Source of the DNA: Alphaproteobacteria bacterium
GTDB taxonomy: Bacteria; Pseudomonadota; Alphaproteobacteria; Rhizobiales; Beijerinckiaceae
Assembly (NCBI GenBank): GCA_016869435.1
Contig: VGEB01000015.1
Span: 1 to 41,997 of the forward strand
Direction of reading: 5' to 3'
DNA: 41,997 nucleotides
The position numbers were made by a program, and so were the translations under genes. The notes under the pieces were generated by a model that was given only the letters and a program-made list of their open reading frames with translations, ran no database searches and was not told where the DNA came from. This document shows positions 1 to 41,997 of this stretch, one piece after another (positions within the stretch are counted from its first letter, which is position 1; every line of letters begins with the position of its first letter).

Positions 1-1033
1 TGTCGACCGCCGCCGCGCTTAGAAGCGACTCCAGGCTCCCGACGAGACAGATCGTGAAAACCTGCTGCCAAAAGACGCTCGTCCAAATCAATGAGAAATC
101 GGGGAAGGCGAAGCCCGACAGAAAGTTCTGGGGGATGGAGACGAGGAATTTCGGCCCAATCGTGAATTCGTGATGCGGCAGGAACGGATAGTCCGGCAGG
201 AACAGAAAAATATGTTCGTCGTCGAGATCGAAATATTGCGCCAGCGCCATGCCGACGATCACCACGATGATCGGCGCCGGGATCATTTTGAGACGTCGGT
301 TCTTCACAACCGACCAGGCGATCAGGATGAGCAATCCAAGGCCGCCAATGGTCGCGACCTCCGGATTCATGTCTCGAATGCTTGCTGGGATCGCGCCGAT
401 CGTCGCAAACAGGCTTTGCGCGTCGGGCTTAACGCCAAGCATGACGTGAATCTGTTTGGCCATGATGATGATGCCGATCGCCGCCAGCATGCCGTGAACG
501 GCCGATGACGGGAAAAAGGCGCTCATCTTGCCGGCTTTCATCAGGCCCATCAGCGTCTGGATGACGCTGGCGCAAACGATCGCCGCCAAAGTGTAGTGGT
601 AGCCAGCTTTGGCGTCGCCGCCGCCGAGAGCCTGCACCGAGTCGAGAATGACGACGATGAGGCCCGCCGCCGGACCGGTGATCGTGACGAATGAGCCGTT
701 GAGCCGCGACACCAGAAGCCCGCCCACGATGGCGGTGATAATGCCCGCTTGCGGCGGAAAGCCAGACGCCATCGAAATGCCGAGGCAGAGCGGCAGGGCG
801 ATGAGAAAGACCAGGAAACCGGAGACAATGTCGGCTCGCCAGTTCTCGGCTAAGCCTGCGAGGCGGGTTTTCGGCAGGAAGCGAGTCGACATCGCCTTCG
901 ACACATCGGGCAAGGCGTCGCCGCCAGACGCGCGCCATTCACCCTGGGCCACGGATCCAGAGCCCTGAGAGCCGGCCGCCGTGACGGCGGCTGCTTCCAG
1001 ACCGTCTGGACGAGCGTGAGCCTTGCTCTTCAT
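1..1033 (-). CDS. SulP family inorganic anion transporter (3' part outside window)
   Basis: This is a membrane carrier of the SulP/SLC26 class, expected to import sulfate, bicarbonate or another anion across the inner membrane; the substrate cannot be told from sequence. The 344 codons present cover a polar N-terminal tail of about 60 residues and then the hydrophobic core. The SulP signature lies at residues 80-100 (LPLCLGISMASGFPPQAG), followed by GSFVTITGPAAG (113-124) and further membrane segments at roughly 145-165, 180-200, 228-243 and 252-268. The C-terminal transmembrane segments and any STAS domain lie beyond the left edge. The ATG at 1033 opens the frame; an internal ATG at 892 (MSTRFLPK) is a plausible alternative because the first 47 residues are low in conservation-like features. 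It is divergent from the two-component pair on the plus strand. Confidence 0.9.
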   Translation of the reverse strand, partial: MKSKAHARPDGLEAAAVTAAGSQGSGSVAQGEWRASGGDALPDVSKAMSTRFLPKTRLAGLAENWRADIVSGFLVFLIALPLCLGISMASGFPPQAGIITAIVGGLLVSRLNGSFVTITGPAAGLIVVILDSVQALGGGDAKAGYHYTLAAIVCASVIQTLMGLMKAGKMSAFFPSSAVHGMLAAIGIIIMAKQIHVMLGVKPDAQSLFATIGAIPASIRDMNPEVATIGGLGLLILIAWSVVKNRRLKMIPAPIIVVIVGMALAQYFDLDDEHIFLFLPDYPFLPHHEFTIGPKFLVSIPQNFLSGFAFPDFSLIWTSVFWQQVFTICLVGSLESLLSAAAVD

Positions 1034-1311
1034 GCTTAATCCTTGCAATTATTTCGTCGCTGCGGAAGGGACACCCGCGTGGCTTCTCGGGCGCCGTAGA
1101 AGGATAAAACAAGCCACTGGCCCTGGTGTTTCTCTTATTTTTCGCAGCGCCGCGAATGTTTCTGATTCATTTCCGAATTGGGACGCGTTTGGTCGAGCTG
1201 CGCCAAAAGGCCTCTAGACTCGGCGGCGGCAGCAATTTTTTTGGTGGAAACGCTCCAGAAACGCTGCACTGTTAGGTTCCGCCAACCTCAACGAAAGCGA
1301 TTGCCCGTCCT
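1034..1311. promoter_or_regulatory. Divergent intergenic region, SulP transporter / two-component pair
   Basis: These 278 bp separate two divergently transcribed units and must contain both promoters. The sequence includes AT-richer patches near 1040-1060 and 1130-1180, but I see no convincing pair of -35 and -10 boxes and no clear operator. No credible coding sequence is present. Confidence 0.4.
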
Positions 1312-2031
1312 TTGACTTCTCCCGTTTCAGTCCTGATCGTCGAAGACGATGCCGAAATCGGCGAGTTCATCTCGCTTTATCTCGCAACGCACGACATCCA
1401 GGCGAAAGTGACCGCGAACGCCCAGGAGATGGACGCCGCTTTCGGCGCGGGCGTCTACGATCTGCTCATTCTCGATCTCAACCTGCCTGGCGAAGACGGT
1501 CTGTCGATCTGCCGGCGCGTGCGATCCGAACGGCGTATTCCCATCATTATTTTGACGGCGCAATCCGAGGACATCGATAAGATATTGGGCCTTGAGCTGG
1601 GCGCCGACGACTATATCGTCAAGCCGTTCAACTCGCGCGAACTGCTGGCGCGCATCCGCGCCGTGTTGAGGCGAACCGAGGCGCCGACCGCCATTGACGG
1701 GCGCGCGGTGCGGCAATCTTATCTTTTCTCCGGTTGGCGCGTCGATGTGCTCGCTCGAGAAGTTGTCGCGCCCTGCGGAATAAAGGTCGCAATGACCGGC
1801 GCTGAATTCGACCTGCTGCATGCGCTGTGCGAAAATCCCAATCGGGTGCTGACGCGCGAGCAGCTGATCAACATGACGCATGGTCCGACCTCGGGGCCTT
1901 TCGAGCGGAGCATAGACGTTCTGATCAGCCGGCTTCGACAGAAGATAGAAGGCGACCCGAAGAAACCCGCGTTCATCCAGACGGTGCGGTCCGAGGGTTA
2001 TATTTTTTCGACGCAGGTTGCACGCGCATGA
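1312..2031 (+). CDS. OmpR/PhoB-family two-component response regulator
   Basis: This is a DNA-binding response regulator of 239 residues. The receiver domain occupies residues 1-120, with the acidic pair D12/D13, phosphoacceptor D55 in LLILDLNLPG, T82 and conserved K104 in GADDYIVKPF. The winged-helix output domain (about 138-234) ends in the usual recognition-helix and wing region (SIDVLISRLRQKIE, then VRSEGYIF). The start is an inferred TTG; an ATT at 1300 is the only in-frame alternative close by and no ATG fits. The stop overlaps the start of the histidine kinase in an ATGA, so the two are translationally coupled and almost certainly cognate. The stimulus and target genes are unknown. Confidence 0.93.
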   Translation: MTSPVSVLIVEDDAEIGEFISLYLATHDIQAKVTANAQEMDAAFGAGVYDLLILDLNLPGEDGLSICRRVRSERRIPIIILTAQSEDIDKILGLELGADDYIVKPFNSRELLARIRAVLRRTEAPTAIDGRAVRQSYLFSGWRVDVLAREVVAPCGIKVAMTGAEFDLLHALCENPNRVLTREQLINMTHGPTSGPFERSIDVLISRLRQKIEGDPKKPAFIQTVRSEGYIFSTQVARA

Positions 2032-3467
2032 ACTCCACTCGCGTTCCATGGCGCTTCCGGCTCAACAAGCTCGCCGTGCAAATCACACTGCTTATTTTCG
2101 TGTCGATCATTGCGTTTCAGATGATCGTCATCGGCATGTTCCATGTATTCGGGCGGCGCCACATTGTCGATCAGGCCGATTTCATCGCGAGCATAATCAT
2201 CGCTTTGGACATTGCGCCGCTCAGCGAGAGAGCCAACGTCGTTGCAGAGTTTTCTCGCGCCGTTCCCTACGCCAATATCGACATTCAGGAGTGGCGGCCC
2301 AAGGCGGCAAGTTCCTCGATGGGCGGCGGCGACCTCGCCTTCGGCAACGAAATTCGTCGCATCGATTCATTGTTGTGGAACGGCGCGGACGTGTTCGAAG
2401 TCGAGAATTCTGATCAGGGCGATTACGGCATCCTCGCCGTCGAATTGCACAAGGGCGGTTACGCGACGGTCTCTATTTTGCAGCACCAGAAATCTCCCGG
2501 CTCGATATGGCGTTGGCTCTGGCAACACGCGGAGGACGAGCCGTTCATCCTGACTCCGGGCGCGCGAACTGCGCTGTCTTTTTTCATATTCACGGCGATC
2601 TTCATTTTCTGGGCGTTGAACGCGATCATGGCGCCGTTGCAACGGCTTGCAAGATATGCCGAGCAGATTCCCAACGACGTCGACGGCAAGACGCCGCTTG
2701 CAGAACGGGGTCCGCAGGAAGTTCGTGAATTGACGCGCTCGCTCAATCGCATGCAGGCGCGCATCATCAAGATGATCGCCACGAGAGCTCATGTGCTTGC
2801 CGCCGTCAGCCACGATCTGCGAACGATCATCACCCGGCTGAAGCTGAAGACGGAGTTTGTTTCCGACGATCGTCTGCAGCAGCGCATGATGCGCGACATC
2901 GATCTCATGGATACGATGCTGTTCAAAAATCTTCAGTATCTGCGCGCCGAAAAAGACGACAAATCCGACTCTTCTCTCATTGATCTCGACAGCGTTCTGC
3001 AGACGGTCGCCGACGAATTCTGTGACCTCGGTCACAACGTCACCTACCATGGCGACGGCCATAAGATGATTTTCGGATCGCTCAGCGACGCGCAGCGGAT
3101 TTTCACCAATCTCGTCGAAAACGCGACGCATCACGCGAAGTCGGTGGACATCTATTTGTCGGAATGTCCCGAAGGCGTTTTGCAGGTCGATGTGGTCGAC
3201 GATGGGCCGGGGATATCGGCGGAGAACAAGAAGGCCGCATTTGAGCCCTTCGTTCGTGGTCAGCCCGGACGAACGCTCGACGAGCACAGCGGGTTTGGTC
3301 TCGGACTCTCGATCGTGCGATCGCTCGTCGAGAACCACGGCGGGTCCGTATCATTGCTCGATCGGGCGCCTCAGGGACTCATTGCTCGCGTCTTGCTGCC
3401 GCAGGCGACCGAAGGCGATGAACAGCTCGCGTCGGCACGCGCCAAAGCTGCGCCGGCGCTTTCCTGA
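2028..3467 (+). CDS. Membrane sensor histidine kinase (EnvZ-like architecture)
   Basis: This 479-residue inner-membrane kinase is the cognate sensor of the preceding regulator. Transmembrane helices lie near residues 17-39 and 181-201 and enclose a periplasmic sensor domain of about 140 residues that I do not recognise. A HAMP-like linker follows (about 201-250). The dimerisation helix carries phosphoacceptor H262 in AAVSHDLRTI. The ATPase domain shows the N box (NLVENATHHA, 361-370), G1 (DDGPG, 391-395) and G2 (GFGLGLS, 422-428). The usual proline of the H box (HDLRTP) is isoleucine here (I267), a mild oddity because this Pro is commonly linked to phosphatase/kinase balance. The ATG at 2028 overlaps the regulator stop; it is preferred over the longer upstream frame. 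Confidence 0.93.
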   Translation: MNSTRVPWRFRLNKLAVQITLLIFVSIIAFQMIVIGMFHVFGRRHIVDQADFIASIIIALDIAPLSERANVVAEFSRAVPYANIDIQEWRPKAASSSMGGGDLAFGNEIRRIDSLLWNGADVFEVENSDQGDYGILAVELHKGGYATVSILQHQKSPGSIWRWLWQHAEDEPFILTPGARTALSFFIFTAIFIFWALNAIMAPLQRLARYAEQIPNDVDGKTPLAERGPQEVRELTRSLNRMQARIIKMIATRAHVLAAVSHDLRTIITRLKLKTEFVSDDRLQQRMMRDIDLMDTMLFKNLQYLRAEKDDKSDSSLIDLDSVLQTVADEFCDLGHNVTYHGDGHKMIFGSLSDAQRIFTNLVENATHHAKSVDIYLSECPEGVLQVDVVDDGPGISAENKKAAFEPFVRGQPGRTLDEHSGFGLGLSIVRSLVENHGGSVSLLDRAPQGLIARVLLPQATEGDEQLASARAKAAPALS

Positions 3468-3469
3468 AA

Positions 3470-3886
3470 TCAGGCCGGCGCGAGCAGCAGACTCGTCTCG
3501 CTTCTGGCGATTCCTTCGATTGTTCTTACACTCGAGAGCACGCGATCGAATTCCTCCAGATTGGCGCATTCAATTTCCGCGATAAGATCGAACGGTCCGT
3601 TGGTGCTGTAAAGCGCGTGTAGCTGGGGCAGGCCGCGCAACGCCTGGGCGACGCGGCGCGAACTCTTGCCGGCGACCTCCACCATCATGATCGCGCGAAT
3701 GCGATCGGGCGTCGCCGGGTTCTTCAGCCGCACGGTAAAGCCCAAGATCACGTCCGACGCGATAAGCTTATCAAGCCTGTTCTGAACGGTTCCGCGCGAG
3801 ACGCCGAGAGCCTTGGCGAGCTGCGCCAAAGGAGCGCGCGCATCGGTGCGCAGCAAGGCAATCAATCGATGGTCGAGGTCGTCCAT
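3470..3886 (-). CDS. Lrp/AsnC family transcriptional regulator
   Basis: This 138-residue protein has an N-terminal helix-turn-helix (about residues 4-45; LAQLAKALGVSRGTVQNRL) and a C-terminal RAM/AsnC ligand-binding domain (about 64-136). It is the right length for the Lrp/AsnC family, whose members usually bind an amino acid as effector. It is transcribed divergently from the ornithine cyclodeaminase / guanidino-hydrolase pair with 136 bp between them, so it is the obvious local regulator of that pair, with arginine, ornithine or proline as likely effector (inference). The ATG at 3886 (MDDLDHRL) is chosen because it gives the typical family N terminus; a longer frame to 3946 would add 20 unconserved-looking residues. 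It converges on the kinase gene with 2 bp between the stops. Confidence 0.92.
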   Translation of the reverse strand: MDDLDHRLIALLRTDARAPLAQLAKALGVSRGTVQNRLDKLIASDVILGFTVRLKNPATPDRIRAIMMVEVAGKSSRRVAQALRGLPQLHALYSTNGPFDLIAEIECANLEEFDRVLSSVRTIEGIARSETSLLLAPA

Positions 3887-3917
3887 GGCTGTCCTCTCTG
3901 TCGAATTGATCAATATG

Positions 3918-3947
3918 TATGACAGATTTTGCAATTGTGCAGTCATA
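3918..3947. promoter_or_regulatory. Candidate Lrp-type operator between divergent genes
   Basis: An inverted repeat TATGAC-N18-GTCATA spans 3918-3947, with a further partly symmetric core GCAATTGTGC inside it (3931-3940) and a perfect palindrome ATTGATCAAT just beside it (3905-3914). It lies in the AT-rich spacer between the Lrp-like gene and the ornithine cyclodeaminase gene, where such regulators commonly bind. That it is the operator is inference. Confidence 0.45.
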
Positions 3948-4022
3948 TCGGCAACTTTTGACGATTCTGATTGGCGTCGCCGCGCTGTAATCTCTCTCCC
4001 TCACGAGTTGACCGGGGATGAC

Positions 4023-5090
4023 ATGGTGACGTTTCTCAGCGCGCGCGATATCGCGCGCATCGTTGGCGAAGTCGGGGCGCGCCGCTTCTGGTTGCGGCTC
4101 GTCGACGAACTGCGCCGCGACTTTTTGCGCTGGGACGCTTTCGAGAAATCGGCCCGCTACGCCAGCCATTCGCCGCGCGGCGTCATCGAACTGATGCCGG
4201 CGAGCGACGGCGAAACTTTCGCCTTCAAATTCGTCAATGGACATCCGGGCAATACGTCGCTCAATCTGCAGACCGTCGTCGCCTTCGGCGCGCTGGCCGA
4301 TGTCGCGACCGGCTATCCGACTCTGATCGCGGACATGACCCTCGCGACCGCCCTTCGCACTGGCGCGACCTCCGCTCTGGCGGCCGCGCATCTTGCGCGT
4401 CCGGGCAGCAAGACAATGGCGCTCATCGGCCTTGGCGCGCAGTCGGAGTTTCAGGCCTGCGCCTTCCAGGCCGTTCTTGGCGTCGACAGGCTCCGCGTCT
4501 TTGACGTCGATCCCGACGCGGTCGAGAAGTTCGAGCGCAACATGGCCGATTACGGCATGACGATTGTTCGCTGCACCGACGCCTACAGCGCCGCCGCCGG
4601 CGCCGACATTGTCACGACGATCACCGCGGACAAGAAATTCGCCACAATTCTTAGTGACAATATGATTCCGCTTGGCGCGCATATCAATGCGGTTGGCGGA
4701 GACTGTCCGGGCAAGACCGAGCTCGCGCGCGAGCTACTGCTTCGCTCGCAGATATTCGTCGAATATGCAGCGCAGACGCGTGTCGAGGGCGAAATTCAAC
4801 AACTCGGACCCCACCATCCGGTAACCGAGCTGCGCGACGTGCTCAGCGGGCGCCGGCCCGGCCGCGCCTCCAACGACGCGATCACCATCTTCGACAGCGT
4901 CGGCTTCGCCATCGAGGACTTCACCATTTTGCGCCTGTTGCGGGATCTGGCGCTGGAGACCGGCGTCGGCGGCAAGATCGATCTGATCGCCGAACCCGAA
5001 AATCCAAAGGATCTCTTCTCGCTGCTGCATCCGCTCGACGCGGAGCGGGAAGAGGTCGCGCCGCGCCTGAAAACCAAACAGCTCGCATGA
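4023..5090 (+). CDS. ocd: Ornithine cyclodeaminase
   Basis: This 355-residue enzyme is expected to convert L-ornithine to L-proline and ammonia using a tightly bound NAD, in the cytosol. The Rossmann nucleotide site is seen as ALIGLGAQSEF at about residues 133-143. The substrate-site segment AVGGDCPGKTEL (about 222-233) carries the catalytic Asp typical of OCD enzymes rather than the alanine dehydrogenase or ectoine-type relatives in the same superfamily. The ATG at 4023 is preferred: a GGGGA ribosome-binding site sits just upstream, and the frame extending further 5' would read through the divergent regulatory region. The stop overlaps the next gene by ATGA. Together the two could turn arginine into proline directly. 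Confidence 0.92.
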   Translation: MVTFLSARDIARIVGEVGARRFWLRLVDELRRDFLRWDAFEKSARYASHSPRGVIELMPASDGETFAFKFVNGHPGNTSLNLQTVVAFGALADVATGYPTLIADMTLATALRTGATSALAAAHLARPGSKTMALIGLGAQSEFQACAFQAVLGVDRLRVFDVDPDAVEKFERNMADYGMTIVRCTDAYSAAAGADIVTTITADKKFATILSDNMIPLGAHINAVGGDCPGKTELARELLLRSQIFVEYAAQTRVEGEIQQLGPHHPVTELRDVLSGRRPGRASNDAITIFDSVGFAIEDFTILRLLRDLALETGVGGKIDLIAEPENPKDLFSLLHPLDAEREEVAPRLKTKQLA

Positions 5091-6025
5091 CCGAAGGCCT
5101 CTCGATGCAACAGGAGTCGCTGATGGACTTCGACGCTGATGTCGCCGCCTTGGACGACTCGTCCCGAGCGCTTGCGCGAGGCGCGCCTAAGCGCAGCGCC
5201 ATTCTCATGTGCGCGCCCGACTATTTCGGCGTCGACTACATCATCAACCCCTGGATGGAGAACCAGGTCGGGCAGGCGACTCTGCCGCGCGCCCAGGCGC
5301 AATGGGAGAATTTACGCCGCAATCTCGCGGCGTACAGCGATATCGCCTTCGTCCCGCCGACGCCCGGCTTGCCGGACATGGTCTTCACCGCCAATGCGGG
5401 GCTTGCGATCGGCGACAAAGCGGTGGTGAGCCGGTTCCAGGCCAGAGAGCGACGCCCGGAGGAGCGTCCGTATTGTGACTGGTTCGAAGCGCAGGGCTTC
5501 GCGATCGCTGCTTGGCCGGAGAATGTTCCGTTTGAGGGCGCCGGCGACGCGCTCATCGACCCTACGCGCGACATCGTCTGGTGCGGCCATGGCTGGCGCT
5601 CGGGCGAAATGGCGCCCAGACATCTGGAAAAGATTTTCTCAAAGCGTACGATCGCGCTGAAGCTCGTCGATCCGCGCTTCTACCACCTCGACACATGTTT
5701 CTGTCCGCTGAGCGGCGGCCGGGTGATGTATTATCCGGCGGCGTTCGACATCGCATCTCAGGAAGCGATCCGAGCGATCGTTCCCGCCGAGAAGCGGATC
5801 GACGTCGACGAGAAGGACGCGCTTTCTTTCGCCTGCAACGCCGTCGAAATCGGCGGACGCATTTTTCTCAACGCCTGTTCGGACGAACTTCGCGCGCGCC
5901 TGACCGACGCCGGCTTCACGCCGGTCGTGACGCCGCTTTCCGAATTTATGAAGGCTGGCGGCGCGGCGAAATGTCTGACTCTGCAGCTGCCCGGCGCCGC
6001 CGGCAAGGTCACGCCGCGGGGCTGA
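5087..6025 (+). CDS. Guanidino-group hydrolase, probable arginine dihydrolase (ArgZ/DDAH family)
   Basis: This 312-residue protein belongs to the pentein (amidinotransferase/dimethylargininase) superfamily. Visible active-site elements are N54 in IINPWM, N103 in FTANAG, E150 in FEGAGDAL, H200 in FYHLDTCFCPL and nucleophile C296 in GGAAKCLTL. Allowing for a 32-residue N-terminal extension, these align with N22, N71, H168 and C264 as I remember them for cyanobacterial ArgZ, in which the Asn residues separate arginine dihydrolase activity (arginine to ornithine, CO2 and two ammonia) from simple deiminases. Translation is coupled to ornithine cyclodeaminase upstream (ATGA), which fits ornithine as its product. 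A dimethylargininase or citrulline-forming deiminase is the alternative. The 3' end overlaps the convergent ahpC by 17 bp. Confidence 0.85.
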   Translation: MTEGLSMQQESLMDFDADVAALDDSSRALARGAPKRSAILMCAPDYFGVDYIINPWMENQVGQATLPRAQAQWENLRRNLAAYSDIAFVPPTPGLPDMVFTANAGLAIGDKAVVSRFQARERRPEERPYCDWFEAQGFAIAAWPENVPFEGAGDALIDPTRDIVWCGHGWRSGEMAPRHLEKIFSKRTIALKLVDPRFYHLDTCFCPLSGGRVMYYPAAFDIASQEAIRAIVPAEKRIDVDEKDALSFACNAVEIGGRIFLNACSDELRARLTDAGFTPVVTPLSEFMKAGGAAKCLTLQLPGAAGKVTPRG

Positions 6026-6566
6026 GCGTTTCCCCGCCGAGCGGCCGGTTGCAGGCGCAGAGCGCGCCGGTTTGCAGCGCGTCGAGGACGCGCAACGTAT
6101 CTTCCGGCGACCGGCCGACGTCGAGATTCGTCGCATATACATGCTGAATGACATTGTCGGGATCGACGACGAAGGTGACGCGATGGGCGACGCCCGCAGG
6201 CGCGCGGACGCCGAGGCTGTCGATCAGATCCCCCTTCGGATCGGCGAACTGCCAGATCGGCAAATTCTTCAAGTCGCCATGCGCGCGCCGCCAGGCCAGC
6301 TTCACGAATTCATTGTCGGTCGAGCCGCCGAGGACGACTGCGTCGCGCTCGGCGAAGTCCTTTGACAAGCCCGCGAAGCCGGCGATTTCGGTCGGACAAA
6401 CGAAGGTGAAATCCTTCGGATAGAAAAAGATCACTTTCCATTTTCCCGGAAAGCTCGTCTCGGTCACCGTCTCGAACGCCTTCTCGCCGTTTTCTTCGAT
6501 CTCGTTAAACCCCGGCTTCACGCCCACAACAGTAAAATTCGGCAGTCTGTCGCCAATACCCAACAT
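6009..6566 (-). CDS. ahpC: Peroxiredoxin AhpC, three-cysteine (mycobacterial-like) type
   Basis: This 185-residue cytosolic thiol peroxidase reduces hydrogen peroxide, organic peroxides or peroxynitrite. The peroxidatic Cys is C57 in KDFTFVCPTE. The C terminus carries a paired resolving motif C170-A-C172 (ALCACNRPL), spaced as in Mycobacterium tuberculosis AhpC (C61, C174, C176 from memory), which is recycled by AhpD rather than AhpF. Neither ahpD nor ahpF is present in the window. A strong ribosome-binding site (GGGGAGTAGG) precedes the ATG at 6566. It is last in a minus-strand operon, 30 bp after the ABM-domain gene. Confidence 0.93.
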   Translation of the reverse strand: MLGIGDRLPNFTVVGVKPGFNEIEENGEKAFETVTETSFPGKWKVIFFYPKDFTFVCPTEIAGFAGLSKDFAERDAVVLGGSTDNEFVKLAWRRAHGDLKNLPIWQFADPKGDLIDSLGVRAPAGVAHRVTFVVDPDNVIQHVYATNLDVGRSPEDTLRVLDALQTGALCACNRPLGGETLSPAA

Positions 6567-6596
6567 GTCCTACTCCCCGAAGACGCCGTCGGCGCC

Positions 6597-6902
6597 TTAT
6601 TGCGGATTGCGGCTGGAAACGGTCGCGTCAAACTCTTCGAGCCGCGAGGCGCAACGCGGTCCGAAACTTCCGTACGGCGTCCCATAGAGTTCGGCGCGCC
6701 TCCACTCGATGAAACGCTCCTCGGTCTCCCACATGGTGACCGAGAAATAGAGCACATGGGGCCCGATCTCCTGTCCCTTATGAAAGCGGAAGCCGATCAG
6801 TCCCGCGGCTTCCCGGAGCCGTAAGCTTGTCTCTCGCCAAGCCGATTCGAACGTGTCCTCGCAGCCCTTGACGACCTTGAACTGATTCGACGCCATGAAC
6901 AT
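6597..6902 (-). CDS. ABM-fold (antibiotic biosynthesis monooxygenase-like) protein
   Basis: This 101-residue protein resembles small dimeric alpha-beta-barrel monooxygenases of the HmoA/IsdG-like group. It begins with a strand reading NQFKVVKGCEDTFESAW, and has the aromatic segment TMWETEERFIEW near residues 56-67. Members of the group degrade haem, oxidise small aromatics or act as stress proteins. The exact reaction here is unknown, and the His/Asn/Trp set of true haem oxygenases is not clearly complete. The ATG at 6902 is chosen because an AAAGAGGAA ribosome-binding site lies directly upstream. It sits between a small Cys-containing protein gene (26 bp upstream) and ahpC (30 bp downstream), which suggests a role in oxidative or haem stress. 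Confidence 0.8.
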   Translation of the reverse strand: MFMASNQFKVVKGCEDTFESAWRETSLRLREAAGLIGFRFHKGQEIGPHVLYFSVTMWETEERFIEWRRAELYGTPYGSFGPRCASRLEEFDATVSSRNPQ

Positions 6903-6928
6903 CGCGCGTTCCTCTTTTCCTTTGTCTC

Positions 6929-7165
6929 TCAAGCCATCTGCTGCGCAAGCTGCATGCGACGCGAGAGCGCGACAATCGCGGCGAACTCGTCGCACCTCTT
7001 GCGCATGCATTCGTCCGGACAGGTCAGCGCATAATGGCTGCGCAGCGCCGCGAGTCCGTAACCGGCGAGTTCGATTTCGTCGATCGAGGTTCGAACCAGA
7101 TTCTGATTCATCGCTTCGGCGAGGATCGAATCAATGCGTATTCTTTCCTTAGCGAGATCGCACAA
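6929..7165 (-). CDS. Small hypothetical protein, first gene of the ahpC operon
   Basis: I do not recognise this protein. From the TTG at 7165, which has a good AGGAGA ribosome-binding site 7 bp upstream, it would have 78 residues; an ATG at 7111 would give 60. It has an amphipathic first half (IDSILAEAMNQNLVRTSIDEIE) and a cysteine group TCPDECMRKRCDEF near residues 48-61, then a short helical tail. It has no signal peptide. The 26 bp gap to the ABM gene suggests cotranscription with it and ahpC. The cysteine spacing could bind a metal or be redox-active, but this is only a suggestion. Confidence 0.55.
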   Translation of the reverse strand: MCDLAKERIRIDSILAEAMNQNLVRTSIDEIELAGYGLAALRSHYALTCPDECMRKRCDEFAAIVALSRRMQLAQQMA

Positions 7166-7469
7166 TGGTTCTCTCCTACATGGATCGCACGGCGCCGCCG
7201 CTCGTATCGTCGAAAGATTTCGCAAGCAATTCGTTGCGTCAATACGTGCGCGCTTTCCTCGGAAATCTTTCAATAATGGTCTTTCTAAATGTTCCTATTT
7301 GAAAGAGCGGCGGCACATAAGTTTTGCGCTTTTTTGTCGGTTTTTGGCTCGGTTTGGAAGTTCGGCGAAAGGCCATCGTTCTGGCGCAAAGCTGAGTTCA
7401 TTCAGCGAAGGTGAAGGCGTCGGCGGCACGCCAGCGAAATTCACCAACGGCATGAACGAGGAAACGACT
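7166..7469. promoter_or_regulatory. Intergenic region between divergent ahpC operon and lipoprotein gene
   Basis: This stretch of 304 bp has no credible gene. Its middle (about 7250-7320) is markedly AT-rich for this genome and probably carries promoters for the leftward ahpC operon and the rightward lipoprotein gene. A TTTAGAA half-site occurs on the minus strand (TTCTAAA at 7284-7290), as in Irr-type iron-control elements, but the second half-site is poor, so I make no regulator assignment. Confidence 0.35.
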
Positions 7470-7757
7470 ATGCACAGCATCGCCACGGCTCGCGCAGCCA
7501 AGAAAGCTCTCCTATTCGCGACGGTCCTGGCGGCCGCCGCGCCGCTTTACGGCTGCTATACGCCGGGCGAACGCGCGCTTGGCGGCGGAATTATCGGCGG
7601 TCTCGGCGGCGCCGGAATCGGCGCGCTCGCGTCGGGCGGCCTTGCGGGTCCGACGCTCGCCTCGGCGGCGATCGGCTCGGCGGGCGGTGCGATCATTGGC
7701 GCGGCGACGGCGCCGCACCCATATTACTACCGCCGACATCGGCGTTATTACTACTAA
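7470..7757 (+). CDS. Small glycine-zipper lipoprotein
   Basis: This 95-residue protein has a lipoprotein signal peptide ending in the lipobox LYGC, with acylated Cys predicted at residue 29. It continues with a Gly/Ala-rich stretch (GGGIIGGLGGAGIGALASGG, about 37-56, and a similar one after it) typical of glycine-zipper outer-membrane lipoproteins. The tail is Tyr/His/Arg-rich (HPYYYRRHRRYYY). The ATG at 7470 is chosen because an AGGAA ribosome-binding site lies 8 bp upstream; the ATG at 7452 would add six residues. Its function is unknown; relatives are usually annotated as envelope stress or osmotic lipoproteins. It precedes yedK by 18 bp on the same strand. Confidence 0.8.
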   Translation: MHSIATARAAKKALLFATVLAAAAPLYGCYTPGERALGGGIIGGLGGAGIGALASGGLAGPTLASAAIGSAGGAIIGAATAPHPYYYRRHRRYYY

Positions 7758-7775
7758 GCGGGACGGCCTCGCCCA

Positions 7776-8453
7776 ATGTGCGGGCGCTTTACGCAGCATC
7801 TGTCTTGGGAGGAGCTCCAGCGGCTCGCCGACCTGATAGGGCAGGCGCGTAACCTGCAGCCACGCTACAATGTGGCGCCGACGACGATGATCGAGGTCAT
7901 CAGGCCGGCGCCGGCGGGAAACGAACTCGTCCAAATGCGCTGGGATTTTGCGCCGTCGTGGTGGAAGAAGCCGCTGCGCGAACTGCCGGCAACCTTCAAT
8001 GCGCGCGCCGAGACGATCGCCGAAAAGCCGATGTTTCGCTCGGCATTCGCCGAGCGCCGCTGCATCATTCCGGCGTCGGGCTTCTATGAATGGACTGGAG
8101 CGAAGGGCGCGAAGACGCCGCATTATTTTTCGTCGCCGGACGGCCTCCCGCTCGCATTCGCGGGGATATACGACAGCTGCCGCGAAGTTGAAAGCAATGT
8201 GAATATCGATTCTGCGGCGATTATCGTCGGCCCGGCCAACAGCTGGATGCGCCGCTTTCACGACCGCATGCCAATCATCCTCGACTGGCGCGACGCCAAC
8301 GCATGGCTGAGAGGCGACGATCCGGGCGCATGGCTTCGGGCGGTGCCCGAAGACGCGTTGCAGGAATGGATCGTGTCGCGGCGGGTCAACCGCTCGAACG
8401 AAGCCGACGACGATCCGACGCTGATCGAACCAAGCGTCGCCGCCGCTTGCTGA
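7776..8453 (+). CDS. yedK: SRAP-domain abasic-site protein (YedK/HMCES)
   Basis: This 225-residue protein forms a protective thiazolidine DNA-protein crosslink with abasic sites in single-stranded DNA. Every known catalytic position is visible: the N-terminal Cys2 exposed after Met removal (MCGRF), N75 in NARAET, E105 in SGFYEW and H162 in HDRMP. The NVAPT motif (32-36) is also intact. Length and motif order match the family. The ATG at 7776 is fixed by the need for Cys2. It lies 18 bp after the lipoprotein gene, so read-through transcription is possible, and it converges on the GNAT gene. No LexA box is obvious upstream. Confidence 0.96.
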   Translation: MCGRFTQHLSWEELQRLADLIGQARNLQPRYNVAPTTMIEVIRPAPAGNELVQMRWDFAPSWWKKPLRELPATFNARAETIAEKPMFRSAFAERRCIIPASGFYEWTGAKGAKTPHYFSSPDGLPLAFAGIYDSCREVESNVNIDSAAIIVGPANSWMRRFHDRMPIILDWRDANAWLRGDDPGAWLRAVPEDALQEWIVSRRVNRSNEADDDPTLIEPSVAAAC

Positions 8454-8471
8454 AGGCACGCGGCGCTTGAA

Positions 8472-9314
8472 CTAGCCGAGTTCGAAGGTGGTGACTCCGT
8501 AACAGCGCCCGATGAGGCCGGGCGGCATGCCGCGCGTAAACATGCGCGCCGCATCGAAAATGGGCGTCAAGCCGCGCCGCTTCGCCAATTCGATCGCCGC
8601 GGGGTTTGCGTCGGGCGTATCGAGAAAGACGATCGCGCCTGCGACCCGCGCGCATAGTCCGTGAAACAGAGTGTCGGCGATCTGCGGATCGTCCGCGAAC
8701 AGCGGCCCGATCTTATAGCCTTGGCGGCAGGCGCGCAGCACGCCATAGCCCGCGAGCTTTCCTCGCCTCACGAAGGCGAGCGACGCGCCGCCCGGCTGCG
8801 CAAGCCAGCGCGAGAGAAATTTTGCGCGCGTCGTCGGAAAAACGGTCGCGTCGTAACGCAGGATGTCGTCAAAGGGAACTGAGGCCAGCGCCCTCAGACC
8901 GGGCGGAGACTCGCCGCCCCCGACGCATTGATGCCGTATGTTGCGATAGGCGAAACTGAATCCATATCGCTCATAGGTTTTTTGCATGTTGATTGCGGCG
9001 TCGAGCCCGACATTGCGTCCCTGCACATGCCGCAGGGCGACATTCAAGAGCTGTAGGCCGACGCCTTGTCCCCGATACGGCGGGCGAACGATGAAAAGTC
9101 CAACATAGCCGAAAGTTTCATCATAGGCGGTGGCGCAAACGCAGCCCAAAGCTTCGCCCGCGCCTTTCGCAATGAAGAATCCTTCGGGATCGACCGCGTA
9201 GAAACTTTCGGCGTCCTGCAGGCCGGGATTCCAGCCTTCGGCCGCCGCCCAATCAAGCGCGAGATCGAGCTCGGCTCTGGACATGCGGCGAATGACGACG
9301 TCTTTCAGGTTCAT
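8472..9314 (-). CDS. GNAT family N-acetyltransferase, two-domain
   Basis: This 280-residue protein has an N-terminal GNAT domain (about residues 5-135), with the acetyl-CoA loop RPPYRGQGVG at about 77-86. Its C-terminal half (about 140-280) looks like the second acetyltransferase-like domain of the YitH/Acetyltransf_18 group. The acceptor substrate is unknown. It is last in a minus-strand run after the alpha/beta hydrolase and the PRPP synthase, 53 bp downstream of the latter, so it may be cotranscribed with the RNA-repair/phosphoribosyl island, though it could equally be an unrelated neighbour. Confidence 0.88.
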   Translation of the reverse strand: MNLKDVVIRRMSRAELDLALDWAAAEGWNPGLQDAESFYAVDPEGFFIAKGAGEALGCVCATAYDETFGYVGLFIVRPPYRGQGVGLQLLNVALRHVQGRNVGLDAAINMQKTYERYGFSFAYRNIRHQCVGGGESPPGLRALASVPFDDILRYDATVFPTTRAKFLSRWLAQPGGASLAFVRRGKLAGYGVLRACRQGYKIGPLFADDPQIADTLFHGLCARVAGAIVFLDTPDANPAAIELAKRRGLTPIFDAARMFTRGMPPGLIGRCYGVTTFELG

Positions 9315-9367
9315 CGCAGGCTTGTGGCGCGACTCGTCGCTTGGCGCAACTCAAGACGCCCGATCGG

Positions 9368-10888
9368 CTAAGGCCCTTGCTCAAGAAGCTGGGTGATCGA
9401 AGCGTTGCCGTGCAGCCTTCGGATCGCTTCGGCGACGAGATCGGCGATGCTGATCAGCGTCAAGCGATCGCCGAGCGCGGTCGCGACAGTCGGTTCTAGA
9501 GGGACTGAGTTGGTGAGGATCAGCCTGTCGATCGGCGCGCTCGCGAGCGTGGAAGCCGCCGTTTCGGAAAAAACCCCGTGAGTCGCTGCGGCCCAGACGT
9601 GGGCCGCGCCATTGGCGCGGCACGCCGCGGCGGTGCGGGCCACCGTACCGCCGCCGGCGATCAGGTCGTCAATGATGATCGCGGTGCGATCCTTGACATC
9701 GCCGGCAAAAATGTCGCCGACGACGCGGCCCTCGCTGCGATATTTGTCCATGAACGCCTTGGCGACAGGGCGCTTCAGCATCCGTTCGAGCCGCAGCCGG
9801 AACAGTTCGGCGCGCTTCTCGCCGCCAAGGTCCGGGGATACCACGGCGACAGGCAAGTCTTTGAGATCGGCGACGACCTGGCGCGCGAAAAGCGCCTGCG
9901 CGTCGAGATGGACCGTTTCGCAACGAAAGGCGTTTTGGAAGGCGGCGATGTTATGCGCGTCGATGCAGACCAGACGGTCCGTTCCGATCGCCTCGAAGAG
10001 CTGCGCGACATAACGTGTAGTGACCGGATCGCGAGGCTTGGTGCGCCGATCTTTGCGTGAGAAGCACAAATAGGGCGTGACGGCGGTGACGCGCGCGGCG
10101 CCGGCGTCTTTCAGCGCGCCGATGAAAAACAGTAGTTTGCACAGTCTGTCGGCGCTGCTCGCGATCTGATCGCCATGCAGCGTAAAGATGGCATAGCAGT
10201 CGCGGCCGCGGACATTTTGCAGCGGCCGAATCTTGTATTCGCCGTCTTCGAATTCGCGGTCTTCGAGAGGCGTCAGCACGGCGCCGAGCGCTTGCGCGAC
10301 CTCTTCGCCAAACGCGGTGTTGGCGCCGAGGGCGAACAGCGCGAGACTGTCGTCCGCTTCACGCGGCGCCCGCGCCGGCGCGCCGTCCAAGACATGCGCC
10401 GAGATCGCGGTGAGCGCCGAGTCAATCGAGCGCCCGTCTTCGGAAAGCGGCGCCGCCAGAATTTCGACTATGGCGCGATCGCGGCCAAGTTCGACGCTCG
10501 TGTATTGCGCGAGCACTGGCTGGCCGGCGCGGCGCACCTCCTTGAGCAGACGACGCAGCCTCACCGCGCCGCGGCGATTAGCCGCTTCGCTCAGCCTGTC
10601 GCCAATCCTGCAAGGGCCGAGCAACATCGCGGCGGCCGACGCGCCCTCGGTCAGAACGCTGTCGTCATCGTCCGATCCTTCAAACCGATGCACAAAAATA
10701 GTCTCCGCAGCGCCGCGATCTTCCGGCGCAAAGTTGATTGCGCTTTTTCTTGGCGCTACCGCGCCGTCGCGCGCCGCCTCCCAGCGCTCGTGCACGACTT
10801 GAAGTTCGAGCCGTTTCGGCTGCGGCGCGAAATCCAGCCGGTCGAAAAGCCGCTTGAGCGGCGGTTCGGTCATCGCCATCGTCGTCAT
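9368..10888 (-). CDS. prs: PRPP synthase with N-terminal PAS-like domain
   Basis: The C-terminal two thirds form ribose-phosphate diphosphokinase, which makes PRPP from ribose 5-phosphate and ATP. Landmarks are FEDGEYKIRPLQNVRGRD, YLCFSRKDRRTKPRDPVT, VVSPDLGGEKRA, MDKYR (in place of the usual DKRR) and the PRPP loop IIDDLIAGGGT. The usual VDLHADQ segment reads IDAHN, so this is a divergent paralogue and probably not the housekeeping enzyme. Ahead of it lie about 170-190 extra residues, including LQVVHERWEAARDG and AGQPVLAQYTSVELGRDR, that resemble a PAS_5-type sensor domain. Standard PRPP synthases are about 310-320 residues; this one has 506 from the ATG at 10888. ATGs at 10879 and 10873 are alternatives. 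It lies 55 bp after the alpha/beta hydrolase gene. Confidence 0.88.
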   Translation of the reverse strand: MTTMAMTEPPLKRLFDRLDFAPQPKRLELQVVHERWEAARDGAVAPRKSAINFAPEDRGAAETIFVHRFEGSDDDDSVLTEGASAAAMLLGPCRIGDRLSEAANRRGAVRLRRLLKEVRRAGQPVLAQYTSVELGRDRAIVEILAAPLSEDGRSIDSALTAISAHVLDGAPARAPREADDSLALFALGANTAFGEEVAQALGAVLTPLEDREFEDGEYKIRPLQNVRGRDCYAIFTLHGDQIASSADRLCKLLFFIGALKDAGAARVTAVTPYLCFSRKDRRTKPRDPVTTRYVAQLFEAIGTDRLVCIDAHNIAAFQNAFRCETVHLDAQALFARQVVADLKDLPVAVVSPDLGGEKRAELFRLRLERMLKRPVAKAFMDKYRSEGRVVGDIFAGDVKDRTAIIIDDLIAGGGTVARTAAACRANGAAHVWAAATHGVFSETAASTLASAPIDRLILTNSVPLEPTVATALGDRLTLISIADLVAEAIRRLHGNASITQLLEQGP

Positions 10889-10943
10889 TTCTCGAGAACC
10901 TTCTATCGTCGCGCAAATTCCGCAAACGAAGCTATAGGGTCGC

Positions 10944-11591
10944 CTATTGGTCAGTTCCGCCAAGATATTCGATGAACCAATTGGCGGCGCGCTCGACGGC
11001 GCTCTCCAATGTGCCTGGCTCTTCGAAAAGATGCGTGGCGCCCGGAACGATATCGAGACGATTCCGGCATCTCAGCAACTGCTGCGCGCTGCGATTGAGT
11101 TCGATGACGCCGTAATCCAGCCCGCCGACGATCAGCAATGTCGGCGCTTGAACGCGCCCCAGCGCGTCGCCGGCAAGATCGGGACGGCCGCCGCGGGAGA
11201 CGATGGCCGCCACGCGCGGCTCGTCGGCGGCGGCAGTCAGAGCCGCCGCAGCGCCCGTGCTGGCCCCAAACAGGCCGAGCGGCAGGCCAGACATGTCGCG
11301 ATCGGCGCCGGCCCAGGCGATCGCTTCGATGACGCGCGCACCAAGCAGCGGGATGTCGAAGACGTTGCGCCGGAATTCGCCTTCCTCGGCGGTCAGCAGA
11401 TCGAACAGCAGACAGGCGAACCCCTGCGCGGCAAGTCGCTCGGCGACAAATCTGTTGCGCGGACTGAAACGCGAGGAGCCGCTGCCATGCGCAAAAATGA
11501 TAAGTCCCCGCGGCTTTTGAGGCAGGAAAAGCGATCCTTCGAGCCGCTTCGGCCCGATTGCGACGTCGAGTGTCCTGAAGTCGCTCGTCAT
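10944..11591 (-). CDS. Alpha/beta hydrolase (dienelactone hydrolase-like)
   Basis: This 215-residue protein has an alpha/beta-hydrolase fold. The nucleophile elbow is GASTG with S111, the acid is probably D159 (GGLDYGVI) and the base H187 (GATHLFE). The oxyanion segment FAHGSGSSRFSPRN is near residues 33-46. Proteins of this type are often neighbours of, or fused to, phosphoribosyltransferases; the substrate is unknown. The ATG at 11591 is favoured because GGGG lies 8 bp upstream; a GTG at 11615 would add eight residues. It is the first gene of the minus-strand arm of the island. Confidence 0.88.
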   Translation of the reverse strand: MTSDFRTLDVAIGPKRLEGSLFLPQKPRGLIIFAHGSGSSRFSPRNRFVAERLAAQGFACLLFDLLTAEEGEFRRNVFDIPLLGARVIEAIAWAGADRDMSGLPLGLFGASTGAAAALTAAADEPRVAAIVSRGGRPDLAGDALGRVQAPTLLIVGGLDYGVIELNRSAQQLLRCRNRLDIVPGATHLFEEPGTLESAVERAANWFIEYLGGTDQ

Positions 11592-11755
11592 GCTCGGGAC
11601 CCCGCTTTTTATCACTCTTCCGCCTCGTCGAGCGCGCTTGCCCGTCCTACATGGCGTCTTTTTGTGAATCTTCTATCTGGAGATGCTGCTCCGTCCTCGC
11701 CATATTTGTTTGAGGACGCTCTCCCGTCCATCTCAGCTCTGGGAGGATCATTTTT
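11592..11755. promoter_or_regulatory. Divergent control region of the RNA-repair island
   Basis: This 164 bp region separates the divergent alpha/beta hydrolase and HPF-cold-shock genes. It contains repeated CCGTCC units on the plus strand at 11642-11647, 11691-11696 and 11724-11729; the last forms an inverted repeat with GGACG at 11714-11718. On the minus strand TGGCGAGGACGGAGCA (11702-11687) has the GG-N10-GC spacing of a sigma-54 promoter but matches the rest of the consensus weakly. I see no good sigma-70 boxes. A strong GGGAGGA ribosome-binding site ends the region on the plus strand. Confidence 0.4.
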
Positions 11756-12319
11756 ATGCAAACTCAGCCGAAGATCGATTTTCAAGGGGTTGAGCCTTCA
11801 TCTGACCGCCAGGAGAAAATACTGCGTCTGATAGAAAAGCTCGAGGATCGCTACGGCCGTGCGACAGCCTGTCGCGTCGTCGTAAAGGGCCCGGGCGCGC
11901 ATCATCGCACCGGCGGGCTCTATGAGATCAATCTGCATCTCGTCCTGCCTGACAAGAGGGAGGTTGCGATCGAGCGCACGCCACATCTCGACGAGCGATT
12001 CCAGGATTTCGATTTCGCCCTGAACGATGCGTTCAAACGGGCCCGGCGCCGGTTGCAGGACCAGGTGCGGCGCATGCGGGGCAAGGTGAAACATCACGAG
12101 GCCGCGCTGACCGGCGTTGTGAAAAAAATGTCGCCCAGGGAGGGGTATGGTTTCATCGAGACGTCGGACGGCCGGGAAGTTTATTTTCACCGCAACAGCG
12201 TCGAAGGCTCGGGATTTGATGCGCTGAAGCCCGGCGCGCGGGTGCGCTACAGGGAGGAGCAGGGCCGAGAGGGCCCGCAAGCAAGCCGCGTTTCCCCGCT
12301 TGGCGGCGACGCCGCCTGA
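11756..12319 (+). CDS. Ribosome hibernation factor fused to cold-shock domain (HPF-CSD)
   Basis: This 187-residue protein has an S30AE/HPF-like N-terminal domain (about residues 7-105), seen as ACRVVVKGPGAHHRTGGLYE and the helix RFQDFDFALNDAFKRARRRL. A cold-shock domain follows (about 118-185) with RNP1 GYGFIE and RNP2 VYFHRN. Such proteins are expected to sit on the 30S decoding region and silence ribosomes while also contacting RNA. A GGGAGGA ribosome-binding site precedes the ATG. It heads the plus-strand unit that continues into archease and rtcB, which suggests a link between ribosome protection and RNA repair. It is not the usual housekeeping hpf, which would sit next to rpoN. Confidence 0.92.
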   Translation: MQTQPKIDFQGVEPSSDRQEKILRLIEKLEDRYGRATACRVVVKGPGAHHRTGGLYEINLHLVLPDKREVAIERTPHLDERFQDFDFALNDAFKRARRRLQDQVRRMRGKVKHHEAALTGVVKKMSPREGYGFIETSDGREVYFHRNSVEGSGFDALKPGARVRYREEQGREGPQASRVSPLGGDAA

Positions 12320-12329
12320 TTTTCGCGCG

Positions 12330-12773
12330 ATGTCCGCAGGGGGCGATCACGCCGTAAATGGGCGCTGGGAGCATTTTCCGCACGACGCGGACATCGGGGT
12401 GCGCGGCTATGGCGCGACGCCGGGCGAGGCCTTTGAGCAGGCGGCGCTCGCGATGATGGCGGCGATCCTCGATCCGGCGACCGTTCGACGAGAGCAGACG
12501 ATAGATATTGCTATTGAAGCGCCGCGCCTCGATCTCCTGCTCGTCGATTGGCTGAACGCGCTCATATACGAAATGGCGGAGCGCCGAATGCTGTTTGGCG
12601 CGTTCGAGGTGAAAATCGAAGATCATCATCTCAATGGCCGCGCTCTGGGCGAGGCGATCTCACGCGCGCGGCACGCGCCTGCCGTGGAAGCGAAAGGCGC
12701 GACCTATACAGAACTCGCCTGCGTCGAGGAACGGCCGGGATTGTGGCGTGCGCAGTGCGTGATCGACGTTTAG
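12330..12773 (+). CDS. Archease (RtcB activator)
   Basis: This 147-residue protein is an archease, which speeds RtcB turnover by promoting guanylylation of the ligase. The family start is clear in WEHFPHDADIGVRGYG (residues 12-27), with the metal-binding HDAD motif and the C-terminal strand seen near the end (WRAQCVIDV). The ATG at 12330 lies 10 bp after the preceding stop; a TTG at 12300 would overlap that gene. It is followed 15 bp later by rtcB, the classic pairing. Confidence 0.93.
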   Translation: MSAGGDHAVNGRWEHFPHDADIGVRGYGATPGEAFEQAALAMMAAILDPATVRREQTIDIAIEAPRLDLLLVDWLNALIYEMAERRMLFGAFEVKIEDHHLNGRALGEAISRARHAPAVEAKGATYTELACVEERPGLWRAQCVIDV

Positions 12774-12788
12774 ACGCGGGAGGACGCC

Positions 12789-14219
12789 ATGGACCTTTCT
12801 CGTTTCGAGAAGATTTCGGAGACGGCGTGGCGGGTCGCGCCGTTCGGCGGGATGCGCGCGCCGGCGATCGTTTACGCGAGCGAAGACCTGATGAAGGATA
12901 TGGATGACAAGGTGTTCGACCAGGTGACGAACGTCGCGAAGCTTCCGGGCATCGTTCGCGCATCCTACGCCATGCCCGACGCGCATTGGGGCTATGGCTT
13001 TCCGATTGGCGGCGTCGCGGCCTTCGACGCGGACGAGGGCGGCGTGGTGTCCGCCGGCGGCGTCGGGTTCGATGTTTCCTGCGGCGTGCGGACGCATCTG
13101 ACCCATTTGACGCGCGGGCAAGTCGTTTCGGTTCAGCAGGAACTCGCCGACGCGCTTTTCGAGCACGTTCCCGCCGGCGTCGGTTCAGAGGGCGAGATCG
13201 CCCTCGATGAGCAAGGCTTGAACGCCATGTTGCTTGGCGGCGCGCAATGGGCGATCGAGCAGGGCTTCGGTCGCGCCGAGGACCTCGATCGGATCGAGGA
13301 GAGCGGATGCGCTTCGGACGCCGATCCCGCCGCGGTGTCGGAACATGCGCGCAAGCGCCAGCGCCGCGAGATGGGCACGCTCGGCTCGGGCAATCATTAT
13401 CTCGAAGTCCAAGAAGTCGTCGAAATTTTCGACGAGAAGACCGCCGCCGCATACGGCCTCGTCAAAGGCGAATGCGTCGTGACCATTCATTGCGGTTCGC
13501 GCGGCCTCGGCCATCAGATCGGCACGGAATATTTGCGCGAAATGGTGATTTCGGCGCAAAACTACGGCATCGATTTGCCAGATCGCGAACTGGCCTGCGC
13601 GCCAATCAAGTCTGAACTTGGACGGCAATATTTGGGTGCCATGCGATCGGCGATCAATTGCGCATTGGCCAATCGCGAGATCATCGGCCATCTGGCGCGA
13701 CAGGTCTTCGCCAGGTTTTTCGAGCACGGGGAATTGCCGCTGATGTTTGACGTTTCGCATAACACCTGCAAGGTGGAGCGTCATGCGATCGACGGCGAAA
13801 CGCGCCAGCTTTTTGTTCACCGCAAGGGAGCGACGCGCGCATTCGGGCCAGGTCACGAGAGTTTGCCCGAAGCGTTGCGGCCTTACGGGCAGCCGGTGCT
13901 GATCGGCGGCAGCATGGGCGCAGGCTCCTATGTCTTGGCCGGCATGGAGACGAGCGAACGCCAGGCGTTCGCTTCAGCCTGTCACGGCGCGGGGCGGCGC
14001 ATGAGCCGGCATGCGGCGACGCGCGCCTGGGGCGGACGTCAAGTCGTCGACGACCTTCGCGCGCAGGGGATCATCGTCAAGAGCCCTTCGCTGCGCGGCG
14101 TCGCAGAAGAAGCGCCCGGCGCTTATAAGGATGTTCGCGCGGTGGTCGATTCCGCCGAGGCAGCGGGACTGGCGAGAAAAGTCGCATTTCTCAAGCCGCT
14201 CATCTGCGTCAAGGGCTGA
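12789..14219 (+). CDS. rtcB: RNA-splicing ligase RtcB
   Basis: This 476-residue GTP- and Mn2+-dependent ligase joins RNA 3'-phosphate or 2',3'-cyclic phosphate ends to 5'-OH ends. Metal ligands are visible as D95 and C98 (GVGFDVSCGV), H203 (GSGNHYLE), H234 (HCGSRGLGHQ) and H324 (DVSHNTCKVE). The conserved HRKGATRAFGP (344-354) is present, and the His that is guanylylated should be H399 in CHGAGRRMSR. All key residues are intact, so it should be active. A GGGAGGA ribosome-binding site precedes the ATG. It lies downstream of archease and upstream of a kinase and a phosphoribosyltransferase. The rtcA cyclase and the sigma-54 activator rtcR of enterobacteria are not in the window. Confidence 0.97.
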   Translation: MDLSRFEKISETAWRVAPFGGMRAPAIVYASEDLMKDMDDKVFDQVTNVAKLPGIVRASYAMPDAHWGYGFPIGGVAAFDADEGGVVSAGGVGFDVSCGVRTHLTHLTRGQVVSVQQELADALFEHVPAGVGSEGEIALDEQGLNAMLLGGAQWAIEQGFGRAEDLDRIEESGCASDADPAAVSEHARKRQRREMGTLGSGNHYLEVQEVVEIFDEKTAAAYGLVKGECVVTIHCGSRGLGHQIGTEYLREMVISAQNYGIDLPDRELACAPIKSELGRQYLGAMRSAINCALANREIIGHLARQVFARFFEHGELPLMFDVSHNTCKVERHAIDGETRQLFVHRKGATRAFGPGHESLPEALRPYGQPVLIGGSMGAGSYVLAGMETSERQAFASACHGAGRRMSRHAATRAWGGRQVVDDLRAQGIIVKSPSLRGVAEEAPGAYKDVRAVVDSAEAAGLARKVAFLKPLICVKG

Positions 14220-14230
14220 GAATCGATGCG

Positions 14231-15298
14231 ATGATGGAATCGATCTCTCCTAACGGAACGAGCGCGGCTTGCGAGAGTGAGATGCCGTCGATCGCCGACA
14301 AGGTGCGATTTCTTGCCGCGCCCGGCGCCTGTGCCGATACGCCGGCGTCGGTCGTCGTGCTGGAAACGCATATGTCATACGTGTTTCTCGCAGGCGACAA
14401 GGTTTACAAACTCAAGAAGCCCGTCCGCTATCCCTTCCTCGACTTCTCGACGATCAAAGCGCGCGAAGACAATTGCCGCGAGGAAGTGCGCCTCAATCGC
14501 CGGCTTGCAGCCGACGTCTATCTGGGGGTCGTTCCGCTGACTTATGTTGCGCCGCGCGGTCTCGCGCTTGGCGGCGAGGGCGACGTCGTTGATTGGCTTG
14601 TCGCGATGCGGCGCCTTCCGGGCGACGCGATGCTCGACAGGCTGATTGCCGAAGACCGTTTGACCACGGCGCATATTGACGCGCTCTGCGACACATTGGC
14701 GGGTTTCTATCGCCATGCGGGGCGCTCTTCGATCAGTCCAGAAGATTACGCGCAACGTTTCTTTCGCGAGCAGGACAAGAATCGGGACATGCTGACGCGA
14801 CGCGATTTCGCGCTCGATCATGGACGCACGCCTATTCTGCTCGATCTTCTCGACGCAAGACTCTCAGCGAGCCTGTCGCAATTGCAGGATCGCGTGCTTG
14901 AGGGCCGCATCGTCGACGGCCATGGCGATTTGCGTCCAGAGCACATCTGCCTTCGCGATCCCATCGCCATATTCGATTGTCTGGAGTTCAACGCCGAGCT
15001 GCGCCAGGTCGATCCCTTCGACGAGCTCGCCTATCTTGGCGTCGAATGCGCGCTGATCGGCGCGAAGACGATTGGCGCCGAGCTCGTCGACAAAGTCGCA
15101 AGGCGCCTCTCGATCGAACCGCCTTGGCGTTTGGTCTCGCTATACGCCGCTTGGCGCGCAGTGTTGCGGGCGCGGCAATCCGTGGCGCATCTTCTTGACG
15201 ATACGCCGCGGGAACCGGCGAAATGGGAGCCGCTGGCGACTCGCTATCTCGATCTAGCTCAATCGGCGCTCGCCGGCGACGCTTCGTTAGGAAGGTGA
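14231..15298 (+). CDS. APH-fold kinase of unknown substrate
   Basis: This 355-residue protein resembles the N-terminal aminoglycoside-phosphotransferase-like domain of a two-domain family often annotated as AAA family ATPase. Visible features are SYVFLAGDKVYKLKKPV (49-65) with a candidate ATP-contacting Lys, the Brenner-type catalytic loop VDGHGDLRPEH (228-238; D233) and metal-binding D249 in IFDCLEF. The C-terminal P-loop kinase domain often seen in relatives is missing: the protein ends after the APH fold. It probably phosphorylates a small molecule or RNA-related substrate and is unlikely to be a resistance gene. It begins 11 bp after rtcB and ends 9 bp before the phosphoribosyltransferase gene, so it is part of the same operon. 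Confidence 0.85.
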   Translation: MMESISPNGTSAACESEMPSIADKVRFLAAPGACADTPASVVVLETHMSYVFLAGDKVYKLKKPVRYPFLDFSTIKAREDNCREEVRLNRRLAADVYLGVVPLTYVAPRGLALGGEGDVVDWLVAMRRLPGDAMLDRLIAEDRLTTAHIDALCDTLAGFYRHAGRSSISPEDYAQRFFREQDKNRDMLTRRDFALDHGRTPILLDLLDARLSASLSQLQDRVLEGRIVDGHGDLRPEHICLRDPIAIFDCLEFNAELRQVDPFDELAYLGVECALIGAKTIGAELVDKVARRLSIEPPWRLVSLYAAWRAVLRARQSVAHLLDDTPREPAKWEPLATRYLDLAQSALAGDASLGR

Positions 15299-15307
15299 GT
15301 AGACGAC

Positions 15308-15964
15308 ATGTCCTTTTATGATCGCACTGACGCCGGACGCCGCCTCGCCGCCGAACTGCAGAAATTCAAAGGCGAGGATGTCGTCGTCTTTGCGCTGCCG
15401 CGCGGCGGCGCGCCCGTCGCCGAACCGATCGCGACCATGCTCGATGCGCCGCTTGATCTCGTGCTCGTCAGAAAGATCGGCGTGCCTTTCCAGCCGGAGC
15501 TGGCGATGGGGGCCGTGGCCGACGGCGGCAATCCGGTCGTCGTGCGCAATGACGACGTCATCGCCATGACGGATGTGAGCGACAATGAATTTCAGGAGGT
15601 TCGCGCACGCGAGCTTGAAGAGATCGAGCGTCGCCGACGACTATATCTCGGGGGCCGCCAACGACCTGACGCGAAGGGACATGTCGCCATTGTCGTCGAT
15701 GACGGCGTCGCCACGGGCGCCACGACGCGCGCGGCCTTGCGCGCCGTTCGCGCGCGCGGGCCGAAAAAGCTGGTGCTGGCCGTGCCGGTCGCGCCGCCCG
15801 ATACGCTCGAATCCCTGGAGCCTGAGGTCGACGAAATTGTTTGCCTCGAGACGCCTCGCGCCTTCGGCGCGATCGGTTTCTTCTACCGGGACTTCCGTCA
15901 GATCAGCGATGAGGAGGTGATCGAAATCCTCGATCGATGCGCCAGGAAGGCCGGCCGCGCATAA
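15308..15964 (+). CDS. Type I phosphoribosyltransferase
   Basis: This 218-residue protein has the PRPP-binding loop VAIVVDDGVATGATT (about 126-140) and the N-terminal RGGAPVAEPIA segment of type I phosphoribosyltransferases. A helical insert (about 90-120) precedes the loop. The base accepted is not evident; relatives lie beside dienelactone hydrolase-type genes and are annotated only as phosphoribosyltransferase. An AGGAAGGTGAG ribosome-binding site lies just upstream. It closes the plus-strand arm of the island, whose minus-strand arm encodes a PRPP synthase that would supply its co-substrate. Confidence 0.9.
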   Translation: MSFYDRTDAGRRLAAELQKFKGEDVVVFALPRGGAPVAEPIATMLDAPLDLVLVRKIGVPFQPELAMGAVADGGNPVVVRNDDVIAMTDVSDNEFQEVRARELEEIERRRRLYLGGRQRPDAKGHVAIVVDDGVATGATTRAALRAVRARGPKKLVLAVPVAPPDTLESLEPEVDEIVCLETPRAFGAIGFFYRDFRQISDEEVIEILDRCARKAGRA

Positions 15965-16003
15965 AAGGCCGAGAGCCAGCTCTCGACAGACGGCGACCCG
16001 AAA

Positions 16004-16020
16004 TCGGCCACATTGGCCGA
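16004..16020. other. Hairpin downstream of the phosphoribosyltransferase gene
   Basis: A perfect 7 bp stem TCGGCCA-CAT-TGGCCGA follows the operon end, with a smaller CGAGAG-CCAG-CTCTCG hairpin at 15970-15985. There is no clear U-tract on the plus strand, so a terminator role is uncertain. Confidence 0.35.
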
Positions 16021-16056
16021 AAAAGCTCGGCTTGGGGCTCTTTCGGGAGATCGGCC

Positions 16057-16626
16057 ATGCGCCACATAGGCGGATCAATAATTCTGGCGGCTCATCTCTT
16101 CGTGGCGGCGCCAGCTCATGCGTTCGACAGCCCGATCAATCGTGGCCCGCTGGCTGACTTCCTCAACGTCTTTCGCGAGCAGGCGATACCGAGGCAGGTC
16201 GTCTATTGGCGTCATCCGCAATTTAAGCGCGGAACGGTCGTCATCTCGACCAAGGATCGTCGGCTCTATTATGTGCTCGGCGATGGACGCGCGATCGAAT
16301 ACGGCGTCGGCGTGGGCCGAATGGGGTTCACCTGGTCCGGCGTGAAAACGGTTTCGCGCAAACGCGAGTGGCCGGACTGGAGTCCGCCGACTCAAATGCT
16401 CAAGCGCCGACCGGACCTGCCGCGCCACATGGCCGGCGGCATGGAAAATCCGCTTGGCGCGCGTGCGCTTTATCTTGGTTCAAGCCAATACCGCATTCAC
16501 GGCTCAAACGAGCCAGACACGATCGGCGCCGCCGTATCGTCGGGTTGCATCCGCATGACCAACAAGGACGTCGTCGATCTCTACAGCCGCGTGAAGGTGG
16601 GCACGACAGTCGTCGTGCTCAATTAA
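16057..16626 (+). CDS. L,D-transpeptidase (YkuD domain), secreted
   Basis: This 189-residue protein has a signal peptide (residues 1-22, cleaving after APAHA) and a YkuD/ErfK catalytic domain (about 58-188). The active site is intact: H148 in YRIHGSNEP and nucleophile C164 in SSGCIRM. It should act in the periplasm, forming 3-3 peptidoglycan crosslinks or attaching proteins to peptidoglycan. A GGGAG ribosome-binding site supports the ATG at 16057 over a longer frame that would overlap the previous gene. Its last 8 bp overlap the convergent yidD. Confidence 0.93.
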   Translation: MRHIGGSIILAAHLFVAAPAHAFDSPINRGPLADFLNVFREQAIPRQVVYWRHPQFKRGTVVISTKDRRLYYVLGDGRAIEYGVGVGRMGFTWSGVKTVSRKREWPDWSPPTQMLKRRPDLPRHMAGGMENPLGARALYLGSSQYRIHGSNEPDTIGAAVSSGCIRMTNKDVVDLYSRVKVGTTVVVLN

Positions 16627-16978
16627 GGCGAGTCGGTATCTGGTCGTCCTCGCTCTCGATTGACTCGCAGACCGGGCGCATGCGCCAGACTCCGTAGCGC
16701 CACGGCATGAGCGGATTGGCGTCGGCGCGCAGCGTTTCTGGCACTGGATCGAATCCCGCGCCGCCGCCGGGGCGGCAGCGGCAGACGCGCGCCAGGCCCA
16801 TCCAGCCGCCCGCCCAAAGGCCATGTTTGGCGATCGCCTCGTCGGCGTATTCCGAGCAGGTCGGCGCATAGCGGCAGAAGCGCCCGGCGATCATCGAGAA
16901 GGTGACGCGATAGAAAAGGATGAGCGCGCGCGCCGCGCGGGCGGGAAGGGATGGCGCCCTATCAGTCGGTTCAAACAC
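16619..16978 (-). CDS. yidD: Membrane protein insertion efficiency factor YidD
   Basis: This 119-residue protein shows the YidD core (about 15-85) with the Cys-rich signature RFCRYAPTCSEYADEAI and an amphipathic N-terminal helix that binds the inner membrane. It assists YidC/Sec insertion. It has a longer C-terminal tail (to QIPTRLN) than the shortest homologues. It stands alone here: rnpA, rpmH and yidC are not adjacent, which is common in alphaproteobacteria. It converges on the L,D-transpeptidase gene. Confidence 0.93.
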   Translation of the reverse strand: MFEPTDRAPSLPARAARALILFYRVTFSMIAGRFCRYAPTCSEYADEAIAKHGLWAGGWMGLARVCRCRPGGGAGFDPVPETLRADANPLMPWRYGVWRMRPVCESIESEDDQIPTRLN

Positions 16979-17165
16979 ATGCCTAACATATACCTTCGAC
17001 GCGCAGCCTACAAAGCGGAGCTAATCAGATCTCTTGACAGGAAATCATATCAACGCGATCTCGCTAAACATTCGCGTGCGGCGCACCAAGTTTTTTTTTC
17101 CTTGTCCGCTGCGGGCGGCGTGCTAGTCTAATTACCGACTGATTATTTGTTTTCGGATTTTCTCG

Positions 17166-18412
17166 ATGTTGGACGAAAGTAATTCCCCGGTCAGCGCCTC
17201 GGATGTCGTAGATAAAGCGGACCGCTTTGAATGGTCCGGAGGAAAGCTCGAACCAGGCATTGCGCTGGCGCTTTCCGGCGGCGGCTATCGCGCGATGCTG
17301 TTTCATGCCGGCGCGCTGATGCGTTTCAATGAGTTCGGTCTGCTGTCGAAAACGGCGCGCATTTCGAGCGTATCTGGGGGCTCGATCACTGCAGGAGTCC
17401 TTGCCCATCGATGGTCATCGCTCGGCGCGCCGGACGCGAACGGCGTCTACGCGAATTTCAAACAGCTTGTCGTCGACCCACTCTTTGCGTTTTCGAAACA
17501 GAACATCGATCTTATCGACGCGATTTGGGGTCGGCTGCCGTTTCGTTCGCCAGCGAATGAGGTTGCGCGCAGCTACGACAAATTTTTGTTTGGCTGCGCG
17601 ACGCTTCAGAGTCTCCCCGATACGCCGCGCTTCGTTTTTTGCGCCAGCAATCTGCAGACCGGCGTGCTGTGGCGTTTCTCCAAACTATACGCCGGCGACT
17701 ATCTAGTCGGCCGCATCGATGATCCCGCGTTTCGCCTCGCGGAGGCGGTGGCTGCGTCCTCGGCCTTTCCTCCAGTTCTATCGCCGCTCGAACTAACTCC
17801 CGGCGTTGAAGCCTTCCAAGACTGGCCGCGAAAACCAGGCGAATCCCCGCTGCCGGACATGTCCGCTTACAGGCGGCGTGTTTTGCTGGCAGACGGCGGG
17901 GCTTACGACAATCACGGGCTGGAGCCTATCGTTAAGCGCTACATGACGCTTTTCGTCAGTGACGGCGGCGCGCCCTTCGTTCGTATGGAGGATATAAACA
18001 CCGGCGAGATCAGCCAGCTTCGGCGTGTCTTCGATCTGACCGACAATCAAGTGCGCGCTCTGCGCAGGCGCGACCTCATCGCCCGCTTTGTCGACGGGCG
18101 CAACAAACTGATGAGCGGCGCCCTGAAAATCGATGGAATGGACGCTACTGCGCGTTTCGGGACTTATTGGGGAATCGACGGCGGCGTCACGGCCGGCCCC
18201 CGCCCGACGCGCTGCCGTATGACGTGGCGCAGACCGAACATCTCGCCGGACTGTCAACTCGGCTTGCCGATCTCGGCGACCACGCGTCCCGTCAGCTCGT
18301 TAACTGGGGCTACGCGATCTGCGACAGAAACATTCGCACGCATTACGTCGGCCCGCTGCCGCAGCCCGGCGCCGCGCCGACCTGGCCTTTCCCCGAGGCG
18401 CCGCTCGGCTGA
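17166..18412 (+). pseudogene. Patatin-like phospholipase, -1 frameshift near 3' end
   Basis: The first frame encodes a cytosolic patatin-like lipase with the oxyanion loop LSGGGYRAMLFHAGAL (37-52), nucleophile S73 in SVSGGSI and the catalytic Asp in LLADGGAYDN (D243), so the whole dyad is present. Around 18193-18203 the good coding signal moves to another frame: the original frame continues into an Arg/Pro-rich tail to 18446. The -1 frame reads PPPDALPYDVAQTEHLAGL and ends DLGDHASRQLVNWGYAICD and so on, stopping at 18412, a typical C terminus for this family. One missing C in the CCCCC run would explain it, so an assembly or sequencing error is likely; a true mutation or programmed slip is possible. 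The restored product would be about 415 residues. It heads a three-gene unit. Confidence 0.82.
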
Positions 18413-18447
18413 AAAGCGCCGCCAATGTTCTTTTGTGAGATTGTGAG

Positions 18448-20367
18448 ATGTCCGAGAAGTCAACCGACAAACCTTCACCCTATCCGAAACCGACGCGCCG
18501 ATATTTGCGCGGCTACGCTTTCGATCCCAGTCTCGTCACACAGTTGGAGAACGCGCCCGTTAGCGTCCTCATTTACAAGATCAAGTGGGAAGAGGCTCTC
18601 AGCGCCGGACCCTGTGGCGAATATCTTGAAGTGATCGACGTCGATCCCGCAAGCAATGCCTATTACGATCCGGTCAACCTCAACCACGCCGACATCCTCG
18701 CCCAGAACGGTCTGGCGCCTTCGGAAGGCAATCCGCAGTTCCATCAGCAGATGGTCTATGCGGTCGCGATGACGACGATTGATCGCTTCGAGCGCGCGCT
18801 GGGACGCAGAGCGTTCTGGGCCGATAACGACAATGCTGTCGCAAAAAAGCCTGAAGAAAACGGCTTCGTCGAGAAGCTGCGCATCTATCCGCATGCGCTG
18901 CGTATGGCCAATGCGTATTACAGTCGCGAAAAAATGGCCTTGCTGTTCGGATATTTCCCCGGAACTGCCGATCGCTCGGCGGGCGTCTATCCTGAAGGCC
19001 TTGTCTTCACATGCCTCTCGCATGACATCATCGCGCACGAGACGACCCACGCGCTGCTTGACGGATTTCACCCCTATCTGCTGACGCCGGACAGCAGAAA
19101 CCGCGAAGCGCTCGCCTTTCACGAGGCGTTCGCGGATATCGTGGCTCTTTTCCAGCATTTCAGTTTTCCGGAAGTGCTCGAGCATCAGATCGCGCATACG
19201 CGTGGCGATCTGAGCAGCGAAAATCTCCTCGGCCAGCTCGCAACGCAGTTCGGACATGCGCGCGGCATGCGAGGCGCACTACGCGACGCCATAGGCTACT
19301 ACGACCAAAAGAAGCAGAGATGGGTCAAGCGGGAGCCGGATCCGCTCGCGGTGATCTCGACCAAGGAAGTTCATGCGCTCGGCGCAATTCTTGTCGCGGC
19401 TGTTTTTGATGCATTCCTGTCGATCTATCGTAACCGTTCGCTAGACCTGATGCGGCTCGCGAGCAACGGCACTGGAATGCTCGCCCCCGGCGCGCTCCAC
19501 CCCGATCTTGTTCGACGCCTTGCGGAAGAAGCAGCGCGGTCCTCATCGCATGTATTGAACATGTGCATCCGCGCCCTCGACTATTGTCCGCCGCTGGACT
19601 TACGCTTCGGCGAATTTTTGCGCGCGCTGATCACGGCCGATCTCGATCTGATGCCCGAAGACGAGTTGAAATATCGCGTCGCCTTCATCGAGGCTTTTCG
19701 GCGCAGGGGCATCTATCCGTCGGACGTACGCACACTTTCTGAAGACAGTCTGCGCTGGGGCACCCCGGATGAGGATCCGGTCATGACAACTAACTCGACG
19801 GCTCGAAAGCGGATCAAAGCCACGCTGAAGAAGTTTGCGGAAGAAAATGATGTGCGCAGTCGGATAGACAAGTTGCGCCATCTTCAGGAGCGAAAGAAAG
19901 TTTGGCTTGAGACGCGGCGGATTGAGGAAGAGCTGAGTGGGGCGCTCTCTGATTTAATCCAACCGGATACCCAGTTGCAGAAGCTTCTTGGTCTCACGAT
20001 CGCCCCCCCGAAAGACCTTACGCTGATTGATCCCACCAAGCCATTTCGTGTCAACGGGCTTCGTGTTGCGAGACGGCTGCGGGATGACGGCCGCGCCGTC
20101 AATCATGTATTTTTCACGCTGCTTCAGAAAGCTGTCTGGAAAATGCCAGACTCGGGCGATTCGCGAGAGCAGATTTTACGGGCTGGCTCCATGGTCGTGT
20201 GGGACCTCGAAGCCTCCGAAATTACCTATGTGATCCGAAAAGGTCTGACGCATCAACAGCAGGTCAGAGAGGCTCAACTGGACGAGGATGATGCCATGTC
20301 CCTGGCAGACACTTATTTCGGCGCGCAGAAAGAACTCTTCGCGCAGCTGCACCACAGCGGCGCATAA
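18448..20367 (+). CDS. Cytosolic gluzincin-type zinc metallopeptidase with long C-terminal region
   Basis: This 639-residue protein contains HETTH (197-201) in the context CLSHDIIAHETTHALLDG, followed by HEAFADIVALF (225-235), where E226 and D230 form the third-ligand ExxxD motif of thermolysin-like gluzincins. It lacks a signal peptide, so it should act in the cytosol, unlike secreted thermolysins. The region after about residue 400 is rich in charged helix (about 440-500) and ends in a beta-like segment (about 530-610) that I do not recognise; it may recognise a target. It starts 35 bp after the patatin gene and ends 11 bp before the MBL gene, so the three should be co-expressed. A peptidase that cuts a cell protein on a trigger is one reading (inference). 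Confidence 0.85.
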   Translation: MSEKSTDKPSPYPKPTRRYLRGYAFDPSLVTQLENAPVSVLIYKIKWEEALSAGPCGEYLEVIDVDPASNAYYDPVNLNHADILAQNGLAPSEGNPQFHQQMVYAVAMTTIDRFERALGRRAFWADNDNAVAKKPEENGFVEKLRIYPHALRMANAYYSREKMALLFGYFPGTADRSAGVYPEGLVFTCLSHDIIAHETTHALLDGFHPYLLTPDSRNREALAFHEAFADIVALFQHFSFPEVLEHQIAHTRGDLSSENLLGQLATQFGHARGMRGALRDAIGYYDQKKQRWVKREPDPLAVISTKEVHALGAILVAAVFDAFLSIYRNRSLDLMRLASNGTGMLAPGALHPDLVRRLAEEAARSSSHVLNMCIRALDYCPPLDLRFGEFLRALITADLDLMPEDELKYRVAFIEAFRRRGIYPSDVRTLSEDSLRWGTPDEDPVMTTNSTARKRIKATLKKFAEENDVRSRIDKLRHLQERKKVWLETRRIEEELSGALSDLIQPDTQLQKLLGLTIAPPKDLTLIDPTKPFRVNGLRVARRLRDDGRAVNHVFFTLLQKAVWKMPDSGDSREQILRAGSMVVWDLEASEITYVIRKGLTHQQQVREAQLDEDDAMSLADTYFGAQKELFAQLHHSGA

Positions 20368-20378
20368 GGCGAAAGACC

Positions 20379-21794
20379 ATGGCGAGACCAGCAAGAAAAA
20401 GCCGCTCATCCAACGGCAGGATGTCCGCTTCTTCCGATTTCCGCATGCGCGTTCGCATGTATCGTCACGGCCTCGGCGACTGCTTTCTGCTGACCTTCCC
20501 GCGGGCAGGTCAGGCGCCTTTTCAGATTCTCATCGATTGCGGCGCACTGCACCGGAACGCTGCTGAGATGACGGCGCTGGTCGAAGAAATCCGCGACACA
20601 ATCAAACGCGAAAACGGCAGCGAAAACGCGCGTCTCGATGTGGTTGTCGGCACGCATGAGCACAAGGACCATTTGAGCGGCTTCAATCAGGCGCGCGATA
20701 TTTTTGAGAATGAATTCGACTTCGGCGAGGTGTGGCTCGCCTGGACAGAAGATCTTTCGCAAAAGGAAATAATGGCGATCAAGAAGGCGCGGCGGAAGGC
20801 CGCAGAAAAGATTCGGGAAGTTATGCGATTGAATGCCAATCTGGCGGCATCGTTGGATGATGTCTCCTCGCTGATGGCGTTCTCTGCCGATGACGACGAT
20901 GGTGTTGGAACCCAAAAAGTCTCTGACGCCCTGGAATATCTCAAAGAGCGAGGCCGCAGGCGCGGGAGCAAGCTACGATTCCTTAAGCCAGGCGAAGAGC
21001 CTCGCGCGCTCAAGGACGTCGATGATGTCAGGGTTTTTGTGCTCGGTCCGCCGCTTGATCCGATTTTGCTCAAATCGAGCGAAGTGACGGAAGCAATGAA
21101 ACGTGACGGCACGATCTATCACCTTGCGTCGTCCGGGCTTTCCGGCGTCGAGGCGCTGGCGGCCGCAGCCCGCGCGCCGGATGACCCCCTCGCGTTGCAA
21201 GCGCAGCCTTTTTCCTCGGCCGTGAGCAAGAAGAATTTCAAGAAGGCTCCAAATTACGAAAAAGAACCATGGCGACGCATCGACGGCGATTGGATGAGCG
21301 CATTCGGTCAGCTCGCGCTCGATCTCGATAACGACACGAACAACAGCAGCCTCGTGCTGGCTTTCGAGTTTGAGAGCACCGGCGAGGTGCTGCTGTTCGC
21401 GGCGGACGCTCAGGTCGGAAGCTGGCTTTCATGGCGAAAGCTCAACCTAAAGGACGGGCGCAAGGAGATGCCGGCGCTGGAGCTCCTGGGGCGCACCGTA
21501 TTTTACAAGGTCGGACACCACTGCAGCCACAATGCGACGCTTCGAAACAATGGTCTCGAGCTGATGCAGGATGATCGCCTTGTCGCCTTCATTCCGCTGG
21601 ACGTAGAAACCGCGAGAAAGCAGGGAACCAAAGGTTGGGAGATGCCGGCGAAGCCCTTGTTAAAGGCCTTGAAGAAGCACACCGGCGACAAAGTGGTGAT
21701 TTCGGACGCCAGCGCGAAGAACCCAGTGTCCGCGGAGGCGCACAAAGCAGGCGTAGTCGCAACGGATACCTACATCGACTACGTCCTTCGCTGA
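20379..21794 (+). CDS. Metallo-beta-lactamase-fold hydrolase (ComEC-like)
   Basis: This 471-residue protein has an MBL fold resembling the ComEC/Rec2 C-terminal domain. Visible elements are the opening YRHGLGDCFLLTF with LIDCG (D53), the metal motif THEHKDHLSGF (HxHxDH at 93-98) and a late FAADAQVGSW and VGHHCSHNA that supply further ligands. A charged helical insert of roughly 100 residues lies between the metal motif and the second half. It has no signal peptide or membrane segment, so it is not a DNA-uptake channel; a nuclease or phosphodiesterase activity is plausible. The ATG at 20379 gives the longest form; ATGs at 20421 and 20445 are possible. It is last in the cassette. Confidence 0.85.
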   Translation: MARPARKSRSSNGRMSASSDFRMRVRMYRHGLGDCFLLTFPRAGQAPFQILIDCGALHRNAAEMTALVEEIRDTIKRENGSENARLDVVVGTHEHKDHLSGFNQARDIFENEFDFGEVWLAWTEDLSQKEIMAIKKARRKAAEKIREVMRLNANLAASLDDVSSLMAFSADDDDGVGTQKVSDALEYLKERGRRRGSKLRFLKPGEEPRALKDVDDVRVFVLGPPLDPILLKSSEVTEAMKRDGTIYHLASSGLSGVEALAAAARAPDDPLALQAQPFSSAVSKKNFKKAPNYEKEPWRRIDGDWMSAFGQLALDLDNDTNNSSLVLAFEFESTGEVLLFAADAQVGSWLSWRKLNLKDGRKEMPALELLGRTVFYKVGHHCSHNATLRNNGLELMQDDRLVAFIPLDVETARKQGTKGWEMPAKPLLKALKKHTGDKVVISDASAKNPVSAEAHKAGVVATDTYIDYVLR

Positions 21795-21809
21795 CGATTC
21801 AAAACAATA

Positions 21810-21831
21810 GGCCGCCCCTTTCGGGGCGGCC
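21810..21831. terminator. Bidirectional intrinsic terminator
   Basis: A perfect 9 bp GC stem (GGCCGCCCC / GGGGCGGCC) with a TTTC loop lies between the convergent MBL gene and rpoC. On the minus strand it is followed by TATTGTTTT, a fair U-rich tract for ending the rplJ-rpoC transcript; on the plus strand by TTGTCGATTTT. Confidence 0.88.
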
Positions 21832-21859
21832 TTGTCGATTTTCAGCGTCCAATGCGATT

Positions 21860-26035
<4,176 letters not shown>

Positions 26036-26109
26036 GGTCTTCTCCTGGACCGGGATGGAAACGCGCCTTGCGTCGTCCGCCGGTCGAAAATCTTCTTGGC
26101 GCGCCCCTT

Positions 26110-26125
26110 CTCCCGCAAACGGGAG
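26110..26125. other. Small hairpin in the rpoB-rpoC spacer
   Basis: CTCCCG-CAAA-CGGGAG forms a perfect 6 bp stem within the 104 bp spacer. It has no U-tract, so it is more likely a short dispersed repeat or an RNA-processing element than a terminator. Confidence 0.4.
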
Positions 26126-26139
26126 AGGGAATCGCGAAC

Positions 26140-29100
26140 TTACTCCGCCGCTTCGGCCGCCGTCGGCGGCGCTTCCTCTTCCGGCTCCGCGTTGGTCAGT
26201 TCGACATTGAGCGCCAGCGAACGCATTTCCTTGATGAGCACGTTGAAGCTCTCCGGAATGCCCGACTCGAAGGTGTCGTCGCCGCGCACGATCGACTCAT
26301 AGACCTTGGTGCGGCCGGCGACGTCGTCCGACTTCACGGTCAGCATTTCCTGTAGCGTGTAGGCGGCGCCGTAGGCTTCAAGCGCCCAGACCTCCATTTC
26401 GCCGAAACGCTGGCCGCCGAACTGTGCCTTGCCGCCCAGCGGCTGCTGGGTGACGAGCGAGTAGGGGCCGATCGAGCGCGCGTGGATCTTGTCGTCGACG
26501 AGGTGATGCAGCTTCAGCATGTAAATGTAGCCGACAGTCACCTTGCGGTCGAAGGTCTCGCCGGTGCGTCCGTCGAAGAGCGTCACTTGGCCGGACGAAG
26601 ACAATCCCGCCTTCTCCAGCAGGTCGACGATGTCCTTCTCATGCGCGCCGTCAAAGACCGGCGTCGCGATCGGCACGCCGCGCTTCAGATCCTTGCCGAC
26701 TTCGACGAGGCTCGGCTCGTCAAGCGCGGCAAGCTCCCGATCGTCGCCGTAGATCTCGGTCAGCGTCTTGCGCAGAGGCTTGATGTCCTTGCTGCGATAA
26801 TAGGCGTCGACCGCCTGGGCGACTTGTTTGCCGAGGCCCGCGCAGGCCCAGCCGAGATGCGTCTCCAGAATCTGTCCGACGTTCATGCGGCTCGGCACGC
26901 CAAGCGGATTGAGCACGATGTCCACCGGCGTGCCGTCCTCGAGGAAGGGCATGTCTTCCTGCGGCACGATGCGCGAGACCACGCCCTTGTTGCCGTGACG
27001 GCCGGCCATCTTGTCGCCGGGCTGAATTTTGCGCTTCACCGCGACGAAGACCTTGACCATCTTCATCACGCCGGGCGGCAGTTCGTCGCCGCGCTGCAAT
27101 TTCTCGACCTTGTCGAGGAAGCGGTTTTCCAGCCCCTTCTTCGACTCGTCATATTGTTTGCGCACGGCTTCGATTGACGCCATCAGCGCGTCGTCTTCGA
27201 CGACGAAGGTCCACCACTGCGAGCGGGGATACTCGTCGAGGATCGCCTGGGTCAGCTTCTCGCCCTTCTTGAAGGACTTCGGGCCGGCGACGGCGGTCTT
27301 GCCGATCAGCGTCTCGGCGAGGCGCGCATAGACGTTGCGGTCGAGGATGGCGAGTTCGTCGTCGCGGTCCTTGGCGAGACGCTCGATCTCCTCGCGCTCG
27401 ATCGCCTGGGCGCGCTCGTCCTTCTCGACGCCGTGGCGGTTGAAGACGCGCACTTCGACGATGGTGCCCTGAACGCCCGGCGGCACGCGCAGCGACGTAT
27501 CGCGCACATCCGAAGCTTTTTCGCCGAAAATGGCGCGCAGAAGTTTCTCTTCCGGCGTCATCGGGCTTTCGCCCTTGGGCGTGATCTTGCCGACGAGAAT
27601 GTCGCCCGCCTGCACCTCGGCGCCGATATAGACGATGCCCGCCTCGTCGAGATTCTTCAGCGTCTCTTCGGAGACGTTGGGAATATCGCGCGTGATCTCT
27701 TCCGGACCGAGCTTGGTGTCGCGCGCCATCACCTCGAATTCGTCGATGTGAATCGAGGTGAACACGTCGTCCTTGACGATGCGTTCGTTGAGGAGGATCG
27801 AGTCCTCGAAGTTGTATCCGTTCCACGGCATGAAGGCGACGAGCACATTGCGTCCGAGCGCCAGATCGCCGAGGTCCGTCGACGGGCCGTCGGCGATGAT
27901 GTCGCCCCTTTGCACCAGATCGCCGACGCGAACGAGCGGCTTCTGGTTGATGCAGGTCGACTGGTTCGAGCGCTGGAACTTCATCAGCCGATAGATGTCG
28001 ACGCCGGGCTTGCCCGGATCGAGCTCCTCGGTCGCGCGGACGACGATACGGGTCGCGTCGATCTGGTCGACCACGCCGGTACGGCGCGCCGAGATCGCGG
28101 CGCCCGAGTCGCGCGCGACGATCGGCTCCATGCCGGTGCCGACGAGCGGCGCGTCGGCCTTGACCAGCGGCACCGCCTGACGCTGCATGTTCGAGCCCAT
28201 CAGCGCGCGGTTGGCGTCGTCGTTCTCAAGGAACGGGATCAGCGCCGCGGCCACCGAGACGAGCTGCTTGGGCGACACGTCCATCGCGTCGACCTTCTCG
28301 CGCGGCACGAGCATCACGTCGCCGGCGTGACGGCAGAGCACGAGGTCTTCCGTCAGATTGCCGTCCTTGTCGACAGGCGCGTTTGCCTGAGCGACGTGAT
28401 ATTTCGCCTCTTCCATCGCCGACAAATACGCGACTTCGCCCGTCACCTTGCTGTCGCGCACGCGGCGGTAAGGCGCTTCGATGAAGCCGTATTTATTGAC
28501 GCGCGCGAAGGTCGCAAGCGAATTGATCAGTCCGATGTTGGGACCTTCCGGAGTCTCGATCGGGCAGATGCGGCCGTAATGCGTCGGGTGCACGTCGCGC
28601 ACTTCGAAGCCCGCCCTTTCGCGGGTAAGTCCGCCCGGACCAAGCGCCGAGAGACGTCGCTTATGCGTGATCTCCGACAGCGGATTGGTCTGGTCCATGA
28701 ACTGCGAGAGCTGCGACGAGCCGAAGAACTCGCGGACCGCCGCCGCCGCCGGCTTGGCGTTGATCAGGTCCTGCGGCATGACCGTGTCGATATCGACTGA
28801 CGACATGCGCTCCTTGATGGCGCGCTCCATGCGCAGCAGACCGAGGCGATACTGATTTTCCATCAGCTCGCCGACCGAACGCACGCGGCGGTTGCCGAGG
28901 TGGTCGATGTCGTCAATTTCGCCGCGGCCGTCGCGCAGGTCGACGAGCGCCCGCACCACCGCGACGATATCCTCGCGGCGCAGCGTGCGCGTCGTGTCCG
29001 GCGCGTCGAGATCGAGACGCATGTTCATCTTGACGCGGCCGACGGCCGAGAGATCGTAACGCTCCGGATCGAAGAACAGCGAATGGAACATGGCTTCGGC

Positions 29101-30276
29101 CGTGTCCATCGTCGGCGGTTCGCCCGGACGCATGACGCGATAGATGTCGAACAGCGCTTCTTCGCGACTGGAATTCTTGTCGACCGCGAGCGTATTCCGG
29201 ATGTAAGGGCCGACATTGATGTGGTCGATGTCGAGCACCGGCAGTTCGTCGAAGCCTTTTTCGATCAGCGACGGCAGCGTCTTGGCGGTGATTTCGTCGC
29301 CGGCTTCGGCGAAGATCTCGCCGGTGGCGGGATCGAAGAGGTCCTGCGCGAGATATTGTCCGTAGAGCTCCTCAGGCGAGACGCGGATCGCCTTGACGCC
29401 TTTTTCGGCGAGCTGACGGGCGGCGCGCACGGCGAGCTTCTTGCCGGCTTCGAGAATGACCTGGCCGGTGTCGGCGTCGATCATGTCGGCGACGGCCTTC
29501 ACGCCCTTGATGCGCTCGGCGTCGAACGGCATGCGCCAGTTCTCGCCGTCCTGCGTGTAGAGGATCGTCTTGTAGAAGGTCGACAGAATCGTTTCGCCGT
29601 CGAGGCCGAGCGCAAACAGAAGCGACGTCACCGGAATTTTGCGGCGACGGTCGATGCGCGCATAGACGATGTCCTTGGCGTCGAATTCGATGTCGAGCCA
29701 CGACCCGCGATAGGGAATGATTCGGGCGGCGAACAGCAGCTTGCCCGAAGAATGGCTCTTGCCCTTATCGTGGTCGAAGAACACGCCCGGCGAGCGATGC
29801 ATCTGCGAGACGATGACGCGTTCGGTGCCGTTGACGATAAAGGTGCCGTTCGACGTCATGAAGGGCATGTCGCCCATGTAGACGTCCTGCTCCTTGATGT
29901 CCTTGACCGACTTCGCCTGCGTGTCGGGATCGACATCGAACACGATGAGCCGCAGAGTCACTTTGAGCGGCGCGGCGTAGGTCATGCCGCGCTGGCGGCA
30001 TTCGTCGACGTCATATTTGGGCGCTTCGAATTCGTAGCGCACGAATTCGAGCAGGGAGACCTGCGAAAAGTCGGAGATCGGAAAGACGGACTTGAAGACG
30101 GCCTGCAGCCCCTCGTCGGGACGGCCGCCCTTCGGCTCGTCGACAAGAAGGAACTGATCGTAGGAGGCCTTCTGGACCTCGATCAGATTGGGCATTTCCG
30201 CGGCTTCGCGAATATGTCCGAAGAATTTGCGGATGCGCTTGCGACCGGTGAACTTTCTCGCCGACGTCTGAGCCAT
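26140..30276 (-). CDS. rpoB: RNA polymerase subunit beta
   Basis: This is the full-length beta subunit, 1378 residues, beginning [19 protein letters not shown] as in other Hyphomicrobiales. The rifampicin region reads [20 protein letters not shown] followed by [11 protein letters not shown], with Asp, His and Ser at the positions of E. coli 516, 526 and 531, so the sequence looks rifampicin-sensitive. The late motifs [12 protein letters not shown] and [24 protein letters not shown] are intact. The gene lies 186 bp downstream of rplL; that spacer carries two hairpins. Confidence 0.99.
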
Positions 30277-30398
30277 GTCGCCTTTCGAGCCTCTTTCTTC
30301 GTGAGGGCCGACCGTCCCGCTGCGAGAGGTCCTTTTGCCCGTCGGCGTTCTTCATCGCGGCGTAGGTCCCGCGTTCGTGAGCGCCTTCTTGTTGTTGG

Positions 30399-30457
30399 CC
30401 GCAGCCCCGGCTTGCCGGGACTGCGGCGATCGCAGCGCCGCGAAAAAACGCGGCGGC
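30399..30457 (-). promoter_or_regulatory. Two hairpins in the rplL-rpoB spacer
   Basis: In the direction of transcription the first is CGCCGCG with a T6 loop and CGCGGCG (30455-30436), shortly after the rplL stop. The second has a 12 bp stem with one G-U pair around a CAAG loop (30426-30399). Neither is followed by a U-tract. By analogy with E. coli, this spacer may hold an attenuator or RNase processing site that sets the ratio of L7/L12 to RNA polymerase (inference). Confidence 0.5.
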
Positions 30458-30462
30458 AAAAC

Positions 30463-30843
30463 TTAGGTGAGATCGACCTTGGCGCCGACCTTTTCGAGGG
30501 CGGCCTTGATCTTCTCGGCTTCTTCCTTGCTCGCGCCTTCCTTGAGGGGCTTCGGCGCGCCTTCGACCAGGTCCTTGGCTTCCTTCAGGCCGAGGCCGGT
30601 GATCGCGCGGACCTCCTTGATGACCTCGATCTTCTTCTCGCCGGCCGCGGCCAGGATCACGTTGAACTCGGTCTTCTCCTCGGCGGCCGGGGCGGCGGCG
30701 GCGCCAGCGCCAGGAGCGGCGGCGACGGCGACAGCCGCTGCAGCCGACACGCCCCACTTCTCTTCAAGCATCTTGGCGAGCTCAGCCGCTTCGAGAACGG
30801 TAAGCGCCGAGAGGTCTTCGACGATCTTTTCCAGATTTGCCAT
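30463..30843 (-). CDS. rplL: 50S ribosomal protein L7/L12
   Basis: This 126-residue stalk protein has the N-terminal dimerisation helices (1-33), an Ala-rich hinge (34-55) and the globular C-terminal domain ending [19 protein letters not shown] and [10 protein letters not shown]. Length and sequence are typical. It begins 39 bp after rplJ ends, in the usual order. Confidence 0.99.
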
Positions 30844-30882
30844 GATTGACGTCCTTTGAATTTGGTTCTGCGTGATGGCCTC

Positions 30883-31398
30883 TTAGGCCGCGTCTCGTTT
30901 GGCGTAAGCCCCGAACACGCGCGCGAGCTTGGCGGCCGGCGCGGTGGAGAGCTGAGCGATCTTGGTCGCGGGCGCCTGGATGAGGCCCACGAGCTTGCCG
31001 CGCAGTTCATCGAGGGACGGCATCGTCGCAAGCGACTTGACGCTGTCCGGATTCAGGGCAGTCTTGCCCATGGCGCCGCCGAGGATGACAAATTTGTTGT
31101 GATCCTTGGCGAAGGCCACGGCGACTTTCGGCGCCGCCACCGGATCGTCCGAATAGGCGATCAGGGTCGGCCCCTTGAGCAGGGGCGCGATAGAGGCGAC
31201 GTCGGCGCCATCGAGAGCGATCTTGGCGAGGCGGTTCTTGGCGACCTGGACCGTTGCGCCAGCGTTGCGGGCCTGCTTGCGCAGGTTCTGCAGCTGGGCC
31301 ACGGTCAGGCCGGAGTAGTGGGCGACGACGACGACGCCAGTCTTCGAAAAGACTTCGCGCAACGCCGCGACCGCTTCCTGTTTCTCCGCTCTGTCCAC
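30883..31398 (-). CDS. rplJ: 50S ribosomal protein L10
   Basis: This 171-residue protein anchors L7/L12 dimers to the ribosome stalk base and, with L12, commonly represses its own mRNA. The start is a GTG at 31398 (reading [10 protein letters not shown]), supported by a GAGAGAG ribosome-binding site and by the family N terminus; the frame stays open upstream but that part has no L10 similarity. It is the first gene of the rplJ-rplL-rpoB-rpoC unit, with no rplA or rplK before it. Confidence 0.98.
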
Positions 31399-31833
31399 GG
31401 TTGCTCTCTCTGAACTGGCGGGAAAACCCCGCCGGTTGCGACATGCCGCCCGCTTGCGGCGAGCGGCGCCGTAGATCCTGTCCCCGTCGCGGCGAGCCGC
31501 GGCGGTTGAAGGGGCGCGAACCAAATTCGAAGGACGCTTGCAGGGCGAGCCGCTTGCGCCATTAAAATTCCGGTTTCCCCGTCTATGCAGGCCGCCTTGG
31601 GGATGACGGATCTCCGTCCTCCTTCTGGCCGATTGAGCCGCTTTAGGGCCTAAACCCCTTGCGCGCGCCGGCAGTCTCGGACAGGACATGGCCGGACAGG
31701 ACACGAGGTTGAACCCCCGGGTCCTCCGGCCTATCCGCCGCCTTTTCCTAAGTCCTTGAAGCGACTTCGGTTAAGGCGGAAGCTCAAATCTGAAAACGGG
31801 GCCGCAGGTCGATTGGCCAGCCCCGGAGGGCCT
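31399..31833 (-). promoter_or_regulatory. Long rplJ 5' leader
   Basis: No credible gene lies in this stretch. Given the promoter at 31834-31862, the rplJ transcript would have a leader of about 430 nt. In many bacteria the rplJ leader binds the L10-L12 complex for feedback control, so this length suits an autoregulatory RNA. I cannot fold it reliably by eye, so no structure is claimed. Confidence 0.55.
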
Positions 31834-31862
31834 TATTTAAGGGGGACTGAACGGTTTGCCAA
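31834..31862 (-). promoter_or_regulatory. Sigma-70 promoter for rplJ-rplL-rpoB-rpoC
   Basis: Read on the minus strand, TTGGCA (31862-31857) is followed after 17 bp by TAAATA (31839-31834). Both hexamers are close to consensus and the spacing is ideal. It lies upstream of the L10 leader and downstream of the small secreted protein gene. Confidence 0.7.
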
Positions 31863-31910
31863 GGGGAAAAACCATGTTTTTCGCTCAATTCAGCGACTTC
31901 TCCGCCGGCG

Positions 31911-32198
31911 CTATCTACCCCGCGGCGTGAACTCCATCCTCATCCGGCCGCCGCGCCCGTAAGACGCCTGCGCGCCGCCGTAGCGCGGCCGAGGACGATA
32001 GGCGCTGCCGCCTGAGCCGCCATGCGCGCCTTCGCTCGCCATGCCGGGGTAGGTCGCGCCGTGCTGGCCGCGCGTTGGCCCGAAGGAGGCGAGGCAACGG
32101 TTATAGGCGTCGGCCTCCTGAATTTTCTCGCAGTCGGCGATCGATCCTGGCGCGGCGAGGGCGGGAACGGCGAGGAGGAGACTCACCAGCAGCGCCAT
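31911..32198 (-). CDS. Small secreted protein, Gly/Arg/Tyr-rich tail
   Basis: This 95-residue protein has a clear signal peptide (LLVSLLLAVPALAAP) and a short mature domain with two cysteines in DCEKIQEADAYNRCLASFGP (C23 and C35), probably a disulfide. A Gly, Tyr and Arg-rich tail follows. It resembles small secreted proteins of unknown function in Hyphomicrobiales. The ATG at 32198 follows a palindromic repeat and has no clear ribosome-binding site; the open frame continues upstream through that repeat, so the repeat may have displaced the original start region. Confidence 0.7.
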   Translation of the reverse strand: MALLVSLLLAVPALAAPGSIADCEKIQEADAYNRCLASFGPTRGQHGATYPGMASEGAHGGSGGSAYRPRPRYGGAQASYGRGGRMRMEFTPRGR

Positions 32199-32206
32199 CA
32201 CAAGGC

Positions 32207-32288
32207 CGTCATTGCGAGGAGCGCAGCGACGACGCAATCCAGCGGCAGCGCCGCGGTTCTGGATTGCTTCGCTTCGCTCGCAATGACG
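32207..32288. repeat. Palindromic dispersed repeat, family A
   Basis: The arms CGTCATTGCGAG...GCAATCCAG and CTGGATTGC...CTCGCAATGACG are near-perfect inverted repeats around a GC-rich centre. This is the kind of REP-like element whose translation gives the telltale CERSEAIQ string. It lies between the pheT stop and the small secreted protein. Confidence 0.85.
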
Positions 32289-32308
32289 ACCCACGCGATG
32301 GCCGTCGG

Positions 32309-34723
32309 TCATCCTCTCAGCGTCGCGCCGCATTTCTTTGCCGCCTCCGAAACGATTTTCTGCGCCACCGCCTCGATTTCCGCGTCGGTCAGCGTCTTTT
32401 CGCGCGGCTGCAGGGTGACGGCAAGGCCGATCGATTTTTTGCCCTCCGGAACGCCTTTTCCCTCATAGAGGTCGAATACGGCGACATCGGCGATCAAGGT
32501 CCGGTCGGCCCCCTGCGCCGCTTTCACCAGATCGCCGGCCGGACTGGCGCGATCGACGATGAAGGCGAAATCGCGCGAGACCGGTTGGAGATCGGAAATC
32601 TCCAGCTTCGGCTTGATTTTCGTCGGCTTCGGCTTGGGCGCGGGGAGGGCGTCGAGAATGATCTCGAAAGCTGCGACCGGCCCCTCGACGTCCATGGTTT
32701 TCAGCGCGCGCGGATGCAATTCGCCGAAATGACCGACGATCGTCTTTGGCCCGAATTGCAGCGTCGCCGAGCGGCCGGGATGAAACCATGCCGGTCCGCC
32801 TGGAACGATCTGCAAGCCGCCGGTCGCGACGCCGAGCGCGCCAAGCAGCGCTATCGCGTCTTCCTTTGCGTCGAAGGCGCTGGCCTCATGCGCCGACGCC
32901 GACCAGTGACGCCCGGCGCCGGCGAGTCCGCGCCGCACGCCCGCAGCCGCAAGGCGCTGGCCGGTTTCCGCGGCGTCGAGGAAAATCTGGCCGACCTCGA
33001 AGAGGTTCTGATCGCCGAGGCCGCGCGCTGCGTTGCGCCCCGCGGCGGCCACGAGACCGGGGAGCAGGCTCGGCCGCATGTCGGAAAGATCGGCGGCGAT
33101 CGGATTGGCGAGCGCCAGCGCCGGCTTGCCGCCGCCAAAGGCCTCCGCCTGCTCCTTGGAGACGAAGGACCAGGTCACCGCCTCGACAAGGCCCTGGCCG
33201 GCGAGCGCGCGGCGGGAGTTGCGCGCGCGCTTCTGCATCATGGTCAGCGCCGGCGGCGCGACGCCGTCGGCGCGGGGCAGCGGCGTCGACGGCACATTGT
33301 CGACGCCGATCATCCGCACGACTTCCTCGACGATGTCGGCCTTGCTCTCGATGTCCGGGCGCCATGTCGGGACGGCGATGCGCGCGTCGGCGTCGCCGCG
33401 CTTCTCGACGCTAAAGCCGAGACGTTCGAGAATCATGGTCGCTTGCGCAGGCTCAACGTCGATTCCGGCGAGCCGCTTGATCTCGCCCCAGGGGAAATCG
33501 ATGACGCGCGGCGCGCGTGGAACCACCCCGGCGAGCGCGAGCTCCGACGGCTCGCCGCCGCAAAATTCGAGCACGAGCTGCGTCGCGAGTTCGATGCCCG
33601 GCAGCGCAAAGGCCGGATCGACGCCGCGCTCGAAGCGATATCGCGCATCGGTGACGATGCCGAGCTTGCGGCCGGTGTGGGCGATATTCATCGGGTCCCA
33701 CAGCGCCGTCTCGATCAGCACGTCGGTTGTCGATTCGTCGCAGCCCGACGCTTCGCCGCCCATGACGCCCGCAAGCGATTCAGGCCCGTTATCGTCGCAG
33801 ATGACGACCATGCTCTCATCGAGTTCATAGGTCCGTCCGTCGAGCGCAAGCAGCGTCTCGGCCTTCTTCGCGCGGCGCACGACAAGATCGCCCTTCACCT
33901 TTTTCGCGTCGAAGACATGGAGCGGGCGGGCGCGGTCGAAGGTGAGGAAATTGGTGATGTCGACCAGCGCATTGATCGGGCGAAGGCCGATTTCGCGCAA
34001 GCGCGCCTGCAGCCAGGCGGGGCTTGGTCCATTCTTGACGCCGCGCACCAAGCGCAGGCCGAAGAAGGGTGCGAGATGCTTGTCTTCTTCTTTAAAATCG
34101 AGCGTCACGCCGACGGGGCAGGGGAATTTGCCCTCGACCGGCAGAATGTCTTTTGTCTTGAGGACGCCGAGCTCCGCCGCGGCAAGATCGCGCGCGATTC
34201 CATAGACGCCGGCGGCGTCGGGCCGGTTCGGCGTCAGATTGATTTCGATGATTGGATCGTCGAGTCCGGCCCATTGCGCGTAAGAGGCGCCGACCGGCGC
34301 GTCTTCGGGCAGATCGATGATCCCTTCGTGATCGTTGGAAAGTTCGAGTTCGGCCGAGGAACAGAGCATGCCGAGCGACTCGACGCCGCGGATGACGCCC
34401 TTGCCGAGCGTGATCTTCTTGCCGGGGATGTATGTTCCTGGCGCCGAAAAGACGCTCTTCATGCCGGTGCGGGCGTTGGGCGCGCCGCAGACGACCTGCA
34501 CAGGCGCGCCGCTTCCCGTATCGACAGTGCAGACGCGCAAACGGTCGGCGTTGGGATGCGGCTTCGCCTCGATCACTTTCGCGATAGTGAAGTCTTTGAG
34601 CTGCGCGGCGGGGTCATGCACATGCTCGACTTCGAGGCCGATGCGCGTCAGCGTTTCGACGATCTCGCTAAGCGAGGCCGATGTGTCGAGATGTTCCTTG
34701 AGCCAGGAGAGGGTCAATTTCAT
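32309..34723 (-). CDS. pheT: Phenylalanyl-tRNA synthetase subunit beta
   Basis: This full-length beta subunit of 804 residues forms the alpha2-beta2 enzyme that charges tRNA-Phe. The N-terminal tRNA-binding (EMAP-like) domain is at about 39-150 ([20 protein letters not shown]), followed by the B3/B4 editing region, the B5 segment and the C-terminal FDX-ACB anticodon-binding domain (about 710-804; [16 protein letters not shown]). It is 190 bp downstream of pheS; that spacer holds two repeat hairpins, so the genes are coordinated but not tightly coupled. Confidence 0.98.
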
Positions 34724-34763
34724 ATGGCGGCTTTAATGTTGCGCGGCGCTGCGATCTCCCGCA

Positions 34764-34900
34764 CGTCATGCCCGCGCTTGTCGCGGGCATCCACGCCGTG
34801 AGGCTGCGGAGTGATGAAAGTGAGCGGCGCCATTTTTGTCTCTTGTCTCTATTACTGTGCTTCTTCGCGTGGATGGCCGGGACAAGCCCGGCCATGACGC
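34764..34900. repeat. Pair of palindromic repeat units in the pheS-pheT spacer, family B
   Basis: Two hairpins of related design sit in opposite orientation: ATGCCCGCG-CTTGT-CGCGGGCAT (34768-34790) and ATGGCCGGG-ACAAG-CCCGGCCAT (34874-34896). The outer arms (CGTCATG...GGCATCCACG and CGTGGATGGCC...CATGACG) can pair with one another. This BIME-like arrangement fills most of the intergenic space. Confidence 0.85.
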
Positions 34901-34913
34901 GGAGAGATTGTCG

Positions 34914-36020
34914 TTAACTGCTCAACCCTCCCGCCAGCGACGGGAAGTCGAGCGGCCTGAACCCATAATGCTCCAGCCAGCGCGTATCGGCGTCGAAAAA
35001 GGCGCGCAGGTCCGACATGCCATATTTCAGCATCGCCAGCCGGTCGACGCCGACGCCGAAGGCGAAGCCCTGATAGCGGTCGGGATCGATGCCGCAATTC
35101 CTGAGCACGTTGGGGTGCACCATGCCGCAGCCCAAAATCTCCATCCAGTCTTCGCCCTCGCCGAAGCGGATTTCACCGCCCTGGCGCCGGCATTGAACGT
35201 CGACCTCCATCGACGGTTCGGTGAAGGGGAAGAAGGAGGGACGAAAGCGCAGTTTCACGCCCTTCACTTCGAAGAAGCTCTTCAAAAATTCTTCGAGAGT
35301 CCATTTGAGATGCCCAAGATGCGTGATCTCGTCGATGACGAGGCCCTCGATCTGATGGAACATCGGCGTATGGGTCTGGTCGAAATCGCAGCGATAGACC
35401 CGGCCCGGACAGATGACCCGGATCGGCGGCTTCTGCGCCAGCATGGTGCGCACCTGCACCGGGCTCGTATGAGTCCGCAGCAGCCGCTTCTCGCCGCCTT
35501 CCGGCGCGAGGAAAAACGTGTCCTGCATTTCCCGCGCGGGATGGCCTTCGGGGAAATTGAGCTTGGTGAAATTATAATCGTCGCTTTCGATGTCCGGCCC
35601 TTCGGCGACGGCGAAGCCCATATCGGCGAAAATGATCGAGAGTTCGTCCGTGACCTGCGAAATCGGGTGAATGCGCCCGCGCTCCAGCGGGCTGGCCGGC
35701 GCCGGCAAGGTCATGTCGAGAGTCTCAGCTGCAAGCCGAGCGTCGAGCGCCGCGCCCGCAAGCGACTCGCGTCGCGCGGCGATGGCTTCGGCGGCCCTGT
35801 CCTTCAGCGCGTTGATTTTCGCGCCCTCGGTCTTGCGGTCCTCGGGCGACATTTTGCCCAGGCTCGCGAGCAGCGCCGAAATCGCGCCCTTCTTGCCGAG
35901 CGCGGCAAGACGCACGGCTTCGAGCGCCGCTTCGTCGGCGGCTTCATCGATCTGGCGCAGCGTATCTTCTTCGAGTTTGGCGATGTCGGTCATGGCGGTT
36001 TCGATTTTCGCGAAGGCCAT
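34914..36020 (-). CDS. pheS: Phenylalanyl-tRNA synthetase subunit alpha
   Basis: This catalytic alpha subunit of 368 residues has an N-terminal coiled coil (about 10-95) and the class II synthetase core. Motif 2 is seen around [20 protein letters not shown], and motif 3 near [18 protein letters not shown]. The ATG at 36020 is preferred because GGATGAGGA lies just before it; the ATG at 35993 ([10 protein letters not shown]) gives 359 residues and also fits the family, but lacks a ribosome-binding site. It is transcribed from a repeat-rich intergenic region. Confidence 0.97.
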
Positions 36021-36025
36021 TGCGT

Positions 36026-36166
36026 CCTCATCCTGAGGAGCCCGCGCCCAAGCCGGCTTGCCCGACTTGGGCGCGGGCGTCTCGAAGGACGAGGACGCAG
36101 AGCGCGTCCTATGCCCTCGTGCTTCGAGACGGCTCCTGCGGAGCCTCCTCAGCATGAGGGCATAGA
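36026..36166. repeat. Complex palindromic repeat upstream of pheS, family C
   Basis: CCTCATCCTGAGGAGC...GTCTCGAAGGACGAGG is followed by an inverted, diverged copy CCCTCGTGCTTCGAGAC...GAGCCTCCTCAGCATGAGGG. A nested palindrome (CCGCGCCCAAG...CTTGGGCGCGG) lies inside the first half. This resembles repeat families widespread in Hyphomicrobiales. Its right end reaches to within about 140 bp of the pta gene. Confidence 0.85.
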
Positions 36167-36252
36167 ATGAGCCGTTCGCGCCGGGAGTTCTTGCGCCGCG
36201 TTCTGCCACGCGGGGGGCGTTCTGTCGAGAACGCGATCGAGTCCAATGTTTC

Positions 36253-36301
36253 GAGCGCGCCTTGTGCGAAAAACCGGATTCCACTTTTTCGCAGCGCGCT
36301 C
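36253..36301. repeat. Palindromic element at the 3' end of pta, family D
   Basis: The outer arms GAGCGCGC / GCGCGCTC (36253-36260 and 36294-36301) enclose TGCGAAAAACCGGATTCCACTTTTTCGCA (36265-36293), itself an imperfect inverted repeat. The element begins exactly at the pta stop codon, so it could form a hairpin at the end of that transcript. It looks like another dispersed rhizobial-type repeat. Confidence 0.75.
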
Positions 36302-37293
36302 TACGGCGTGGCGCGGGGCCGGTGGGTGAAAATCTGCGCCAGCGCCGAAGAGACGACGCGGGAGCCGACGTCATCGGCGCGGCTGGTCAGGACGATCGGA
36401 ACGCGCGCGCCGAGCACCAGCCCCGCCGTGTCGGCGCCGCCAAGGAAGACGAGCTGCTTGGCCAGAATATTGCCGGCCTCGAGATCGGGCGCGACGAGAA
36501 TGTCGGCGTCGCCGGCGACCGCGGACTTGATCTGCTTGGCGTCGGCGGCTTCGCGTGAAATGGCGTTGTCGAAGGCGAGCGGCCCGTCGAGTTCGGCGCC
36601 GGCGATCTGGCCGCGGTCCGCCATTTTGCAGAGCGCCGCCGCCTCGATGGTCGAAGGGATTTTGCCTTCGACCGTCTCCACCGCCGACAGCAGCGCCACC
36701 TTGGGACGTTCGATGCCGATCGCATGCGCGAGGTCGACGGCGTTGCGCACGATGTCCCGCTTGATGTCGAGAGTCGGCGCGATGTTGATCGCGGCGTCGG
36801 TGACGAGCAGCAGCTTGGGATAGGTTGGCGCATCGATGACGAAGACATGGCTGATCCGCCGCTCGGTTCGCAGCCCGGCGCCGTCGCGCACGACGGCGGT
36901 CATCACCTCGTCGGTATGCAGCGCGCCTTTCATCAGCGCGTGCAGACGGCCGCGGCGCACGAGCTCAACCGCTTCATCGACGGCGGCGTGGCTATGCGGG
37001 GCGTCGACGATTTCGATCCCATCCAGAGAGACGCCGCTCGTACGCGCGGCCGCCTCGATTTTCGCCCGAGGTCCAATAAAGGTTGGGACGATCAGGCCTT
37101 TGTCGCGGGCGGCGATCGCGCCTTCGATCGAACGGGCGTCGCAAGGATGGATGACGCCCATGCGAATGGGCGGCAACGCCCGCGCCCGGCGCACCAGCGC
37201 ATCGAGCAGCGCGCCGCGCGCGCGGGCCTGAGCCACCATGGACCAGGGCGGGCGCGACGTCGCCATCGGTTCACACCCTGGGCTCTGGCTCAT
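36301..37293 (-). CDS. Phosphate acetyl/butyryltransferase
   Basis: This 330-residue enzyme of the PTA/PTB family moves an acyl group between CoA and phosphate. It shows the family features [41 protein letters not shown] and [22 protein letters not shown], and ends [18 protein letters not shown]. Length suits the short PTA/PTB form rather than long Pta with an N-terminal DRTGG domain; acetyl versus butyryl preference is not evident. An acetate or butyrate kinase partner is not in the window. The first 35 residues (before [10 protein letters not shown]) look unconserved, so a later start is possible. Confidence 0.9.
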
Positions 37294-37308
37294 GCGCTTC
37301 TCCTTTGC

Positions 37309-37830
37309 TCACATCGGCGGATCGCGGGCGACGCGATCGACAAAGAATTTTGTCGCGCGCGCCCAGGACTGATCATTATCGCCGCGAAAATCGAAGCCTT
37401 GATGATAAATCATTTCGCCCGTCGAGGCGCGCGCGATTGAAACGGCCATGCTGAGAATCAGCGTGCTGACCTTATTGACGACGCCGGTGAGCACGAGATT
37501 GGCGCCGGCCTTCGTGGCAAGCGACGCTTCGCAGCCATTGCAGGTGCGAATGTATGTCCGCTTGAGGATCGCGTCGAGATCCGCCGCAATCGGCGCCCGA
37601 TCGACGACGTCATAGACCCCTCGGGCGGCGAGCCCAGCAGCGATGTCGTCCCGCGCACGCGCCAGTCTTTTCGCATGTTCGGCGCTTTGATCGACAGGCT
37701 CGTTCGACGTGTCGATCAATTCGAAATCTAGAACGAGCAGACGCCGTCGTGGCTCTTGCGACGATGCGGATGCGGCTCGAAACAGAGGCAGGAGCAGGCC
37801 GAAGACGAGCAGCCTGCGGCGCCCGATCAT
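37309..37830 (-). CDS. DUF3280-type secreted protein
   Basis: This 173-residue protein starts with a signal peptide (RRRLLVFGLLLPLFRAASA) and matches the DUF3280/DUF2380 pattern as I know it: LLVLDFELIDTS, a CNGCEASLATKAGANLVLTG block and NKVSTLILSMAVSI. A C-x-x-C pair (C95, C98 region) could bind metal or form a disulfide. Such proteins are frequent near methanol-oxidation or stress genes of methylotrophs, but no function is known to me. It overlaps the YgjP-like gene start/stop by 4 bp (ATGA), so the two are coupled. Confidence 0.75.
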   Translation of the reverse strand: MIGRRRLLVFGLLLPLFRAASASSQEPRRRLLVLDFELIDTSNEPVDQSAEHAKRLARARDDIAAGLAARGVYDVVDRAPIAADLDAILKRTYIRTCNGCEASLATKAGANLVLTGVVNKVSTLILSMAVSIARASTGEMIYHQGFDFRGDNDQSWARATKFFVDRVARDPPM

Positions 37831-38591
37831 CGCGCCTTGGCCCCATATTTATGTAGATGCGCGCCATGGGCCGAGAGCCAGGCTTCGGCGCGATCCGTCT
37901 CGCCGCAAAGCCGCCGCGTCAATTTCCAAAATCGCGGCGAGTGATCGAGATGGACCAGATGCGCCACCTCATGGGCGGCGAGATAGTCGAGGACGAAGGA
38001 CGGCGCCATGATAAGCCGCCAAGAAAAATTGAGCGAGCCGGATGCGGAGCACGATCCCCATCGGCTGATCGGATCGCGAAGGCCGACGCCCCGCGGCGGC
38101 AGGCTCAGGGCGGCGGTATGGCGCGCGACCGCCTCCTCAAGGTCATTGCGCGCTTCGCGCTTGAAATGATCCTGAACGCGCCGATGGACATGCGCCGCCT
38201 GACCGGCGACGCAGAGCGCGAATGGAACCTCGGAGTCGTCACGAGGCTCGATCCAGGTGACGCCGCGGCGTTCCGGATGGTGGGCGATCATGTGATCGAC
38301 GCCGCGCAGCGGCGTGACCGAACCGTGCGCGAAGGGAATGGTTTCGGGCAATCTGTTGAGCCGCGCCGCGATCCAGGCGGCGTGGCGCTGGGCGAAATCG
38401 CGAGCGTCCCGCAATGACGCCCGCTGCGGCATGGTCAGCACCGCGTCGCGCGCGGCGAAGCGCACCCGCAACGTAAATCGACGCGCGTTCTGCGACCTGC
38501 GCAGAGCGACGAGAATCGTTTCACCCGCGTGAACTAATGTGAGAGTCGACGCGCCGCTCGGCGCCGGTCCTTCGCGCAGGAGTCGCAGCAT
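37827..38591 (-). CDS. YgjP-like zinc metallopeptidase (DUF45/M48-like)
   Basis: This 254-residue protein belongs to the YgjP/DUF45 family of SprT-like metallopeptidases. The active site HEVAH lies at 207-211, with third ligand H217 in HLDHSPRFW and the family signature RWGSCSASGSLNFSWRL at 177-193. No signal peptide is seen, so it is cytosolic. Its role is unknown; relatives have been linked to protein quality control and DNA-protein crosslink repair. The only close start is the ATG at 38591, which abuts a 10 bp inverted repeat. An in-frame TGA two codons upstream rules out a longer form. Confidence 0.9.
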   Translation of the reverse strand: MLRLLREGPAPSGASTLTLVHAGETILVALRRSQNARRFTLRVRFAARDAVLTMPQRASLRDARDFAQRHAAWIAARLNRLPETIPFAHGSVTPLRGVDHMIAHHPERRGVTWIEPRDDSEVPFALCVAGQAAHVHRRVQDHFKREARNDLEEAVARHTAALSLPPRGVGLRDPISRWGSCSASGSLNFSWRLIMAPSFVLDYLAAHEVAHLVHLDHSPRFWKLTRRLCGETDRAEAWLSAHGAHLHKYGAKAR

Positions 38592-38624
38592 GACTCACAT
38601 GCTAGCGCAAAGGCCATGTGAGTC
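38592..38624. promoter_or_regulatory. Perfect inverted repeat at the YgjP-like start codon
   Basis: GACTCACATG (38592-38601) and CATGTGAGTC (38615-38624) are perfect 10 bp arms with a 13 bp spacer, directly adjoining the ATG at 38591. It could be an operator or an mRNA hairpin that hides the ribosome-binding region. Confidence 0.6.
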
Positions 38625-38643
38625 GCGAGTTCGAAAATTGCGG

Positions 38644-38665
38644 GCAAGCAAAATTTTTTGCTTGC
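38644..38665 (-). terminator. Terminator-like hairpin downstream of SCO1 gene
   Basis: A 22 bp perfect palindrome GCAAGCAAAA-TT-TTTTGCTTGC lies 40 bp after the stop of the SCO1 gene. The T-run is inside the stem rather than after it, so it can act as a terminator by the A-tail/U-tail pairing style, probably in both directions. Confidence 0.6.
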
Positions 38666-38705
38666 AGGGCTCTCCGCGCGGCTCTTCGGTTGTCGACGAC
38701 GACGG

Positions 38706-39353
38706 TTAGAGATAGCGCTGAAGATCGCGCACAGCTTCGGCTGGGCGACGCGCCACGTTGAACGTGGAGACAAAGCGGCCGTTCTTGTCCATCAGGTAAA
38801 CGACGGTGGTGTGGTCGACGGAATAATCTTCGTCCTTGCCGCCCGCGCGCTTCGAGAAGATTCGATATTCGCGCAGCACCGGATCGATCGAAGCGCGCGG
38901 CCCGGTGACGCCAATGATGCGCGGATCGAAATTGGAAAGATAATCTTTGAGCGTCTCGGCGGTGTCTCGCTCGGGATCGACGGTGACGAACATCGCGCCG
39001 ACCTTCGCATCGGGCCCCATCGCCCGCAGGATCTCCGACATTTCGAAGAGCGTCGTATGGCAAATGTCGGGGCAGTGCGTATAGCCGAAGAAGACCAGGA
39101 AGGGACGCCCGAGGAAATCCTGTTCGGTCACCTGCTGCCCGGTGTGCGCCGTAAGCTGAAACGGCCCGCCGATCGACTCCGTCGACGTCGTCGGCCTGCC
39201 GCTGGTGAAGTAAACGAAGGCGGCGAAGATCGCCGCGAAGACGGCGCCGACGCCGATCAGCAGCGGCTTTGACATGCTTGGTCCGCTCGCGGATTGCGCG
39301 CTCTTTGCGCCGCGCTTCAATCCTTTTGCGCCACTCTTCGATCCGTTGGCCAT
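38706..39353 (-). CDS. SCO1/SenC family copper chaperone
   Basis: This 215-residue membrane-anchored protein has an uncleaved N-terminal helix (about 29-50) and a thioredoxin-fold periplasmic domain. Copper ligands are in place: C94 and C98 (THCPDICHT) and H181 (SVDHTT). It should deliver copper to the CuA centre of cytochrome oxidase or defend against thiol stress. An AGGAAA ribosome-binding site supports the ATG at 39353; the polar first 26 residues (Lys, Ser, Gly) are unusual in the family and an ATG at 39275 is the alternative. No cytochrome oxidase genes are in the window. Confidence 0.94.
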   Translation of the reverse strand: MANGSKSGAKGLKRGAKSAQSASGPSMSKPLLIGVGAVFAAIFAAFVYFTSGRPTTSTESIGGPFQLTAHTGQQVTEQDFLGRPFLVFFGYTHCPDICHTTLFEMSEILRAMGPDAKVGAMFVTVDPERDTAETLKDYLSNFDPRIIGVTGPRASIDPVLREYRIFSKRAGGKDEDYSVDHTTVVYLMDKNGRFVSTFNVARRPAEAVRDLQRYL

Positions 39354-39424
39354 GTTGCGTTTCCTGCGATTGTTATCATGGGCGGCGCGTCGCCGCAGCG
39401 GCTCCGTCGGGCGGGCCGGAATAG

Positions 39425-39775
39425 TCAGTCCGCGAAAACTATATGGGCGTCATTGCACAAGTCCACGTCGCCCGAATCTTTCGCGTCGTCGAACGCCCAG
39501 CGCGCCTCAAAACGACAGCCCTTCGCGCCGGTGATCGGAAATTGCGCATGGCCGCCCGCGGCGAGCGGCTCGTCGATCTTGCCGACGATGGTTTCCGGGG
39601 TCCTGTCTCTCGCCGCCATAACGATCTCGAAGCTTTTCAACGGCACGAGACGCTGGTTCTCCAGGCTGACGGCCTGCGCCAGCTTCGACGGAGCTGGTCG
39701 CGTTTTCGTCGCGCCGTCCGCCTGCAGGACGCCGACGGCGGCGATGACGCCGCTCATCGCCAAGCGTAGCTTCAT
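39425..39775 (-). CDS. Small secreted protein of unknown function
   Basis: I do not recognise this 116-residue protein. It has a probable signal peptide (residues 1-22) and a mature domain with two cysteines (C87 and C107) that could form a disulfide. The middle reads LENQRLVPLKSFEIVMAARD, and the segment VGKIDEPLAAGGHAQFPITG suggests a small beta domain. It lies 71 bp upstream of the SCO1 gene on the same strand and might be part of the same unit. Confidence 0.7.
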   Translation of the reverse strand: MKLRLAMSGVIAAVGVLQADGATKTRPAPSKLAQAVSLENQRLVPLKSFEIVMAARDRTPETIVGKIDEPLAAGGHAQFPITGAKGCRFEARWAFDDAKDSGDVDLCNDAHIVFAD

Positions 39776-39931
39776 TGAACGTTCTCCCGGGCCGAGAACT
39801 TATCCCGCCGGTCGGCGTTCGCCAAGCGCTGCCGACGCCTCAGCAGGTCCGAACCGCCGGAGACATGCGCACGCCGCCGCGATGGTGTAGCTTGCCGTAT
39901 TCCGATTCCCAAATTGCGAAAGCGCTTCACC

Positions 39932-41440
39932 ATGAGCGACACTCCAAGCGCGATTCCCGGCAAGATACTCGTCGGCGCAAGGGTAGAGGGCGGGAAGCCG
40001 CGCGATTATCGCTACCTTACGCTGGCGCTGGGCAATCGTCACGGCTTGATCGCGGGCGCAACCGGCGGCGGGAAGACCGTCTCCTTGCAGCTTCTTGCCG
40101 AGGGCTTCTCCAACGCTGGGACCTCGGTCTTTCTCGCCGACGTCAAAGGCGATCTCGCCGGACTATCGCAGCCGGGCGATGGAAAGCCGGCCTTCGTGGC
40201 GCGGGCCAAGGAGATTGGCGTCGCCTATGAGCCGGACCGCTTCCCTGTCGTCTTTTGGGATGTTCTCGGCGAACAGGGGCACCCTGTTCGGGCCTCGATA
40301 TCCGCCATGGGTCCGCTGCTTCTGTCGCGTCTGCTCGATCTCAACGACATCCAAGAGGGCGTTCTCAATGTGGTTTTCAAGGCGGCGGACGAGCAGGGCC
40401 TGCTGCTGCTCGATCTGAAGGATCTGCGCGCGATGCTTGTGCATGTCGCCGAGAACGCCGCGACATACAGGGCGCAATATGGAAATATCGCCTCGGCGAG
40501 CGTCGGCGCCATTCAGCGGCAACTTCTGGTGCTGGAATCACAGGGCGGCGACAAATTTTTCGGCGAGCCGGCGCTCGACATCATGGATTTTCTGCGGATC
40601 GATCGCGACGGACGCGGGGTGATCAATATTGTCGCCGCAGACAAATTGATGCGCGCGCCGCGGCTTTACGCGACTTTTCTTCTTTGGATGCTTTCGGAAC
40701 TGTTCGAGACGCTGCCGGAGGTGGGCGACCTCGACAAGCCTAAACTCGTCTTCTTTTTCGACGAGGCGCATCTCCTCTTCAATGATGCCCCGAAGGCGCT
40801 GCTTGCCGCGATCGAACAGGTCGTGCGGCTCATACGCTCGAAAGGCGTCGGGGTCTATTTCATCACGCAAAGTCCTCTAGACGTGCCGGACACGGTGCTC
40901 GGCCAGCTCGGCAACCGCATTCAACATGTGCTGCGCGCTTTCACTCCGCGCGATCAGAAGGCGGTGCGCGCGGCCGCGGAGACCTTTCGCGACAATCGCA
41001 GCTTAGAAGAAGCCGAGGCGATCATGCAGCTCGGCGTGGGCGAAGCGCTGGTGTCGATGCTCGACGCCAAGGGAACGCCTGAGGTCGTCGAACGAACGCT
41101 GATCGCGCCGCCGTCCGCGCGCGTCGGGCCGATATCGCCGCAGGAGCGCGCGGCGATCATGGCGGCGAGCCCTTTCGCCGGAAGGTACGACACGATGGTC
41201 GACCGCGAATCCGCCTTCGAAAGGCTAGAGGCGCGCGCCGGGAAGGGCGGCGCGGCAGGCGGCGGTCTGCTCGGGACTCTCGGCGGCATATTAGGCGGAA
41301 TTTTCGGCAAGGGCGACAGGAAGCGCATGTCGCCGGCGGAACTTGCCGCGCGCAGCGCAATTCAGTCGGCGGCGCGGTCCGCCGGCACGCAGATCGCCCG
41401 CCAAATTCTGCGTGGCGTGCTCGGCGGGATGTCGAAGTAG
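39932..41440 (+). CDS. HerA-like P-loop ATPase, DUF853/YjgR family
   Basis: This 502-residue protein has a Walker A motif GATGGGKT (42-49) and Walker [11 protein letters not shown] (about 269-278), with an HerA/FtsK-like RecA fold between. The C-terminal tail is Gly-rich ([16 protein letters not shown]) and ends in a helix, a pattern seen in YjgR proteins. The biological role is not established; HerA relatives pump DNA in repair or conjugation. The ATG at 39932 ([10 protein letters not shown]) gives the family N terminus. It is divergent from the small secreted protein gene. Confidence 0.92.
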
Positions 41441-41509
41441 CCGCTGATGGACGCGTCGCGTCGTTGCAATCAATTTTTGGAAGGCCCTTGAGCGAGCATA
41501 AGCGTCGCC

Positions 41510-41761
41510 ATGAAGTCAACGCGGTATTTTTCTGAGCAGGTCTTGCGCAAACGTCCCTACATCGACGAGGCGATGTGCGAAGGCGTGGTGGCTGCGTCGC
41601 TAAAACATACGGTTCAGCAGGACAGCAGGGTGCGCCATTGGGGAACGGTGATTGATACACGCGATGGAAAAGAGCGTAAATTGAGGGTCGTCACCCTCGA
41701 CGATGGCGAAACGCTGCACAACTTTTTTTTTGACCGAGATTTCTGGAAAGACGCGCCATGA
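41510..41761 (+). CDS. Small DUF4258-like protein, possible toxin-like partner
   Basis: This 83-residue protein resembles DUF4258 proteins, with the segment VRHWGTVIDTRDGKERKLRV and a C-terminal LHNFFFDRDFW. Several such proteins sit in toxin-antitoxin-like pairs. Its stop overlaps the ATG of the next gene (ATGA). No toxin activity can be shown from sequence, and the family assignment is moderately sure. Confidence 0.7.
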   Translation: MKSTRYFSEQVLRKRPYIDEAMCEGVVAASLKHTVQQDSRVRHWGTVIDTRDGKERKLRVVTLDDGETLHNFFFDRDFWKDAP

Positions 41762-41949
41762 AGCTCCACTACTACCCAGAAACGGACAGTCTTTATATCG
41801 AGTTGAAGTCTTCGCCCGGATCTGAAACGTGCGAAATCATTTCCGGCGTCAATGTCGATCTCGACGAAGCGGGGGGGATGTCCCGCTTGATGTTGAAAAG
41901 CGGAAATCGGCGTTGCTGGCCTGAATGCTATGCGGCTTTCGCGGTTTGA
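41758..41949 (+). CDS. DUF2283-like small protein, probably frameshifted
   Basis: The first 38 residues (MKLHYYPETDSLYIELK, then VNVDLDEAG) match the DUF2283 family. After a run of seven G (41871-41877) the frame gives GMSRLMLKSGNRRCWPEC, unlike the family. Changing the G-run length by one would instead read GDVPLDVEKRKSALLA with a stop at about 41936, close to the normal length and character. The gene may therefore be intact with a sequencing error, or truly disrupted. It is translationally coupled to the DUF4258-like gene. Confidence 0.65.
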   Translation: MKLHYYPETDSLYIELKSSPGSETCEIISGVNVDLDEAGGMSRLMLKSGNRRCWPECYAAFAV

Positions 41950-41997
41950 GCAAGATGCTCGTTCGATGGGACGGCGTTCGCCATGCGCTTTGCGAGC

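Follow-up and report, generated by a model that had tools for sequence, protein, structure and literature searches.

What could bring a phospholipase, a peptidase and a nuclease-like hydrolase together in one tightly packed row of genes? The window analysed here, a stretch of 41,997 nucleotides of contig VGEB01000015.1 from a member of the Beijerinckiaceae, carries such a row at 17166..21794, between yidD and rpoC: a patatin-like phospholipase, a gluzincin peptidase and a ComEC-type MBL hydrolase. The first-pass annotation had read the three genes as one operon whose products attack membrane lipids, proteins and a phosphodiester-like substrate side by side, in the manner of abortive defence. 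All three open reading frames lie where it had placed them, on the plus strand, as do all features of these genes and their proteins given below; the caveat is a frameshift in the patatin gene. Its AT-rich upstream region was likewise recovered, as a leader between yidD and the cassette (16979..17165): the GC content is 50% in 16950-17249, mostly 53–61% within the cassette and mostly 60–70% outside it. A scan of this leader found no sigma-70-like promoter. The terminator that had been proposed after the third gene corresponds to a hairpin with a 10-bp stem and a 4-base loop at the boundary between the cassette and rpoC (21809..21832).

The surroundings of the cassette indicate how it came to its place. 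The open reading frame at 21860-26035, which we take to be rpoC, follows it. On the other side, the 3′ ends of the yidD gene (16619-16978) and of an L,D-transpeptidase gene (15937-16626) overlap by 8 bp. In 30 of the 39 same-genus genomes, the window's included, yidD and the end of rpoC reside on one contig; the distance between the matched ends is 4881 bp in the window, as compared with about 60–1033 bp in 26 other genomes, and exceeds 150 kb in the remaining 3. The cassette is an insertion at an otherwise short yidD-rpoC intergenic site. The corresponding interval (16978-21860 in the window) also differs among the genomes G443, G442, G467 and G448, and may be a small insertion hotspot. Occurrence of the cassette is sporadic. 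The MBL was present in 3 of the 39 genomes of the genus, and of the 249 genomes searched in the order, 26 gave a peptidase match at E values up to 1e-3, weak matches included, and 16, the window's own included, did so at E values below 1e-25. The peptidase family also has 69 plasmid records, while viral contigs yielded only 5 weak relatives with 27–32% identity.

The second gene (18448..20367) encodes a peptidase of 639 residues, for which neither Pfam nor PADLOC gave a match up to an E value of 1 and NCBIfam gave none above the cut-off. Its AlphaFold model has the thermolysin/fungalysin fold, in which the zinc-binding motifs HETTH and HEAFAD (19036..19137; H197, E198 and H201; H225, E226 and D230) align with the zinc site of thermolysin. 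These residues are invariant across 49 aligned sequences. By predicted fold and by an HExxH-plus-Glu zinc site, the protein thus resembles the M4 (thermolysin) and M36 (fungalysin) families, and a conserved histidine lies where the catalytic histidine of thermolysin would be expected. Unlike these families, it has no Pfam hit and does not appear to be built as a secreted zymogen with an N-terminal propeptide: residue 18 of the model is aligned to the first residue of mature M36 chains, and no secretion signal is visible by eye, so that the enzyme is probably cytosolic. It also differs from them in a C-terminal extension of 200 residues (approximately residues 435–639; 19750..20364), a region that the fold matches barely cover.

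The third gene (20379..21794) encodes an MBL hydrolase of 471 residues, a predicted gated nuclease. Its metal motif HEHKDH (20655..20672) contributes H93, H95, D97 and H98, all invariant in 54 aligned MBL proteins. Among models of defence proteins, it matched LmuA of PADLOC (4.2e-13) and, in NCBIfam, 6A-MBL (1.9e-10; 40.4 bits against a cut-off of 220) and Avs1a (1.2e-6; 27.6 bits against a cut-off of 420). Relative to a ComEC-type nuclease domain, the protein is longer by about 200 residues, most of which form two blocks that lie between the metal motifs; the spacing is 207–290 residues, as compared with 56 in one ComEC-like frame. Insertion 1 (approximately residues 125–196; 20751..20966), a candidate gate loop that exceeds the ComEC spacing, is poorly conserved, with low pLDDT values near residues 171–180. 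It contains no invariant residue; position 168 is F in 43 and L in 27 of 75 MBL proteins, which makes 70 with one or the other. Insertion 2 (approximately residues 226–298; 21054..21272), the other candidate gate loop, has a mean pLDDT of 50–53 across residues 251–300 and is poorly conserved except for a few residues. Among these is the near-invariant dipeptide P277-F278 (21207..21212), with P277 in 74 and F278 in 75 of the 75 proteins, which falls in a stretch of pLDDT below 50 (residues 276–278). It may be a site of cleavage or of docking. Two MBL proteins from outside the family (L188 and L190) likewise have a Pro-Phe in the corresponding stretch.

To what extent the peptidase and the MBL belong together was read from their relatives. 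A scan of genome contigs gave at least 541 confirmed relatives of the peptidase, and we surveyed 87 loci, comprising the 80 closest of these matches, which span many phyla by record titles, 6 plasmid loci and the window. In 4 loci the contig ends too soon for the next gene to be judged. Of the 83 testable loci, 82 have an MBL gene directly 3′ of the peptidase gene (75 by the map of open reading frames and 7 as further open frames), a proportion that describes close relatives, since the survey was drawn from the closest matches; the single exception is L125. The reciprocal view agrees, in that a divergent MBL in genome G456 has a peptidase directly upstream, with an overlap of 4 bp. At greater distance, a peptidase with 33% identity (L209) retains the MBL, and two with about 35% identity (L207 and L208) lack it; the gene immediately upstream of these two encodes a caspase domain instead (Pfam 1.2e-21 and 6e-12), an arrangement that suggests a caspase-metallopeptidase pair. 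Among other arrangements, L112 carries the peptidase-MBL pair twice, in tandem on the same contig, and behind the S8-fused peptidase of a Rhizobium plasmid (L150:8504-13180) the annotation shows short hypothetical genes and no MBL.

Pairs of this kind have precedents. In one Hachiman and one AVAST system, ComEC-like MBL nucleases contain two insertions with conserved Ile sites, which are cut by a partner trypsin-like protease (Tuck et al. 2025, PMC12799240), and the cut Hachiman nuclease degrades DNA (PMC12799240). A gated MBL pro-nuclease with a trypsin-like protease is described for the HamM/HamA fusion, Avs1a/Avs1b, Lamassu and DRT (Science 2025, PMC12799240), and in Canu (CanABC) a caspase complex activates a similar gated MBL nuclease at conserved Gly sites (PMC12799240). 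The main text of that paper mentions no metallopeptidase, metalloprotease, patatin, phospholipase or subtilisin, and its Fig. 4A and fig. S2 cite ‘other diverse’ protease families. Like the trypsin-gated pairs described there, the window family has a ComEC-type MBL with metal motifs encoded next to a protease, two insertions that form low-confidence loops, the second with a near-invariant residue pair and the first with F or L at one position in most proteins, and varied partner genes. It differs from them in the order of the genes, protease before MBL, in conserving Pro-Phe and Phe/Leu rather than Ile, and in the absence of a Hachiman, AVAST or RT gene from the cassette; its insertions are also longer than those of three Avs1a-like proteins compared. 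Canu shares with the window a stand-alone protease gene upstream of the gated MBL, but its protease is a caspase, with an Ig-like domain and Gly sites in the system, instead of an M4/M36-type peptidase; the distant relatives L207 and L208 adjoin caspase genes, yet without an MBL. As the window protease has a thermolysin/fungalysin fold and is of neither the trypsin nor the caspase class, the cassette is a variant rather than a member of the described subtypes of gated pairs.

The ComEC nuclease fold, the two insertions and the near-invariant residue pair, found beside a third class of protease, suggest proteolytic unlocking. The reading that we favour, and regard as fairly probable, is that of a horizontally acquired and conditionally triggered self-destruct cassette, probably directed against phages or plasmids, in which the peptidase unlocks a gated MBL nuclease. 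The nuclease would be kept inactive by its two insertions, which lie between the metal motifs; upon a signal, the cytosolic peptidase would cut these loops and thereby release the DNase. As sites we propose the bond before Phe278 in loop 2 and, in loop 1, the vicinity of Phe168. Thermolysin-type enzymes preferentially cut before bulky hydrophobic residues, a preference that fits a cut before Phe278, although P277-F278 could instead serve as a plug or a docking site. The patatin would be an interchangeable third component, either a second, membrane-attacking effector or the sensor that starts the reaction. We infer the blocking of the active site, the proteolysis of the MBL, the DNase activity, the cell death, the trigger and the role of the patatin from the anatomy of the proteins and their genes.

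The notion of an interchangeable third component comes from the neighbours of the pair, for which we collected 111 co-directional genes, up to two on each side, leaving out the window. Patatin was the commonest Pfam family among them, with 14 members, followed by families of 3 members each. It adjoins the pair in 15 of the 69 loci without a fusion, among them the window (13 before the pair and 2 after it; a ‘patatin’ of 1739 residues at L071 was left out of this count). With 6 patatin matches in the whole genome of the window, and assuming about 3000 genes, we estimate that chance would give well under one patatin among 111 neighbours. According to their record titles, the loci with a patatin come from four phyla, namely Pseudomonadota, Bacteroidota, Planctomycetota and Eremiobacterota. 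On a tree of 83 peptidase sequences, from which 4 of the 87 loci are absent, the patatin locus L136 among them, the patatin label changes 11 times over the rows not counted as fused; patatin has therefore seemingly been recruited or lost repeatedly. Thus, the view of the first-pass annotation that the genes form one system was borne out, with the pair nearly obligatory in close relatives and patatin the most frequent extra partner. For the same reason, we did not find what it had named as evidence to the contrary, genes that rarely occur together or a housekeeping pathway for the peptidase and the MBL.

Other partners occur as well. An N-terminal subtilase domain was matched by profile in 17 of 21 long peptidase open reading frames; the D/H/S motif pattern is complete in 16, L108 being the one in which this pattern did not find the His motif, and Pfam reported S8 in both of the long frames scanned. 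At L131 (8066-11851), the place of the subtilase is taken by an extra M4-like stretch (Pfam 6e-4, below the cut-off) in a fusion protein of 1262 residues that has two HExxH motifs; this long frame without S8 was placed in the S8 group for the tree labels. Genes for DUF2235/Tle1-like lipases lie next to the MBL in L152 and nearby in L037, a subtilase-fused version from Methylorubrum extorquens CM4, and in L153, and make up 2 of the 111 neighbours. In a Hymenobacter locus (L038), an LmuB-like SMC ATPase (5565-7973; PADLOC 4.2e-24) precedes the pair, so that this locus may represent a Lamassu subtype in which a metallopeptidase replaces the trypsin-like protease, and L209 has an astacin-like gene as partner. 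Further neighbours, which may be unrelated, include hemocyanin-like, amidohydrolase and transglutaminase genes. Hemocyanin/tyrosinase-like genes were seen directly 3′ of the MBL at L117:13560-15545 and L134:13401-15347; since the arthropod proteins of this kind are activated by proteases, a link through activation is conceivable at these two loci. A transglutaminase-elicitor-like gene (L108:12662-14212) lies 41 bp behind a subtilase-fused pair. Some neighbours do not look like defence genes, among them a transporter, TonB receptors, PhoD and a GMC oxidoreductase.

The variety of partners leads to an extended version of the mechanism, which we put forward only tentatively. In this layered zymogen cascade, exchangeable first components (a fused subtilase, an adjacent caspase, an astacin-like gene, a patatin, a Tle1-like lipase or an SMC ATPase) would activate the conserved cytosolic thermolysin-type peptidase. 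This peptidase would then cut the gate loops of the pro-nuclease, and possibly further pro-enzymes, in the manner of the protease chains of animal complement or clotting.

The patatin gene of the window itself requires caution. As called (17166..18446), it matches Patatin (2.4e-15) and PLA2_B (2.5e-6) of Pfam and contains, by eye, the SVSGGS nucleophile elbow and the DGG motif. The patatins of L041, L076, L102, L122 and L136, however, align in one frame as far as 18176 and in a different one from about 18206 onwards, which places a frame switch at 18176..18206 in this assembly. The catalytic core lies 5′ of the switch and the conserved C-terminal part is out of frame, while the gene is intact in relatives, for example in the patatin-peptidase-MBL operon of Rhizobium leguminosarum 248 (L041). 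Thus, the catalytic motifs that the first-pass annotation had called intact in each enzyme are indeed present in all three, but the patatin does not continue in frame through its C-terminal part. One could argue from this position of the frameshift that the local cassette is decaying and the patatin a dead passenger, with only the peptidase-MBL pair of importance, and the rows nearest to the window peptidase in the tree (83 sequences of the survey), six Acidobacteriota with a support of 99, indeed have no patatin beside the pair by profile search. We consider this somewhat doubtful, in view of the standing of patatin as the commonest partner family, in four phyla and with its 11 changes on the tree, and of G299, a second genome of the genus, in which a patatin lies divergently upstream of its own pair. 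Moreover, the frameshift may reflect either real decay or a sequencing error, for instance an indel in a GC-rich run. The patatin recalls CapV of CBASS, in being a patatin lipase that occurs near defence-type genes in some relatives; unlike CapV, it travels with the peptidase-MBL pair in a cassette without a cyclase.

Whether the genomic context speaks for defence was examined in two ways. Some plasmid copies, read without a control, have suggestive neighbours: copies with all three genes lie near CBASS and DUF1837-helicase genes, near CBASS with SAVED, and near a DUF1837-helicase and a restriction endonuclease, and SIR2 genes adjoin a copy fused to S8. A named defence gene was absent from at least 2 of the 11 annotated plasmid regions (12 were fetched), that of L150 included. 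In the controlled comparison, 10 chromosomal regions were searched with PADLOC at E values up to 1e-15 against 10 regions of the same contigs, using all 109 non-system genes shorter than 1500 residues as case genes and, as control genes, the 108 longest within the size limit out of 155. No enrichment of defence islands was found: counted as families rather than distinct genes, PADLOC matches numbered 7 for the 109 case genes and 10 for the 108 control genes. The family mad3 matched 5 of 109 case and 2 of 108 control genes, a tally too small to use. Ten open reading frames searched in the flanks of the cassette in the window gave no PADLOC hit. With the matched control negative and these frames without a hit, defence is not demonstrated by location. 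The defence logic proposed in the first-pass annotation therefore gains from some plasmid neighbourhoods and not from the chromosomal copies; the mechanism and part of the neighbours make a role in defence plausible, though less firmly so than that annotation had put it.

These same negative results, together with the hemocyanin/tyrosinase-like, amidohydrolase and PhoD genes among the neighbours, would suit a device outside defence, for instance for programmed lysis, DNA turnover or nutrient scavenging, with the MBL as a competence-like nuclease. Such a device seems unlikely to us, given the sporadic presence in the order and the genus, the insertion at an otherwise short intergenic site, the plasmid records and the single-locus links to LmuB, CBASS, DUF1837-helicase and caspase genes.

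The parallel attack itself, with three independent hydrolases for lipid, protein and nucleic acid and no enzyme activating another, we regard as quite improbable. Independent effectors would need neither gate-like insertions nor a near-invariant dipeptide, the MBL nearly always adjoins the peptidase, and 54 of the 69 non-fused loci have no directly adjacent patatin, even though the catalytic motifs of the peptidase and the MBL do not vary within the family, both motifs of the patatin are present, and the trio recurs in several phyla. A protease that unlocks a nuclease, joined by a swappable third component, fits the anatomy better. That the cassette is a Lamassu system (LmuA/LmuB/LmuC) of the hydrolase-protease type is highly improbable despite the LmuA match of the MBL and the Hymenobacter pair behind an LmuB-type ATPase, because a patatin stands where the SMC/LmuB gene is expected and SMC_N occurs in only 3 of the 111 neighbours; Lamassu is a mechanistic cousin, and membership is refuted for the window. 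Other assignments were also rejected: AVAST type 1, with the Avs1a score below the NCBI cut-off and no STAND ATPase in the cassette; the 6A-MBL system, with the MBL score likewise below the cut-off; Canu, with no caspase within the cassette; and CBASS, with no CD-NTase cyclase among the three genes and no PADLOC hit in the ten flanking frames searched.

Taken together, these results point to an addition to a known theme. Nucleases gated by trypsin-like proteases and caspases have been described; new, as judged by this comparison, would be a metallopeptidase class within the theme, with exchangeable partners. If our favoured reading of proteolytic unlocking is correct, the unlocking of nucleases by proteolysis has evolved with at least three unrelated classes of protease, the trypsin-like, the caspase and the thermolysin-like. 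The present version is widespread, with at least 541 matches, yet Pfam, NCBIfam and PADLOC have no model that matches the window peptidase above cut-off. The reading makes a sharp prediction, in that it centres on one near-invariant Pro-Phe in a low-confidence loop. It also offers a probable identity for some neighbouring genes now annotated as ‘hypothetical protein’, ‘S8 family serine peptidase’ or ‘MBL fold metallo-hydrolase’. If the cascade version were true as well, it would suggest that protease-protease chains operate in bacterial immunity.
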